Positions 1 to 64,000 of a stretch of DNA of 64,000 nucleotides are shown piece by piece (positions within the stretch are counted from its first letter, which is position 1; the number at the start of each line of letters is the position of its first letter). Position numbers and translations under genes: made by a program. Origin of the DNA: Pseudomonas resinovorans NBRC 106553 (GTDB lineage Bacteria > Pseudomonadota > Gammaproteobacteria > Pseudomonadales > Pseudomonadaceae); assembly GCF_000412695.1 (NCBI RefSeq), contig NC_021499.1, positions 1,054,001 to 1,118,000 of the forward strand. The letters are read 5' to 3'. The notes beneath the pieces were generated by a model that was not told where the DNA came from, ran no database searches, and saw only the letters and a list, made by a program, of their open reading frames with translations.

Positions 1-2088
1 GGCGCCGTCAAAGTCGATGGCAAGACCGAGAAGACCTACAAGGTCGAGCAGTCTTCCTCCGCGAAGTTCACCGCGCCGCTGCTGGATACCCCGCAGACCA
101 TCACCGTGGTGCCCCGGGAAGTGATCCGCGAGCAACAGGCGCTGAGCCTGCGCCAGGTGCTTTCCAACGTGTCCGGCATCACCTTCAACGCCGGCGAGGG
201 CGGCGGCGGTTCCGGCGACAGCATCAACATCCGTGGCTTCTCCGCGAACAACAACATCCAGATCGACGGCCTGCGCGACAGCGCCCAGACCAGCCGTACC
301 GACACCTTCAACATCGAGCAGGTCGAGGTCATCAAGGGCCCGAACTCGGTGTTCGGCGGAGCCGGCACCACCGGCGGCAGCATCAACATCATCAGCAAGC
401 AGCCGATGGATCGCGCCTTCACCACCCTGGGTGCCGGCCTCGGCACCGACAACTACCATCGCCTGACCCTGGACACCAACCAGCCGCTGGAAGGCGTGGG
501 TACCGACAGCGCCTTCCGCGTGAACCTGATGGCCCACGAGAACGACGTGCCCGGTCGCGACCAGATCGACCGCGAGCGCTGGGGCGTTGCGCCGTCCCTG
601 CGCCTGGGCTTCAACGAGTCCACCCGCCTGACCCTGAGTGCCTTCCACCAGCAGGACGACAACCTGCCCGACTACGGCGTCCCGGCCCGTGACGGCAAGA
701 AGCTCGGCGGTGTGAGCCGCGAGGACTACTTCGGCTGGAGCAACCTGGACAAGGATGAAATCGAGCAAAGCGCCCTCACCGCCAACCTCGAGCACGATTT
801 CAACGAGAACCTGCGCCTGCAGAACCTCACCCGCTACAGCCGCATCGACCGCAACACCATCGTCTCGGCGTCCCACGTCAACACCGTCGGCGTGCCGCCT
901 GGCCGCTACCTGCCGGCCGGCCCGCAGGCCCTGGGCCGTGACGCCACCACCGAGATGTGGATCAACCAGACCAACCTGCGCGCCAGCTTCGATACCTTCG
1001 GCCTGGGCCACGAGCTGGTCACCGGTGCGGAAATCTCCCGCGAGAACTACGACCTCAAGAGCTACAACCACGGCCTGGGCGCCGCGCTCTACCCGGCCGA
1101 CGGCTTCGACCTGTCCAACCCGCCCGGCCATTGGGACGGTCCGGTGGCCAAGGCCACCACCGGCTACACCGAGAACCAGCTGGACGACAAGGCGCTGTAC
1201 GTCTTCGACACCATCGCCCTGAACGAGCAGTGGGACTTCAACGTCGGCCTGCGCTACGACTGGTTCAAGGGGCACAGCGACACCTTCTCCGGCACCCATG
1301 CGCAGACCGGCCGCTTCACCTCCAAGGATGAGGAGCTCAGCAGCCGCGCCGGCCTGGTCTACAAGCCGGTGGAGAACGGCCGCTTCTACCTGGCCTGGGG
1401 CACTTCCTTCAACCCCACCGCCGAAGGCATCGCCTCCAACGGCGGCGGCCTGACCGCCGCGACCGAGAACCTGGACCCGGAAAAGAACGAGACCTGGGAA
1501 CTGGGCACCAAGTGGGAACTGCTGGGCGGCAAGCTGGAGCTGGACGGCGCGCTGTTCCGCGTAGAGAAGACCGACGCGCGTGAAACCATGCTCGACGGCA
1601 CCACCCAACTGGCCGGCAAGCAGCGCGTGCAGGGCGTGGAGCTGGGCGTGACCGGCCACATCACCGAGCAGTGGGATGTGTTCGCCAACTACACCTTCCA
1701 GGACAGCGAGACCCTGAAGGCCGCCGATACCACCGCCGGCATCGCCCGCGAAGGCCAGGCGCTGGGCAACACGCCGCCGCGCTCGTTCAACCTGTGGACC
1801 ACCTACGAACTGCCGGAAGGCTGGACCCTGGGCTACGGCGCCCGCTACGTCAGCGAGCGCAACGTGAGCTCCAGCACCACCGCCAAGCTGGACGAATACT
1901 GGGTGCACAACGCCATGGTCGGCTACCGGGTCAACGAAAACCTGGACCTGCAGCTGAACGTGAACAACCTGTTCGACGAGGACTATGTGGAGCGGGTACG
2001 CCAGCAGAACGGTACCGACGCGCGTTCCTCGGCCATCGAATACGGCGACGCCCGTTCGGCGATCCTGACCGCCAGCTACTCCTTCTGA
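1..2088 (+). CDS. piuA: TonB-dependent siderophore receptor PiuA (5' end outside window)
   Basis: Outer-membrane receptor importing ferric catecholate-type siderophores by TonB-driven transport. The reading frame is open from base 1, so the signal peptide and TonB box lie upstream of the window. Visible are the plug domain (DTPQTITVVP, then RQVLSNVSGI, the INIRGF motif and EVIKGPNSVFGG), the long beta-barrel, and a C-terminal strand ending in Phe (TASYSF), as the Bam machinery requires. About 695 residues are present of a usual 750 or so. The adjacent PepSY/flavodoxin reductase gene is the same partner as in the P. aeruginosa piuA-piuB locus, which supports PiuA over other catecholate receptors such as Fiu. 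In P. aeruginosa this receptor also admits siderophore-antibiotic conjugates (family knowledge). No start can be assigned. Confidence 0.85.
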   Translation, partial: GAVKVDGKTEKTYKVEQSSSAKFTAPLLDTPQTITVVPREVIREQQALSLRQVLSNVSGITFNAGEGGGGSGDSINIRGFSANNNIQIDGLRDSAQTSRTDTFNIEQVEVIKGPNSVFGGAGTTGGSINIISKQPMDRAFTTLGAGLGTDNYHRLTLDTNQPLEGVGTDSAFRVNLMAHENDVPGRDQIDRERWGVAPSLRLGFNESTRLTLSAFHQQDDNLPDYGVPARDGKKLGGVSREDYFGWSNLDKDEIEQSALTANLEHDFNENLRLQNLTRYSRIDRNTIVSASHVNTVGVPPGRYLPAGPQALGRDATTEMWINQTNLRASFDTFGLGHELVTGAEISRENYDLKSYNHGLGAALYPADGFDLSNPPGHWDGPVAKATTGYTENQLDDKALYVFDTIALNEQWDFNVGLRYDWFKGHSDTFSGTHAQTGRFTSKDEELSSRAGLVYKPVENGRFYLAWGTSFNPTAEGIASNGGGLTAATENLDPEKNETWELGTKWELLGGKLELDGALFRVEKTDARETMLDGTTQLAGKQRVQGVELGVTGHITEQWDVFANYTFQDSETLKAADTTAGIAREGQALGNTPPRSFNLWTTYELPEGWTLGYGARYVSERNVSSSTTAKLDEYWVHNAMVGYRVNENLDLQLNVNNLFDEDYVERVRQQNGTDARSSAIEYGDARSAILTASYSF

Positions 2089-2097
2089 CGGCAAGGC

Positions 2098-2124
2098 GCG
2101 GGCCCTGCCTGGCGCAGGGCCCGC
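2098..2124 (+). terminator. GC-rich stem-loop after piuA
   Basis: A perfect 11-bp inverted repeat (arms 2098-2108 and 2114-2124, 5-nt loop) starts ten bases after the piuA stop. No T-tract follows; an A-rich stretch does. It may be a weak terminator or a 3'-end-stabilising stem that limits read-through into piuB. Function is inferred from structure only. Confidence 0.5.
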
Positions 2125-2266
2125 GTAGCTGTAAATAAAAGGTAAAAGCGCCTTTAGGTGGTTTAATGCATCCCGTTCTCAAATAAAATCGCCTCCCGGT
2201 CTGGCGTGGTGCCGACCGTGAATCTGCGATTCGACGCGTACCCGCGCGTCCCCGAGGGATATCCAC

Positions 2267-4837
2267 GTGTTGAAGAAGACCCTGTTCCAGCTGCACTGGC
2301 TGTTCGGTATCAGTGCCGGGCTGGTGCTGGCCCTGATGGGCGTCACCGGGGCTGCGTACAGCTTCCAGGAGGAAATCCTCCGCCTGCTGAACCCCGAGAG
2401 CCTGACGGTCCAGGTGCGCGACGGTGGTGTGCTGCCGCCGGCCGAGCTGGTGAGCAAGATCGAAGCCGCCGAGGGCAAGAAGGTCTCCGGACTCTGGGTC
2501 GAGACCAACAACGACCACGCCGCCCGCGTCTTCTTCACCCCGCCGCCGGGCGAGCGCCGTGGCCCCTGGCGCTACTTCGATCCCTATACCGGCGAACTCC
2601 TCGAAGAACCGATCGGGCAGCAGTTCTTCGGCCTCATGCTGCAGCTGCACCGGTTCCTCGCCATGGGCGAATTCGGCAAGCAGATCACCGCCGCCAGCAC
2701 CCTGATCCTGGTCTTCTTCTGCCTCTCCGGGCTCTACCTGCGCTGGCCGCGCAAGGCCACCAGCTGGCGCGCCTGGCTGACCCTGGACTGGTCGCGCAAG
2801 GGCCGCAGCTTCAACTGGGACCTGCACGCCGTGGCCGGTACCTGGTGCCTGGTGTTCTACCTCCTGGCCGCCCTGACGGGCCTGTTCTGGTCCTACGAGT
2901 GGTACCGCGAGGGCCTCAACCGCCTGCTCTCCGACGCCCCCGCCGGCCAGCACAAACCTGGCGAACGCCGGGGCGAGGGACGCGGCGAAGGTCGCGGCCG
3001 TCCCGGCCAGCAGGCGCCTTCCGGTCCGCCGCTGGTGGTGGACTACGACGCGGTGTGGAAGAGCATCCGCGAGACCGCCGGCCCCGGGTTGAGCGCCTAC
3101 AACCTGCGCTTGCCGCCGGTGGGCGGCCAGCCCGCCCAGGTGTTCTACCTGCTGGAAGACGCCGCGCACCCGCGCGCGCTCAACCAGATCAACCTCGACC
3201 CGGCCACCGGCAAGGTGGCGCGCAGCGAGCGCTATACCGACAAGAGCTTCAAGGCCCAGTTGCTGACCAGCATCTATGCCTTGCACGTCGGGGAGTACTT
3301 CGGCCTGCCCGGCCGCATCCTGGTGATGCTGGCGAGCCTGACCATGCCGCTGTTCTTTGTCACCGGCTGGTTGCTCTATCTCGACCGCCGGCGCAAGAAG
3401 CGCGCGGTGAAAGCCGCCCGTGGCGGCCTGGCCGAGGCCGGAGGCGACGACGCCTGGCTGATCGGCTTCGCCAGCCAGAGCGGCTTCGCCGAGCAACTGG
3501 CCTGGCAGAGCGCCAGCCAGCTCCAGGCCGCCGGCCTGCCGGTTCGGGTGGAGCCGCTGGCCGCGCTGGATGGCGGCACCCTGGCCCAGGCACGCAACGC
3601 CCTCTTCGTGGTCAGCACCTTCGGTGATGGCGAGGCCCCGGACAATGCCCGTGGCTTCGAGCGCAAGGTGCTCGGCCAGGCTTCCCAACTGGCCGGCCTG
3701 CGCTTCGCCGTGCTGGCCCTGGGGGATCGCCAGTACGAGCAGTTCTGCGGCTTCGGCCGACGCCTGCAGGCCTGGCTGAAAGGGCAGGGCGCCAGCCAGC
3801 TGTTCGACCCGGTGGAAGTGGACAACGGCGACGGCGGTGCTCTGCAGCACTGGCAACAACAGCTCACCCAGGTTTCCGGCGGTGTCGCGCTGAGCCCCTG
3901 GAGCGGACCGGCATTCGAGAGCTGGACCCTGGAAAGCCGCGAACACCTCAACCCCGGCAGCCAGGGGGAATCCACCTGGATGCTGCGCCTGCGCGCCCCG
4001 CTGGGCAGCCAGGTGGACTGGCAAGCCGGCGACCTGGTGGAAATCCTGCCGCGCCAGGCCGAACCGCGGATCCAGGCCTGGCTCGACCGACATGGCCTCG
4101 ACGGCGATGCCCAGGTGGAGCTGGACGACGTCCGCCAGCCGTTGCGCCAGGCCCTGGCCGGGCGCCTGCTGACCGACTCCTTCGAGCACCTGGTGGGCTT
4201 GCAGCCCCAGGCCCTGGTACAGGCGCTGATCGGCCTCTCGGTGCGTCAGTACTCCATCGCCTCGCTGGCCAGCGACGGCGTGCTGGAGCTGATCGTGCGT
4301 CAGGAACAACATGCCGACGGCAGCCTGGGCATCGCCTCCGGCTGGCTGACTCATTACCTGTCGGTGGGCGCCGCCGTGCCCCTGCGCCTGCGCCGCAACA
4401 GCCGCTTCCACCTGATCGACGAAGACCGCCCGCTGATCTTCATCGGCAACGGCACCGGCCTGGCCGGCCTGCGTAGCCTGCTCAAGGCGGCTGTCGCCTC
4501 CGGCCGCCAGCGCAACTGGCTGCTGTTCGGCGAACGCAACCAGGCCCATGACTTCTACTGCCGCGACGAGCTGCAAGGCTGGATGGCCAAGGGCGAGCTG
4601 CAACGCCTGGACCTGGCCTTCTCCCGCGACCAGGCCGAGAAGGTCTACGTGCAGGACCGCCTGCGCGAAGCGGCCGGCGAACTGCGCGCCTGGCTGGACG
4701 AGGGCGCGGTGATCTACGTCTGCGGCAGCCTGCAGGGCATGGCCGAAGGCGTCGACCGTGTCCTGCGCGAAATCCTTGGCGACGAGGCGCTGCAGCAGCT
4801 GAATGACGACGGCCGCTACCGCCGCGACGTGTATTGA
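2267..4837 (+). CDS. piuB: PepSY-TM / sulfite-reductase-like flavoprotein PiuB
   Basis: Inner-membrane flavoprotein of 856 residues, probably passing electrons from NADPH through FAD and FMN to periplasmic or incoming ferric siderophore. Domains in order: PepSY-associated membrane region (about 1-390, helices near 10-30, 145-165, 195-215 and 350-370), flavodoxin-like FMN domain (about 395-540, [15 protein letters not shown]), FAD domain with RQYSIAS, and NAD(P)-binding domain with [13 protein letters not shown] and [12 protein letters not shown]. The C-terminal RRDVY is typical of the CysJ/CPR fold. The GTG start at 2267 is chosen because GAGGG precedes it at good spacing and the first helix follows at once; a TTG at 2270 is the alternative. 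It lies downstream of the receptor as in PAO1 piuA-piuB. A glycine/arginine/glutamate-rich stretch around residues 228-250 lies between membrane helices. Confidence 0.85.
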
Positions 4838-4883
4838 AGGCGCCCCGCGCCGAACCGAGTGATCCCTGCTCCTAGAGAAGCTT

Positions 4884-4911
4884 CGCCCCGCCTTGTGCGG
4901 GGCGTTTTTTT
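4884..4911 (+). terminator. Rho-independent terminator of piuB
   Basis: Perfect 8-bp stem CGCCCCGC/GCGGGGCG (4884-4891 and 4897-4904) with a 5-nt loop, followed by seven T residues (4905-4911), 46 bases after the piuB stop. Confidence 0.9.
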
Positions 4912-5001
4912 GGGCGCTTCACAGAGATCTGGGAGAGGTCTGTTAACTGGGAATCGGCAATGTTGTGTGATTGCCCTACCTGGCTCGCTGCTGCGGATAC
5001 T

Positions 5002-5039
5002 GCCCTCTCCCCCGCCCCTCTCCCGGCGGGCGAGGGGTG
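5002..5039. repeat. CT-rich intergenic repeat, degraded copy
   Basis: A run of CCCTCTCC-type blocks followed by GCGAGGGGTG resembles the better preserved copy at 17254-17287 and a repeat widespread between genes of Pseudomonas and Xanthomonas. The arms are imperfect, which suggests an old copy. Confidence 0.5.
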
Positions 5040-5245
5040 ACTCGCGCCGGCGGGCGCCGGACAGTCCTGATGCCTAAACTGATCTGACATCGGACAGAGA
5101 AGTTGAAGCCGCGCAAACCGCCCCTTCAGGAGGCCGAGCGGAATCGTTGCAGAGGGGGACGAGCGGCACGGATGCCGCGAGAGGCGTGCGGGGCCATGGA
5201 TGGCCCCTCACGCCGGGCCCCCGGAGCGACGATGTAGCGAGGGAA

Positions 5246-5317
5246 GTTTGGCGAAGCCAAACCCGGATGTCGGGGCAAGCCTTTTTGGTTTCTTTTGGGG
5301 CGACTGCCAAAAGAAAC
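5246..5317. repeat. Dispersed palindromic element (two stem-loops)
   Basis: Two perfect inverted repeats sit side by side: 7 bp at 5246-5252/5256-5262 (GTTTGGC-GAA-GCCAAAC) and 11 bp at 5288-5298/5307-5317 (GTTTCTTTTGG-N8-CCAAAAGAAAC). Conceptual translation reads AFLVSFGATAKRNSP, close to a string often annotated as spurious hypothetical proteins in pseudomonads. This marks it as a dispersed non-coding repeat, not a gene. Confidence 0.6.
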
Positions 5318-5495
5318 TCGCCCGGGAAGGCGAAACAGAAACCTCCAGCCCGCTCGGCAATGAGCTGGGCAACGGCTGTGGATACGACACTGTCGTGGAT
5401 GCCCGGTGCGTGGCGCGCCTTGCAGGATTGCTCCTGGGCGGGTTCAGATGATTTGACCCCTACCAGAGTCCCGGCTTTTAGCCATAATCGGCTGC

Positions 5496-6242
5496 ATGAA
5501 CAGACCAATCCTGCTGAACTGCGACATGGGCGAGAGCTTCGGCGCCTGGCGCATGGGCAACGACGAGCACGCCATGCCGCTGGTGGACCAGGCCAACCTC
5601 GCCTGTGGCTTCCACGCCGCCGACCCCTTGACCATGCAACGTACCGTCGAGCTGGCGCTGCGGCATGACGTGCGCATCGGGGCTCACCCGGCGTACCCCG
5701 ACCTCGTCGGTTTCGGCCGCCGCCACATGGCCTGCTCGCCGGAGGAAGTACGGGCCCAGGTGCTTTACCAGTTGGGTGCGCTGGACGCCTTCTGCCGGGC
5801 GGTCGGTACCCAGGTGGCCTATGTGAAGCCCCATGGCGCGCTGTACAACGACCTGGTACGCGACGATGCGCTGCTGGAGGCGGTGCTCGATGCCTGCGCC
5901 AGTTACCGCAAGGGCCTGCCGCTGATGGTCCTGGCGCTGACCGACAACAGCCGCGAGCTGCAACTGGCGGATGCCGCCGACGTGCCGTTGATGTTCGAGG
6001 CCTTCGCCGACCGCGCCTACCTGTCCGATGGCCAGCTGGCGCCCCGGCGCCTGGCGGGCGCCGTGCACCACGAGCCCGAGCGCATTCTCGACCAGGCCCT
6101 GGCCATCGCCGCGGGCGAACCCTTCCCGGATATCGACGGCAAACCGCTGCGGCTGGTGGCCGACAGCCTCTGCGTGCATGGCGACAACCCCGAGTCCCTG
6201 GCGGTGCTGCGTCGTCTGCGAGGCAAGCTGGACGCCCTATGA
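5496..6242 (+). CDS. pxpA: 5-oxoprolinase subunit A (LamB/YcsF family)
   Basis: Subunit of the ATP-dependent 5-oxoprolinase that opens pyroglutamate (5-oxoproline) to glutamate in the cytosol. The 248-residue protein shows the family signature near the N-terminus ([10 protein letters not shown]), [25 protein letters not shown] and VKPHGALYN. Length fits the family (about 250). The ATG at 5496 begins the conserved [13 protein letters not shown]. No Shine-Dalgarno sequence precedes it, and a CATAAT hexamer ends only seven bases upstream, so a near-leaderless transcript is possible. It is first of three overlapping genes with pxpB and pxpC, the usual complete set of subunits. Confidence 0.93.
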
Positions 6243-6916
6243 TCCGCCTCGAGCCTGCGGGTGCCGAAGCCCTGCTGCTGGTGCTCGCCGACGAGCCGGA
6301 CGCCGGGTTGCCGGTGCGCATCGCCATGCTGGCCGATACCCTGCGCCAGCAACTGGGTCACCTGCTGCTGGACCTGGTGCCGGGCTGGACCGGGCTGCTG
6401 CTGCACTACGACCTCAGCCGCACCGACCACCAGCGGCTGGCGCTACTGATCGAGCCGTTGCTGGAAGACTGGCTGGCGCAGCCGGTCGCCGCCCAGGCCG
6501 GCCGGCTGCATGAAATCCCCATCTGGTATTGCGGCGAGGACCTGGCCTGGGTGGCCGAGTCCTGCGGCCTTGCCCTGGCCGACCTGGTGGCGATCCACAG
6601 CGGCGCCGAGTACCGGGTCGGCGCCATCGGTTTTTCCCCCGGCTTCGCCTATCTGGGCGGCCTCGATTCGCGCCTCGCCCTGCCGCGTCGCGCCAGCCCA
6701 CGGGTTCGCGTGCCGGCCGGCAGCCTGGCCATCGCCGAACGACAGACCGCCATTTATCCACAGGCATCGCCGGGCGGCTGGCACCTGCTCGGCCTCTGCC
6801 CCTGGAGCCTGTTCGACGCCCGCCGCGAACCGCCCTGTCCGCTGGCCCTGGGCGACCGCGTACGCTTCTTCGCCATCGACGAAGAGCGCTACCGCGCGGA
6901 AGGGGGCGAGGCGTGA
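6239..6916 (+). CDS. pxpB: 5-oxoprolinase subunit B (KipI-like)
   Basis: KipI/allophanate-hydrolase-subunit-1 family protein of 225 residues, partner of PxpC in the 5-oxoprolinase complex. Diagnostic are [12 protein letters not shown], the central [24 protein letters not shown] and [22 protein letters not shown], followed by GGWHLLG. The ATG overlaps the pxpA stop by four bases (ATGA), implying translational coupling. The gene ends inside the start of pxpC in the same way. Confidence 0.92.
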
Positions 6917-7833
6917 GCGGCCTGCGGGTGATCAAGCCCGGCCCCCTTAGCCTGCTGCAGGATGCCGGCCGTCACGGCTGGCAGCACCTCGGCGTATCGC
7001 CGGCGGGCCCCATGGACCTGTTGGCGGCGGCCTGGGCCAACCGCTTGCTGGGCAATCCGCGCCAGTGCGCCGTACTGGAAATCGCCCAGGGCGGTGTGGA
7101 GCTCGAGGCGGAGGAAGCGCTCTGGCTGGCGTTCACTGGCGCCGATATGCCGCTGCTGGTGGATGGCGAGCCGCGACTCAATTGGTCGCGCCTGCACCTG
7201 GCGGCCGGTCAGCGCCTGCAGATCGGCTACGCCCGCAGCGGCCAGCGCGGTTATCTGGCGCTGGTCGACGGCATCCGCGCCGACGCGGTGCTGGGCAGCG
7301 TCGCCTGCCAACTGCGTGAAGGGCTCGGTGGACTGGAGGGTGACGGTGCGCGCCTGGCCGTGGGCGATCGGCTTGCCGGCGGCAGCGGTGGTTTCCCCCG
7401 TGGCGCCAGCGTGCCCTGGCCCTGGCAACCGGACTACCAGGCCGAGCAGGTGCTGCGGGTGATGATTGGCGGCGATGCCGCGACCTTCGCCGAGGCACAG
7501 ACCCGCGCCTTCTTCGAGCAGCCCTGGCTGCTCAGCTCGCAGTCCGACCGCATGGGCGCGCGCCTGCAAGGGGACGCCATGGTCGCGCCGCAGCGGCAGT
7601 GGTCCCAGGGCGTGGTCAGCGGCGCCATCCAGGTGCCGCCGGACGGCCAGCCCATCATTCTCATGGCCGACCGCCAGACCATGGGCGGCTATCCGGTACT
7701 TGGCTGGGTCCACCCGCTGGACCTTGGGCGCCTGGCCCAGTGCCCGGCCAACCGCTTGCTGCGCTTCGTCGCCATGGGCCTGGAAGAGGCCCAGGACGAG
7801 TTGCGGGAGTTCTATCGCTTCTTCGGGCGTTGA
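6913..7833 (+). CDS. pxpC: 5-oxoprolinase subunit C (KipA-like, biotin-dependent-carboxyltransferase fold)
   Basis: KipA/allophanate-hydrolase-subunit-2 family, 306 residues. Motifs seen: VIKPGPLSLLQDAGRHGWQ at the N-terminus, GVSPAGPMDLLA, LEIAQGGVELE, and SDRMGARLQGD followed by QVPPDGQPIILMADRQTMGGY. The frame is open further upstream, but the conserved N-terminus begins at the GTG at 6913, which overlaps the pxpB stop by four bases (GTGA); that start is chosen. It is the last gene of the operon; a palindromic repeat follows 30 bases later. Confidence 0.92.
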   Translation: MSGLRVIKPGPLSLLQDAGRHGWQHLGVSPAGPMDLLAAAWANRLLGNPRQCAVLEIAQGGVELEAEEALWLAFTGADMPLLVDGEPRLNWSRLHLAAGQRLQIGYARSGQRGYLALVDGIRADAVLGSVACQLREGLGGLEGDGARLAVGDRLAGGSGGFPRGASVPWPWQPDYQAEQVLRVMIGGDAATFAEAQTRAFFEQPWLLSSQSDRMGARLQGDAMVAPQRQWSQGVVSGAIQVPPDGQPIILMADRQTMGGYPVLGWVHPLDLGRLAQCPANRLLRFVAMGLEEAQDELREFYRFFGR

Positions 7834-7864
7834 GCTTCAAGGCTTCTCTGCCGCAACAAATCCC

Positions 7865-7913
7865 GTAGGAGCGAGCGTTCGAGCTCGGGCTGTTCGCGAG
7901 CAGAGGGGCCTAC
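7865..7913. repeat. Palindromic intergenic repeat, GTAGGAGCGAG type (copy 1)
   Basis: Begins GTAGGAGCGAG and ends GGGGCCTAC. Its core (7879-7903, GAGCTCGGGCTG then TTCGCGAGCAGAG) is repeated at 9179-9203. The right end overlaps the last codon region of the leftward Lrp-type gene: its CTA supplies that gene's TAG stop. Confidence 0.75.
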
Positions 7914-8392
7914 TTCGGCAAGTGGCTCAGCGGCAGCGGGGAGGGCGCCTTCACCGTCTGGATGGCGAAGTTGCTGCGGATGTCGCTGACGCCGGGGAGC
8001 CTGAGCAGGGTGCCGGTGAGCAGGTGCTCATAGGCGCGCAGGTCCGGCACCACCACTTGCAACAGGAAGTCCGATTCGCCCGATACCAGGTGCACCGAGA
8101 TTACCTCCGGCAGGCTGATCACCGCCGCGCGGAAGGCCTCGGCCTGTTCCTGGCCATGGCGTTCCACCTTGACCCCGACGAATACCGTCAGGCCCAGCCC
8201 GACCTCATCGCGGTCGAGGCTGGCGTGGTAGCCACGGATCACCCCGGCTTCCTCCAGCAGGCGCACCCGGCGCAGGCAGGGGGAGGCGGACAGGCCGATT
8301 TCCTCGGCGAGCTGCACGTTGGAGAGGCGACCGTCGCGCTGCAGGGCGGCGAGAATCCGGTGATCCAGGGCGTCGAGTTTGATGCTTGGCAT
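7910..8392 (-). CDS. Lrp/AsnC family transcriptional regulator
   Basis: Amino-acid-responsive DNA-binding protein of 160 residues. The N-terminal winged helix-turn-helix (about 5-60: LDALDHRILAALQRDGRLS, then LAEEIGLSASPCLRRVRLLE) is followed by the RAM/AsnC ligand-binding domain (about 70-150: VFVGVKVERH, HLVSGESDFLLQVVVPDL). The start MPSIKLDALD at 8392 gives the usual family length; the longer open frame would add 14 atypical residues. It is divergent from a LysE exporter, a classic pairing in which the regulator induces export of its effector amino acid. The effector cannot be read from sequence. The stop lies inside a palindromic repeat. Confidence 0.88.
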   Translation of the reverse strand: MPSIKLDALDHRILAALQRDGRLSNVQLAEEIGLSASPCLRRVRLLEEAGVIRGYHASLDRDEVGLGLTVFVGVKVERHGQEQAEAFRAAVISLPEVISVHLVSGESDFLLQVVVPDLRAYEHLLTGTLLRLPGVSDIRSNFAIQTVKAPSPLPLSHLPK

Positions 8393-8525
8393 AAGTGCTC
8401 TGATTGGTAGGTAATGATTGGCAGGAAATGCCATTAATCATGGCTCCATGGGCTGAATACGCAAGCACCTGCCCTGGCCTTCGGCTCTAGAATTTTCCTT
8501 CCAATGGCGAATCTGGAACACAGAA

Positions 8526-9143
8526 ATGACCGCTTTCCTGATCGCCCTGGCGGTGGTCTACCTGCTGCCCGGGCCCGACATGATCCTCCTGCTGCAAACC
8601 GGTGCCCGCCAGGGCCGCGCCATGGCCCTGGCCACCGCGCTGGGGCTGGCGCTGGCGCGCGGGTGCCATGTGGCGCTGGCCGGACTCGGCCTGGCGGTGC
8701 TGTTCCGCACCGCGCCCTGGACCTTCGACCTGGTGCGCCTGGCGGGTGCCGCCTACCTCTGCTGGATCGGCGTGAAGCTGCTGCAGGCAGAGGCTTCTGC
8801 GCTGGTGGTGAGTGGTGCGCCGGAGCCGTCGCGGGCTTACGGCAAGGCCCTGCTGCGGGGCCTTTTGACCAACCTGCTGAATCCCAAGGCGCTGCTGTTC
8901 TGCTCGGTGCTGCTGCCGCAGTTCGTCGATCCGGCGGCGGGGCCGCTGGGGCTGCAGTTCGCCCTGTTGGGCGGGGTACTGGTGGCCGTGGGACTGGCCT
9001 TCGATAGTGCCTATGCCCTGGCGGGCGAGGGGCTGGGCCGCTGGCTGGGGCGCCGGCCGCTGGTACAGCGCGTGCAGCAGTGGCTGTTCGGTGTGGTGCT
9101 GGTGGGGTTCGCGGCGCGGCTGGCGTGGTTGCGGGATATCTGA
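8526..9143 (+). CDS. LysE/RhtB family amino-acid exporter
   Basis: Inner-membrane exporter of 205 residues with about six helices. It carries the family hallmark PGPDMILLLQTGARQG.A at residues 15-32 and the conserved GLLTNLLNPKALLF segment in the middle. The start at 8526 begins directly with the first helix. The 133-bp gap to the divergent Lrp-type gene should hold both promoters and the regulator's binding site. Substrate unknown; neutral, basic or aromatic amino acids are typical for the family. Confidence 0.88.
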   Translation: MTAFLIALAVVYLLPGPDMILLLQTGARQGRAMALATALGLALARGCHVALAGLGLAVLFRTAPWTFDLVRLAGAAYLCWIGVKLLQAEASALVVSGAPEPSRAYGKALLRGLLTNLLNPKALLFCSVLLPQFVDPAAGPLGLQFALLGGVLVAVGLAFDSAYALAGEGLGRWLGRRPLVQRVQQWLFGVVLVGFAARLAWLRDI

Positions 9144-9169
9144 TGCTTCATCGAGGCGTCGTTAAATTT

Positions 9170-9213
9170 GTAGGAGCGAGCTCGGGCTGTTCGCGAGCAG
9201 AGCTCGCTCCTAC
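9170..9213. repeat. Palindromic intergenic repeat, GTAGGAGCGAG type (copy 2)
   Basis: Perfect 14-bp terminal inverted repeat GTAGGAGCGAGCTC / GAGCTCGCTCCTAC (9170-9183 and 9200-9213) around a 16-nt centre. It shares its core with 7879-7903, in the same orientation. It lies between convergent lysE and dppF and could act as a bidirectional terminator. Confidence 0.85.
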
Positions 9214-9230
9214 GGTACGCATTCAAGGGC

Positions 9231-10202
9231 TCAGCCGTTGATGTCCTCGACGTTGTGGCAGGCCACCTGGCGCGCGTCGAGCAGCCGCAGTTCCGGTACT
9301 TCCACCTTGCAGCGCTCGGTGGCGTAGGGGCAGCGCTTGTGGAAGGCGCAGCCGGACGGCGGGTTGAGCGGGTTGGGCAGTTCGCCGGCGATCTTGATCT
9401 TCGGCTTGGCCGGGTCCGGGTGGATGGCCGGCGTGGCGGAGAGCAGGGCCCTGGTGTAGGGGTGCAGCGGACGCTCGTAGATCAGCGCGCTGGGGCCCAT
9501 CTCCACCGGGCGACCGAGATACATCACCAGCACGTCGTTGGCGACGTGGCGCACCACCGCGAGGTTGTGGGAGATGAACACGTAGCCGGTGTTGTAGCGC
9601 TCCTGCAGATCCATGAAGAGGTTGAGCACCTGGGCCTGGATCGACACGTCCAGGGCCGAGGTCGGCTCGTCCGCCACCAGCACCTTGGGGTTGAGCATCA
9701 TGGCGCGGGCCAGGGCGATGCGCTGGCGCTGGCCGCCGGAGAACATGTGCGGGTAGCGCTGGAAGTGCTCGGGGCGCAGGCCCACCTGCTGCATCATCGC
9801 CTGTACCTGCTCGCGCCGCTCGACGCGGGACAGCCCGGTGTTGATCGACAGCGGCTCGGCCAGTTGGTCACCCACCTTCTGCCGCGGGTTGAGGGAGGCG
9901 TAGGGGTTCTGGAAGACCATCTGCACGTCGCGGCGCAGCTGCCGGCGGTCTTCCTTGCTGGCGCCCGCCACTTCGCGGCCGGCGATCTGCAGGGAACCGG
10001 AGGAGGGCTCCTCGATCAGGGTCAGGGCGCGGGCGAGGGTGGACTTGCCGCAGCCGGACTCGCCGACCACGGCCAGGGTGCGACCGGCCTCCAGCTCGAA
10101 GGACACGCCGTTGAGGGCGCGCACCAGGGCGTGGGGCTTGAACAGGCCGCGGGATACCTCGTAGTGGCGGGTCAGCTCGCGAGCGGTCAATACGGCACTC
10201 AT
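9231..10202 (-). CDS. dppF: Dipeptide ABC transporter ATP-binding protein DppF
   Basis: Cytoplasmic ATPase subunit (323 residues) energising di-/tripeptide import. Walker [10 protein letters not shown] near residue 50, signature [15 protein letters not shown], Walker [14 protein letters not shown], and an H-loop in [10 protein letters not shown]. The C-terminal oligopeptide/dipeptide extension has the cysteine cluster ([15 protein letters not shown]) seen in DppF/OppF. Last gene of the leftward dpp operon; its start overlaps the dppD stop by four bases. Confidence 0.93.
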
Positions 10203-11173
10203 CGCGCCACCTCGATCAGGTTAAGGGGGTAGAAGCAGCGCACGGCGCCATGGGCGTGGGCATCCAGGGTCGGACGCTGGGCCACGCAGTTGGGCTGGCC
10301 ATAGGGGCAGCGTGGCGACAGCAGGCAGCCATGGGGCCGGTCGTAGCGACCGGGGACTATGCCCGGCAGGGTCGCCAGGCGACGGGCGCCCAGGCTGTGC
10401 TCGGGAATCGCCTTGATCAGGGCTTCGGTATAGGGATGGGTGGGGGAGTCGAACAGGCGCGGCACTTCGCCGATTTCCACGGCCTGGCCGGCATACATCA
10501 CGCAGACCCGGTCGGCGGTCTCGGCGACCACCGCGAGGTCGTGGGTGATCAGCACCAGGCCCATGCCCTGGTCGCGCTGCAGGTCCAGCAGCAGGTCCAT
10601 GATCTGCGCCTGGATGGTGACGTCCAGGGCGGTGGTGGGCTCGTCGGCGATCAGCAGCTTGGGCTCGGCGGCAATCGCCATGGCAATGGCCACGCGTTGG
10701 CTCATGCCGCCGGAGAGTTGGTGCGGGTAGGCATCGAGGCGGCTGGCGGCGCCGGGGATCTCCACCCGTTCCAGCAGCTCGAGCGCACGCTGGCGGGCGG
10801 CCTTGCCCTTGAGGCCCATGTGCTGGTGCAGCACTTCCTCGATCTGGAAGCCCACGGTGTAGCTGGGGTTGAGCGCGGTCATCGGGTCCTGGAAGACCAT
10901 CGCCAGGTCCTTGCCGACGATGTGGCGACGCTGCTTGCCCTTGAGGGTGAGCATGTCGTGGCCGTCGAAGCGCAGGCTGTCGGCGGTGACCCGGCCGGGC
11001 GCATCGATCAGGCCCATCAGGGCCATCATGGTCACCGACTTGCCGGAGCCGGACTCGCCGACTATGGCCAGCACTTCACCCTTGTTCACGCTGATGTCGA
11101 GGCCGTCCACCACCGGGACGGCATCGGCGTCGCCGAAGCGCACGGACAGGTTTTTGATGTCGAGGAGGCTCAT
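10199..11173 (-). CDS. dppD: Dipeptide ABC transporter ATP-binding protein DppD
   Basis: Second ATPase subunit, 324 residues. Walker [10 protein letters not shown] near residue 40, signature [16 protein letters not shown], Walker [14 protein letters not shown], and the C-terminal oligopeptide-transporter motif with [14 protein letters not shown]. It pairs with DppF as a heterodimer. Between it and dppC lies a 108-bp gap carrying a palindromic repeat. Confidence 0.93.
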
Positions 11174-11222
11174 ACTGCGGTCTCCGGGCGGTACGCGATG
11201 TTCGGGGTGCTCGACCGGACGT

Positions 11223-11254
11223 GATGGGTATCGCTGCGCTCAACCCATCCTACG
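11223..11254. repeat. GATGGGT...ACCCATCCTACG repeat inside dpp operon
   Basis: Short copy of the repeat family also seen at 17453-17499 and 26544-26630: GATGGGTATCGCT, then CAACCCATCCTACG. The GATGGGT and ACCCATC arms can pair. It sits in the dppC-dppD gap, so a stem-loop would form within the operon message. Confidence 0.75.
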
Positions 11255-11281
11255 AAGATGATTTGATTCATGGCGGGCTCC

Positions 11282-12193
11282 TCAGACGGCATTCTTGAGT
11301 TTCGGGTCCAGCGCGTCGCGCAGGCCGTCGCCCATCAGGTTGATCGCCAGCACACTGAGCAGGATGGTCAGGCCGGGCAGCGAGACCACCCACCAGGCGC
11401 GTTCGATGTAGTCGCGCGCGGAGGCCAGCATGGTGCCCCACTCGGGGGTCGGCGGTTGTACGCCGAGGCCGAGGAAGCCCAGGGCGGCGGCGTCGAGGAT
11501 GGCCGAGGAGAAGCTCAGGGTGGCCTGGACGATCAGCGGCGCCATGCAGTTGGGCAGCACGGTGACGAACATCAGGCGCAGCAGGCCGGCGCCGGCCAGG
11601 CGCGAGGCGGTGACGTAGTCGCGGTTCAGCTCGCCCATCACCGAGGCGCGGGTCAGACGCACATAGGAGGGCAGCGAGACGATGGCGATGGCGATCACGG
11701 TGTTGATCAGGCCCGGGCCGAGGATGGCGACGATGGCCACCGCCAGCAGCAGGGAGGGCAGGGCCAGCATGATGTCCATCAGGCGCATGATCGAGGGGCC
11801 CAGCAGGCGCGGGAAGAAGCCCGCCACCAGGCCGAGGAGGATGCCGGGAATCAGCGACATCACCACCGACGCCAGGCCGATCATCAGGGACAGCCGGGCG
11901 CCGAAGATCAGCCGTGAAAGCAGGTCGCGGCCCAGTTCGTCGGTGCCGAGCAGGAACTGCGCCTGGCCGCCTTCCAGCCACACCGGCGGGGTCAGCAGGA
12001 AGTCGCGGAACTGCTCGCTCGGGTCATGGGGCGCGACCCAGGGAGCGAAGAGCGCGCAGATCACGATCAGGATCATGAAGGCGAGGCCGCCGACGGCGCC
12101 CTTGTTGTGGGCGAAGGCCTTCCAGAACTCCTTCAGCGGCGAAGGGTAGAGGATGCTCGGGTCAGTGGCCGGGATATTTGAAACCGTGTTCAT
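11282..12193 (-). CDS. dppC: Dipeptide ABC transporter permease DppC
   Basis: Inner-membrane permease, 303 residues. An N-terminal cytoplasmic tail precedes a first helix (GGLAFMILIVICALFAPWV), a periplasmic loop (LLGTDELGRDLLSRLIFG) and the BPD-transporter inner-membrane domain with five further helices. The ATPase-docking EAA motif is degenerate around ASRLAGAGLLRLMFVTVLPN. Length and the GTDELGRD motif are typical of DppC/OppC. It is 30 bp downstream of dppB. Confidence 0.93.
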   Translation of the reverse strand: MNTVSNIPATDPSILYPSPLKEFWKAFAHNKGAVGGLAFMILIVICALFAPWVAPHDPSEQFRDFLLTPPVWLEGGQAQFLLGTDELGRDLLSRLIFGARLSLMIGLASVVMSLIPGILLGLVAGFFPRLLGPSIMRLMDIMLALPSLLLAVAIVAILGPGLINTVIAIAIVSLPSYVRLTRASVMGELNRDYVTASRLAGAGLLRLMFVTVLPNCMAPLIVQATLSFSSAILDAAALGFLGLGVQPPTPEWGTMLASARDYIERAWWVVSLPGLTILLSVLAINLMGDGLRDALDPKLKNAV

Positions 12194-12223
12194 CAGTTGC
12201 TCCAGGGAAACTGTCCAGGGCCA

Positions 12224-13234
<1,011 letters not shown>

Positions 13235-13424
13235 TTGGGCGAATCACTCCTCATCTTGGTAATGCCGGCCATTGGTTGACCGTTCCCTGCAGTTTAGGCC
13301 GCATGGGTGAAGGCGCCGGACCATGGGGCCGGGCCTTGCGTTCGTTGTGGCAGGTAAGAAAGGCTTCGGCCGGTCTGCGCCGGCTCGAAGTAGCCATCGA
13401 GGCCGGTTGCCCGGCCCCGATCAC

Positions 13425-15026
13425 TCAGCGTTCGTTGGAGACACCATAGAAGCTGTTGCGGCCGAAGGGGCTGATCAGGAAGTCCTTCACGTCCTTGCGC
13501 ATCGGCTGGTAGACGGTGGAGTGGGCGATCGGGGTGATCGGCAGCTGCTCCTTCAGGCGGTGCTGGGCTTGCTTGTACAGCGCGGTACGCTGCTCCACGT
13601 CGGCGGTGGCCTTGGCCGCTTTCACCAGCTTGTCGTAGTCGGCGTCGCACCACTTGGAGAAGTTGTTGCCGTTGACCGAGTCGCAGCCGTAGAGGGTGCC
13701 GAGCCAGTTGTCCGGGTCGCCATTGTCACCGGTCCAGCCGATCAGCATGGCGTCGTGCTCGCCGTTGTGGGCGCGCTTGATGTACTCGCCCCATTCGTAG
13801 CTGACGATCCTGGCCTTGATGCCCACCTTGGCCCAGTCGGCCTGGAGCATCTCGGCCATCAGCTTGGCGTTGGGGTTGTACGGGCGCTGCACCGGCATGG
13901 CCCAGAGGGTGATCTCGGTGCCTTCCTCGATGCCGGCGGCTTTCAGCAGCGCCTTGGCCTGTTCCGGGTTGTAGCCGGCGTCCTTGATGGTCTCGTCGTA
14001 GGACCACTGGGTCGGCGGCATGCCATTCACGGCAAGCTGGCCGGCGCCCTGGTAGACGGCGCCGATGATGGCCTGCTTGTTCACCGCCATGTCCAGCGCC
14101 TGGCGCACTTCGAGCTTGTCGAAGGGGGCGCGGGTGACGTTGTAGGCGATGTAGCCGAGGTTGAAGCCGGGTTCGCTGGGCACCAGCAGGTTCGGGTCCT
14201 TCTTCAGCGACTCGATATCCGCCGGGCGCGGGTTGAGGGTGACCTGGCACTCGCCGGCCTTGAGCTTCTGCGCGCGTACCGAGGCATCGGTGTTGATGGC
14301 GAAGATCAGGTTGTCGATCTTCACGTCCTCGGGTTTCCAGTAGTCCTTGTTGCCGGTGAAGCGGATCTGCGCGTCCTTCTGGTAGCGCTTGAGCACGAAG
14401 GGGCCGGTGCCGACGGGTTTCTGGTTGATCTGGGCGGCCTTGCCGGCCTTGAGCAACTGGTCGGCGTACTCGGCGGACTGGATGGCGGCGAAGTTCATCG
14501 ACAGGTTCTGGATGAAGGCGGCGTCCACCTCGTTGAGGGTGAAGGCCACGGTCATCTCGTCGACCTTCTCCACCTTGGCGATGTTCTTGTCCAGGCCCAT
14601 GTCGGTGAAGTAGGGGAACTCGGTGGGGTACGCCTTGCGGAAGGGGTGGTCCTTGTCGAGCATGCGCTGGAAGGTGAAGAGCACGTCGTCGGCGTTGAAC
14701 GCGCGGGTCGGCTTGAAGTAGTCGGTGCTGTGGAACTTCACGCCGGGGCGCAGATGGAAGACGTAGCGCTTGCCGTCTTCGCCGATATCCCAGCTGCTGG
14801 CCAGGGCCGGCTCGACCTGGGTGCTGCCGCGCTGGAACTGGGCGAGGCGGTTGAAGAGGGTTTCGGAGGTCGCGTCGAAGTCGGTGCCGGTGGTGTATTG
14901 GCCCGGATCGAAGCCGGCGGGGCTGCCTTCGGAGCAGAACACCAGGTTGCTGGCGGCGTGGGAGAGGCCGGAGCCGAGAATCAGGCTGGCGGCGAGCATG
15001 GACTTGAAGGTGGATTTCTGACGCAT
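13425..15026 (-). CDS. dppA: Dipeptide ABC transporter periplasmic binding protein (DppA paralogue a)
   Basis: Solute-binding protein family 5, 533 residues, capturing peptides in the periplasm for DppBCDF. The frame is open upstream, but the ATG at 15026 begins a clean Sec signal peptide (MRQKSTFKSMLAASLILGSG, cleavage after SHA) and has GAGGT upstream, so it is chosen. Seen motifs: LVFCSEGSPAGFDPGQYTTG, FNADDVLFTFQRMLD, and GWTGDNGDPDNWLGTLYGCD. It is the binding protein next to dppBCDF, the position of dppA4 in PAO1. Protein and DNA are strikingly similar to the paralogue at 20779-22380. Candidate PsdR operators lie upstream at 15226-15274. Confidence 0.92.
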   Translation of the reverse strand: MRQKSTFKSMLAASLILGSGLSHAASNLVFCSEGSPAGFDPGQYTTGTDFDATSETLFNRLAQFQRGSTQVEPALASSWDIGEDGKRYVFHLRPGVKFHSTDYFKPTRAFNADDVLFTFQRMLDKDHPFRKAYPTEFPYFTDMGLDKNIAKVEKVDEMTVAFTLNEVDAAFIQNLSMNFAAIQSAEYADQLLKAGKAAQINQKPVGTGPFVLKRYQKDAQIRFTGNKDYWKPEDVKIDNLIFAINTDASVRAQKLKAGECQVTLNPRPADIESLKKDPNLLVPSEPGFNLGYIAYNVTRAPFDKLEVRQALDMAVNKQAIIGAVYQGAGQLAVNGMPPTQWSYDETIKDAGYNPEQAKALLKAAGIEEGTEITLWAMPVQRPYNPNAKLMAEMLQADWAKVGIKARIVSYEWGEYIKRAHNGEHDAMLIGWTGDNGDPDNWLGTLYGCDSVNGNNFSKWCDADYDKLVKAAKATADVEQRTALYKQAQHRLKEQLPITPIAHSTVYQPMRKDVKDFLISPFGRNSFYGVSNER

Positions 15027-15223
15027 GCGGACCTCGTTGTTGTTGTTCTGAGGGCGGCGTATCAGGTGGTCGCAGTCGGTGCTGTTGGTGGCCCCTGATC
15101 CTGTGGCTTCGTGGGCCGCAGGTCGCCCGTCATTCGCGAGCCGGGGTGCCGGATGCCGGCGCTCCCGAGCGGGCGATGAGAGGTGCGGAAAAAGGGATGA
15201 CCCAGCCCGCACCGGAAAGGCCG

Positions 15224-15274
15224 AACTTAAGTGATGCTGAAATTAAGGTCAACTTAAATTCAGTGAGGCTTACT
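15224..15274 (-). promoter_or_regulatory. dppA(a) promoter with tandem candidate PsdR operators
   Basis: On the minus strand TTGACC (15247-15252) and TAAGTT (15224-15229) are 17 bp apart, a plausible sigma-70 promoter 198 bp before dppA. Site 1, TTAAGTGATGCTGAAA (15227-15242), matches the mdpA operator in 14 of 16 positions. Site 2 (15243-15258, TTAAG-N5-CTTAAA) keeps both arms and overlaps the -35. A degenerate third copy (15259-15274) follows. The centres are 16 bp apart. Assignment to PsdR is inference from its presence at three peptide-uptake promoters. Confidence 0.65.
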
Positions 15275-15290
15275 TGAGAAAAACTGGAGT

Positions 15291-15854
15291 TCAGGCGCTG
15301 GGATGGTCGTCGAACAGGCCCATGGTGGTGACGGTCAGCACCTCGGCGATTTCGTCGCCGGCGTTGGCGAGAAAGTGCGGCTTGGCGGCGTCGAAATGCA
15401 CCGAATCCCCGGCACCCAGCGGGTAGTTGCGGCCTTCGATGGTGTAGACGATCTGCCCAGAGAGCACATAGGCGAACTCGGTGCCTTCGTGGGAGATGAG
15501 TTCGGACTGGTAGCCCACCGGCATGCTCATCTTCACGGCGTTGATCAGGTTGCCGGGGAAGTTGCTGGTCAGGCGCTCGTAGGCCAGCGGCTGGCCGCCA
15601 ATGGTGTAGCGCACGCGCTGGCCCTGGTGGGAATCGGGCTGGTGCTGCATGGGCTGGTCGAACAGGGTGTTGAGCGGAATTCCCAGGGATTTGGCGATGT
15701 TCGCCAGGGATGAAATGGACACGCCGGTGAGGTTGCGCTCTGCCTGGGACAGGAAGCTGGCCGTCAGGCCCGATTCGGCGGCTACCTGGTTCAGGGTCTT
15801 GTTGGCGGCGCGGCGATAGCGGCGCAAGCGTTCCCCGATGCGATCTACGGTCAT
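15291..15854 (-). CDS. psdR: XRE-cupin transcriptional regulator PsdR
   Basis: 187-residue regulator. The N-terminal XRE helix-turn-helix (about 8-62: LNQVAAESGLTASFLSQAER) is joined to a C-terminal cupin domain (about 105-180: SHEGTEFAYVLSGQIVYTIE, GDSVHFDAAKPHFLANAGDE) that probably binds the effector. In P. aeruginosa PsdR represses the dpp genes and the dipeptidase gene mdpA; here it lies between dppA and mdpA, the latter divergent, which supports the name. Start MTVDRIGERLRRYR is the only sensible ATG. A minus-strand TATACT at 15883-15888 is its likely -10; a degenerate operator-like site at 15930-15947 would allow autoregulation. Confidence 0.85.
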   Translation of the reverse strand: MTVDRIGERLRRYRRAANKTLNQVAAESGLTASFLSQAERNLTGVSISSLANIAKSLGIPLNTLFDQPMQHQPDSHQGQRVRYTIGGQPLAYERLTSNFPGNLINAVKMSMPVGYQSELISHEGTEFAYVLSGQIVYTIEGRNYPLGAGDSVHFDAAKPHFLANAGDEIAEVLTVTTMGLFDDHPSA

Positions 15855-15927
15855 TGGCGTGGCTCGTGTTCTGAAGGGCGCCAGTATAGCCGGCGGCGCA
15901 TCTTAGAAAAGGCTTGTCGCATTAATG

Positions 15928-15982
15928 AAATTAAGTAGAACTGAAATTTCGCATTGACGGTTATTTAAGTGGTGCTTAAATT
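15928..15982 (+). promoter_or_regulatory. mdpA promoter with candidate PsdR operator
   Basis: TTGACG (15954-15959) and TAAATT (15977-15982) are separated by 17 bp. A perfect 7-bp inverted repeat, ATTTAAG-TGGTG-CTTAAAT (15963-15969 and 15975-15981), fills the spacer and covers the -10, a classic repressor position. A weaker copy, TTAAGTAGAACTGAAA (15931-15946), lies upstream on the psdR side. The same motif recurs before dppA(a) and opdP. Confidence 0.7.
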
Positions 15983-16014
15983 CTGTCGACTGCAACAGGA
16001 TTCGGGAGAACGAC

Positions 16015-17232
16015 ATGACAGTGGGTGTAGGTGGCAAGACTCCGCAACAGGCGCTGGGCGGCCTGACCAACATGACCGCGAGCGTGCAGCCCATCGATCT
16101 CGCCGAGTACCAGGCGCGCATCGCCAAGGCCCAGGTGCTGATGCGTGAGCAGGGGCTCAGCGCCATCTACCTGAACGCCGGCAGCAACCTGCGCTATTTC
16201 ACCGGCGTGAAATGGAACCCCAGCGAACGCATGGTGGGGGCCGTACTGCCCGCCCATGGCGCGCTGGCCTATATCGCCCCGGCCTTCGAGGAAGGCACCA
16301 TCCGCGATTTCCGCGAGGTGGACGGCGTTATCCACACCTGGCAGGAACACGAAAACCCCTACCGCCTGCTGCTCGACATGCTGGCGGGCATGGGCCTGGC
16401 CGCCGACGCGGTGGTGGGGCTGTGCCCGTCCCTCGCCTTCTTCATGTTCGATGGCATTCGCCGCCTGGGGGCGGGCTTCGATTTCGTCGATGCCGCCTGT
16501 GTGATCAACCCCTGCCGCTACCACAAGTCCGCCACCGAGCTGGCGCTGATGCAGCGCGCCAAGGACATGACCCTGGAAGTGCACAAGGCCGCCGCCAGCA
16601 TCCTCCGTGCGGGCATCAGCACCCTCGAGGTGGCCGAGTTCATCCGCGAGGCGCACCGCAAGGTGGGCGCGCCGGGCTCGACCTTCTGCATCGTGCTGTT
16701 CGGCGAGGCCAGTGCCTTCCCCCATGGGGTCAAGCACGCGCAAGTGCTCAAGGACGGCGACATGGTGCTGATCGACACCGGCTGCCAGCTCCATGGCTAC
16801 CAGGCGGACATCACCCGCAGCTATGTGTTCGGCACCCCCAGCGAGCGCCAGCGCGCGCTGTGGAACCTGGAGAAGGCCGCCCAGCAGGCCGCCTTCGACG
16901 CAGCCAACCTGGGCGCGCCCTGCGGCTCGGTGGACGCCGCCGCCCGCCGCTGCCTGGAGGCCGCAGGCCTGGGGCCGGATTACCAACTGCCCGGCCTGCC
17001 CCACCGTACCGGCCACGGTATCGGCCTGGACGTCCATGAAGGGCCCTATCTGGTCCGTGGTGACGAGACGCCGTTGGCCGAGGGCATGTGCTTCTCCAAC
17101 GAGCCGATGATCTGCGTGCCGGGGGAGTTCGGAATCCGCCTGGAGGATCACTTCTACATGACGGCCAACGGCCCGCGCTGGTTTACCCAGCCGAGCCATT
17201 CCATCGACGACCCGTTCGGGTTGGAAGCCTGA
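16015..17232 (+). CDS. mdpA: M24 family metallo-dipeptidase MdpA
   Basis: Cytoplasmic pita-bread-fold metallopeptidase (Xaa-Pro aminopeptidase-like), 405 residues, probably cleaving imported dipeptides. An N-terminal creatinase-type domain (about 25-165, YLNAGSNLRYFTGVKW) precedes the catalytic M24 domain. The expected metal ligands are visible: Asp in LIDTGCQLHG, Asp in QADITRSYVF, His in HRTGHGIGLDVHEGP, Glu in CFSNEPMI, and Glu in GIRLEDHFYM. The ATG at 16015 has GGGAG at good spacing; an internal ATG at 16072 is a possible shorter start. It is divergent from psdR with shared candidate operators. The name rests on family plus synteny with P. aeruginosa psdR-mdpA. Confidence 0.83.
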   Translation: MTVGVGGKTPQQALGGLTNMTASVQPIDLAEYQARIAKAQVLMREQGLSAIYLNAGSNLRYFTGVKWNPSERMVGAVLPAHGALAYIAPAFEEGTIRDFREVDGVIHTWQEHENPYRLLLDMLAGMGLAADAVVGLCPSLAFFMFDGIRRLGAGFDFVDAACVINPCRYHKSATELALMQRAKDMTLEVHKAAASILRAGISTLEVAEFIREAHRKVGAPGSTFCIVLFGEASAFPHGVKHAQVLKDGDMVLIDTGCQLHGYQADITRSYVFGTPSERQRALWNLEKAAQQAAFDAANLGAPCGSVDAAARRCLEAAGLGPDYQLPGLPHRTGHGIGLDVHEGPYLVRGDETPLAEGMCFSNEPMICVPGEFGIRLEDHFYMTANGPRWFTQPSHSIDDPFGLEA

Positions 17233-17253
17233 CGCGGTTGGTTGGTGGGGCCT

Positions 17254-17287
17254 CCCTCTCCCTCTGGGAGAGGGTCGGGGTGAGGGG
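17254..17287. repeat. CT-rich intergenic repeat (CCCTCTCCCTCTGGGAGAGGG)
   Basis: A CCTCTCCC / GGGAGAGG hairpin followed by TCGGGGTGAGGGG. This is the recognisable form of a repeat common between pseudomonad genes; a degraded relative is at 5002-5039. It begins 21 bases after mdpA and may act as its terminator. Confidence 0.7.
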
Positions 17288-17293
17288 CGGTTA

Positions 17294-17354
17294 GGGCTTG
17301 CCCCGGGGCGACCGGCAGGCCTGCGGCCTGCTTGGCGAATGAATTCGCCCCTAC
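17294..17354. repeat. GGCGAATGAATTCGCCCCTAC repeat (partial)
   Basis: The right-hand 30 bases (17325-17354) are identical to 25461-25490. It contains the palindrome GGCGAATGAATTCGCC. Only one half of the longer near-palindromic element at 25395-25490 is present. Confidence 0.75.
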
Positions 17355-17394
17355 ACCATGAGCGCGACCCGCCACGTTCTACGGCAGTTCGTAG

Positions 17395-17446
17395 ATCCGG
17401 ATGAAATCCGGGAGCGGCGGTGGGTTTTTCCCGGATTGCATCCGGG
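17395..17446. repeat. CCGGATGAAATCCGGG / CCCGGATTGCATCCGGG repeat
   Basis: Two small palindromes, the second being CCCGGATTGCATCCGGG (17430-17446), flank a GC-rich spacer. Such CCCGGATT..CATCCGGG strings recur between genes of pseudomonads. It sits between two other repeat families. Confidence 0.5.
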
Positions 17447-17452
17447 CCTGCT

Positions 17453-17499
17453 GATGGGTTTCGCTCCGCTCGCGGAACGCCGCCCGACCCATCCTGCGG
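17453..17499. repeat. GATGGGT...ACCCATCCTGCGG repeat
   Basis: Second copy of the family at 11223-11254 and 26544-26630. It shares TCGCTCCGCT and GGAACGCCGCCCGACCCATCCT with the longer copy at 26581-26628. Confidence 0.8.
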
Positions 17500-17506
17500 G
17501 CTACCT

Positions 17507-17520
17507 GAGCTCGCTCCTAC
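17507..17520. repeat. Right end of GTAGGAGCGAG-type repeat overlapping a stop codon
   Basis: GAGCTCGCTCCTAC is identical to the right arm of the element at 9200-9213. It overlaps the end of the leftward gene at 17517, whose TAG stop is read from the CTA inside the repeat. Confidence 0.7.
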
Positions 17521-19115
17521 GGGACGACTTTCACCCTGGCGAAGTTGTTCGAGCCCAGGGGATTGAGCTGGAAGCCCTGCACGCCCTTGCGCAGGGCGGC
17601 GAACTGCCTGGGGTGGGCCAGGGGAATCCACGGCGCCTGTTCGTGGAAGATCGCCAGGGCCTGGCGATAGAGCTCGGCGCGCTTGGCGGGCTCGGTGATG
17701 GCGCGGGCCTGGCGGATCAGTTCGTCGAATTCCCCGTTGCACCAGCCGGCCTGGTTCTCGCCCGACTCGGCCGCCGCGCAGGACAGGTTGGGGGTGAGGA
17801 AGTTGTCCGGGTCGCCGTTGTCGCCCGCCCAGCCCATGAACACCAGGTCGTGCTCGCCGTTCTTGGCACGCTTGATCAGCTCGCCCCACTCGAAGACGCG
17901 AATCTCCGCCTTGACGCCGATGGCCGCCAGGTCCGCCTGGAGCATCTGCGCGCCGATTCCCGGGTTGGGGTTGGCCGGGCCGCCGCCGGGGCGGGTCCAG
18001 ATGCTCAGCTTGAAGCCATCCTTGTGGCCGGCCTCGGCCAGTAGCTGGCGGGCCTTTGCCGGATCATGGGGCCAGGGGTCGAGCTTGTCGTTGAAGCCCA
18101 GCAAGGTGGCCGGGTAGGGCGCCACGGCGAGGCTGGCGTTGCCCTCGCCGAACTGTGCGCGCAGGTAGGCGCGGGTGTCGAAGGCGAGGTTGATGGCCTG
18201 GCGCACCCGCACGTCGTCCAGCGGCGGGCGACGGGTGTTGATACCGACGTAGGCGGTGAGCAGGGAATCCAGCTCGAGGATATCCAGCGCCGGGTCCTGG
18301 CGCAGGCCGGCGATGTCGGCGGGGCGCGGGTAGACGGCGATCTGGCAGGCGCCGGCCTTGAGTTGCTGCACCCGCACATTGGGATCGGGGGTGATGGCGA
18401 ACAGCAGTTTCTCCACCGCAGGCTTGCCGGCCCAGTAGGTGGGGTTGGCGCGGAAGCGTACCTGGGCATCCTTGCTGTAGCGCTCGAAGACGAAGGGGCC
18501 GGTGCCCACCGGCTGCCGGTTCAGTTGCTCGGCCTTGCCGGCCTTGAGCAATTGCTCGGCGTACTCGGCCGAATAGATCGAGGTGAAGCCCATGGCCAGG
18601 TCGGCGAGGAAGGGCGCTTCGGGGTGTTTCAGGGTGAAGCGCACGCGGTGCTCGTCGAGCTTCTCGATGCTCTGGATCAGTTCGGCGAAGACCATGGATT
18701 CGGCATAGGGGAAACCACGCGGAGACAGCTTGTGCCAGGGATGCCGTGGGTCCAGCTGGCGCTGGAAGGTCCAGAGCACATCATCGGCGTTGAACGGGCG
18801 GCTGGGGCTGAACCAGGGGGTGCTGTGGAATTGCACCCCCTGGCGCAGCTGGAACTCGTAGACCAGGCCGTCGGGGCTGATGCTCCAGCTTTCCGCCAGG
18901 CCCGGCTGCAGGCGAGTGGTGCCGGGGACGAACTGCACCAGGCGGTCGAAGAGGGTTTCGGCCGACGCATCGGCGGTGGTGGCCGCGGTGTACTGGACGA
19001 TATCGAATCCTTCCGGGCTGGCCTCGGTGCAGACCACCAGGGTCGCGGCCTGGGCGGCCCAGCTGAAACAGCCCAGGGCCAGCGCCAACGGGAGGGTTCG
19101 AAGCGTCTTCAACAT
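17517..19115 (-). CDS. dppA: Peptide ABC transporter periplasmic binding protein (DppA paralogue b)
   Basis: Family 5 solute-binding protein, 532 residues, divergent from the other two dppA copies here (for example TLVVCTEASPEGFDIVQYTA against NLVFCSEGSPAGFDPGQYTT), suggesting a different peptide preference. The signal peptide is clear (MLKTLRTLPLALALGCFSWA, cleavage after AQA). Family motifs PFNADDVLWTFQRQLD and MGWAGDNGDPDNF are present. It starts 37 bp after opdP and is probably co-transcribed with it from the operator-bearing promoter at 20617. The last codons and TAG stop lie in a repeat. Confidence 0.88.
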   Translation of the reverse strand: MLKTLRTLPLALALGCFSWAAQAATLVVCTEASPEGFDIVQYTAATTADASAETLFDRLVQFVPGTTRLQPGLAESWSISPDGLVYEFQLRQGVQFHSTPWFSPSRPFNADDVLWTFQRQLDPRHPWHKLSPRGFPYAESMVFAELIQSIEKLDEHRVRFTLKHPEAPFLADLAMGFTSIYSAEYAEQLLKAGKAEQLNRQPVGTGPFVFERYSKDAQVRFRANPTYWAGKPAVEKLLFAITPDPNVRVQQLKAGACQIAVYPRPADIAGLRQDPALDILELDSLLTAYVGINTRRPPLDDVRVRQAINLAFDTRAYLRAQFGEGNASLAVAPYPATLLGFNDKLDPWPHDPAKARQLLAEAGHKDGFKLSIWTRPGGGPANPNPGIGAQMLQADLAAIGVKAEIRVFEWGELIKRAKNGEHDLVFMGWAGDNGDPDNFLTPNLSCAAAESGENQAGWCNGEFDELIRQARAITEPAKRAELYRQALAIFHEQAPWIPLAHPRQFAALRKGVQGFQLNPLGSNNFARVKVVP

Positions 19116-19152
19116 CGCGTGACTCCTGGGCGCCGACCGATTTGGATGAACT

Positions 19153-20520
19153 CTACAGGAGGTTGAAGGGGAAGGTGCTGACGATGCGCAGTTCGTTGGT
19201 GCTGCCGTCTACCTGCTGCTTGCTAGCCTTGTGTTCCATATAGAGGACCCGGACGGTGCTGCCTTCCAGGTTGCCGCCGGGAACCTTGTAGTTGAGCGAC
19301 AGGCCGTACTCCCGGTGACGCTCCCCGTCCATGGCGCGCACTTCGGCGTAGTTGCCATAGGCGCCGTTGCGATCGCCGCGGTAGCGGGTGCCGTCGATGC
19401 CCCAACCCTTGACGTACCAGTAGCCGGTGCTGACGCCGGGCACGCCGTACTGGCTCCAGTCGAAGTCATAGCTGAACAGCGCGGATCTTTCGTTCGGGCC
19501 GTTGTAGTCCGAGTAGCGGGAGTTGCCCAGGTGGATGGCATCGGTTTCGTTGACGTAGTCGAAGAACTCGTCGCCATGCACCCGTTGCCAGCCCAGGGTC
19601 AGGCTGTGGGCGCGGTGGGTCAGGTTGAACGCCAGGCTCCAGGAGTCGTTGTCGATGTAGCCGGCCTTGCGCGCACCCTGGTCGCGGGTCGAGTAGGCCC
19701 GCAGCTCGGTACGCAGGGCGAGCTCCTCGGGGTCGCCCAGTTCATGGGTGGCGCCGAGGAAGTGCTGGTTCCACACGTCCTCGAAACGGGCGCTGAACAG
19801 GCTCAGCTCCAATCCCTCGACCGGCGTGTGACGGGCGCCGACGTAGCTCATGCGATCGCTGCGTACCTCGCGGGTCCCGTATTCGGTGGTGAAGTCCTCG
19901 CTGCCGGCGCGGCTACGCGGGCTGACCTGGCGGAAGCTGCCGGCGTGCAGGCTGAGGCTGTCGAGCTCGAAGCTGTCGAGCGCCACGCCGTCGAAGCTGG
20001 AGGGCAGGGCGCGGTTGTAGATGTAGGAGAACACCGGTGTGTCCACTCGGAAGCGACCGGCCTTGAGCTCGCTGCGCGAGGCTCGCAGGCGCAGGTTGGC
20101 GACCCCCATCTTCGACCACTCCGCCACGCCATGGCCGTTGCTGTCGGCCAGGGTGCGATTGCCGCCGCCGGCGATGCGCCCCTTGCCCCGCTCCAGGTTC
20201 ACGGCGCCGATGGCTTCCAGGTCCAGGCCGACGCCGACCGTGCCCTCGGTGTAGCCCGAGTTGTAGATGAGCCGGGTGCCTTGCACCCAGGTCCAGCGGT
20301 CCCGCGTGGGTTCGCCGCCGTCATCCTTGGGGATGGTGAAACTGAAGCTGTCCTGGGTGCGCTCGTGGGAGAAGAAGTTGCGGGTGACCAGGTCGACCTT
20401 CTGGCCCTCGACGAAGCCCCTGGCGGTGGATTGGTCTATTGCCTGCTCGGCCGCCAGGGTGGCGTTGGCGGTCAGCAAGGCCAGACCCAGCAGAGTTCCG
20501 TTGCGGGTAATCAGGTTCAT
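19153..20520 (-). CDS. opdP: OprD-family outer-membrane porin OpdP
   Basis: Outer-membrane specificity porin of 455 residues for small peptides. The ATG at 20520 starts a signal peptide (MNLITRNGTLLGLALLTANA, cleavage after TLA); the longer upstream frame is rejected. Typical OprD features: ARGFVEGQKVDLVTRNFF at the mature N-terminus, WVQGTRLIYNSGYTEGTVGVG, LRASRSELKAGR, and the C-terminal LNYKVPGGNLEGSTVRVLYM. Its position among dpp genes matches the glycine-glutamate/dipeptide porin OpdP of P. aeruginosa; family plus context give the name. A near-perfect copy of the candidate PsdR operator lies about 100 bp upstream. Confidence 0.85.
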   Translation of the reverse strand: MNLITRNGTLLGLALLTANATLAAEQAIDQSTARGFVEGQKVDLVTRNFFSHERTQDSFSFTIPKDDGGEPTRDRWTWVQGTRLIYNSGYTEGTVGVGLDLEAIGAVNLERGKGRIAGGGNRTLADSNGHGVAEWSKMGVANLRLRASRSELKAGRFRVDTPVFSYIYNRALPSSFDGVALDSFELDSLSLHAGSFRQVSPRSRAGSEDFTTEYGTREVRSDRMSYVGARHTPVEGLELSLFSARFEDVWNQHFLGATHELGDPEELALRTELRAYSTRDQGARKAGYIDNDSWSLAFNLTHRAHSLTLGWQRVHGDEFFDYVNETDAIHLGNSRYSDYNGPNERSALFSYDFDWSQYGVPGVSTGYWYVKGWGIDGTRYRGDRNGAYGNYAEVRAMDGERHREYGLSLNYKVPGGNLEGSTVRVLYMEHKASKQQVDGSTNELRIVSTFPFNLL

Positions 20521-20613
20521 GGGATGCGTTCCTCTTGTTGTTGTGTTTATGCGGGCGCGCCGAGACTCCCCGGGCCCCGTGGGCATGGCGGGATGCCGTT
20601 TGAACCCGACTGG

Positions 20614-20642
20614 AAATTAAGTGCTGCTTAAACTGGCAACAA
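20614..20642 (-). promoter_or_regulatory. opdP promoter with candidate PsdR operator
   Basis: TTAAGTGCTGCTTAAA (20617-20632) differs from the mdpA site by one base and is a perfect TTAAG-N6-CTTAA inverted repeat. On the minus strand it lies between a possible -35 (TTGTTG, 20637-20642) and a weak -10 (TAATTT, 20614-20619). The site is about 97 bp before the opdP ATG. The promoter boxes are weak; the inverted repeat is clear. Confidence 0.65.
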
Positions 20643-20740
20643 GGCGCCTGCACTGCGTCAGGCTGTGGGAATTGTCTTGTCTAGCTGGGGAAATTTCCGG
20701 GGATGCGGCGCGGCGGGAGGAAGTGGGAACGCAGGAAAAC

Positions 20741-20768
20741 AAAACGGGGCCCGAAGGCCCCGTTTTTT
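20741..20768. terminator. Bidirectional rho-independent terminator after dppA(c)
   Basis: AAAACGGGGCC / GGCCCCGTTTTTT stem, with A and T tracts on both sides, lies 11 bases beyond the stop of the leftward dppA at 20779. Reading leftward, the stem is followed by TTTTGTTTTCC. Confidence 0.88.
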
Positions 20769-20778
20769 CAGGCGCGGC

Positions 20779-22380
20779 TTACTTGCCTACGCCCACTCCG
20801 TAGAAGGAGTTGAGCGCGAACGGGCTGATCTTGAAGTCCTGCACGTTCTTGCGCATCGGCTGGTAGACCGTGGAGTGGGCGATCGGGGTGATCGGCACCT
20901 GGTCCTTGAGGATGTGCTGGGCCTGTTTGTACATCTCGGTACGCTGGGCCTGGTCCGGGGTCGCCTTGGCCTGCTTGATCAGCTTGTCGTAGCCGGCGTC
21001 GCACCACTTGGAGAAGTTGTTGCCGTCCACGGCGTCGCAGCCGTAGAGGGTGCCCAGCCAGTTGTCCGGGTCACCGTTGTCGCCGCTCCAGCCGATCAGC
21101 ATGGCGTCGTGCTCACCGCCCTTGGCGCGCTTGATGTATTCGCCCCACTCGTAGCTGACGATCTTGGCCTTGATGCCCACCTTGGCCCAGTCGGCCTGGA
21201 GCATTTCGGCCATCAGCTTGGCGTTGGGGTTGTACGGGCGCTGCACCGGCATGGCCCAGAGGGTGATCTCGGTGCCTTCCTTGACGCCGGCGGCCTTGAG
21301 CAGTTCCTTGGCCTGTTCCGGGTTGTAGCCGGCATCCTTGATGCTCTCGTCGTAGGACCACTGGGTCGGCGGCATGCCGTTCACGGCCAGTTGGCCGGCG
21401 CCCTGGTAGACGGCGTCGATGATGGCTTTCTTGTTCACCGCCATGTCCAGCGCCTGGCGCACTTCGAGCTTGTCGAAGGGCTTGTGGGTGACGTTGTAGG
21501 CGATGTAGCCGAGGTTGAAGCCCGGCTGCGACGGCATGTTCAGGTTCGGGTCCTTCTTCAGCGCGTCCAGGTCGGCCGGACGGGGGAAGAGGGTGACCTG
21601 GCATTCGCCGGCCTTGAGCTTCTGCATGCGCACGGAGGCGTCGGTGTTGATGGCGAAGATCAGGTTGTCGATCTTCACGTCACCGGGCTGCCAGTAGTCC
21701 TTGTTGCCGGCGAAGCGGATCTGCGCGTCCTTCTGGTAGCGCTTGAAGACGAAGGGACCGGTGCCGATGGGCTTCTGGTTGATGTCGGCGGCCTTGCCGG
21801 CCTTGAGCAACTGGTCGGCGTATTCGGCGGACTGGATGGAGGCGAAGCTCATGGCCAGGTTCTGGATGAAGGCCGCATCCACGCCGTTGAGGGTGAACTT
21901 GACGGTGCGGTCGTCGACCTTCTCCACCTTGGCGATGTTGGCGTCCATGCCCATGTCGGTGAAGTAGGGGAATTCGGTGGGGTACGCCTTGCGGAAGGGA
22001 TGGTCCTTGTCGAGCATGCGCTGGAAGGTGAAGAGCACGTCGTCGGCGTTGAACTCGCGGGTCGGCTTGAAGTAGTCGGTGGTGTGGAACTTCACCCCGG
22101 GGCGCAGGTGGAAGGTGTAGATGAGGCCGTCGGGGGACACGTCCCATTTTTCGGCCAGGCCTGGAATCACCGCGGTGCCGCCACGCTCGAACTGGGTCAG
22201 GCGGTTGAACACGGTTTCGGCGGCGGCATCGAAGTCGGTGCCGGTGGTGTATTGGCCCGGATCGAAACCGGCGGGGCTGCCTTCGGAGCAGAACACCAGA
22301 TTGCTTGCGGCGCTGGCGAAGGGCGCGCTGGCGATCAGCCCAGCGGCGACAAGTGCCTGGATGACGGCGTTTTTACGCAT
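20779..22380 (-). CDS. dppA: Dipeptide ABC transporter periplasmic binding protein (DppA paralogue c)
   Basis: Family 5 solute-binding protein, 533 residues, the same length as paralogue a (13425-15026) and highly similar throughout, differing mainly in the signal peptide, residues 50-80 and the extreme C-terminus. The signal peptide is MRKNAVIQALVAAGLIASAP with cleavage after ASA. It has its own terminator, and no TTAAG-type operator is seen upstream, so it may be expressed independently of the other dpp genes. In PAO1 several dppA copies flank mdpA; exact orthology cannot be decided by eye. Confidence 0.9.
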   Translation of the reverse strand: MRKNAVIQALVAAGLIASAPFASAASNLVFCSEGSPAGFDPGQYTTGTDFDAAAETVFNRLTQFERGGTAVIPGLAEKWDVSPDGLIYTFHLRPGVKFHTTDYFKPTREFNADDVLFTFQRMLDKDHPFRKAYPTEFPYFTDMGMDANIAKVEKVDDRTVKFTLNGVDAAFIQNLAMSFASIQSAEYADQLLKAGKAADINQKPIGTGPFVFKRYQKDAQIRFAGNKDYWQPGDVKIDNLIFAINTDASVRMQKLKAGECQVTLFPRPADLDALKKDPNLNMPSQPGFNLGYIAYNVTHKPFDKLEVRQALDMAVNKKAIIDAVYQGAGQLAVNGMPPTQWSYDESIKDAGYNPEQAKELLKAAGVKEGTEITLWAMPVQRPYNPNAKLMAEMLQADWAKVGIKAKIVSYEWGEYIKRAKGGEHDAMLIGWSGDNGDPDNWLGTLYGCDAVDGNNFSKWCDAGYDKLIKQAKATPDQAQRTEMYKQAQHILKDQVPITPIAHSTVYQPMRKNVQDFKISPFALNSFYGVGVGK

Positions 22381-22554
22381 GTTGACCTCATATTTGTTTT
22401 GTTTGTCATCGTGAGGGGCCCCTCGTGGGGGCCTTGCCAGAAACTATGCAGGGCATATGCCCGATGCAAGGGCCGGTGGGCAAAGAGTGTAGTCGGGGGA
22501 ATAAAGCTGTAAGGGCGTGTCGCAATTTCGCAAATCGAGACCAGCTGGTGGGGA

Positions 22555-22583
22555 GGGCGCCGCCTCGTTGCAAGGCGGCGCCC
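22555..22583 (-). terminator. Stem-loop after the SIMPL gene
   Basis: Perfect 11-bp inverted repeat GGGCGCCGCCT / AGGCGGCGCCC with a 7-nt loop, nine bases past the stop of the leftward gene at 22592. It has no T-tract, so termination is likely but unproven. Confidence 0.6.
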
Positions 22584-22591
22584 GGTCAGGC

Positions 22592-23305
22592 TCAGGGCAT
22601 CTGCACTTCGATGGTGCCGTCGGCGCTGACGCTGACGCGGCTGGTGCCGGCTTCGATCTCGGACACGGCGACGCCATCGGCCATGCCCTTGGCGGCCATG
22701 CTGCGCATCATGATCGGCTGCGGCGGCTGGAAGCCCGCGCTGTTCAGGCTCAGGCTGACCAGCTTGTAGCCTTTGCCGCCAACGGCGTTGGTGGCCAGCT
22801 GGGCGCGGGCCTTGAAGGCATCCACGGCCAGCTTGATCAGCTCGTCTTCATGGGTCTTGCGGGTTTTCTCGGCGATGCTGAAGTTCATGCCGGACATCTT
22901 CAGGTCACCCTGCAGGTCGGCCACCAGCTGCGACAGCTTGGCGAAGTCGGCGCTTTCCAGGTTCAGCTCGGCGCGCTCGCGCCAGGTGGTGATCTTCTGC
23001 CCCTGGTTGTCATACACGGGGAAGCTGTGACGGCTGCCCAGGCTGACGGTGACGCCCTCGACCTTGTTGGCCTTGGCCAGGGCGCTGTTGAGGGCGCTGG
23101 TGATCTCGTTGGCGAGCTTGGCCGGGTCGGTGTTCTGCGACTCGCTGAAGAGGGTGACGTTCATCAGGTCATGGGCCACGTCATGGCTGACCTCGGCACG
23201 CAGGGAAACCTGATTGAAGCGTTGCTCGGCCGTGGCCTGGGTCGAAACGGCGACGAGGCTGGCGGCGCAGAACGCGAGGGCGACGAAATGCTTGAACTTG
23301 GACAT
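22592..23305 (-). CDS. SIMPL (DUF541) domain periplasmic protein
   Basis: 237-residue exported protein of the SIMPL/DUF541 family, whose members are periplasmic and of unclear biochemistry; some are linked to oxidative stress resistance. The signal peptide is MSKFKHFVALAFCAASLVAV with cleavage after ATA. The domain follows from about residue 28 (FNQVSLRAEVSHDVAHDLM, ending SVSADGTIEVQMP). The ATG at 23305 is chosen for its AAGGAG and signal peptide; the longer frame upstream is rejected. It sits upstream of roxSR on the other strand, as the PAO1 homologue does from memory. Function unknown. Confidence 0.8.
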   Translation of the reverse strand: MSKFKHFVALAFCAASLVAVSTQATAEQRFNQVSLRAEVSHDVAHDLMNVTLFSESQNTDPAKLANEITSALNSALAKANKVEGVTVSLGSRHSFPVYDNQGQKITTWRERAELNLESADFAKLSQLVADLQGDLKMSGMNFSIAEKTRKTHEDELIKLAVDAFKARAQLATNAVGGKGYKLVSLSLNSAGFQPPQPIMMRSMAAKGMADGVAVSEIEAGTSRVSVSADGTIEVQMP

Positions 23306-23542
23306 GGGGGCTCCTTGTGGGACTTTGTTCCGCGCGGATCGCGCAGAGATTTCCGTGTTGGACGAGGGTAGACGACCATTCGGGTTAAGCGCGGCAATTG
23401 ACCCTGATTCGGCACCGTTGTTCCAGAAGCTGCTGGCAGTTTGATCTTGGCGCGACAAGTATGGCCTCGCTGCGGCGAGTTGCCGCATGGAGGCGGGCCG
23501 GGGCGCGCCTTGGTTATACTCCGCCGATTCCAGGGAGTACCC

Positions 23543-24799
23543 ATGCTCGAACCCGTACAGTTACTGTCCGCCAGCCGCCAGAATCTGCTGCGGCTGACCC
23601 TGATCCGCATACTCGTGCTGGCCGCCCAGGCCGGCTCGGTCGGCCTGGCCTACAAGAGCCAGCTGCTGCAATTACCCTGGCTGGCCCTGAGCCTGACCCT
23701 CTGCGTCTCGCTGGTGCTTTGCGTCGGCACCGCTGTGCGGCTGCGCGGGCCGTGGCCGGTCACCGAGCTGGAGTACGCCGTGCAGCTGGGCCTGGACCTG
23801 GTTATCCACAGCGTGCTGCTGTACTACTCCGGGGGCTCGACCAACCCCTTCGTTTCTTATTACCTGGTGCCGCTGACCATTGCCGCGGCCACCTTGCCCT
23901 GGCTCTACACCACGACGCTGGCGGGCCTCGCGCTCGCGGCCTACACCCTGCTGCTGGTGCTGTTCCATCCGCTGGAAATGCCCACCGGCCAGCGCGAGTC
24001 GCTGCTGATCTACGGCATGTGGCTGAGCTTCGCCCTGGCCGCGGCGCTGATCACCTTCTTCGTCGCGCGCATGGCCGAGGAACTGCGGCGCCAGGACCAG
24101 TTGCAGGCGGTCCGCCGCGAGGAAGGCATGCGCGACCAGCAACTGCTGGCCGTCGCCACCCAGGCCGCCGGTGCCGCCCATGAGTTGGGCACGCCGCTCG
24201 CGACCATGAGCGTGCTGCTCAAGGAGCTGCGCAGTGAATACCGCGACAAGCCCGGGCTGCAGGACGACCTGGCGTTACTGCAGGAACAGGTGAAGCTGTG
24301 CAAGGACACCTTGCAGCAGCTGGTGCGCGCCGCCGAGGCGGATCGCCGCCAGGCGGTGATGGAGCAGTCGGTGATCGAGTGGCTGGAAGTCACGCTCAAC
24401 CGCTGGCACCTGATGCGCCCGGAGGCCACCTATCGCTACCAGTGCCTCGGCCTTGGCACCGCGCCCCGGCTCAAGCCGCCGGCCGACCTGACCCAGGCCC
24501 TGCTCAACCTGCTCAACAATGCCGCCGACGCCTGCCCGGAAAAGCTCGATATCCGCGTCAACTGGGACCACCAGTGGATGGTGCTGACCATCCGCGACCA
24601 CGGGGCCGGCGTGCCCCTGGCCATCGCCGAGCAACTGGGCCGGCCCTTCTTCACCACCAAGGGCAAGGGCTTCGGCCTCGGCCTGTTCCTGAGCCAGGCC
24701 AGCGTTACCCGTGCCGGCGGCACGGTTAAACTTTATAACCATGAGGAAGGCGGTACCCTGACCGAGCTGCGCCTGCCGCGCAGCTACGGCGTCGCCTGA
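23543..24799 (+). CDS. roxS: Redox sensor histidine kinase RoxS (RegB/PrrB family)
   Basis: Membrane sensor kinase of 418 residues. Six hydrophobic segments (about 17-175) include the GGSTNPF motif at 97-103, which in RegB/PrrB binds quinone. The H-box AAGAAHELGTPLA places the phosphorylated His at 213; C253 (KLCKDTLQQL) matches the redox-active Cys of RegB. ATPase motifs follow: LLNLLNNAADA (N), DHGAGV (G1) and GKGFGLGLFLSQ (G2). The ATG at 23543 is chosen because the conserved N-terminus starts there. It is followed 24 bp later by its response regulator. In P. aeruginosa RoxSR responds to respiratory inhibition such as cyanide. Confidence 0.9.
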   Translation: MLEPVQLLSASRQNLLRLTLIRILVLAAQAGSVGLAYKSQLLQLPWLALSLTLCVSLVLCVGTAVRLRGPWPVTELEYAVQLGLDLVIHSVLLYYSGGSTNPFVSYYLVPLTIAAATLPWLYTTTLAGLALAAYTLLLVLFHPLEMPTGQRESLLIYGMWLSFALAAALITFFVARMAEELRRQDQLQAVRREEGMRDQQLLAVATQAAGAAHELGTPLATMSVLLKELRSEYRDKPGLQDDLALLQEQVKLCKDTLQQLVRAAEADRRQAVMEQSVIEWLEVTLNRWHLMRPEATYRYQCLGLGTAPRLKPPADLTQALLNLLNNAADACPEKLDIRVNWDHQWMVLTIRDHGAGVPLAIAEQLGRPFFTTKGKGFGLGLFLSQASVTRAGGTVKLYNHEEGGTLTELRLPRSYGVA

Positions 24800-24823
24800 G
24801 TGCCTTGACGAAGAGGAAGCGAG

Positions 24824-25384
24824 ATGACTGACGAACCCCTGATCGAAGGCGAAGAGCAACCCCACCTGCTGCTGGTGGACGACGATGCCACCTTCACCCG
24901 CGTCATGGCGCGGGCCATGGCGCGCCGTGGGTTGCGGGTATCGGTCGCCGGCTCCGCAGAAGAGGGGCTGGTGCTGGCCAAGGACGACCTGCCCGACTAC
25001 GCGGTGCTGGACCTGAAGATGGACGGCGATTCCGGCCTGGTGCTGCTGCCCAAGCTGCTGGAACTGGACCCGGAGATGCGCGTGGTGATCCTCACCGGCT
25101 ACTCGAGCATCGCCACCGCCGTGGAAGCCATCAAGCGCGGCGCCACCAACTACCTGTGCAAGCCGGCCGACGCCGACGACGTGCTGACCGCGCTGCTCTC
25201 CGAGCATGCCGACCTGGACAGCCTGGTGCCGGAAAACCCGATGTCGGTGGACCGCCTGCAGTGGGAGCACATCCAGCGAGTGCTGGCCGAGCACGAAGGC
25301 AATATCTCCGCCACCGCCCGCGCCCTGGGCATGCACCGCCGTACCCTGCAGCGCAAGTTGCAGAAGCGTCCGGTACGGCGCTGA
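24824..25384 (+). CDS. roxR: Redox response regulator RoxR (RegA/PrrA family)
   Basis: 186 residues. A receiver domain (about 13-125) has acidic residues DDD near 19-21, phospho-acceptor D63 (YAVLDLKMDGDSG), T in VVILTGYSS, and K in NYLCKPADADD. A Fis-type C-terminal helix-turn-helix follows (EGNISATARALGMHRRTLQR). This two-part layout without an AAA domain is typical of RegA/PrrA/RoxR. Co-transcribed with roxS. A long palindromic repeat follows ten bases after the stop. Confidence 0.92.
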   Translation: MTDEPLIEGEEQPHLLLVDDDATFTRVMARAMARRGLRVSVAGSAEEGLVLAKDDLPDYAVLDLKMDGDSGLVLLPKLLELDPEMRVVILTGYSSIATAVEAIKRGATNYLCKPADADDVLTALLSEHADLDSLVPENPMSVDRLQWEHIQRVLAEHEGNISATARALGMHRRTLQRKLQKRPVRR

Positions 25385-25394
25385 GCCGGTTCTT

Positions 25395-25490
25395 GTGGGG
25401 GCGAATTTATTCGCCAAGGGACACGTAGTGTCCCCCTGCAAGTCGGCGGGGCAGACCTTCGGCCTGCTTGGCGAATGAATTCGCCCCTAC
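25395..25490. repeat. Long near-palindromic intergenic repeat
   Basis: GTGGGGGCGAATTTATTCGCC at the left and GGCGAATGAATTCGCCCCTAC at the right are imperfect inverted copies. They enclose GACACGTAGTGTC and a CGGGGCAGACCTTCGGCCTG segment. The right 30 bases equal 17325-17354. It lies between roxR and the AEC gene and could terminate roxSR transcription. Confidence 0.8.
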
Positions 25491-25581
25491 AGATAGTCGA
25501 TCCTGAAGACCTCGCGAAAGCCTTTTTCCCTTCGCAATTGGTATCCTTAGCCGCCTAACTATCCCGTGCCAAGGTTCGCCA

Positions 25582-26523
25582 ATGCTCGCCGTCGTCCAAC
25601 AGACCTTCAGCATCACCGCGCCGGTGTTCTCCATGCTGTTCCTGGGCGTGGGCCTGAAGCGCCTCGGCTGGATCGACACCGCCTTCATCAACACCGCATC
25701 GAGCCTGGTGTTCAAGGGCACCATGCCGACCCTGCTGTTTCTCGGCATCGTCCAGGCCGACCTGCGCACCGCGTTGCAGCCGGCGCTGATCGGCTACTTC
25801 GTCGCGGCGACCCTGGTGTGCTTCCTGGTCGGCTGGGGCTGGGCCATCCTGCGCTGTCCGGCCGCCGATCGCGGCATCTATGCCCAGGGCGCGTTTCGCG
25901 GCAACAACGGCATCGTCGGCCTGGCCCTGGCCACCAGCATGTATGGCGACTACGGGCTGTCGGTGGGCAGTATCCTCGGGGCAGTGGTGATCCTCAGCTA
26001 CAACACCCTGTCGGCCATCGTCCTGGCGATCTACAGCCCGGACGCCAAGAGCGACCCGCTGAGCCTGGCCAAGAGCATCATCAGCAACCCCCTGATCCTC
26101 GGCGTGCTGGCGGCCATGCCCGTGGCCTACTGGCAACTGCCGCTGCCGGCCTGGCTGATCACCTCGGGCGAGTACTTCGCGCAGATGACCCTGCCGCTCG
26201 CGCTGATCTGCATCGGCGGCACGCTTTCCCTGGCGTCCCTGCGTTCCAGCGGCAAGGTCGCCATCAGTGCCAGTCTGATGAAAATGGTCTGGCTGCCGAT
26301 CCTGGCAACCCTGGGCGCCTGGCTCTGCGGCTTCCGCGATGCCGAACTGGCGATCCTCTTCCTCTACTTCGCCAGCCCGACCGCCGCCGCGAGCTTCGTC
26401 ATGGCCCGTGCGGTGAATGCCAACCACGAGCTGGCGGCGGCGATCATCGTGATCACCACCCTGGCGGCGGTGGTGACCACCAACGTGGGGCTGTTCCTGC
26501 TGCAGTGGGCCGGCTGGATCTGA
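25582..26523 (+). CDS. AEC (auxin efflux carrier) family transporter
   Basis: Inner-membrane protein of 313 residues with about ten hydrophobic segments, starting FSITAPVFSMLFLGVGLKRLGW and ending in a terminal helix (NVGLFLLQWAGWI). Family features are GAFRGNNGIVGLALAT in the middle and FLYFASPTAAASFVMARAV near the C-terminus. Bacterial AEC members usually carry small organic acids such as malate or malonate; the substrate cannot be deduced. It stands alone between two repeats. From memory this position in PAO1 is occupied by the mag operon. Confidence 0.85.
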   Translation: MLAVVQQTFSITAPVFSMLFLGVGLKRLGWIDTAFINTASSLVFKGTMPTLLFLGIVQADLRTALQPALIGYFVAATLVCFLVGWGWAILRCPAADRGIYAQGAFRGNNGIVGLALATSMYGDYGLSVGSILGAVVILSYNTLSAIVLAIYSPDAKSDPLSLAKSIISNPLILGVLAAMPVAYWQLPLPAWLITSGEYFAQMTLPLALICIGGTLSLASLRSSGKVAISASLMKMVWLPILATLGAWLCGFRDAELAILFLYFASPTAAASFVMARAVNANHELAAAIIVITTLAAVVTTNVGLFLLQWAGWI

Positions 26524-26543
26524 GAGCCCATTCACGATCCGGA

Positions 26544-26630
26544 CGTAGGATGGGTTGAGGTACGAAACCCATCATGCGGGGTTGATGGGTATCGCTCCGC
26601 TCAGCGGAACGCCGCCCGACCCATCCTACG
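26544..26630. repeat. CGTAGGATGGGT...ACCCATCCTACG repeat (full copy)
   Basis: Terminal inverted repeat of 12 bases: CGTAGGATGGGT at 26544-26555 and ACCCATCCTACG at 26619-26630. It encloses an inner GAAACCCATCATGCGGGGTTGATGGGT palindrome and a CGCTCCGCTCAGCGGAACG stem. This is the longest of three copies in the window. It separates convergent AEC and carboxymuconolactone-decarboxylase-family genes. Confidence 0.85.
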
Positions 26631-26649
26631 TGTGTCCGTCCGGCGGTTG

Positions 26650-27027
26650 TCAGGCCTGCTGATGGGCGTCGATGACTTCCTGGGCGGCGCGGAAGGCGTC
26701 GATGGCGGCCGGTACGCCGGCGTAGACGGCGCAATGCAGCAGGGCCTCGCGGATTTCCTCGACGGTGCAGCCGTTGTTCAGGGCGCCGCGCACGTGGCCC
26801 TTGAGTTCCTGCGGGCATTTCAGTGCGGTGAGGGCGGCCAGGGTGATCAGGCTGCGGGTCTTGCGGTCCAGGCCTTCGCGGTTCCACACGCCGCCCCAGG
26901 CATGTTCGTTGACGAAGTCCTGCAGCGGCTGGGTGAATTCGGTGGCATTGCCCAGGGCGCGGTCGACGAAGGCGTCGCCCATGACTTCCCGGCGTACCTG
27001 GAGGCCGGGCTTGCGTGCTTCAGTCAT
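26650..27027 (-). CDS. Carboxymuconolactone decarboxylase (CMD) family protein
   Basis: 125 residues, the size of 4-carboxymuconolactone decarboxylase (PcaC), with the family core LDRKTRSLITLAALTAL followed by HVRGALNNGCTVEEIREALL and HCAVYAGVPAAIDAF. No AhpD-type CxxC is present, so peroxidase activity is unlikely. The usual pca neighbours (pcaB, pcaD) are absent, so I leave the symbol blank; a decarboxylase of a related lactone or an unknown CMD-fold function is possible. It starts 14 bp downstream of the RlpA-like gene and is probably co-transcribed with it. Confidence 0.85.
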   Translation of the reverse strand: MTEARKPGLQVRREVMGDAFVDRALGNATEFTQPLQDFVNEHAWGGVWNREGLDRKTRSLITLAALTALKCPQELKGHVRGALNNGCTVEEIREALLHCAVYAGVPAAIDAFRAAQEVIDAHQQA

Positions 27028-27041
27028 TGTCTTTTCTCCAG

Positions 27042-27431
27042 TCAGTCGATGGTTTCCACCCGCACCAGTGCCACGCCGGCACGCAGCATGCCGAGGCGCT
27101 CGGCGGCCTCGTGGGAGAGGTCGATGATGCGGCCTCGGGTGTGGGGGCCGCGGTCGTTGATGCGTACCACCACCGTGCGGTCGTTGTTGAGGTTGGTCAC
27201 CTTCACCCGGGTGCCGAAGGGCAGGGTACGGTGGGCGGCGGTGAGGGCGTGCTGGTCGAAGCGCTCACCGCTGGCGGTGCGCCGGCCATGGTGCCGGGAG
27301 CCGTAATAGGAGGCCTTGCCTTCGGCGCGGTAGCCGTGGGCGGACTCGCTCCCGCCACCACTGAAGGGGCTGGTGCTGCAGCCCGCCAGGAACAGGGCGA
27401 GCAACGGAAGTGCGAGCAGGGTGCGGAACAT
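27042..27431 (-). CDS. RlpA-like double-psi beta-barrel lipoprotein
   Basis: 129-residue lipoprotein: [20 protein letters not shown] gives a lipobox (LAGC) with Cys at 18. It is followed by a short linker and an RlpA-like domain: [22 protein letters not shown], then [20 protein letters not shown] and [19 protein letters not shown]. RlpA proteins cleave naked glycan at division septa. There is no SPOR domain, so this is a short RlpA-like protein, not RlpA itself. The start at 27431 is fixed by the signal sequence. A terminator of the upstream gatB lies just before it. Confidence 0.86.
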
Positions 27432-27450
27432 GCCGAATACCTCGGACAAG

Positions 27451-27472
27451 AAAACGCCGGGCAAGCCCGGCG
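27451..27472 (-). terminator. Rho-independent terminator of gatCAB
   Basis: 7-bp stem CGCCGGG/CCCGGCG (27455-27461, 27466-27472) with a 4-nt loop, followed on the minus strand by TTTTCTTG, 16 bases beyond the gatB stop. Confidence 0.85.
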
Positions 27473-27487
27473 TCGTCGATGGCTGGA

Positions 27488-28933
27488 TCAGCTTTCGAGT
27501 TTCTTCTTCAGCAGATCGTTCACCTGGCCCGGGTTGGCCTTGCCCTTGGACGCCTTCATCGCCTGGCCGACGAAGAAGCCGAACATCTTGCCGCGCTTGG
27601 CTTCGTCGCTGGCGCGGTACTGTTCGACCTGCTCGGCGTTGGCGGCGAGCACTTCGTCGAGCATCGATTCGATGGCGCCGGAGTCGGTGACCTGCTTCAG
27701 GCCTTTCTTCTCGATGATCTCGTCGGCGGAACCTTCGCCGGCGGCCATGGCCTCGAAGACCATCTTGGCGATCTTGCCGGAGATGGTGTTGTCCTTGATG
27801 CGCAGGATCATGCCGCCCAGGTGCGAGGCGCTGACCGGCGACTGCTCGATCTCGAGGCCGTCCTTGTTGAGCAGGCTGGAGAGCTCGCCCATCACCCAGT
27901 TGGCCGCCAGCTTGGCGTCGCCGCAGACGTTGTTCACGGCTTCGAAGTAGTCGGCCATTTCGCGGCTGGCGGACAGCACGCTGGCGTCGTAGGCGGACAG
28001 GCCGAACTCGCTCTGGAAGCGCTCGCGCTTCTGGTTCGGCAGCTCCGGCAGCTGGCTACGGACTTCGTCGAGGAAGCTCTTCTCGATCACCACGGGCAGC
28101 AGGTCGGGGCAGGGGAAGTAACGGTAGTCGTTGGCTTCTTCCTTGCTGCGCATGGAACGGGTCTCGTCCTTGTTCGGGTCGTACAGGCGGGTTTCCTGTA
28201 CCACCTTGCCGCCGTCCTCGATCAGCTCGATCTGGCGCTGGACCTCGTGGTTGATCGCCTTCTCGATGAAGCGGAAGGAGTTGACGTTCTTGATCTCCGC
28301 GCGGGTGCCGAACTCGGCCTGGCCCTTGGGGCGCACCGAGACGTTGCAGTCGCAACGCAGCGAGCCTTCGGCCATGTTGCCGTCGCAGATGCCGAGGTAG
28401 CGCACCAGGGCGTGGATCGACTTGACGTAGGCCACGGCTTCCTTGGCGCTGCGGATGTCCGGCTCGGAGACGATCTCCAGCAGCGGGGTGCCGGCGCGGT
28501 TCAGGTCGATGCCGCTCATGCCGTGGAAGTCTTCGTGCAGGCTCTTGCCGGCGTCTTCTTCCAGGTGCGCGCGCGTGATGCCGATGCGCTTGACGGTGCC
28601 GTCTTCCAGGGTGATGTCGAGGAAGCCCTTGCCGACGATGGGGTGGTCCATCTGGCTGGTCTGGTAGCCCTTGGGCAGGTCCGGGTAGAAGTAGTTCTTG
28701 CGGGCGAAGATGTTCTTGTCGGCGATCTCGGCATCGATGGCCAGGCCGAACTTCACCGCCATGCGTACCGCTTCTTCGTTCAGCACCGGCAGGGTGCCGG
28801 GCATTCCGAGGTCAACCAGGCTGGCCTGGGTGTTGGGCTCGGCGCCGAAGGTGGTGGCGCTGCCGGAGAAGATCTTCGATTGGGTGCTGAGCTGTGCGTG
28901 GATTTCCAGCCCGATCACTGTTTCCCATTGCAT
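27488..28933 (-). CDS. gatB: Asp-tRNA(Asn)/Glu-tRNA(Gln) amidotransferase subunit B
   Basis: 481 residues. GatB binds the misacylated tRNA and phosphorylates its glutamate or aspartate. N-terminal [20 protein letters not shown] and [14 protein letters not shown] are diagnostic, as are [19 protein letters not shown] and [11 protein letters not shown]. The C-terminal GatB/YqeY domain ends [11 protein letters not shown]. Third gene of gatCAB; it starts 11 bp after gatA. Confidence 0.96.
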
Positions 28934-28944
28934 GTGAGTCGTCC

Positions 28945-30396
28945 TCAGAATCCGGCCGGTGCGCGTTTGTGCCAGTCGGTCGCCTGCTGGTACTGGTGGG
29001 CGACGTTGAGCAGGCGGCTTTCCTGGAAATAGGGTGCCAGCAGTTGGACGCCGACCGGCAGGCCATCGACGAAGCCGGCGGGCATGGAGAGGCCCGGCAG
29101 GCCCGCCAGGTTGGCGGTGATGGTGTAGATGTCTTCCAGGTACTGGGCGACCGGGTCGTTGTTCTTCTCGCCGAGTTTCCAGGCCGGGTTGGGCGTGGTC
29201 GGGCCGAGGATCAGGTCCACCTCGGCGAAGGCGGCGGTGAAGTCGTTCCTGATCAGGCGGCGGATCTTCTGCGCCTTCAGGTAGTAGGCGTCGTAGTAGC
29301 CGGCGGACAGCGCGTAGGTGCCGACCATGATGCGACGCTTCACTTCGCTGCCGAAGCCTTCGGCGCGGGAGCGCTTGTACAGGTCTTCCAGGTTCTGCGG
29401 GTTCTCGCAGCGGTAGCCGAAGCGCACGCCGTCGAAACGCGACAGGTTGGAGGAGGCTTCCGCCGGGGCGATCACGTAGTAGGCGGGAATCGCATGCTGC
29501 ATGTTCGGCAGCGAGACTTCCTTGACCGTGGCGCCGAGCTTCTTCAGCTCTTCGACTGCGGCCAGTACGGCGTCGGCGATGCGGCTGTCGAGGCCGGCAC
29601 CGAAGTATTCCTTCGGCAGGCCGATGCGCAGGCCGGCCAGCGGCTGGTTCAGGCTGGCGAGGTAGTCGTCCACCGGCGCGTCGACGCTGGTGGAGTCCTT
29701 CGGATCGAAACCGGCGATGGCGCCGAGCATCAGGGCGCAGTCCTCGGCGGTGCGAGCCAGCGGGCCGCCCTGGTCGAGGCTGGAGGCGTAGGCGATCATG
29801 CCCCAGCGGGAGACCCGGCCGTAGGTGGGCTTGATGCCGGTGAGGTTGGTGAAGGCGGCCGGCTGGCGGATCGAGCCGCCGGTGTCGGTGCCGGTGGCGG
29901 CGGGCACCAGGCGCGCGGCGACGGCCGCGGCGGAGCCGCCGGACGAGCCGCCGGGGACGCGATCGAGGGCCCAGGGGTTCTTCACCGCGCCGTAGTGGCT
30001 GGACTCGTTGGAGGAGCCCATGGCGAACTCGTCCATGTTCAGCTTGCCGAGGCTGACCGCGCCGGCGGCCTTGAGGCGGGCGACCACGGTGGCGTCGTAG
30101 GGCGCCTTGAAGCCGTCGAGGATCTTCGAGGCGCAGCTGGTCAGCACGCCTTCGGTGCAGAACAGGTCCTTGTGGGCGATGGGGGCGCCGAGCAGGGCGC
30201 CTTGCTCACCGGCGGCGCGCCGTACGTCGGCTGCCTTGGCCTGTTCGAGGGCCAGGTCGTCGGTGATGGTGATGAAGCTGTTGAGTTGCGGGTCGAGCTG
30301 ATGGATGCGCGCCAGCAGGCCGCGGGTCAGCTCTTCGGCGGAGAATTCCTTGGCGGCCAGGCCACGGGCGATCTCGGCGAGGGTCAGTTGATGCAT
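28945..30396 (-). CDS. gatA: Asp-tRNA(Asn)/Glu-tRNA(Gln) amidotransferase subunit A
   Basis: 483-residue amidase that releases ammonia from glutamine for transamidation. The Ser-cisSer-Lys triad is visible: Lys in [14 protein letters not shown], Ser in [17 protein letters not shown], and Ser in [14 protein letters not shown]. Length is normal. Together with gatB and gatC it gives tRNA-dependent asparagine or glutamine formation. Gap to gatC is 14 bp. Confidence 0.96.
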
Positions 30397-30410
30397 GGGG
30401 AACCCTTTCC

Positions 30411-30698
30411 TTATTCGATGACTTTGGGCACGAGGTACAGGCCGTTTTCGACGGCCGGTGCTATGGCCTGGTAGGCGTCGCGGCGATTATCTTCGCTGAC
30501 GCGATCGGCGCGCAGGCGCTGGGTGGCGTCGAGCGGGTGCGCCATGGGTTCGATGCCGTCGGTGTCGACCGCCTGCATGGCGTCGACCAGGCCGAGGATG
30601 TTGTTCAGGGTCTCGGTGGTACGCGGGATATCGGCCTCGTTCAGGCCCAGTCGGGCGAGATGGGCGATTTTTTCCACGTCGGAGCGTTCAAGCGCCAT
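30411..30698 (-). CDS. gatC: Asp-tRNA(Asn)/Glu-tRNA(Gln) amidotransferase subunit C
   Basis: 95-residue belt subunit stabilising GatA/GatB. Family pattern [17 protein letters not shown] and the C-terminal [25 protein letters not shown] are seen. First gene of the operon, divergent from mreB across a 218-bp region that must hold both promoters. Confidence 0.95.
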
Positions 30699-30904
30699 CG
30701 GGGGTCTCCAACTAGAAGCGGCCTGCGTGGGCAGTCGACCGTGCGGGAATCGAGCGGGGAACGGTGCTGCGAACGAGCGGTCAAAGGCCGCGATGATGGG
30801 CCTTGCCGGCCCGGAAAAACGAGCAATTTAACATATCGGCGCCTTGCCCAAAATCCCTGTCATTGATAGAGTTTGCCGCACTTTTTTACCCACGCGTTGC
30901 CTAG

Positions 30905-31954
<1,050 letters not shown>

Positions 31955-32023
31955 GGTCGGAGAGCTTCGCTGCCATAGGAGCGAGCCATCAAGCCGCTAT
32001 TCACCAAGGGACCTTCGCTCGGC

Positions 32024-33073
32024 GTGCGCCTGCTGGTGTTCGCCGTGCTCTCGGCTGCGCTGATGGTGGTCGATGCCCGTTTCGACACCCTCAAGCCCAT
32101 GCGCAGCCAGATGGGCCTGGTTCTCACGCCTTTCTATTGGCTGGCTGACCTGCCGGTGCGCGTCTGGGACGGGGTCAGCGACCAATTCACCAGCCGCAGC
32201 ACCCTGATCGCCGAGAACGAGAAGCTCAAGGCCGAATCCCTGCTGATGCAGCGCCGCCTGCAGAAGCTGGCGACCCTGACCGAGCAGAACGTGCGCCTGC
32301 GCGAGCTGCTCAACTCGTCCGCCCTGGTGGACGAGAAGGTGCTGGTGGGCGAGCTGATCGGCGTCGATCCCAACCCCTTCACCCACCGCATCCTGATCGA
32401 CAAGGGCGAGAAGGATGGCGTGTTCCTCGGCCAGCCGGTGCTCGATGCCCGTGGCCTGATGGGCCAGGTGGTGGAGGTCATGCCCTATACCGCCCGCGTC
32501 CTGCTGCTCACCGACACCACCCACAGCATCCCGGTACAGGTGAACCGCAATGGCCTGCGTGCCATCGCCAGCGGCACCGGCAACCCCGAGCGCCTGGAAC
32601 TGCGCCACGTGGCGGACACCGCCGACATCAAGGAAGGCGACCTGCTGGTCAGCTCCGGCATGGGGCAGCGCTTCCCGGCCGGCTACCCGGTGGCCATCGT
32701 CAAGGAAGTCATCCACGACTCCGGCCAGCCCTTCGCCATCGTTCGCGCCGTGCCCACCGCCGCCCTGAACCGCAGTCGCTACATGCTGCTGGTGTTCACC
32801 GACACCCGGAGCCCTGAGGAGCGCGCCAACGCCGCTGCCAAGGCCCAGGAAGAAGCCGATCGCGAGGCCGCGGCACAGCCCGGCGCCCCGGTTGGCGCCG
32901 CGCAGGCGGCGCCCGCCCCGGCCGCTCCCGGCGCAACCCCGGCGGCGCCTGCCGCTGCACCGGCTCCCGCAGCTCCTGCAGCCCCCGCGGTTGCTCCCGC
33001 CGCGCCGGCTGCACCTGCCCAAGCGACGCCGAACCGCCCGCCGGCGACGCAGAATGCCCAGGAGAACCACTGA
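32024..33073 (+). CDS. mreC: Rod-shape-determining protein MreC (true start possibly 31988)
   Basis: Bitopic inner-membrane protein linking MreB to the periplasmic wall machinery. Visible are a membrane helix (LLVFAVLSAALMVVDARF), a coiled coil (about 60-95, NEKLKAESLLMQRRLQKL), and the beta-domain with LIGVDPNPFTHRILIDKG and VDAR-type repeats. A 75-residue Ala/Pro-rich tail follows. The first standard start is GTG at 32024, but that begins directly in the helix. In the same frame, directly after a TAG, lies AGGAG-N6-ATC at 31977-31990, and the frame from ATC reads IKPLFTKGPSLGVRLL, a basic N-terminus expected for MreC. An AUC start at 31988 is therefore likely. The stop overlaps mreD (TGATG). 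Confidence 0.88.
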   Translation: MRLLVFAVLSAALMVVDARFDTLKPMRSQMGLVLTPFYWLADLPVRVWDGVSDQFTSRSTLIAENEKLKAESLLMQRRLQKLATLTEQNVRLRELLNSSALVDEKVLVGELIGVDPNPFTHRILIDKGEKDGVFLGQPVLDARGLMGQVVEVMPYTARVLLLTDTTHSIPVQVNRNGLRAIASGTGNPERLELRHVADTADIKEGDLLVSSGMGQRFPAGYPVAIVKEVIHDSGQPFAIVRAVPTAALNRSRYMLLVFTDTRSPEERANAAAKAQEEADREAAAQPGAPVGAAQAAPAPAAPGATPAAPAAAPAPAAPAAPAVAPAAPAAPAQATPNRPPATQNAQENH

Positions 33074-33561
33074 TGGTCAGCCAGCGCTCCAACAATGGCT
33101 GGGTCATCTGGATCAGTCTGATCCTCGCGCTGGTACTCAGCGTCGGCCCGGTCCCCAGCTTCATGGAGATCGGCCGGCCGCTCTGGCTGGCGCTGTTCCT
33201 CACCTACTGGACCCTCGCCCTGCCGCATCGGGTGGGCATGACCACCGCCTGGGTACTGGGCCTGGCGGAAGATGTGCTCTATGGCACCCCCCTTGGACAG
33301 AACGCCCTTATCCTGGCGCTGATCACCTTCCTCGTGCTGACCTTGCATCAGCGCCTGCGCATGTTCCCCATGTGGCAGCAATGCCTGGTTCTGCTGGTGG
33401 TTTTCGGCCTGGCTCAACTCGTACAGCTGTGGCTCAATGCCCTCACCGGTAATCGTCCCCCAACCCTGGTCTTCCTGTTGCCCGCGCTGGTCAGCGCACT
33501 GCTCTGGCCCTGGGTATACGCCGCCTTGCGCGGTACGAGTCGCCGCCTCAACGTCAACTGA
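33073..33561 (+). CDS. mreD: Rod-shape-determining membrane protein MreD
   Basis: 162-residue polytopic protein with five or six hydrophobic segments (WVIWISLILALVLSVGPVP to the last, VFLLPALVSALLWPWVYA). GLAEDVLYGTPLGQNAL is the conserved MreD loop. It overlaps mreC by one base, so translation is coupled. Interacts with MreC in the elongasome. Confidence 0.94.
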   Translation: MVSQRSNNGWVIWISLILALVLSVGPVPSFMEIGRPLWLALFLTYWTLALPHRVGMTTAWVLGLAEDVLYGTPLGQNALILALITFLVLTLHQRLRMFPMWQQCLVLLVVFGLAQLVQLWLNALTGNRPPTLVFLLPALVSALLWPWVYAALRGTSRRLNVN

Positions 33562-33612
33562 TCGGTTTGCGGCCATGTCGCAAGCTTTTGTCTTCGACAT
33601 GGAGAAGTCCGC

Positions 33613-34203
33613 ATGGCCACGCTGTACCTGGCTTCGGGGTCGCCGCGCCGGCGCGAGCTGCTGGCGCAGATCGGCGTTCCCCATATCACCCTGATCGCCT
33701 CCATCGACGAATCCGCCTTGCCCGGCGAAACCGCGAACGCCTATGTCGAGCGTCTCGCCCGGGAGAAGGCCCTCGCCGGCCTCGCCACCCTGGCCGAGGC
33801 CGGTGACGCCTGCGTGCTCGGCGCCGATACGGCCGTGGTGCTCGATGGCCGCATCCTCGGCAAACCGACCGACCGTGACGACGCCCTGGCCATGCTGGCG
33901 GCGCTGTCCGGCCGCGAGCACGAGGTGCTCACGGCGGTCGCCCTGGCCGCCGGTGGCCGCTGCGAAACCCGCGTGGTTGCCAGCTGGGTGCGCTTCCGTG
34001 AAATAGCCCGCAGCGAACTGGACGCCTACTGGGCCAGCGGCGAACCCGCGGACAAGGCGGGCAGCTACGCTATCCAGGGGCTGGGCGCGGTATTCGTCAG
34101 TCGGGTAGAGGGCAGCTATTCAGCGGTAGTGGGATTACCGCTGCTGGAAACGGCGGAAATGCTCGCCGGTTTCGGCATTCCTTGTTGGCAGCACCTGGGA
34201 TAG
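33613..34203 (+). CDS. maf: Maf-family nucleoside triphosphate pyrophosphatase
   Basis: 196 residues, probably hydrolysing dTTP/UTP (YhdE type) and modified nucleotides. N-terminal [18 protein letters not shown] is the Maf signature. Conserved [18 protein letters not shown] and [16 protein letters not shown] follow. It lies between mreBCD and rng as in most gammaproteobacteria. GGAG precedes the ATG; an 8-bp inverted repeat (33573-33580/33595-33602) touches this ribosome-binding site. Confidence 0.93.
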
Positions 34204-34212
34204 GTCAACGGC

Positions 34213-35670
34213 ATGAGCGAAGAGATTCTGATCAATATCACGCCGATGGAATCGCGCGTGGCGGTGGTGGAAAACGGTGTGCTGCAGGAGGTGCATGTCG
34301 AACGCACGCTGCGTCGCGGCATAGTCGGCAACATCTACAAGGGCAAGGTGGTGCGGGTGCTGCCGGGTATGCAGGCGGCCTTCGTCGACATCGGCCTGGA
34401 CCGCGCGGCCTTCATCCACGCCTCTGAAATCAGCAACCGCGAAGGCAGCGCGGTGGAAAGCATCAGCGCCCTGGTCCACGAGGGCCAGGCCCTGGTGGTG
34501 CAGGTTACCAAGGACCCCATCGGCAGCAAGGGCGCGCGCCTCACCACCCAGCTGTCGATCCCCTCGCGCTACCTGGTGTACATGCCGCGCACCAGCCATG
34601 TGGGTATCTCCCTGAAGATCGAGGACGAGGCCGAGCGCGAGCGCCTCAAGCAGGTGGTGGCCGACTGCATCGCCGCCGAAGGGATCGAGGAAGCCGGGGG
34701 GTTCATCCTGCGGACCGCCGCCGATGGCGCCCGCACCGACGAGATCCTCGCCGATATCCGCTACCTGCGCCGACTCTGGGAACAGATTTCCGCACAGATG
34801 CAGACCGCCCCCTCGCCCTCGGTGATATACGAAGACCTCAGCCTGGCCCTGCGCACCCTGCGCGACCTGGTCAACCCGCGCATCGAGAAGATCCGCATCG
34901 ACTCCCGGGAAACCTTCCAGAAGGTCACCCAGTTCGTCGACGAACTGATGCCGGAAGTCTCCGACCGCCTGGAGCACTACCCCGGCGAGCGGCCGATCTT
35001 CGACCTCTACGGGGTCGAGGACGAGATCCAGAAGGCCCTGGAGCGCAAGGTGCTGCTCAAGTCCGGCGGCTACCTGATCATCGACCCGACCGAGGCGATG
35101 ACCACCATCGACGTCAACACCGGCGCCTTCGTCGGCCACCGCACTCTCGAAGAGACCATCTTCAAGACCAACCTCGAGGCCGCCACCGCCATTGCCCGCC
35201 AGCTGCGCCTGCGCAACCTGGGCGGCATCATCATCATCGACTTCATCGACATGGAGGATGAGGAGCACCAGCGTCAGGTACTGCGGACCCTGGAAAAGCA
35301 GCTGGAGCGAGACCACGCCAAGACCAACATCATCGGCATCACCGAGCTCGGCCTGGTGCAGATGACCCGCAAGCGCACCCGCGAGAGCCTGATCCAGGTG
35401 CTCTGCGAGCCGTGCTCCTGCTGCCAGGGGCGTGGCTTGTTGAAGACCGCGGAAACCATTTGCTACGAGATCTTCCGCGAGATCCTCCGCGAGGCCCGCG
35501 CCTACCAGGCCGAAGGCTACCTGGTGCTGGCCAACCAGAAGGTGGTGGACCGCCTGCTGGACGAAGAATCGGGCAACGTCGCCGATCTGGAGGCCTTCAT
35601 CGGTCGTCCTATCAAGTTCCAGGTGGAAACCATGTATTCCCAGGAACAGTACGACGTGGTTCTGCTTTGA
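34213..35670 (+). CDS. rng: Ribonuclease G
   Basis: 485-residue endoribonuclease of the RNase E/G family, processing 16S rRNA 5' ends and turning over mRNAs. An S1 domain (about 38-125, GNIYKGKVVRVLPGMQAAFVD), a 5'-sensor/RNase H-like region (FILRTAADGA) and the DNase I-like catalytic domain (LIIDPTEAMTTIDVNTGAF, with D in IIIDFIDM) are present. The Zn-link is seen as CEPCSCCQGRG. It lacks the long C-terminal scaffold of RNase E. Starts 9 bp after maf. Confidence 0.96.
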   Translation: MSEEILINITPMESRVAVVENGVLQEVHVERTLRRGIVGNIYKGKVVRVLPGMQAAFVDIGLDRAAFIHASEISNREGSAVESISALVHEGQALVVQVTKDPIGSKGARLTTQLSIPSRYLVYMPRTSHVGISLKIEDEAERERLKQVVADCIAAEGIEEAGGFILRTAADGARTDEILADIRYLRRLWEQISAQMQTAPSPSVIYEDLSLALRTLRDLVNPRIEKIRIDSRETFQKVTQFVDELMPEVSDRLEHYPGERPIFDLYGVEDEIQKALERKVLLKSGGYLIIDPTEAMTTIDVNTGAFVGHRTLEETIFKTNLEAATAIARQLRLRNLGGIIIIDFIDMEDEEHQRQVLRTLEKQLERDHAKTNIIGITELGLVQMTRKRTRESLIQVLCEPCSCCQGRGLLKTAETICYEIFREILREARAYQAEGYLVLANQKVVDRLLDEESGNVADLEAFIGRPIKFQVETMYSQEQYDVVLL

Positions 35671-35678
35671 GGCGCTGA

Positions 35679-38600
35679 GTGGAAAACCTCGCTCGCTGGT
35701 TGATGCGTGTCCTGCGCTGGTCCCTGGGGATCTGCGCCCTGTTCCTGGTGCTGGCGGCGCTCTATGTCAGCCTCGGGCGCGAACTCGTGCCCCTGGTGGC
35801 CGAGTACCGCGCCGAAGCCGAGGAGAAGGCCTCCGCCGCCCTTGGCCGGCCCCTGCGGATCGGCAGCCTGGAGGGCCGCTGGCATGGGCTGGCGCCGCTG
35901 CTGATCGTTCACGACCTGATGCTCGGGGAGGGCGACAGCGCCCTGCGCCTGGACCAGGTGCGGGTGGTTCCGGATGTGTTCGGCAGCCTGCTGGCCCAGC
36001 AGCTGCGCATCGCCCGTCTGGAACTGGATGGCGTCCAGCTCGGGTTGAGCCAGGACGCGGACGGCAAGTGGCACCTGGAAGGCTTCGCCGCCGGTCCCGA
36101 CAAGCCCACGCCCGCCCCGCGCCAGGTACGCGATGCGCTACGACGCATCGGCCACGTCTCGGTGCTCAACAGCCAGCTCACCCTGGAACCTCATGGGCAG
36201 CAGCCCGTCAGCTTCACTCATGCCAATTTCAGCCTGCGGGCCAGCGGCAGCCGCCAGCGTCTGGACGGCCGCATCGAGCTGCCCGACCAGCAGCCCCTTG
36301 CCTTGCGCCTGCGTACCCGGTTGAACGCCGACACCTGGTTGCAAAGCGAGGCCGAGCTCTACCTCAGCCTGCCGCAGAGCGACTGGTCCCGCTGGCTGCC
36401 CGCCAGCCTGACCGGTGAGTGGCACCTGCAGCGCCTGCAGGCCGGCGGTGAAGCCTGGGCCGAGTGGAGCAAGGGCGGCCTGCAGCGCGCGGTCGCCCGG
36501 CTGCACGCACCCGAGGTGCGCGGCGCCTATGCCAAGCGCAAGGCGGTAACCCTCGGCAACCTGGGTCTGAACGCCTACTTCACGCGCACCGACCAGGGCT
36601 TCCAGCTGTTGCTCGATTCCCTGGCCGCGAACATCGACGAGACGCGCTGGGGTGAGGCGCACCTGCGTATTGATCACCAGGCCGGCGAGCAGCCCCTGTG
36701 GCGACTCAATGCCGACCGCCTGGACCTGGCGCCGTTGCTGCCAGTGGTGGATGCCCTGGTGCCACTGCCCGAAGCTGCCGCGCAGGCGGTGGCCGCACTC
36801 AAGCCCCGTGGCGCCCTGCGCAACGTCAGCCTGACCTACCGTCCGCAGCAACAGGACGCCAAGCGCCTGGAGTTCAGCGGCAACCTCAGTGGCATCGGCT
36901 TCGAGGCCTATCATGGCGCTCCCGCCGTGGAGAACGTCAACGGCAGCCTGGTGGGTGATTTCCAGCAGGGCGAGCTGCGCCTGAACACCAACGACTTCGC
37001 CTTGCACCTCGACCAGTTGTTCCCCACGCCCTGGCGCTATCGCCAGGCGCGGGCGCGGCTGACCTGGCGCCTGGACGACAACGCCTTCACCCTGGCCAGC
37101 CCCTTCATGCGCCTGAGCGGCGAGGAGGGGGAAATCGCCGGGGACATGCTGATCCGCCTGATGCGCGACCCCGCCGCCGAGGACTACATGGACCTGCGCG
37201 TCGGCCTGCACGACGGTGACGCCAGCTATACCGAGAAGTACCTGCCGACGCGTTCGCCGGGATTCAGCCCGGCCCTGGCCAAGTGGCTCAAGGAAGCCAT
37301 TCGCAAGGGCGCGGTGGACGAGGGCTTCTTCCAGTACCAGGGCTCCCTGGCCCATGGCGCCGATCCGGCGGCCCGTTCCGTCAGCCTGTTCTTCAAGGTG
37401 CACGACGCCGAACTGGCCTACCAGCCCGGCTGGCCGGAATTGCGCGAGGCCCGTGGCGAAGTCCTGGTCGAGGACAGCGGCGTGCGCGTGCGGGTGCCGG
37501 ACGGGCGCATCCTCGACAGTCGGGTGAGCGATGCCACGGCCGCGGTGCCCCATGTGGAGCCCGGCCAGGTGCCGCGCCTGCAACTGGATGCGCAGCTGGA
37601 CAGCAGCTTCGCCGACGGCCTGAAGATCCTTCAGGAAGCGCCCATGGACACCGCCGCGATCTTCGCCGGCTGGCAGGGCGAAGGCAGCCTGGACGGCAGC
37701 CTGAAGCTGGATATTCCCCTGGAGAAGGGCCATCCGCCCCATGTGGTGGTCGATCTTGCCACCCAGGACGCACAACTGAAGATCCCCCGTCCGGAGCTGT
37801 CCCTCAGCCAGCTCAAGGGCGCCTTCCGCTACGACACCGACAGCGGTCTTAGCGCCAAGGATATTCGCGGCCGAGCCTTTGGCCGCGAGGTACATGCCAG
37901 GGCCCAGGCCGAAGGCAGCAAGGGCAAGGCCCGTTCGCGCATCTTCGCCGACGGCAGCATCACCCTGAAGGACCTCACCGCCTGGCTCGGGGTGACCCAG
38001 GCGCTGCCGGCGTCGGGGACGCTGCCCTACAGCCTCAACCTGAGCCTGGATGGCAAGGACAGCCAGCTGCGCATCGACTCCAGCCTCAAGGGCCTGACCA
38101 TCGATCTGCCGGCGCCTTTCGGCAAGGACGTCGACCTGGCCCGGGAGACCAGCTGGCGCATGACCCTGGAAGGCGACGAGCGGCGCTACTGGCTGGACCA
38201 TGGCGGGCTCGTCAGCCTGGCCATGGCGGCGCCGGTGGGCAAGTTCGAAGAGGCCCGCGGCGATCTGGTGCTGGGTGGCGGCACGGCCAGCTTGCCGGGC
38301 GACAAGGGCCTGCGCGTGCGCGGGCGCATCGAGCAGCTGGATACCGCCCCCTGGATGGCGCTGGCCAAGCAGTACCTGCCCAAGGATGGCGCCGAGAAGG
38401 CGCGCCTGTTGCGCGAAGCCGACCTGGAAATCGGTCGATTCAACGGTTTCGGCACCAGCCTGGAGAACCTCAAGGTCAACCTGGATCGCTCCGCCACCGG
38501 CTGGAACCTCGGCCTGGACAGCTCCCTGGTGAAGGGCCGGGTGATTCTGGCCGACGCCAAGGATGTGCCGATCGATATCCACATGACCGAGGTGCGCCTG

Positions 38601-39497
38601 CCCAAGCCGCCCGAGAACGAGGTCGAAGCCGACGCCAAGCCCGACCCGCTGGCGGGCGTCGACCCGCGACAGGTACCGGCGCTGGATGTGCGAATCGACC
38701 AGGTGGTGCTTGGCGATGCGCCGCTGGGCGCCTCGTCGTTCAAGGTGCGGCCGAACGCCAAGGGGCTGGCCTTCAATGACCTGGACCTCAACCTCAAGGG
38801 GCTCAAGGTGGGTGGCGTGGCGGGTTGGGAAGGCGACGCCCAAAGCAGCGCCTCCTGGTACAAGGGGCGCCTGGAGGGCAAGAACCTGGCCGACGTGCTG
38901 AAGGCCTGGAACTTCGCGCCCTCGGCCACCAGCGAGCGCTTCCGCCTGGACGCCGATGGCCGCTGGCCGGGATCGCCGGCCTGGGTCAGCCTCAAGCGCT
39001 TCTCCGGCTCCCTGGACGCCAGCCTGCACAAGGGCCAGTTCGTCGAAGTGGAAGGCAGCGCCCAGGCCCTGCGGGTATTCGGCCTGCTCAACTTCAACGC
39101 CATTGGCCGGCGCGTTCGCCTGGACTTCTCCGACCTGTTCGACAAGGGCCTGGCCTACGATCGGGTCAAGGGCTTGCTGGTGGGCAGCGAAGGGCGTTTC
39201 GTCACCCGCAAGCCGATCACCCTGGAAGGTCCTTCCACCGGGCTGGAGCTGGACGGCACCCTCGACCTGCCGGCCAGCCGTATCGACGCCACGCTGCTGG
39301 TGACTCTGCCGCTGACCACCAACCTGCCGCTCGCCGCGCTGATGGTCGGCGCGCCGGCCATCGGCGGCGCGCTGTTCGTGGTCGACAAGCTGCTGGGGGA
39401 CAAGGTGTCTCGCATCGCCAGTGTGCGCTACAGGGTTGAAGGTTCGCTGAAGAACCCCAAGTTCACTTTCGAGAAGCCATTCGAAAAGCCTCATTGA
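35679..39497 (+). CDS. yhdP: YhdP family AsmA-like outer-membrane lipid transport protein
   Basis: 1272-residue protein: one N-terminal membrane helix (WSLGICALFLVLAALYVSL) anchors a very long periplasmic beta-rich body with AsmA-type regions (LGRPLRIGSLEGRWHGLAPLL near the N-terminus; LDLPASRIDATLLVTLPLTT near the C-terminus). YhdP and relatives form bridges carrying phospholipid to the outer membrane (family knowledge). The start GTG at 35679, nine bases after rng, gives the expected N-terminus; no closer ATG fits. Ends 56 bp before the nitrilase gene. Confidence 0.9.
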   Translation: MENLARWLMRVLRWSLGICALFLVLAALYVSLGRELVPLVAEYRAEAEEKASAALGRPLRIGSLEGRWHGLAPLLIVHDLMLGEGDSALRLDQVRVVPDVFGSLLAQQLRIARLELDGVQLGLSQDADGKWHLEGFAAGPDKPTPAPRQVRDALRRIGHVSVLNSQLTLEPHGQQPVSFTHANFSLRASGSRQRLDGRIELPDQQPLALRLRTRLNADTWLQSEAELYLSLPQSDWSRWLPASLTGEWHLQRLQAGGEAWAEWSKGGLQRAVARLHAPEVRGAYAKRKAVTLGNLGLNAYFTRTDQGFQLLLDSLAANIDETRWGEAHLRIDHQAGEQPLWRLNADRLDLAPLLPVVDALVPLPEAAAQAVAALKPRGALRNVSLTYRPQQQDAKRLEFSGNLSGIGFEAYHGAPAVENVNGSLVGDFQQGELRLNTNDFALHLDQLFPTPWRYRQARARLTWRLDDNAFTLASPFMRLSGEEGEIAGDMLIRLMRDPAAEDYMDLRVGLHDGDASYTEKYLPTRSPGFSPALAKWLKEAIRKGAVDEGFFQYQGSLAHGADPAARSVSLFFKVHDAELAYQPGWPELREARGEVLVEDSGVRVRVPDGRILDSRVSDATAAVPHVEPGQVPRLQLDAQLDSSFADGLKILQEAPMDTAAIFAGWQGEGSLDGSLKLDIPLEKGHPPHVVVDLATQDAQLKIPRPELSLSQLKGAFRYDTDSGLSAKDIRGRAFGREVHARAQAEGSKGKARSRIFADGSITLKDLTAWLGVTQALPASGTLPYSLNLSLDGKDSQLRIDSSLKGLTIDLPAPFGKDVDLARETSWRMTLEGDERRYWLDHGGLVSLAMAAPVGKFEEARGDLVLGGGTASLPGDKGLRVRGRIEQLDTAPWMALAKQYLPKDGAEKARLLREADLEIGRFNGFGTSLENLKVNLDRSATGWNLGLDSSLVKGRVILADAKDVPIDIHMTEVRLPKPPENEVEADAKPDPLAGVDPRQVPALDVRIDQVVLGDAPLGASSFKVRPNAKGLAFNDLDLNLKGLKVGGVAGWEGDAQSSASWYKGRLEGKNLADVLKAWNFAPSATSERFRLDADGRWPGSPAWVSLKRFSGSLDASLHKGQFVEVEGSAQALRVFGLLNFNAIGRRVRLDFSDLFDKGLAYDRVKGLLVGSEGRFVTRKPITLEGPSTGLELDGTLDLPASRIDATLLVTLPLTTNLPLAALMVGAPAIGGALFVVDKLLGDKVSRIASVRYRVEGSLKNPKFTFEKPFEKPH

Positions 39498-39553
39498 AGC
39501 GCGCTATCGCAGCTTGAGTTAGCATGCATCCCATGCCTTCTGCGGAGATTTCG

Positions 39554-40402
39554 ATGTCCCTTGCCGTGATTCAGATGGTTAGCCAGGACGATGTCCTGGC
39601 CAACCTCGCCAGCGCCCGGCGCCTGTTGGAGCAAGCCGCCGAAGGCGGTGCCCGGCTGGCCGTGCTGCCGGAGAACTTCGCCGCCATCGGCCGCCGCGAC
39701 CTGGCCCAGCTCGGCCGCGCCGAGGCCCTGGGCGAGGGGCCGATCCTGCCCTGGCTGCGCCAGACGGCCCGCGACCTGCGCCTGTGGATAGTGGCCGGGA
39801 CCCTGCCGCTGCCGCCTGACGGTCGCCCCGAGGACAAACCCAATGCCTGCTCGCTGCTGATCGACGAGCAGGGCGAACGGGCGGCGCGTTACGACAAGAT
39901 TCACCTGTTCGACGTGGACGTGACCGACAATCGGGGCCGTTACCGCGAGTCCGATGACTATGCCCACGGCGCCGAGGTGGTGGTGGCCGATACACCGGTT
40001 GGCCGCCTGGGCCTGACCGTTTGCTATGACCTGCGCTTTCCCGAGCTCTATGGCGCCCTGCGCGAGGCCGGCGCGGAACTGATCAGCGCGCCCGCGGCCT
40101 TTACCGCCGTCACCGGGGCCGCCCACTGGCAGGTGCTGGTACGCGCCCGCGCCATCGAAACCCAATGCTATGTGCTGGCGGCCGGCCAGGGCGGAACGCA
40201 CCCCGGGCCAAGGGAGACCTTCGGCCATTCGGCCATCGTCGATCCCTGGGGTCGGGTCCTGGCCGAACAGGCCCGCGGCGAGGCGGTATTGTTCGCCAAT
40301 CGCGACGCCACCGAACAAGCGGCCATCCGGCAACGCATGCCGGTCAGCACCCACAGAAGATTCATGACGCCGGCCACTCCTGGGCCGGCGCGTACGGAGT
40401 AG
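39554..40402 (+). CDS. Carbon-nitrogen hydrolase (Nit1/Nit2-like, likely deaminated glutathione amidase)
   Basis: 282-residue nitrilase-superfamily amidase with the Glu-Lys-Cys triad visible: E40 (LAVLPENFA), K115 (RYDKIHLFD), and C157 ([13 protein letters not shown]). These contexts match the Nit1 branch that repairs deaminated glutathione. The start at 39554 (MSLAVIQM) is preceded by GGAG at seven bases and fits the family N-terminus; the upstream ATG at 39524 would add ten atypical residues. It sits between yhdP and tldD, as in other pseudomonads. Confidence 0.88.
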
Positions 40403-40404
40403 TT

Positions 40405-41847
40405 ATGAGCGACCTCTTGTTATCCGTCAGCGAGCACCTGCTGGCGCCAGGCGACCTCAGCATCGAGCGGCTGCCGGAGATTCTCGGCGAGCTGGCCGGC
40501 CCCGGCATCGACGCCGCCGACCTGTACTTCCAGGGGCAGGTTTCGGAGTCCTGGGTGCTGGAGGACGGCATCGTCAAGGAAGGCAGCTTCCACCTCGACC
40601 AGGGTGTGGGCGTGCGCGCCCAGTCCGGCGAGAAAACCGGCTTCGCCTACAGCAACGCCATTACCTTCGATGCCCTGCGTCAGGCGGCACGGGCCGCGCG
40701 TTCGATTTCCCGCGCCGGCCAGGAGGGTCGCGTCCAGGCCTTCGCCAGCCCGCAGATCACCCGCCTGTACGATTCCAGCAGCCCGCTGGACGTGATCAGC
40801 CGTGCCGAAAAGGTCGAGTTGCTGAAGCAGGTCGACGTCGCCACCCGCGCGCTGGACCCACGCATCAAGCAGGTCACCGTGAGCATGGCCGGGGTCTGGG
40901 AGCGCATCCTGATCGCCGCCAGCGACGGCAGCCTCGGCGCCGATGTACGCCCGCTGGTGCGCTTCAACGTCAGCGTGATCGTCGAGCAGAACGGTCGCCG
41001 CGAGCGCGGGGGCCATGGTGGCGGCGGTCGTACCGACTACCGCTATTTCCTCCAGGAAGATCGCGCCATGGGCTACGCCCGCGAAGCGCTGCGCCAGGCC
41101 CTGGTGAACCTCGAGGCGGTGCCGGCCCCGGCCGGTACCCTACCGGTGGTGATGGGCGCGGGCTGGTCCGGCGTGCTGCTGCACGAGGCCGTCGGCCACG
41201 GCCTGGAAGGTGACTTCAACCGCAAGGGCAGCTCGGCCTATAGCGGCCGCATCGGCGAGAAGGTCGCGTCCAGCCTCTGCACCATCGTCGACGACGGTAC
41301 CCTGGCCTATCGCCGTGGTTCCCTCAGCGTCGACGACGAGGGCACCCCGACCCAGTGCACCACGCTGATCGAGAACGGCGTGCTCAAGGGCTACATGCAG
41401 GACAAGCTCAACGCGCGCCTGATGAAGGTGGCGCGCACCGGCAACGGCCGGCGCGAGTCATACGCGCACCTGCCGATGCCGCGCATGACCAACACCTACA
41501 TGCTGGCGGGCGAAAGCGACCCGCAGGAGATCATCGCCTCGGTGCAGCGCGGCATCTACTGCGCCAACCTCGGCGGCGGCCAGGTGGATATCACCAGCGG
41601 CAAGTTCGTCTTCTCCACCAGCGAGGCCTACCTGATCGAGAATGGCAAGATCACCACGCCGGTGAAGGGCGCGACCCTGATCGGCAACGGTCCGGAAGCC
41701 ATGAGCCGGGTGTCCATGGTCGGCAACGACCTGGCGCTGGACAGTGGCGTGGGTACCTGCGGCAAGGACGGTCAGTCAGTGCCGGTGGGCGTGGGTCAGC
41801 CGACCCTGAAGATCGATGCGATCACCGTAGGCGGGACGGGGGCCTGA
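40405..41847 (+). CDS. tldD: Metalloprotease TldD
   Basis: 480 residues. TldD forms a heterodimeric metalloprotease with TldE/PmbA that trims unfolded peptides and matures some modified peptides. The Zn motif HExxxH is visible as [16 protein letters not shown], together with a glycine-rich [16 protein letters not shown]. The start at 40405 lies two bases after the nitrilase stop and agrees with the family N-terminus ([12 protein letters not shown]). Its partner pmbA lies downstream beyond darP. Confidence 0.94.
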
Positions 41848-41922
41848 TGACCCCCGAGCGACGGGCTCCAGGCCGCAGGCAGCGAGCATGCTCGCCCTGG
41901 GCCTCGGGTCTTGCGTACGGGC

Positions 41923-42444
41923 TCAGCGCAGGCCGCGCTTGGCTTCGTCCAGGTCGCGGATGTACTTGAACACTTTGCGCGCGGCAGCCGGCGGCTTGTT
42001 ATGGGCCGCCTCGTGCTGGGCGTGACGGATCAGGCCGCGCAGGTGCTGGCGGTCGGTTTCCGGGTAATCGGCGACGAAGCTTTCCAGGGCGGTGTCGCCA
42101 CCTTCGATGAGGCGGTCGCGCCAGCGCTCCAGGGCGTGGAAGCGCTCGTTGTACTCGCGGGTGGAGCTGTCGAGCTGGTCGATCAGGGCGACGATCGCTT
42201 CGACGTCCTGCTCGCGCATGAGCTTGCCGATGTACTGGATGTGGCGTTTGCGGGCGACGTTCGCCTTGTGCTTCGGTGCTTCGGCCAGGGCTCGCTGCAG
42301 GGCGTCGCTCAGCGGCAGCTTGGCGAGGACGTCGGCCTTGAAGGTGGTCAGGCGTTCGCCGAGCTCTTGCAGGGCGTGCAGCTCGCGTTTGACCTGGGAT
42401 TTGCTCTTCTCTCCGGAGAAGTCGTCGTCGATGAATTCAGACAT
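41923..42444 (-). CDS. darP: Ribosome-associated protein DarP (YjgA)
   Basis: 173-residue DUF615 protein that helps late assembly of the 50S subunit. It is highly charged and helical: [20 protein letters not shown] at the N-terminus, [20 protein letters not shown] in the middle, and [20 protein letters not shown] near the C-terminus. Leftward, between tldD and pmbA, an arrangement conserved in pseudomonads. Confidence 0.93.
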
Positions 42445-42588
42445 GGGGGTGGTCCAATGGGAAACGCCGCCATGATAACCAGTCGGGGCCTCCTTGTCCG
42501 GCCCGGCTGGCGCCGCCGCAGCGCGGCAAGTACGGCGCGGCGCCAGGTGGCGCGCGTCGTGTGGAAGAATTTTTGAACTGGAGTGGCT

Positions 42589-43935
42589 ATGAGTGAAGTA
42601 GAAGTGGTCGGCCCGGAAGCCTTGCCGGAACTGCAGTCGCGGGTCGAACGCATCCTCGCCGAGGCCCGGCGCCAGGGCGCCAGCGCCTGCGAGGTGGCTG
42701 TTTCAGTGGAGCAGGGGCTGTCCACCAGCGTCCGTCAGGGCGAGGTGGAGACAGTCGAATTCAACCGTGACCAGGGTTTCGGCATCACCCTGTACGTCGG
42801 GCAGCGCAAGGGCTCGGCCAGTACCTCGGCCAGCGGCGAGGACGCGATCCGCGAAACCGTCGCGGCGGCCCTGGCCATCGCCAAGCATGCGTCCGAGGAC
42901 GAGTGCGCGGGCCTGGCCGACGCGGCGCTGATGGCCCGCGAACTGCCGGACCTGGACCTCTACCACCCCTGGTCCATCACCCCCGAGCAGGCGGTGGAGC
43001 AGGCGCTGCTCTGCGAGGCGGGGGCCTTCGCCACCGACAAGCGTGTCAGCAAGGCTGACGGCACCACCCTCAACACGCACCAGGGCTGCCGCGTCTACGG
43101 CAACAGCCATGGTTTCGTCGGCGGTTACGCCAGTACCCGGCACAGCCTGAGCTGCGTGATGATCGGCGAAAGCGACGGGCAGATGCAGCGCGACTACTGG
43201 TACGACGTGAACCGCATCGGCAGCCAACTGGCCGACCCGGCGAGCATCGGCCGTCGCGCCGCCGAGCGCACCGCGGCCCGTCTGGGTGCGCGTCCCGTAC
43301 CCACCTGCGAAGTCCCTGTGCTGTTCGCCGCCGAATTGGCCACGGGCCTCTTCGGCAGCTTCCTCGGTGCGATTTCCGGCGGCAACCTCTACCGCAAGTC
43401 CTCCTTCCTCGAAGGCACCTTGGGCCAGAGGCTGTTCCCCGAGTGGCTGTCCATCGACGAGCGGCCGCACATTCCCCGTGCCATGGCCAGCGCCACCTTC
43501 GACAACGATGGCCTGGCGACCTACGCCAAGCCGTTCGTGGAGAAGGGCGAACTGGTGTCGTACATCCTCGGCACCTACTCCGGACGCAAGCTGGGTTTGC
43601 CAAGCACGGCCAACGCCGGCGGGGTGCACAACCTCTTCGTCACCCACGGCCAGGAAGACCTGACGGCGCTGTTGCGGCGCATGGGCCGCGGCCTGTTGGT
43701 GACCGAGCTGATGGGGCAGGGCCTGAACATGGTCACCGGCGACTACTCCCGTGGCGCCGCCGGCTTCTGGGTGGAGAACGGCGAAATCCAGTTCCCGGTC
43801 CAGGAAGTGACCATCGCGGGCAACCTCAAGGACATGTTCCGCCAGATCATCGCGGTGGGCAGTGACCTGGAGCTGCGCGGCAATATCCGCACCGGTTCGG
43901 TGCTGATCGAGCGGATGACCGTGGCCGGCAGCTGA
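42589..43935 (+). CDS. pmbA: Metalloprotease PmbA/TldE
   Basis: 448 residues, partner of TldD; this subunit lacks the HExxxH zinc motif, as expected. Conserved [33 protein letters not shown], and the C-terminal [19 protein letters not shown] are present. The ATG at 42589 follows GGAG at seven bases; a GTG at 42583 is the alternative. A strong terminator follows. Confidence 0.93.
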
Positions 43936-43962
43936 CCGCCAGGGCTTTCCCCGCTGTTGAAA

Positions 43963-43986
43963 ACGCGCCCATCCGGGCGCGTTTTT
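43963..43986 (+). terminator. Rho-independent terminator of pmbA
   Basis: 8-bp stem ACGCGCCC/GGGCGCGT (43963-43970, 43975-43982) with a 4-nt loop and a T-tract to 43986, 27 bases after the pmbA stop. Confidence 0.9.
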
Positions 43987-44035
43987 CATTTCCCGGACGC
44001 GACAGTCCGTCTGTTGCGCTTGCGCTGCTATCCAC

Positions 44036-44077
44036 CAAAGTGTTTATCATTCTCAAATGTAAATCAAAATCATTTGA
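44036..44077 (+). promoter_or_regulatory. Fur-box-like region upstream of fagA
   Basis: The minus strand of 44036-44054 (GAGAATGATAAACACTTTG) matches the 19-bp Fur consensus in 14 positions. The plus strand of 44059-44077 matches it in 12. The stretch is far more AT-rich than its surroundings and ends just before the fagA ribosome-binding site. The operon is known to be Fur-repressed in P. aeruginosa, which supports the call. Confidence 0.75.
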
Positions 44078-44085
44078 GGATTGCC

Positions 44086-44473
44086 ATGCTCGATCGATTC
44101 CAGGCCCAGTCCCTCGACAATGATTGGCACTGGCAGGCCAACCGCATCCGTTGCGCCCTCGCCCCCGACGATCCCTGGCTGCTCGAGCGCTTCGTATCCC
44201 TGTCCTCGCAACATTTCCGCCATGGCCGAGCTCCCGCCTGGCGCGCCCAGGAAGTCGTCTTCCGCCTGCTGCTGGACACCGCCGCCGACCAGGCCTTGCC
44301 CTGGCACTGGCGCTGTCTGTGTCTGGATCACGCCTACCGCCCGCTCTGGGCACTGCGCAGCCTGGCCACCGATACCTCCAGCCGGAAACGGCTGCAGGGC
44401 CTGCAGCGGCGCCTGTCGTCACTGGTGCTGCTGCCGTCCCTGGATTTCCACGAACCGCAAGAAGGAATGCAAC

Positions 44474-44481
<8 letters not shown>
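44086..44481 (+). CDS. fagA: Fur-associated protein FagA
   Basis: 131-residue protein of unknown function, first gene of the iron-repressed fagA-fumC-orfX-sodM operon of pseudomonads. It is rich in Trp, His and Arg (NDWHWQANRIRCAL, LPWHWRCLCLDHAYRPLWAL) with no signal peptide or membrane segment, so it is probably cytosolic. The ATG at 44086 has GAGG at six bases; in-frame codons upstream lie inside the Fur-box region. It overlaps fumC by eight bases. The name rests on operon context plus recognition of the family. Confidence 0.85.
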
Positions 44482-45850
<1,369 letters not shown>

Positions 45851-45905
45851 GCGTAAACCGGGGCGCCGCAGCGGCGGCGCCTTCCCACCCCGAGGAGGGC
45901 GGACC

Positions 45906-46352
45906 ATGGAGCACTGGAAACTCACCATCACCGCGGGCAATCACTGCTTCAACGGCGGTGACTGGATCGAGGCGCGGGAGCTTTACCTGCAGGCCATCGG
46001 TCAGGCGCAAGTGCTGTTCGAACGTTGGCCGAACGCCGAGGAAGCCGTCGCCGCGCTGGTGATTTCCCATCACAACCTGGCCGACCTGCACCTGATGCTC
46101 GGCCAGCCGGAGGAGACCGCCGAGCACCTTTGCGCCAGCCATGAGCGGCTGCTCCAGGCGCTGGGCGATGGGCGCTTGCCCGGTGCCCTGCGCGAGGCCG
46201 CCTTGCGCCACAGCCGCACCACCTACACCAGCCTGCTGGAGTTCATCGGCGAGTACGGCGCCTATCCGCGCACCGACCGCCTGCTCGGCATTGGCCGTAC
46301 CCCGCCAGGCCCGACCGGCCGTTTCGCCGCTGTCAGCCGCGTCCACCATTGA
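45906..46352 (+). CDS. OrfX of the fagA-fumC-sodM operon (TPR-like, unknown function)
   Basis: 148 residues, conserved in this operon in pseudomonads but without assigned function. The sequence is helical, with two repeat-like segments suggesting a TPR-type fold: [19 protein letters not shown] and [20 protein letters not shown]. It has no signal peptide or catalytic motif that I recognise. GAGGAGGGCGG precedes the ATG. It ends 14 bp before sodM. Confidence 0.8.
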
Positions 46353-46366
46353 TCAAGGAGCTGTCG

Positions 46367-46978
46367 ATGTCCCACCAACTGCCCACCCTGCCGTATGCCT
46401 ACGATGCCCTGGAGCCGCACATCGATGCGCAGACCATGGAGATCCACCACAGCAAGCATCACCAGACCTACGTGAATGGCCTCAATGCCGCGCTGGAGGG
46501 GCATCCCCTGGCCGCGCTGCCGGTGGAGCAATTGCTCCAGCGCCTGGACGATCTGCCGGCCGAGCTGCGTCCGGCGGTGATCAACCATGGCGGCGGCCAT
46601 GCCAACCATGGGTTGTTCTGGATGGTGATGTCGCCCTCCGGCGGCGGTGTGCCCGAGGGTGAGTTGGCGGCGGCCATCGACGCCGAGCTGGGTGGTTTCG
46701 AGCGCTTCAAGGAGGCCTTCACCAAGGCAGCGCTGACCCGCTTCGGCAGTGGCTGGGCCTGGCTCAGCGTCACCAAGGCCAAGCGCCTGCTGGTGGAAAG
46801 CTCGGCCAACCAGGACAGCCCGCTGCTGCAGGGCAACACGCCGATCCTCGGCCTGGACGTCTGGGAACACGCCTACTACCTGCGCTACCAGAACCGCCGG
46901 CCGGAGTACATCGGTGCCTTCTACAACGTCATCGACTGGGCTGAAGTGGCCCGTCGTTACAAGCAGGCGATGGCCTGA
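46367..46978 (+). CDS. sodM: Manganese superoxide dismutase
   Basis: 203-residue superoxide dismutase. Metal ligands are recognisable: His in [12 protein letters not shown], His in [11 protein letters not shown], and Asp and His in [19 protein letters not shown]. The [24 protein letters not shown] stretch is characteristic of the Mn form, not the Fe form. The start at 46367 has AAGGAG seven bases upstream. In a Fur-controlled operon with iron-free fumarase, it supplies iron-independent superoxide defence. Confidence 0.94.
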
Positions 46979-46984
46979 TTCCGC

Positions 46985-47005
46985 GGCGGAGGATGTCCCT
47001 CCGCC
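46985..47005 (+). other. Stem-loop between sodM and the ZIP gene
   Basis: Perfect 8-bp arms GGCGGAGG/CCTCCGCC with a 5-nt loop, seven bases after sodM. There is no T-tract, so partial termination or transcript stabilisation is possible. Confidence 0.55.
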
Positions 47006-47035
47006 GACACCCATTCGACCCGACAAGATCCCCCC

Positions 47036-47917
47036 ATGCAGACTTCCCTGATTTCCAGTAGCCGTTCCGTCCGCCAGTTCATCGGTGCCCTGGTGGTGAT
47101 GGTCGGCCTCACGCTCCTGTCGATGCAGGCGATGATGGCCTTGCAACCTCTGCTGGAACCACACCTGTGGCAAGCGCTGCGCGCCGGTTCGCTCTGCGCC
47201 CTGGGAACGGCGCTGGGGGCGCTGCCGGTGCTCTTTCTGCGCAGCATCTCGGCGCGGTTGTCGGACGGCCTGCTGGGGTTCGGTGCCGGCGTGATGCTCT
47301 CCGCCACGGTGTTCTCCCTGCTGATGCCGGGGTTGGAGGCGGCCGGTGACCTCGGCTTCTCCAAGTGGTCGGCGGGAGGCCTGATGAGCGTTGGTCTGCT
47401 GCTCGGCGCCACCGGCCTGTTCGTGCTGGGGCGGTTTCTGCCGCAGCAGCCGCCACGGCTGGATGGGCAGTTTTCCATCACGCCGCGGGTCAAGCTCTTC
47501 GTCATCGCCATCGTCTTGCACAACATTCCAGAGGGAATGGCGGTTGGCGTGGCGGCGGGCGCGGGCCTGCCAGGCGCCGACGGCCTGGCGCTGGGCATCG
47601 CCCTGCAGGACATCCCCGAGGGGCTGATCATTTCGCTGGTGCTGGCGGGGGCTGGCATGTCCCAGGGGCGGGCGCTGCTGATCGGCGCGGCATCGGGACT
47701 GGTGGAGCCGCTATTCGCGGTGCTCTGCGCCTGGCTGGTTCAGGTCTCGGTGCTGCTGCTGCCCTGGGGTCTGGCACTGGCCGCGGGTGCGATGCTCTTC
47801 GCCGTGGTCCACGAGATCATTCCCGAGTCCCATCGCAATGGTCACGAGACGGCTGCCAGCCTCGGGCTGGCGGTGGGGTTCTGTCTGATGATGGTGCTGG
47901 ATACCGCGCTGGCCTGA
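47036..47917 (+). CDS. ZIP family metal transporter
   Basis: 293-residue inner-membrane protein with about eight helices. The metal-site helices carry IVLHNIPEGMAVGVAAGAG (TM4) and QDIPEGLIISL, while VVHEIIPESHRNGHE gives the TM5 ligands. ZIP proteins bring divalent cations (Zn, Mn, Fe) into the cytosol. Placement 57 bp after the Mn-dependent sodM suggests manganese supply under iron limitation; this is inference. Last gene of the operon, convergent with ptsO. Confidence 0.9.
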   Translation: MQTSLISSSRSVRQFIGALVVMVGLTLLSMQAMMALQPLLEPHLWQALRAGSLCALGTALGALPVLFLRSISARLSDGLLGFGAGVMLSATVFSLLMPGLEAAGDLGFSKWSAGGLMSVGLLLGATGLFVLGRFLPQQPPRLDGQFSITPRVKLFVIAIVLHNIPEGMAVGVAAGAGLPGADGLALGIALQDIPEGLIISLVLAGAGMSQGRALLIGAASGLVEPLFAVLCAWLVQVSVLLLPWGLALAAGAMLFAVVHEIIPESHRNGHETAASLGLAVGFCLMMVLDTALA

Positions 47918-47930
47918 GAGGGCCGGAGGG

Positions 47931-48203
47931 TCATTCGCCTTCGTCGAACTTGTTGTTTATCAGCTCGATCAGGGCGGTCAGGGCATCGTCGTCCTGGTCG
48001 CCATCGGTGTGCAGGTGGATGGGCGTGCCCTTGCCGGCGGCGAGCATCATCACCGCCATGATGCTCTTGCCGTCCACCAGGCTCTCGGGGGTGCGGCCCA
48101 CGCGGATCTGGCAGGGATAGCGACCCGCGACGCCGACGAACTTCGCCGCCGCCCGGGCATGCAGGCCGAGCTTGTTGATGATGGTGATCTCGCAGGCGGG
48201 CAT
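47931..48203 (-). CDS. ptsO: Nitrogen PTS phosphocarrier protein NPr
   Basis: 90-residue HPr-like protein passing phosphate from EI-Ntr to EIIA-Ntr. The active His15 lies in NKLGLHARAAAKF; the regulatory Ser segment is SLVDGKSIMAVMMLAAGKG. The start MPACEITII at 48203 fits the family; longer frames are atypical. Last gene of the rpoN cluster, 16 bp after rapZ. Confidence 0.93.
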   Translation of the reverse strand: MPACEITIINKLGLHARAAAKFVGVAGRYPCQIRVGRTPESLVDGKSIMAVMMLAAGKGTPIHLHTDGDQDDDALTALIELINNKFDEGE

Positions 48204-48219
48204 CGCGGTTCCAATCCTT

Positions 48220-49077
48220 CTAGCTGAGGTCGCGGTGGCGAACCTGGACATTCTTCAAGCTGGGTTTCAGGGCCGCGCCCAGGCGCTCGGCGATGTAGAC
48301 CGAACGGTGGTGTCCGCCGGTGCAGCCGATGGCGATGGTGACATAGGCGCGGTTGCTGGCGGCGAAGCGCGGCAGCCACTTGCTCAGGTAGCCGTGGATA
48401 TCCTGATACATCTCTTCCACGTCCGGTTGCCCGGCGAGGTACTCGGCGACGGCCGGCTCCAGTCCCGAGTGCTCGCGCAGTTCGGGCTTCCAGTACGGAT
48501 TGGGCAGGCAGCGCACGTCGAACACCAGGTCGGCGTCCACCGGCATGCCACGCTTGAATCCGAAGGATTCGATGAGGAAGGCGGTGCCGGGCTCGGGCTG
48601 GTTCAACAGGCGCAGCTTGAGGCTGTCGCGCAGCTGGTAGAGGTTGAGATGGGTGGTGTCGATCTTCAGGTCGGCGAGGTCCGCGATCGGCGCAAGCAAC
48701 AGTTCCTCGTCACGAATGGCTTCGGCAAGGGAGCGGTTGTCGTTGGTGAGCGGGTGGCGCCGACGGGTTTCGGAGAAACGCTTTAGCAGCGTGTCGTTCT
48801 CCGCGTCGAGGTAGAGCAGGTCGCACTTGATGTGGCGGGCGCGGGCCTCGGCCAGAAGCTCCGGAAAACGCAGCAGCTGGCTGGGCAGGTTGCGCGCGTC
48901 GATCGACACCGCGACCAGGGGCTGCAGCAGCTCGGTGTGCAGCAACGCTCGTTCGGCCAGCTCGGGAAGCAGGGCGGCCGGCAGGTTGTCGATGCAGTAG
49001 AAACCGTGGTCCTCGAGAACATCGAGGGCGGTGCTCTTGCCCGAGCCGGAGCGGCCGCTAACGATGATCAGGCGCAT
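48220..49077 (-). CDS. rapZ: RNase adapter protein RapZ
   Basis: 285-residue P-loop protein. Walker A is seen at the N-terminus ([17 protein letters not shown]), along with [14 protein letters not shown] and the C-terminal domain [19 protein letters not shown]. In enterobacteria it links GlmZ decay to glucosamine-6-phosphate levels; the role in Pseudomonas is less clear. It belongs to the conserved ptsN-rapZ-ptsO block. Confidence 0.93.
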
Positions 49078-49086
49078 GGCAAAACC

Positions 49087-49551
49087 CTAGCGTCCGCTCT
49101 GCACGTCCACCACCACCTGGTACAGGCTGGTGCTGTCGGGCGCCTGGCGAAGGCGCTCGCGCACGTCAGTGCGGTCGAGCATGCTGGCGATCTGTCGGAG
49201 CAGCTCGAGATGTTCGTCGGTGGCGGCTTCAGGGACCAGCAGCACGAACAGCAGGTCCACGGGGGCGCCGTCGATGGCGTCGAAATCTACTGGCGCGTCA
49301 AGGCGCAGCACGGCGCTGATGGGCGCGGTGCAGCCGGTGAGGCGACAGTGGGGAATGGCGATGCCGTTGCCGAAACCGGTGGAGCCGAGTTTCTCCCGGG
49401 CTACCAGGCTTTCGAAAATGTCCTGGTTGTCGAGGTCGGGAAGGTCGCGCGCGACCAGCTTGGCGATCTGTTCCAGTACGCGTTTTTTGCTGCCACCCGG
49501 CACGTTCACCAGGGAACGGCCGGGGGTCAGGATTTGCTCAAGTCGGATCAT
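49087..49551 (-). CDS. ptsN: Nitrogen PTS EIIA protein PtsN
   Basis: 154-residue EIIA-Ntr. The phosphorylated His68 lies in FGNGIAIPHCRLTG. The start at 49551 (MIRLEQILTPGRSLV) is the family N-terminus; nine extra residues upstream are unlikely. It is the output of the PTS-Ntr chain, which adjusts potassium, carbon and nitrogen responses. Gap to hpf is 10 bp. Confidence 0.94.
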   Translation of the reverse strand: MIRLEQILTPGRSLVNVPGGSKKRVLEQIAKLVARDLPDLDNQDIFESLVAREKLGSTGFGNGIAIPHCRLTGCTAPISAVLRLDAPVDFDAIDGAPVDLLFVLLVPEAATDEHLELLRQIASMLDRTDVRERLRQAPDSTSLYQVVVDVQSGR

Positions 49552-49561
49552 AGGGAGGGGT

Positions 49562-49870
49562 TCAGCGGGCGGTGGCACCCTGCTGGCGGTTCAACTGCTT
49601 TTCCTTGTGCTTGATCAATTGGCGATCGAGCTTGTCGGTGAGCAGGTCGATGGCGGCGTACATGTCTTCATGTTCCGCGTTGGCAACGACTTCGCCGCCG
49701 GCGATGTGCAAAGTGGCTTCGATTTTCTGTTTGAGTTTCTCGACCTGCATGATCACTTGCACGTTGGTGATTCGGTCGAAATGGCGCTCCAGACGGTCGA
49801 ACTTCTCGACAACGTAGTTGCGCAGGGCGTCGGTCACATCCAGTTGATGTCCACTGATGTTGACTTGCAT
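49562..49870 (-). CDS. hpf: Short ribosome hibernation promoting factor HPF
   Basis: 102 residues, sigma-54 modulation/YfiA-type fold: MQVNISGHQLDVTDALRNYV, FDRLERHFDRITNVQVIMQV, and HIAGGEVVANAEHEDMYAAI. It binds the 30S subunit and favours 100S dimers in stationary phase. The short form lacks the C-terminal dimerisation domain. It follows rpoN by 84 bp. Confidence 0.94.
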   Translation of the reverse strand: MQVNISGHQLDVTDALRNYVVEKFDRLERHFDRITNVQVIMQVEKLKQKIEATLHIAGGEVVANAEHEDMYAAIDLLTDKLDRQLIKHKEKQLNRQQGATAR

Positions 49871-49954
49871 ACCGCTTTCTCCTTATTGCCCGTGTGTAAG
49901 AGACAGGCTAACGGGCCTGCCACCGGAACACTTTGGCGTGGGTCAATATCCGCG

Positions 49955-51451
49955 TCACATCAGTCGCTTTCGTTCGCTGGAAGGCGCTATCCCAAGGGAT
50001 TCACGATACTTGGCTACTGTGCGACGGGCCACTTGAATGCCCTGTGCCTCCAGTAAACCAGCGATCTTGCTGTCGCTCAACGGCTTTTTCGGATTTTCCG
50101 CAGCGACCAGTTTTTTGATGATGGCGCGGATCGCGGTAGACGAGCATTCGCCGCCTTCCGAGGTGCTGACGTGGCTGGAGAAGAAGTACTTCAGCTCGTA
50201 GATCCCGCGGGGTGTGTGCATGTATTTCTGGGTGGTCACGCGGGAAATCGTCGACTCGTGCATGCCCACGGCTTCGGCGATGTCGTGCAGGACCAGGGGC
50301 TTCATCGCCTCTTCGCCGTATTCCAGGAAGCCGCGCTGGTGCTCGACGATCTGGGTGGCGACCTTCATCAGGGTCTCGTTGCGGCTCTGCAGGCTCTTGA
50401 TGAACCAGCGGGCTTCCTGCAACTGGTTGCGCATGAAGGTGTTGTCGGCGCTGGAGTCGGCGCGACGGACGAAGCCGGCGTAGTGCGGATTGACCCGCAG
50501 GCGCGGCACGGCTTCCTGGTTCAGTTCCACCAGCCAGCGCTCGTTGTGCTTGCGCACGATGACGTCCGGCACCACGTACTCGGGTTCGCTGGCTTCGATC
50601 TGCGAGCCCGGGCGGGGGTTGAGGCACTGGATCAGTTCGATGATCTGGCGCAGCTCGTCTTCCTTGACCTTCATGCGGCGCATCAGCTGGCTGTAGTCGC
50701 GGCTGCCGAGCAGGTCGAGGAAGTCGGCGGCGAGGCGCTGGGCCTCCACCAGCCAGGGCGTGCCCGAGGGCAGCTGGCGCAGTTGCAGGATCAGGCACTC
50801 GCGCAGGTCGCGTGCGCCGATGCCGGCGGGCTCGAACTGCTGGATGCGGTGGAGGACGACCTCGACCTCGTCCAGCTCGATACCGAGCTCGGGGTCGAAG
50901 GCTTCGACGATCTCGGCGAGGGTTTCCTCGAGATAGCCGTCGTTGTTGATGCAGTCGATCAGGGTGACCCCAATCAGGCGATCGGTGTCGGACATCGGCG
51001 CCAGGTTGAGCTGCCAGAGCAGGTGGCTCTGCAGGCTTTCGCCGACCGAGGTGCGCGAGGTGAAGTCCCACTCGTCGTCATCGTTGCTCGGCAGGCTGCT
51101 GGCGCTGGTCTGGTAGACGTCTTCCCAGGCGGTGTCGACGGGGAGTTCGCTGGGGATGCGCTCGTGCCATTCGCCGTCTTCCAGGGCTTCGGCGTTGGTC
51201 TGGACGCTGGACTCCTGGAAGCTGGAATCCTGGTTGCCGGAATTGGACTGCTGGTCACCTTCGGCCATGGGGTCGGAGGTGTCGAAATCGTCGCCATCCT
51301 CCTGCCGCTCGAGCATGGGATTGGACTCCAGCGCTTCCTGGATTTCCTGTTGGAGGTCCAGGGTGGAGAGTTGGAGCAGGCGGATGGCCTGTTGCAGCTG
51401 AGGAGTCATCGTCAGCTGCTGGCCCATCTTCAGGACTAGCGATGGTTTCAT
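49955..51451 (-). CDS. rpoN: RNA polymerase sigma-54 factor
   Basis: 498 residues. Region I is Gln/Leu-rich ([20 protein letters not shown]), followed by an acidic region II (residues 50-110), the core-binding domain ([31 protein letters not shown]), the HTH, and the RpoN box [10 protein letters not shown] near the C-terminus. It directs transcription of nitrogen, flagellar and catabolic genes with enhancer-binding activators. It lies between lptB and hpf as in most gammaproteobacteria. Confidence 0.97.
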
Positions 51452-51598
51452 GGCAGGGGGCTTAGCACCTTATTCGCCGGCGCTCTCGCGCCATCCACTA
51501 CAGGGCGCCGAAGCGCCACCAGGAAGCAAATTATATGCCTGACCTTGAAGGATTTTCCCAGCTCCTGCAACCCATCTTGTAGGTGCTTGCGCGGGAGA

Positions 51599-52324
51599 CT
51601 ACAGGCGGAACTCGTGGCCCAGGTAGACTTCCTTCACCAACTGGTTGGCCAGAATGGCTTCCGCGTCGCCTTCGGCGATCAGTTGTCCGTCACTGACAAT
51701 GTAGGCCGTCTCGCAGATATCCAGGGTCTCGCGGACGTTGTGGTCGGTGATGAGCACGCCGATCCCCTTGGCCTTGAGGTGGTGGATGATCTGCTTGATG
51801 TCGCCTACGGAAATCGGGTCCACGCCGGCGAAGGGTTCGTCCAGCAGGATGAATTTGGGCGCGGTGGCCAGGGCTCGGGCGATCTCCACACGACGGCGTT
51901 CGCCGCCGGACAGGCTCATGCCGAGGCTGTCGCGGATATGGCTGATGTGGAATTCCTGCAGCAGGCTTTCCAGCTCCTTGCGGCGGGCGGCGCGGTCGAG
52001 TTCCTTGCGGGTCTCGAGGATCGCCATGATGTTGTCCGCCACGCTCAGCTTGCGGAAGATCGAGGCTTCCTGCGGCAGGTAGCCGATGCCCGCGCGGGCG
52101 CGGCCGTGCATGGGCTGGTGGGTGACGTCCTGCTGATCGATCAGGACGCGGCCCTGATCGGCCTTCACCAGGCCGACGATCATGTAGAAGCAGGTCGTCT
52201 TGCCCGCGCCGTTGGGGCCGAGGAGGCCGACGATCTGGCCGCTGTCGATGGACAGGCTGACGTCGCGGACCACCTGGCGGCTCTTGTAGCTCTTTGCCAG
52301 ATGCTGGGCTTTGAGAGTCGCCAT
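51599..52324 (-). CDS. lptB: LPS export ATPase LptB
   Basis: 241-residue ABC ATPase powering LPS extraction with LptFG. Walker A is [16 protein letters not shown], the signature is [16 protein letters not shown], and Walker B is [17 protein letters not shown]. The start overlaps the lptA stop by one base. It is followed by a 147-bp gap before rpoN. Confidence 0.96.
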
Positions 52325-52860
52325 TACTGTGCTTTCTGCTCTTTCTTCTTCGGCTGTATGACCATGTCGATGCGCGGGCGCGGAGTGGTCACGCTGCCAC
52401 CGGTGGCGCGGCCCGCGTTGACGATCTGGCGCTGGGTGTCATAGACGATCTTCTCGCCTTCGAAGGTGTTGCCTTCCTGGACCACCTTGGCCTGGTCGAG
52501 CAGGATGATGCGCTCGTTGGCAGCGAAGTACTGGATGGTCAGGCCGTAGGCCTTGACGATTTCCTTGTCCGCGGCCGGCTTCTGCTCGTAGTACGCGGGC
52601 TTGCCCACCGAGGTGAAGACTTCGACGTCGCCGGCCTCGTTCTGGGTGATCGTGACGGTGTCGCCAGTGATCTTCATGGTGCCCTGAGTGATGATCACGT
52701 TGCCGCGGTAGACCGCGACGCCTTGTTTGTCATCGAGCTCGGCGCTGTCGGCCTGGACGCGAATCGGTTGGTCGCGGTCCGTGGGCAATGCCCAGGCGGC
52801 GGCACTTCCGAGTGCGGTGCCCAGGCTGAGCAACAGGGGGAGGGTTTTAACGAACCTCAT
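52324..52860 (-). CDS. lptA: LPS transport periplasmic protein LptA
   Basis: 178-residue exported protein forming the periplasmic bridge for LPS. The signal peptide is [20 protein letters not shown] with cleavage after AWA. The OstA-like domain shows [20 protein letters not shown] and [20 protein letters not shown] Lys/Glu-rich C-terminus ends it. It overlaps lptC by 14 bp and lptB by one. Confidence 0.94.
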
Positions 52861-53416
52861 GCTGGCCTCTTACGTTGGACTGCAGGAGCATCCTGCCGTC
52901 ATTCAAGTACGCTTTCATTCCTTGTGCCGTGGTCACCCCATTGGCCGCGTCGATTCTAACGGCTTGCTGGGTCTGCGCATATTCCTGGTCGGGGAATACG
53001 GTCAGGCGGCTCGTGGTGAGTATGGTCGGTCGGCCCTTGGCATCGGTGCGGGCCACCCGGACATTATCGATCAATTCCACTTCCTTGCCTTCCGGACCGA
53101 CTTCGCCGTGTTCACTCTGGACATGCCAGGGGTAGGCGGTGCCGCGATGCAGCAGCAGGTCGGGTTTGGTCAGCAATGTGACATCAGTGGCCTTGATATG
53201 TTCGAGGCGGGTGGCGGTGAGCTCGTAGTGGAGCTTGCCGTCTTCCTGGAACTGGGTGCTCTTGCCATCCATCACGTAGAAGTCGATGGCGTTGTCGTCG
53301 CCGGCATTCGCCCCCTGGTCCATGAAGCTCTCGGGGCGGATGTTCCAGTAGCCGAGGGCGATCAGCAGCGCCGCAATGGGAATCAGGATGAGCGCCAGTC
53401 GAATGTTCTTGGGCAT
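52847..53416 (-). CDS. lptC: LPS export protein LptC
   Basis: 189-residue bitopic protein: one N-terminal helix (ALILIPIAALLIALGYWNI) followed by a periplasmic beta-jellyroll (FYVMDGKSTQFQEDGKLHYE, then AYPWHVQSEHGEVGPEGKEV and PDQEYAQTQQAVRIDAANGV). It passes LPS from LptFG to LptA. It lies 8 bp after kdsC. Confidence 0.93.
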   Translation of the reverse strand: MPKNIRLALILIPIAALLIALGYWNIRPESFMDQGANAGDDNAIDFYVMDGKSTQFQEDGKLHYELTATRLEHIKATDVTLLTKPDLLLHRGTAYPWHVQSEHGEVGPEGKEVELIDNVRVARTDAKGRPTILTTSRLTVFPDQEYAQTQQAVRIDAANGVTTAQGMKAYLNDGRMLLQSNVRGQHEVR

Positions 53417-53424
53417 GACGGACC

Positions 53425-53949
53425 TCAGAGGTAGGCGGCCTGCGCCGCCTCCAGGTTGCCCTGGGCGCGCAGGATCAGCTCGCAGAACTCGCGGGCCGCA
53501 CCTTCGCCGCCACGGGCCTGGGTGACGCCATGGGCGTGTTGGCGCACGAAGGCGTCGGCGTTGGCGACCGCCATGCCCAGGCCGACACGGCGAATCACCG
53601 GCAGGTCGGGCAGGTCGTCGCCCAGATAGGCGACCTGGTCATGGCCGAGGCCGAGTTCGGCGAGCAGGCCGTCGAGCACTACCAGCTTGTCCTCGCGACC
53701 CTGGAACAGGTGCGGGATGCCGAGGTTCTGGGCGCGGCGCTCGACCACTGCGGATTTGCGGCCGCTGATGATGGCGGTGGTCACCCCGGACTGCATCAGC
53801 ATCTTGATGCCCTGGCCGTCGAGGGTGTTGAAGGTCTTGAATTCGCCGCCGTCGGGGAGGAAGTAGAGGCGGCCGTCGGTCAGCACGCCGTCCACGTCGA
53901 ACACGGCCAGGCGGACCGCCTTGGCGCGGGTCAGGAGTTCATTGCTCAT
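53425..53949 (-). CDS. kdsC: 3-deoxy-D-manno-octulosonate 8-phosphate phosphatase KdsC
   Basis: 174-residue HAD phosphatase producing Kdo for LPS. Nucleophile motif VFDVDGVLTDGRLYF, motif II AIISGRKSAVVERRA, and motif III/IV VAYLGDDLPDLPVIRRVGL are present. It overlaps kdsD by one base. Confidence 0.95.
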   Translation of the reverse strand: MSNELLTRAKAVRLAVFDVDGVLTDGRLYFLPDGGEFKTFNTLDGQGIKMLMQSGVTTAIISGRKSAVVERRAQNLGIPHLFQGREDKLVVLDGLLAELGLGHDQVAYLGDDLPDLPVIRRVGLGMAVANADAFVRQHAHGVTQARGGEGAAREFCELILRAQGNLEAAQAAYL

Positions 53950-54923
53950 CAGATCACTCCGGCGCGGGTCAGGTCGTGGATGTGCAGCGCGCCGATGGGG
54001 TGGTCGGCCTGGTCGACCACCACCAGCACGTTGATCTTGTGGTCGTCCATGATTTTCAGGGCTTCGGCGGCGAGCATGTCCGGGCGCACGGTCTTGCCGT
54101 GGACGGTCATGACCTCGTCGATGCTGGCGTGGCGGACATCGATGCCCTTGTCCAGGGTGCGGCGCAGGTCGCCGTCGGTGAAGATGCCGGCGAGGGTGCC
54201 GTCGCTCTCCATGACCACGGTCATGCCCAGGCCCTTGCGGGTCATTTCCAGCAGCGCGTCGCGCAGCGAGGTGCCGCGGGCGACCTTGGGCAGCGTATCG
54301 CCGGCGTGCATGATGTTTTCCACCTTGAGCAGCAGGCGCCGGCCCAATGCGCCGCCCGGGTGGGAGAACGCGAAGTCTTCGGCGGTGAAGCCACGGGCCT
54401 CCAGCAGGGCGATGGCCAGGGCGTCGCCGAGCACCAGGGAGGCGGTGGTGGAGGAGGTGGGGGCCAGGTTCAGCGGGCAGGCCTCGTGCTCCACCCGGGC
54501 GTCCAGGTTGGCTTCGGCGGCCTTGGCCAGCGCGGATTCCGGGTTGCCGGTCATGCTGATCAGGGTGATGCCCAGGCGCTTGATCAGCGGCAGCAGGGTG
54601 ACGATCTCGGCGGTCGAGCCGGAGTTGGACAGGGCCAGCACCACATCGTCCTGGGTGATCATGCCCATGTCGCCGTGGCTGGCTTCCGCCGGATGCACGA
54701 AGAAGGCCGGGGTGCCGGTGCTGGCCAGGGTCGCGGCGACCTTCTTGCCGATGTGCCCGGACTTGCCCATGCCGACCACGACCACACGGCCCTTGCAGGC
54801 CAGGATGAGCTCGCAGGCGCGAACGAAGTCGGCGTCGATGCGCGGCAAAAGTGCGTCGATCGCCTCGCGTTCGAGTTGGATGGTGCGTTGTCCGGACTTG
54901 ATGAGATCGCTGGATTGGCTCAT
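53949..54923 (-). CDS. kdsD: D-arabinose 5-phosphate isomerase KdsD
   Basis: 324-residue isomerase making arabinose 5-phosphate for Kdo synthesis. A SIS domain (about 35-185, VVVGMGKSGHIGKKVAATLA, ALSNSGSTAEIV) is followed by two CBS domains (LLEMTRKGLGMTVVME, DDHKINVLVVVDQ). First gene of the leftward kds-lpt-rpoN-pts cluster; its promoter region is shared with the divergent mla operon. Confidence 0.95.
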   Translation of the reverse strand: MSQSSDLIKSGQRTIQLEREAIDALLPRIDADFVRACELILACKGRVVVVGMGKSGHIGKKVAATLASTGTPAFFVHPAEASHGDMGMITQDDVVLALSNSGSTAEIVTLLPLIKRLGITLISMTGNPESALAKAAEANLDARVEHEACPLNLAPTSSTTASLVLGDALAIALLEARGFTAEDFAFSHPGGALGRRLLLKVENIMHAGDTLPKVARGTSLRDALLEMTRKGLGMTVVMESDGTLAGIFTDGDLRRTLDKGIDVRHASIDEVMTVHGKTVRPDMLAAEALKIMDDHKINVLVVVDQADHPIGALHIHDLTRAGVI

Positions 54924-54958
54924 GGAAGGCGTGCAGTTGCCGAGGGGAAAAGGCGCCG

Positions 54959-54964
54959 ATTATA
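54959..54964 (-). promoter_or_regulatory. Candidate -10 box of the kdsD operon
   Basis: The minus strand reads a perfect TATAAT, 36 bases before the kdsD ATG. No good -35 is seen at 16-18 bp spacing (GTGAGC at 54982-54987 is the closest), so an activator or an extended element may help. Confidence 0.5.
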
Positions 54965-55038
54965 GCGGTAAAGGTGATTTAGCTCACGCGCCAATGCCGT
55001 GGCAGCTGTCGCAAAGCTGAACGGACGCTGGCGCGGCC

Positions 55039-55068
55039 TTGGGGCGCGCTAGGGCGCAATGCTATAGT
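55039..55068 (+). promoter_or_regulatory. Candidate promoter of the mla operon
   Basis: TTGGGG (55039-55044) and TATAGT (55063-55068) are 18 bp apart and lie 88 bases before the mlaF start. The -10 matches the consensus in five of six positions. Confidence 0.5.
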
Positions 55069-55155
55069 CCGCGCCTTGTTCGGCCCGTCCTGGGCGGGGT
55101 GTCCTTGCGTTGGGATGCGTCGTCTTTCAGGGAGGCTGTATCGCAAGGAGTCCAG

Positions 55156-55965
55156 ATGAGCGCCGAAAACGCCTATGCCGTGGAGTTGAAGGGGGTCACC
55201 TTCAAACGCGGTACGCGCAGCATTTTCCAAGATGTCGATATCCGCATCCCGCGCGGTAAGGTCACCGGCATCATGGGGCCTTCCGGCTGCGGCAAGACCA
55301 CGTTGCTGCGCCTGATCGCCGCCCAGCTCAAGCCCGCCAGTGGCGAGGTCTGGGTCAACGGCCAGAACCTGCCCAAGCTCTCTCGCGCCGACCTGTTCGA
55401 CATGCGCAAGCAGTTCGGCGTGCTGTTCCAGAGCGGTGCCCTGTTCACCGATCTCGATGTCTTCGAGAACGTCGCGTTCCCGCTGCGGGTACACACCAAG
55501 CTCCCCGAGGAAATGATTCGTGACATTGTGCTGATGAAGCTCCAGGCCGTTGGCCTGCGCGGCGCCATCGAGCTGATGCCCGATGAGCTCTCCGGGGGCA
55601 TGAAGCGGCGCGTGGCGCTGGCCCGGGCCATCGCCCTGGACCCGCAGATACTGATGTACGACGAACCGTTCGTCGGCCAGGACCCCATCGCCATGGGCGT
55701 GCTGGTGCGGTTGATCCGCCTGCTCAACGATGCCCTCGGGATCACCAGCATCGTGGTCTCCCACGACCTGGCGGAAACCGCCAGCATCGCCGACTACCTC
55801 TATGTGGTGGGCGATTCTCAGGTACTGGGGCAGGGCACGCCGGACGAGCTGATGAATTCCGATAACCCGCGTATCCGCCAATTCATGCAAGGCATTCCGG
55901 ACGGCCCGGTACCCTTCCATTTCCCGGCTCCGGATTACCGCAAAGACCTGCTGGGGGGGCGCTGA
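55156..55965 (+). CDS. mlaF: Phospholipid ABC transporter ATP-binding protein MlaF
   Basis: 269-residue ATPase of the Mla system, which retrieves misplaced phospholipids from the outer membrane. Walker [16 protein letters not shown], signature [16 protein letters not shown], Walker [15 protein letters not shown], and H-loop VVSHDLAET are present. The start at 55156 has AAGGAG at eight bases; a longer in-frame upstream region is non-coding. It overlaps mlaE by one base. Confidence 0.95.
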
Positions 55966-56762
55966 TGCGCAAGACATCCGTGCTCGAGCGCATTCGGCTG
56001 CTCGGGCGTTCCGGTCTGGACGTGCTGGAAGCCCTGGGGCGCTCCACCCTGTTCCTGATCCATGCCCTGTTCGGTCGCACCGGCACCCGCAACGGCTTCC
56101 AGCTGCTGGTCAAGCAGCTCTACGCGGTGGGCGTGCTGTCGCTGCCGATCATCGTCGTCTCCGGCGTCTTCATCGGCATGGTGCTGGCCCTGCAGGGCTA
56201 CAACATCCTGGTGGACTACGGTTCCGAACAGGCGGTGGGGCAGATGGTCGCGCTGACCCTGCTGCGTGAGTTGGGCCCGGTGGTGACCGGCTTGCTCTTC
56301 GCCGGCCGCGCCGGTTCCGCGCTGACCGCCGAGATCGGCAACATGAAGTCCACCGAGCAGCTGTCGAGCCTGGAAATGATCGGCGTCGACCCGCTCAAGT
56401 ACATCGTCGCCCCGCGCCTCTGGGCGGGTTTCATCTCGATGCCGCTGCTGGCCATTATCTTCAGTGTGGTGGGGATCTGGGGCGGCGCGATGGTGGCGGT
56501 GGACTGGCTGGGAGTCTATGAAGGCTCTTTCTGGTCCAACATGCAGAACAGTGTGCAATTCACCGAAGACGTGCTGAACGGCGTGATCAAAAGCGTCGTG
56601 TTCGCCTTCGTGGTGACCTGGATCGCCGTGTTCCAGGGCTATGACTGCGAGCCGACCTCGGAAGGGATCAGCCGCGCAACGACTAAAACCGTGGTCTACG
56701 CCTCGCTGGCCGTGCTGGGGCTGGACTTCATCCTGACCGCTTTGATGTTTGGAGATTTCTGA
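55965..56762 (+). CDS. mlaE: Phospholipid ABC transporter permease MlaE
   Basis: 265-residue inner-membrane permease. Helices include [20 protein letters not shown] and [19 protein letters not shown]. The MlaE core [20 protein letters not shown] and the docking region [18 protein letters not shown] are conserved. It pairs with MlaF; one-base overlaps on both sides show tight coupling. Confidence 0.95.
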
Positions 56763-57229
56763 TGCAAATCCGCACCTTGGAAATTGGTGTCGGCCTGTTC
56801 CTCCTGGCCGGTCTGTTGGCCTTGCTGCTTCTGGCCCTGCGGGTCAGCGGCCTGTCGTACGGCGCCAATGGTGATTCCTACAAGCTCTACGCACATTTCG
56901 ACAATATTGCCGGTCTGACTGTCAGAGCGAAGGTAACCATGGCCGGTGTGACCATCGGCAAGGTCACGGCCATTGACCTGGATCGCGACAGCTACACCGG
57001 TCGTGTGACGATGGAAGTCGAGCAGCGCGTGGACAACTTGCCCACGGACTCGACCGCTTCCATCCTTACCGCCGGTCTGCTGGGCGAGAAGTACATCGGC
57101 ATCAGCGTTGGTGGCGACGAGGAACTGCTCAAGGATGGCGGCACCATCCGTGACACCCAGTCCGCACTGGTGCTGGAAGACCTGATCGGCAAGTTCCTGC
57201 TGAACACGGTCAACAAAGAGAGCAAATGA
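56762..57229 (+). CDS. mlaD: Phospholipid transport MCE protein MlaD
   Basis: 155-residue protein: an N-terminal helix (IGVGLFLLAGLLALLLLAL) anchors one MCE domain (LYAHFDNIAGLTVRAKVTMA, GKVTAIDLDRDSYTGRVTM, SILTAGLLGEKYIGISVGG). MlaD forms a hexameric ring on MlaE in the periplasm. Overlaps mlaE by one base. Confidence 0.95.
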   Translation: MQIRTLEIGVGLFLLAGLLALLLLALRVSGLSYGANGDSYKLYAHFDNIAGLTVRAKVTMAGVTIGKVTAIDLDRDSYTGRVTMEVEQRVDNLPTDSTASILTAGLLGEKYIGISVGGDEELLKDGGTIRDTQSALVLEDLIGKFLLNTVNKESK

Positions 57230-57240
57230 GGATTCGACAC

Positions 57241-57885
57241 ATGATCAAAGCCCTGCGAAACGGCCTGCTGGTGCTACTGGCGGCCATGCCCCTGCTGGCC
57301 ACGGCCGCACCGAGCGCGCGCGATGTGGTGCAGCAGACCACCGACCAGCTGCTGGCCGACCTCAAGGCCAACAAGGCGCAGTATCGCAGCGACCCGAATG
57401 CCTTCTACGAAGCCCTGAACGGCATTCTCGGCCCGGTGGTGGATGCCGACGGCATTTCCCGCAGCATCATGACGGTGAAGTACTCGCGCAACGCGACTCC
57501 CGAGCAGATGACCCGCTTCCAGGAGAACTTCAAGCGCAGCCTGATCCAGTTCTACGGCAACGCCCTGCTGGAGTACGACAATCAGGACATCCGCGTGCTG
57601 CCGGTCAAGAATGCAGACCCCGAGCGCACCAGCGTGGGCATGGAGGTCCGGGACAGCAAGGGCACCGTCTACCCGGTGTCCTACACCATGGTCAACGTCA
57701 ACGGCCAGTGGATGCTGCGTAACGTGATCATCAACGGCATCAACATCGGCAAGCTGTTCCGCGACCAGTTCGCCGACGCCATGCAGCGCAACGGCAACGA
57801 CCTCGACAAGACTATCGACGGCTGGGCCGAAGTGGTGGCCAAGGCCAAGCAGTCCGACGAAGCCAAGCAGGCGGGCGGACAATGA
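57241..57885 (+). CDS. mlaC: Periplasmic phospholipid-binding protein MlaC
   Basis: Soluble lipid shuttle between MlaA and MlaFEDB, 214 residues from the ATG at 57241, which follows AGGA at good spacing and starts a clean signal peptide (MIKALRNGLLVLLAAMPLLA, cleavage after TAA). An alternative ATG at 57226 overlaps the mlaD stop (ATGA) and adds MRIRH. The Ttg2D domain shows VVQQTTDQLLADLKANKAQY, SRSIMTVKYSRNATPEQM, and YTMVNVNGQWMLRNVIING. Confidence 0.93.
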   Translation: MIKALRNGLLVLLAAMPLLATAAPSARDVVQQTTDQLLADLKANKAQYRSDPNAFYEALNGILGPVVDADGISRSIMTVKYSRNATPEQMTRFQENFKRSLIQFYGNALLEYDNQDIRVLPVKNADPERTSVGMEVRDSKGTVYPVSYTMVNVNGQWMLRNVIINGINIGKLFRDQFADAMQRNGNDLDKTIDGWAEVVAKAKQSDEAKQAGGQ

Positions 57886-58190
57886 GCGAAGCCCGGATCG
57901 AACAGGCCGCGTCGGGCGAGCTGCGCCTGATCGGCGTGCTCGACTACAGCACCGGGCCGCAACTGCGCGAGGCGGGCCGGCAACTGATCCAGGCCGCCAG
58001 CGGCACCGCGCTGGTGCTCGACTGCTCCGCCGTGGAGAAGACCAGCAGCGTCGGGCTCGCCCTGCTGCTGGCGTTCATGCGCGATGCCGCCGCTGCGGGC
58101 AGGACGGTGACGGTGCGTGGCATGCCCGAGGACATGCGGCAGATCGCCGAGGTCTCCGAGATGACCGGGCTGCTTCCCCTGGAAGCCTGA
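57882..58190 (+). CDS. mlaB: STAS domain protein MlaB
   Basis: 102-residue cytosolic STAS protein that binds and activates MlaF. The STAS signature is LVLDCSAVEKTSSVGLALLL, with the conserved Ser/Thr patch. It overlaps mlaC by four bases (ATGA) and closes the operon ahead of a terminator. Confidence 0.93.
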   Translation: MSEARIEQAASGELRLIGVLDYSTGPQLREAGRQLIQAASGTALVLDCSAVEKTSSVGLALLLAFMRDAAAAGRTVTVRGMPEDMRQIAEVSEMTGLLPLEA

Positions 58191-58202
58191 GCCGGTCCAA
58201 CG

Positions 58203-58253
58203 GCCCTCCGTCAGGCCCTGCGCAAGCGGGGTTCGCAGGCGGAGGGCTTTTTT
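58203..58253 (+). terminator. Rho-independent terminator of the mla operon
   Basis: GCCCTCCG (58203-58210) pairs with CGGAGGGC (58240-58247) around an inner structured loop, followed by six T residues, 12 bases after mlaB. Confidence 0.85.
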
Positions 58254-58299
58254 GTATCATGGCCGACCCGCGCGCGTTGGGCGCCGATTGAGGTTGAGC

Positions 58300-59825
<1,526 letters not shown>

Positions 59826-59836
59826 GTCGTGCCCCT

Positions 59837-59860
59837 GGCCGGCCCTGAACGGGGCCGGCC
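59837..59860 (+). other. GC-rich stem-loop between murA and hisG
   Basis: Perfect 9-bp arms GGCCGGCCC/GGGCCGGCC with a 6-nt loop, 11 bases after murA. It has no T-tract. It may reduce read-through or stabilise the murA transcript; the rest of the 90-bp gap shows nothing beyond a GGA-type ribosome-binding site for hisG. Confidence 0.55.
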
Positions 59861-59915
59861 CGTAGCGACCGTGCAACAGGCCCCTCGCGGGCCGTAGCCA
59901 AGGAAAACCAGTTTC

Positions 59916-60551
59916 ATGCTCACCATCGCGCTGTCCAAGGGCCGTATCCTCGACGACACCCTGCCGTTGCTCGCCGAAGCCGGCATCGTGCCCCTTGAGA
60001 ATCCGGACAAGAGCCGCAAGCTGATCATCCCCACCACCCAAGAGGATGTGCGCCTGCTTATCGTGCGTGCCACCGACGTGCCGACCTATGTCGAGCATGG
60101 CGCGGCCGATCTCGGCGTAGCCGGCAAGGACGTGCTGATGGAGTACGGTGGCCAGGGCCTGTACGAGCCCCTGGACTTGCGGATCGCCAGCTGCAAGCTG
60201 ATGACCGCGGGTGCCGTTGGCGCCCCCGAACCCAAGGGCCGCCTGCGCGTGGCCACCAAATTCGTCAACATCGCCAAGCGCTACTATGCCGAGCAGGGTC
60301 GCCAGGTCGATGTGATCAAGCTGTACGGCTCCATGGAGCTGGCTCCCCTGGTGGGCCTGGCCGACAAGATCATCGACGTGGTCGACACCGGCAATACGCT
60401 GCGTGCCAACGGCCTGGAGCCCCAGGAGCTGATCGCGACCATCAGCTCGCGGCTGATCGTCAACAAGGCGTCGATGAAGATGCAGCACGCGCGCATCCAG
60501 GCGCTGATCGAGATGCTGCGCAACGCCGTCGAGTCCCGACACCCAAGCTGA
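59916..60551 (+). CDS. hisG: ATP phosphoribosyltransferase HisG (short form)
   Basis: 211-residue catalytic subunit for the first step of histidine synthesis. N-terminal [24 protein letters not shown]-binding segment [18 protein letters not shown]. It lacks the C-terminal regulatory domain, so it must pair with a HisZ subunit, which is not encoded in this window. It begins the hisGDC group. Confidence 0.96.
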
Positions 60552-60674
60552 CACCTTGAGTGCGGCCCCGTGCCGCACGCGCCTATCCGTGTCATAGCCA
60601 CTATTCTCGGGTGCCCGCACGGTGGGCTTGCTACTCTAGCGGCGCCCGAGCATTTGCCATTCATGAGGCCCGCT

Positions 60675-61988
60675 ATGACCGCTCCCTTTGCTATCCGCCG
60701 ACTCAACGCCGCTGATCCGGACTTCGCGCGACACCTGGATCATCTGCTGAGCTGGGAGAGCGTGTCGGACGACTCGGTCAACCAGCGGGTCCTCGACATC
60801 ATCAAGGCCGTGCGCGAGCGCGGCGACGCCGCCGTGGTGGAGTTCACCCAGCGCTTTGATGGTGTGCAGGCCACCTCCATGGCCGACCTGATCCTGCCCC
60901 GCGAGCGCCTGGAACTGGCGCTGACGCGCATTTCCAGCGAACAGCGTGAAGCACTGGAAACCGCCGCCGCGCGCGTGCGCAGCTACCACGAGAAGCAGAA
61001 GCAGGACTCCTGGTCCTACACCGAGGCCGACGGCACCGTGCTGGGACAGCAGGTCACGCCGCTGGACCGCGCCGGCCTCTATGTGCCGGGTGGCAAGGCG
61101 TCCTATCCGTCGTCGGTGTTGATGAACGCCATCCCCGCCAAGGTCGCCGGCGTCGCCGAAGTGGTCATGGTGGTACCGACCCCCCGTGGCGAGATCAACG
61201 AGATCGTCCTCGCCGCCGCCTGCGTGGCCGGCGTCGACCGCGTCTTCACCATCGGCGGCGCCCAGGCCGTGGCCGCGCTGGCCTACGGCACCGAAAGCGT
61301 GCCCCAGGTGGACAAGGTGGTCGGCCCGGGCAACATCTATGTGGCCACCGCCAAGCGCCATGTGTTCGGCCAGGTCGGCATCGACATGATCGCCGGCCCG
61401 TCGGAGATACTCGTCGTCTGCGACGGCGGCACCGATCCGGACTGGATCGCCATGGACCTGTTCTCCCAGGCCGAGCACGACGAGGACGCCCAGTCGATCC
61501 TGGTCAGCCACGACGCCGCTTTCCTCGACAAGGTAGCCGCCAGCATCGACAAGCTGCTGCCGACCATGGAGCGTGCCGAGATCATCCGTACCTCGCTGCA
61601 GAACCGTGGCGCGCTGATCCTGGTGGCCGACCAGGCCCAGGCCTGCCAGGTCGCCAACCGCATCGCCCCCGAGCACCTGGAGTTGTCCGTCGCCGATCCG
61701 CAGGCCTGGCTGCCGCAGATCCGCCACGCCGGCGCCATCTTCATGGGCCGCTATACCGCCGAGGCCCTGGGTGACTACTGCGCCGGCCCGAACCACGTGC
61801 TGCCCACTTCCGGCACCGCGCGTTTCTCCTCGCCGCTGGGGGTGTACGACTTCCAGAAGCGTTCCTCGATCATCTTCTGCTCGGCGGATGGCGCGTCCGT
61901 GCTGGGCAAAACCGCTTCTGTGCTGGCCCGTGGCGAGTCGCTGACCGCCCACGCCCGCAGCGCCGAATACCGCATCAAGGGGGAGTGA
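60675..61988 (+). CDS. hisD: Histidinol dehydrogenase HisD
   Basis: 437-residue Zn enzyme oxidising histidinol to histidine. [20 protein letters not shown] and [16 protein letters not shown] are conserved. Catalytic and metal residues are visible in [20 protein letters not shown], and [20 protein letters not shown]. The start at 60675 has GAGG seven bases upstream; an ATG at 60663 is possible. It is followed two bases later by hisC. Confidence 0.95.
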
Positions 61989-61990
61989 GC

Positions 61991-63043
61991 ATGAGCAAGT
62001 TCTGGAGTCCCTTCGTCAAGGATCTGGTGCCTTACGTGCCGGGCGAGCAACCCAAGCTGGCCAAGCTGGTGAAGATGAACACCAACGAGAACCCCTATGG
62101 CCCTTCGCCCAAGGCGGTGGCGGCCATGCAGGCGGAAGTGGGTGACAACCTGCGCCTGTACCCGGACCCGAACAGCGACCGCCTGAAGCAGGCGGTAGCC
62201 GAGTACTACGGCGTGCAGCCGGCCCAGGTATTCGTCGGCAACGGTTCGGACGAGGTGCTCGCCCACGCCTTCCACGGCCTGTTCCAGCACGGCCAGCCGC
62301 TGCTGTTCCCGGACGTGACCTACAGCTTCTATCCGGTTTACTGCGGCCTGTACGGTATCCCCTTCGAGGCGCTGCCGCTGGACGAGCAGTTCCAGATCCG
62401 CGTGGAAGACTACGCTCGCCCCAATGGCGGCATCATCTTCCCCAACCCCAACGCGCCCACCGGCTGCCTGTTGGCCCTGGAGGCCATCGAGCGCCTGCTG
62501 CAGGCCAATCCGGATACGGTCGTGCTGGTGGACGAGGCTTACATCGACTTCGGCGGGCAGTCCGCCATCGCCCTGGTGGACCGCTATCCGAACCTGCTGG
62601 TGGCACAGACCCTGTCCAAGTCCCGCTCCCTGGCGGGCTTGCGCGTGGGCCTGGCGGTAGGTCACCCGGACCTGATCGAGGCGCTGGAGCGGATCAAGAA
62701 CAGCTTCAACTCCTACCCGCTGGACCGTATGGCGATCGCGGGTGCCGCTGCCGCCTTCGAGGACCGCGCGTACTTCGAGGAAACCTGCCGCAAGGTGATC
62801 GACAGCCGCGAGCAGGTGGTGGTCGAGTTGGGCAAGCTGGGCTTCGACGTGCTGCCGTCGGCCGCCAACTTCGTTTTCGCCCGCCATCCGCAGAAGGATG
62901 CCGCCGGCATCGCCGCCGGCCTGCGTGAGCAGGGTGTGATCGTGCGTCACTTCAAGCAGGAGCGCATTGCGCAGTTCCTGCGTATCACCATCGGCACGCC
63001 GGAGCAGAACCAGGCGCTACTGGACGCCCTGGGCACGCTCTGA
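61991..63043 (+). CDS. hisC: Histidinol-phosphate aminotransferase HisC
   Basis: 350-residue PLP enzyme of class II aminotransferases. The N-terminal [15 protein letters not shown] binds substrate; the Schiff-base Lys is in [18 protein letters not shown], and [10 protein letters not shown] and DEAYIDFGG complete the PLP site. The ATG at 61991 after GGGAG is preferred to the GTG at 61985. Last gene before the terminator. Confidence 0.95.
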
Positions 63044-63058
63044 ACGAGTCGCTGCAAC

Positions 63059-63094
63059 AAAAAAACCGAGACGGGTGATCGCCTCGGTTTTTTT
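63059..63094. terminator. Bidirectional terminator between hisC and algW
   Basis: AAAAAAACCGAG (63059-63070) and CTCGGTTTTTTT (63083-63094) form a 12-bp stem with tracts of A and T that serve both convergent genes. Confidence 0.93.
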
Positions 63095-63125
63095 AATGGG
63101 CGCCTGCGGATGACGCGGGATCGAC

Positions 63126-64000
<875 letters not shown>

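Follow-up and report, generated by a model that had tools for sequence, protein, structure and literature searches.

What is the inverted repeat that recurs before three peptide-uptake genes of Pseudomonas resinovorans NBRC 106553, and which regulator would act on it? The genes, mdpA, opdP and dppA, lie within the window, by which we mean the whole stretch of 64 000 nucleotides analysed (C1:1054001-1118000 of a 6.48 Mb genome). The same locus encodes PsdR, an XRE-cupin repressor that is thought to sense dipeptides. Experimental evolution of P. aeruginosa in work on quorum sensing yields psdR mutants, and to interpret them it matters how PsdR senses peptides and binds its DNA. Such mutants are touched on in the accessible part of PMC12021273. 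Judged from sequence, the repeats are almost certainly PsdR operators. A PsdR palindrome is already in print, and what we predict beyond it, a site at opdP and phased arrays of sites, adds modestly to a system already known.

On the minus strand of the locus a dppA gene (20779-22380) is followed by opdP and another dppA; then come mdpA on the plus strand, psdR, a further dppA and dppBCDF (Table 1). The HTH_3 domain of the window PsdR is N-terminal (residues 10-62) and Cupin_2 is C-terminal (residues 109-175), so that its preliminary description as an XRE-cupin protein was correct. The protein shares 87% identity with its PA7 counterpart, 96% with the one from Pseudomonas sp. BN102 and 94% with the one from P. 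resinovorans. With the order mdpA-psdR-dppA kept and 87% identity to PA7, the gene is an orthologue of the P. aeruginosa-type psdR. A PDB sequence search returned relatives of the HTH and cupin domains separately and none spanning both, and NCBIfam PuuR matches far under its cut-off. The best NCBIfam matches of dppB and dppD are DppB and a dipeptide ABC ATPase, both under cut-off, and dppC and dppF are named from gene order alone. From the spacing of the ORFs, opdP and the dppA that follows it are a probable operon.

Table 1. Genes, promoters, operator sites and hairpin of the locus, in window coordinates.
Feature	Position	Strand	Description
dppBCDF	9231-13234	-	transporter genes; ORFs, with NCBIfam checks on dppB and dppD
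dppA (dppA3-like)	13425-15026	-	dipeptide-binding protein, precedes dppBCDF; best NCBIfam match DppA, under curated cut-off
dppA promoter	15224-15252	-	TTGACC-17-TAAGTT; read by eye; register common with mdpA; absent from consensus-scan list
dppA operator slot over -10	15225-15243	.	9/10 core, core at 15227
dppA middle operator slot	15241-15259	.	10/10 core, core at 15243
dppA upstream operator slot	15259-15273	.	weak, 8/10 core, core at 15259
psdR	15291-15854	-	XRE-type HTH and cupin repressor, 187 aa; Pfam HTH_3 and Cupin_2 above cut-off
mdpA/psdR operator 2	15929-15947	.	9/10 core, core at 15931; intergenic; 34 bp from operator 1
mdpA promoter	15954-15982	+	TTGACG-17-TAAATT; consensus scan; -35 15954-15959, -10 15977-15982
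mdpA operator 1	15963-15981	.	10/10 core, core at 15965; overlaps promoter spacer and -10
mdpA	16015-17232	+	M24 family metallopeptidase, divergent from psdR; Pfam Peptidase_M24, Creatinase_N
second dppA-type gene	17517-19115	-	binding protein, 37 bp after opdP; best NCBIfam match DppA, under cut-off
opdP	19153-20520	-	OprD-family outer-membrane porin; Pfam OprD E 9.9e-114; name from position and similarity
opdP operator	20615-20633	.	10/10 core at 20617; single site
opdP promoter	20614-20642	-	TTGTTG-17-TAATTT; register common with mdpA and dppA; absent from consensus-scan list
terminator-like hairpin	20741-20766	-	11 pairs then TTTT; after upstream dppA

Three repeats had been described, before mdpA, opdP and dppA, and all are found there beyond shuffled expectation. 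With up to three mismatches, TTAAGTGNTGCTKAAA has four matches in the window against 0.42 expected, and 0 of 100 shuffles reach four; ATTTAAGN5CTTAAAT at the same tolerance has five against 0.07 expected, a number reached in 0 of 100 shuffles. The 16-base consensus of the preliminary description is over-specified, as the five central bases of the palindrome differ from species to species. A scan for TTAAG-N5-CTTAA gives three sites on the dppA promoter, one of them weak, stepping by exactly 16 bp, together with two at mdpA and one at opdP. The single sites reported earlier at dppA and mdpA are real, but the middle and upstream slots of dppA and operator 2 of mdpA had been missed. Six relatives (L109-L113 and L117) have an 8/10 site at the same 16-bp step as the weak upstream slot. 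The bare palindrome fails as a genome-wide predictor: with up to one mismatch it occurs at 21 places in the 6.48-Mb genome against 42 for a reversed control, and at 23 against 35 in PA7. Exact copies number five in the window genome, of which three are in the window. The meaning of the palindrome comes from its clustering and its promoter register, and not from its frequency in the genome.

This register can be read directly in the DNA of the window species, and it is the same at mdpA, dppA and opdP. On the target strand the palindrome begins 11 nt beyond the first base of the -35, the spacer is 17 bp, and the last half-site provides the TAA of the -10. The mdpA site had been placed between the -35 and the -10; in fact operator 1 spans most of the 17-bp spacer plus five of the six -10 bases. 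All sites had also been said to overlap plausible promoter boxes. At mdpA this is upheld by a consensus promoter scan, which recognized that promoter alone (one found, 0.6 expected from shuffling); at dppA and opdP, where the boxes are weaker, the overlap follows from the shared register only. On the strand of dppA the middle operator of this gene has the sequence TTAAG-TTGAC-CTTAA; the five bases between its half-sites are also bases 1-5 of the -35 TTGACC. Among the psdR loci described below, a looser composite, TTG-N8-TTHAG-N5-CTKAA on the target strand, is present in 43 of 69 mdpA and 71 of 73 dppA regions, and in none on the opposite strand.

PsdR of PAO1 has been studied by DAP-seq, RNA-seq, RT-qPCR and EMSA, giving a palindromic motif (Trouillon 2021, PMC7901475), and according to the accessible text of that paper the protein controls mdpA and dppA3 directly, through two sites that it binds around psdR. 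The repression of dpp and mdpA given in the preliminary description is direct at mdpA and dppA3 in P. aeruginosa. The same description named no published PsdR operator; one is described, both there and, in the part available, by Qiu 2024 (PMC10965056), who write the palindrome at mdpA and dppA3 as TTAAGxxxxxCTTAA. The latter is the only paper we found that spells it out. So far as these accessible texts go, the PAO1 system resembles that of the window in its orthologous regulator, its palindrome, the two psdR-flanking promoters and a site on the core promoter, and the window differs in adding the opdP site and the phased arrays, where the PAO1 papers give a single palindrome for each promoter. 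Neither opdP nor PA4501 nor tandem or cooperative sites are mentioned in the main text of PMC7901475, and neither opdP nor PA4501 in PMC10965056. Among the matches listed in our literature search, no title or abstract opening refers to opdP control or PsdR arrays, which does not establish absence from print.

How well are the operators conserved? We took 80 named psdR loci together with the window, leaving out tblastn matches with under 50% query coverage (40% in a later fetch of loci) and loci that have no neighbouring mdpA or dpp gene. The mdpA-psdR intergenic region was definable in 69 cases (68 loci and the window) and the psdR-to-dpp stretch in 73 (the window and 72 loci); dereplication removed three and nine of these, leaving 66 and 64. 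In the mdpA-psdR region the best site is 10/10 in 53, 9/10 in nine and 8/10 in four of the 66, and in the psdR-dppA region it is 10/10 in 12 and 9/10 in 52 of the 64, although the loci share descent and all counts across them carry kinship. Markov-randomized psdR-flanking intergenic sequences reach 10/10 in 0.03% and 9/10 in about 0.7%. In the same loci, no site before the remaining dpp genes exceeds 8/10.

The operator is usually an array, its sites spaced by 16-17 bp or by roughly double that distance. Taking pairs of sites up to 120 bp apart, both with at most two mismatches and one of them with at most one, the spacings in 81 loci without dereplication are 16 (35 pairs), 17 (8), 32 (64), 33 (34) and 34 bp (20), with one or two pairs each at 11, 22, 35, 49 and 64 bp. 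The register was set at 16, 17 and 32-35 bp after viewing this histogram. Between 15 and 70 bp from the best site we then looked for another that scores at least 8/10. Such a second site is in register at 53 of 69 mdpA and 71 of 73 dppA promoters, solely out of register at none of the 69 or the 73, and absent from 16 and two, respectively. In randomized sequence any such second site is found in about 3-5%.

Perhaps only the promoter-proximal palindrome is functional, the others being AT-rich promoter flank, such as a UP-like element or -35 context. We consider this rather unlikely. It would accommodate the 16 mdpA promoters that have no second site (mainly loci of Stutzerimonas and P. nitroreducens/citronellolis) and the single site of opdP, and the conserved -35 flank of dppA could persist as promoter sequence. 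Yet 43 of the 66 dereplicated mdpA regions have a 9/10-or-better site at +33 (25) or +34 (18), and the absence of any locus with a second site solely out of register argues in the same direction. So does a case from outside the genus: in Pseudogulbenkiania (L079), 9/10 sites lie 34 bp apart, with a weaker one between them seen by eye, before a different M24 peptidase gene, of 618 aa, that stands in the place of mdpA. Sites outside Pseudomonas score lower against the present consensus, and Lysobacterales often have C.TAA for CTTAA. Lysobacterales loci have 8/10 sites 17 bp apart (L085-L087) or 34 bp apart (L081), or 9/10 sites 33 bp apart (L084); L083 has a single 9/10 site, the next best being 7/10. 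In L082, an alphaproteobacterial MAG, there are two 9/10 sites at a spacing of 17 bp. As a matter of arithmetic only, 32-34 bp is about three helical turns and 16-17 bp about one and a half.

We lean, by a modest degree, towards PsdR acting as an array repressor, in which dimers would fill slots of 16-17 bp, some dppA -35 elements would be the spacer of an operator, and the arrangement would have been kept between Pseudomonas, Lysobacterales and Neisseriales. The occupancy of the slots and any cooperativity between them in the window species we infer from the spacing. The two bands seen with mdpA in EMSA, interpreted in the publication as a monomer followed by a dimer, would then be one and subsequently two dimers. 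In the accessible text of PMC7901475 a mutation of half the palindrome gave a faster band, which was read as a PsdR monomer, and the target regions were 83-96 bp long. Since the mdpA palindromes of PA7 are 34 bp apart, a dimer bound to the other palindrome could, in regions of that length, account for the band in place of a monomer. If the phased array is real, it predicts steep, cooperative induction as well as offering this other reading of the published gel.

At opdP the window has a single site. The hairpin between the upstream dppA and opdP suggests that opdP probably needs a promoter of its own, and that at 20614-20642 fits, although terminator-like hairpins as a class are not above chance in the window (5 found, 4.2 expected). 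Among 31 opdP genes of the window and the 80 named loci, those with less than 150 bp upstream having been dropped, only that of the window has a site of 8/10 or better within 300 bp upstream; the remaining 30 reach at most 7/10. In PA7 opdP is elsewhere in the locus and its best upstream match is 6/10. A set of 20 loci, comprising opdP orthologues and more distant porins, gave one 9/10-or-better site apart from that of the window, in G006; in three of the distant porin loci an 8/10 match occurs at some point in the locus. Conservation upstream of orthologous genes, which the preliminary description had set as a test, is found for mdpA and dppA but not for opdP, where G006 alone joins the window. 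G006 is another species of the genus with the gene order of the window and an opdP that is 65-66% identical. Its site, a 10/10 core, begins 153 bp beyond the stop codon of the dppA upstream, as against 155 bp in the window. It stands 398 bp before opdP, a distance that differs because the leader there is about 300 bp longer. The -35, the 17-bp spacing and the palindrome align with those of the window (the G006 boxes are TTGCCC-17-TAACTT), and a similar hairpin occupies the position of the window's hairpin.

Could the palindrome at opdP be there by chance, its promoter being unrelated to the others? In favour of this, none of the remaining 30 opdP genes in the named loci has the site, the genome as a whole shows no enrichment of the bare palindrome, and our randomization used psdR-flanking intergenic sequences and not those of opdP. 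Against this, 10/10 arises so rarely in the randomized sequences, the -35/-10 register equals that of mdpA and dppA, and in a second species the site is equally far from the upstream dppA, so that we think coincidence very improbable. On these comparisons, opdP-dppA has probably entered the PsdR regulon within this lineage as a new target, at which PsdR would act as a repressor. The DAP-seq of PAO1 in print gives two PsdR sites only, which argues that opdP control is not general. If the site is functional, entry through the outer membrane would be switched together with import and cleavage, and the locus would provide a simple test case of a local regulon gaining a gene.

The connection with PsdR itself was examined in a family sample of 148 genomes, with psdR called at E<=1e-40 and mdpA at E<=1e-60. 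psdR is present in 38 genomes and mdpA in 37, all of them within the 38; in the 110 genomes without psdR, mdpA is missing at this threshold. The strict composite TTG-N8-TTHAG-N5-CTTAAWTT occurs at 36 places, in 28 of the 38 genomes with psdR and 0 of the 110 that lack it (Fisher p about 4e-22, ignoring relatedness), and the reversed control has one match. By eye comparison of the listings, 35 of the 36 places adjoin psdR. The remaining place, at opdP in the window, is the sole exact match away from psdR in the 148 genomes. The strict form is missing from 10 of the 38 psdR genomes, and in the genus of PA7 it is found in two of 25 genomes; in four loci where it is lacking (L118, L120, L186 and L187) palindromes are still present at the same loci. 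The preliminary description had suggested scanning genomes to see whether the motif precedes these genes only together with psdR. The composite behaves in this way, but the bare palindrome, unlike the promoter-register form, occurs elsewhere too. The link of motif to PsdR, then offered as an inference, gains from this distribution and from the published consensus, which is the same in the portions accessible to us. A wider survey of family patterns was set aside as evidence, as AT-rich genera give as many control matches. The exact palindromes outside the window, at C1:338302 and 2903157, are not among the strict-composite matches. A near-match at C1:5920574, which precedes a short ORF that by eye is lipoprotein-like, likewise has no strict-composite match and was left out of the targets.

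That a different XRE-cupin or peptide-responsive regulator binds these sites is scarcely credible, for while related regulators have the same fold and PsdR was assigned in the window species from sequence, the published PsdR consensus is identical in the accessible texts, the strict composite is confined, among the 148 family genomes, to those with psdR and almost wholly to the neighbourhood of psdR, and the motifs of ErfA and PauR, also palindromic, differ in consensus according to the available part of PMC7901475.

Taken as a whole, the explanation by PsdR operators, a promoter-blocking register, arrays of several dimers and release by dipeptides, with opdP included, is in our judgement very likely. 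One PsdR dimer would bind each palindrome TTWAG-N5-CTTAA. Placed 11 nt past the start of the -35, with its last half giving the TAA of the -10, the bound protein would block RNA polymerase. At dppA and mdpA several dimers, side by side or on one face of the DNA, may give tighter or steeper repression. In the window species a dipeptide on the cupin domain would cause PsdR to leave the DNA; for P. aeruginosa the accessible text of PMC7901475 reports that mdpA is induced by dipeptides and puts forward PsdR release as a hypothesis. Release would switch on import, through the porin, the binding proteins and DppBCDF, together with cleavage by MdpA.

PsdR shares its HTH and cupin layout, and its action as a repressor, with the XRE-cupin proteins PauR, PuuR and ErfA. 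A further PsdR site, TTAAGxxxxxCTGAA with one mismatch, is reported at lasR in the available part of Qiu 2024 (PMC10965056). In the PA7 stretch it differs from the sites of mdpA, dppA and opdP in being single and outside any -35/-10 register, and a match to it is present there upstream of lasR.

The P. protegens and P. chlororaphis loci, and others like them, have no mdpA adjoining psdR. A 9/10 match to the TTAAG-N5-CTTAA operator core is kept 3′ of psdR in these loci, and the next dpp gene lies some 600–720 bp downstream of it. At one P. resinovorans locus (L011) the best site upstream of the opdP-like gene reaches at most 7/10. The opdP-like frame of a relative, G004, contains stop codons and looks decayed.

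Further matches lie elsewhere. One in the P. resinovorans NBRC 106553 genome falls in a gap adjoining ORFs that, named by eye, are lipoprotein-like. In PA7 a perfect, intergenic palindrome is found ~140 bp upstream of a protease gene, the flanking genes being presumably aprF and aprA. Both are absent among the matches to the strict promoter–operator composite, TTG-N8-TTHAG-N5-CTTAAWTT. PA7 also carries TTAAGTGGGACTGAA, ~195 bp upstream of what we take to be lasR. This matches the PsdR site of lasR as published in PMC10965056. The PA7 match has no second site beside it and does not show the promoter register seen at mdpA and dppA. For PAO1, PMC7901475 describes just two PsdR sites, both adjoining psdR.

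Coordinates of the sites and frame discussed
Feature	Locus position	Genome position
9/10 site 3′ of psdR	L031, L033-L039, L050, L078, near 10620-10655	
opdP-like frame with stops	L098	G004:C11:135150-135887
9/10 site, NBRC 106553	L004 near 1502	G000:C1:5920574-5920588
Perfect palindrome, PA7	L173 1501-1515	G143:C1:4281220-4281234
lasR-type site, PA7	L184 1609-1623	G143:C1:4033608-4033622
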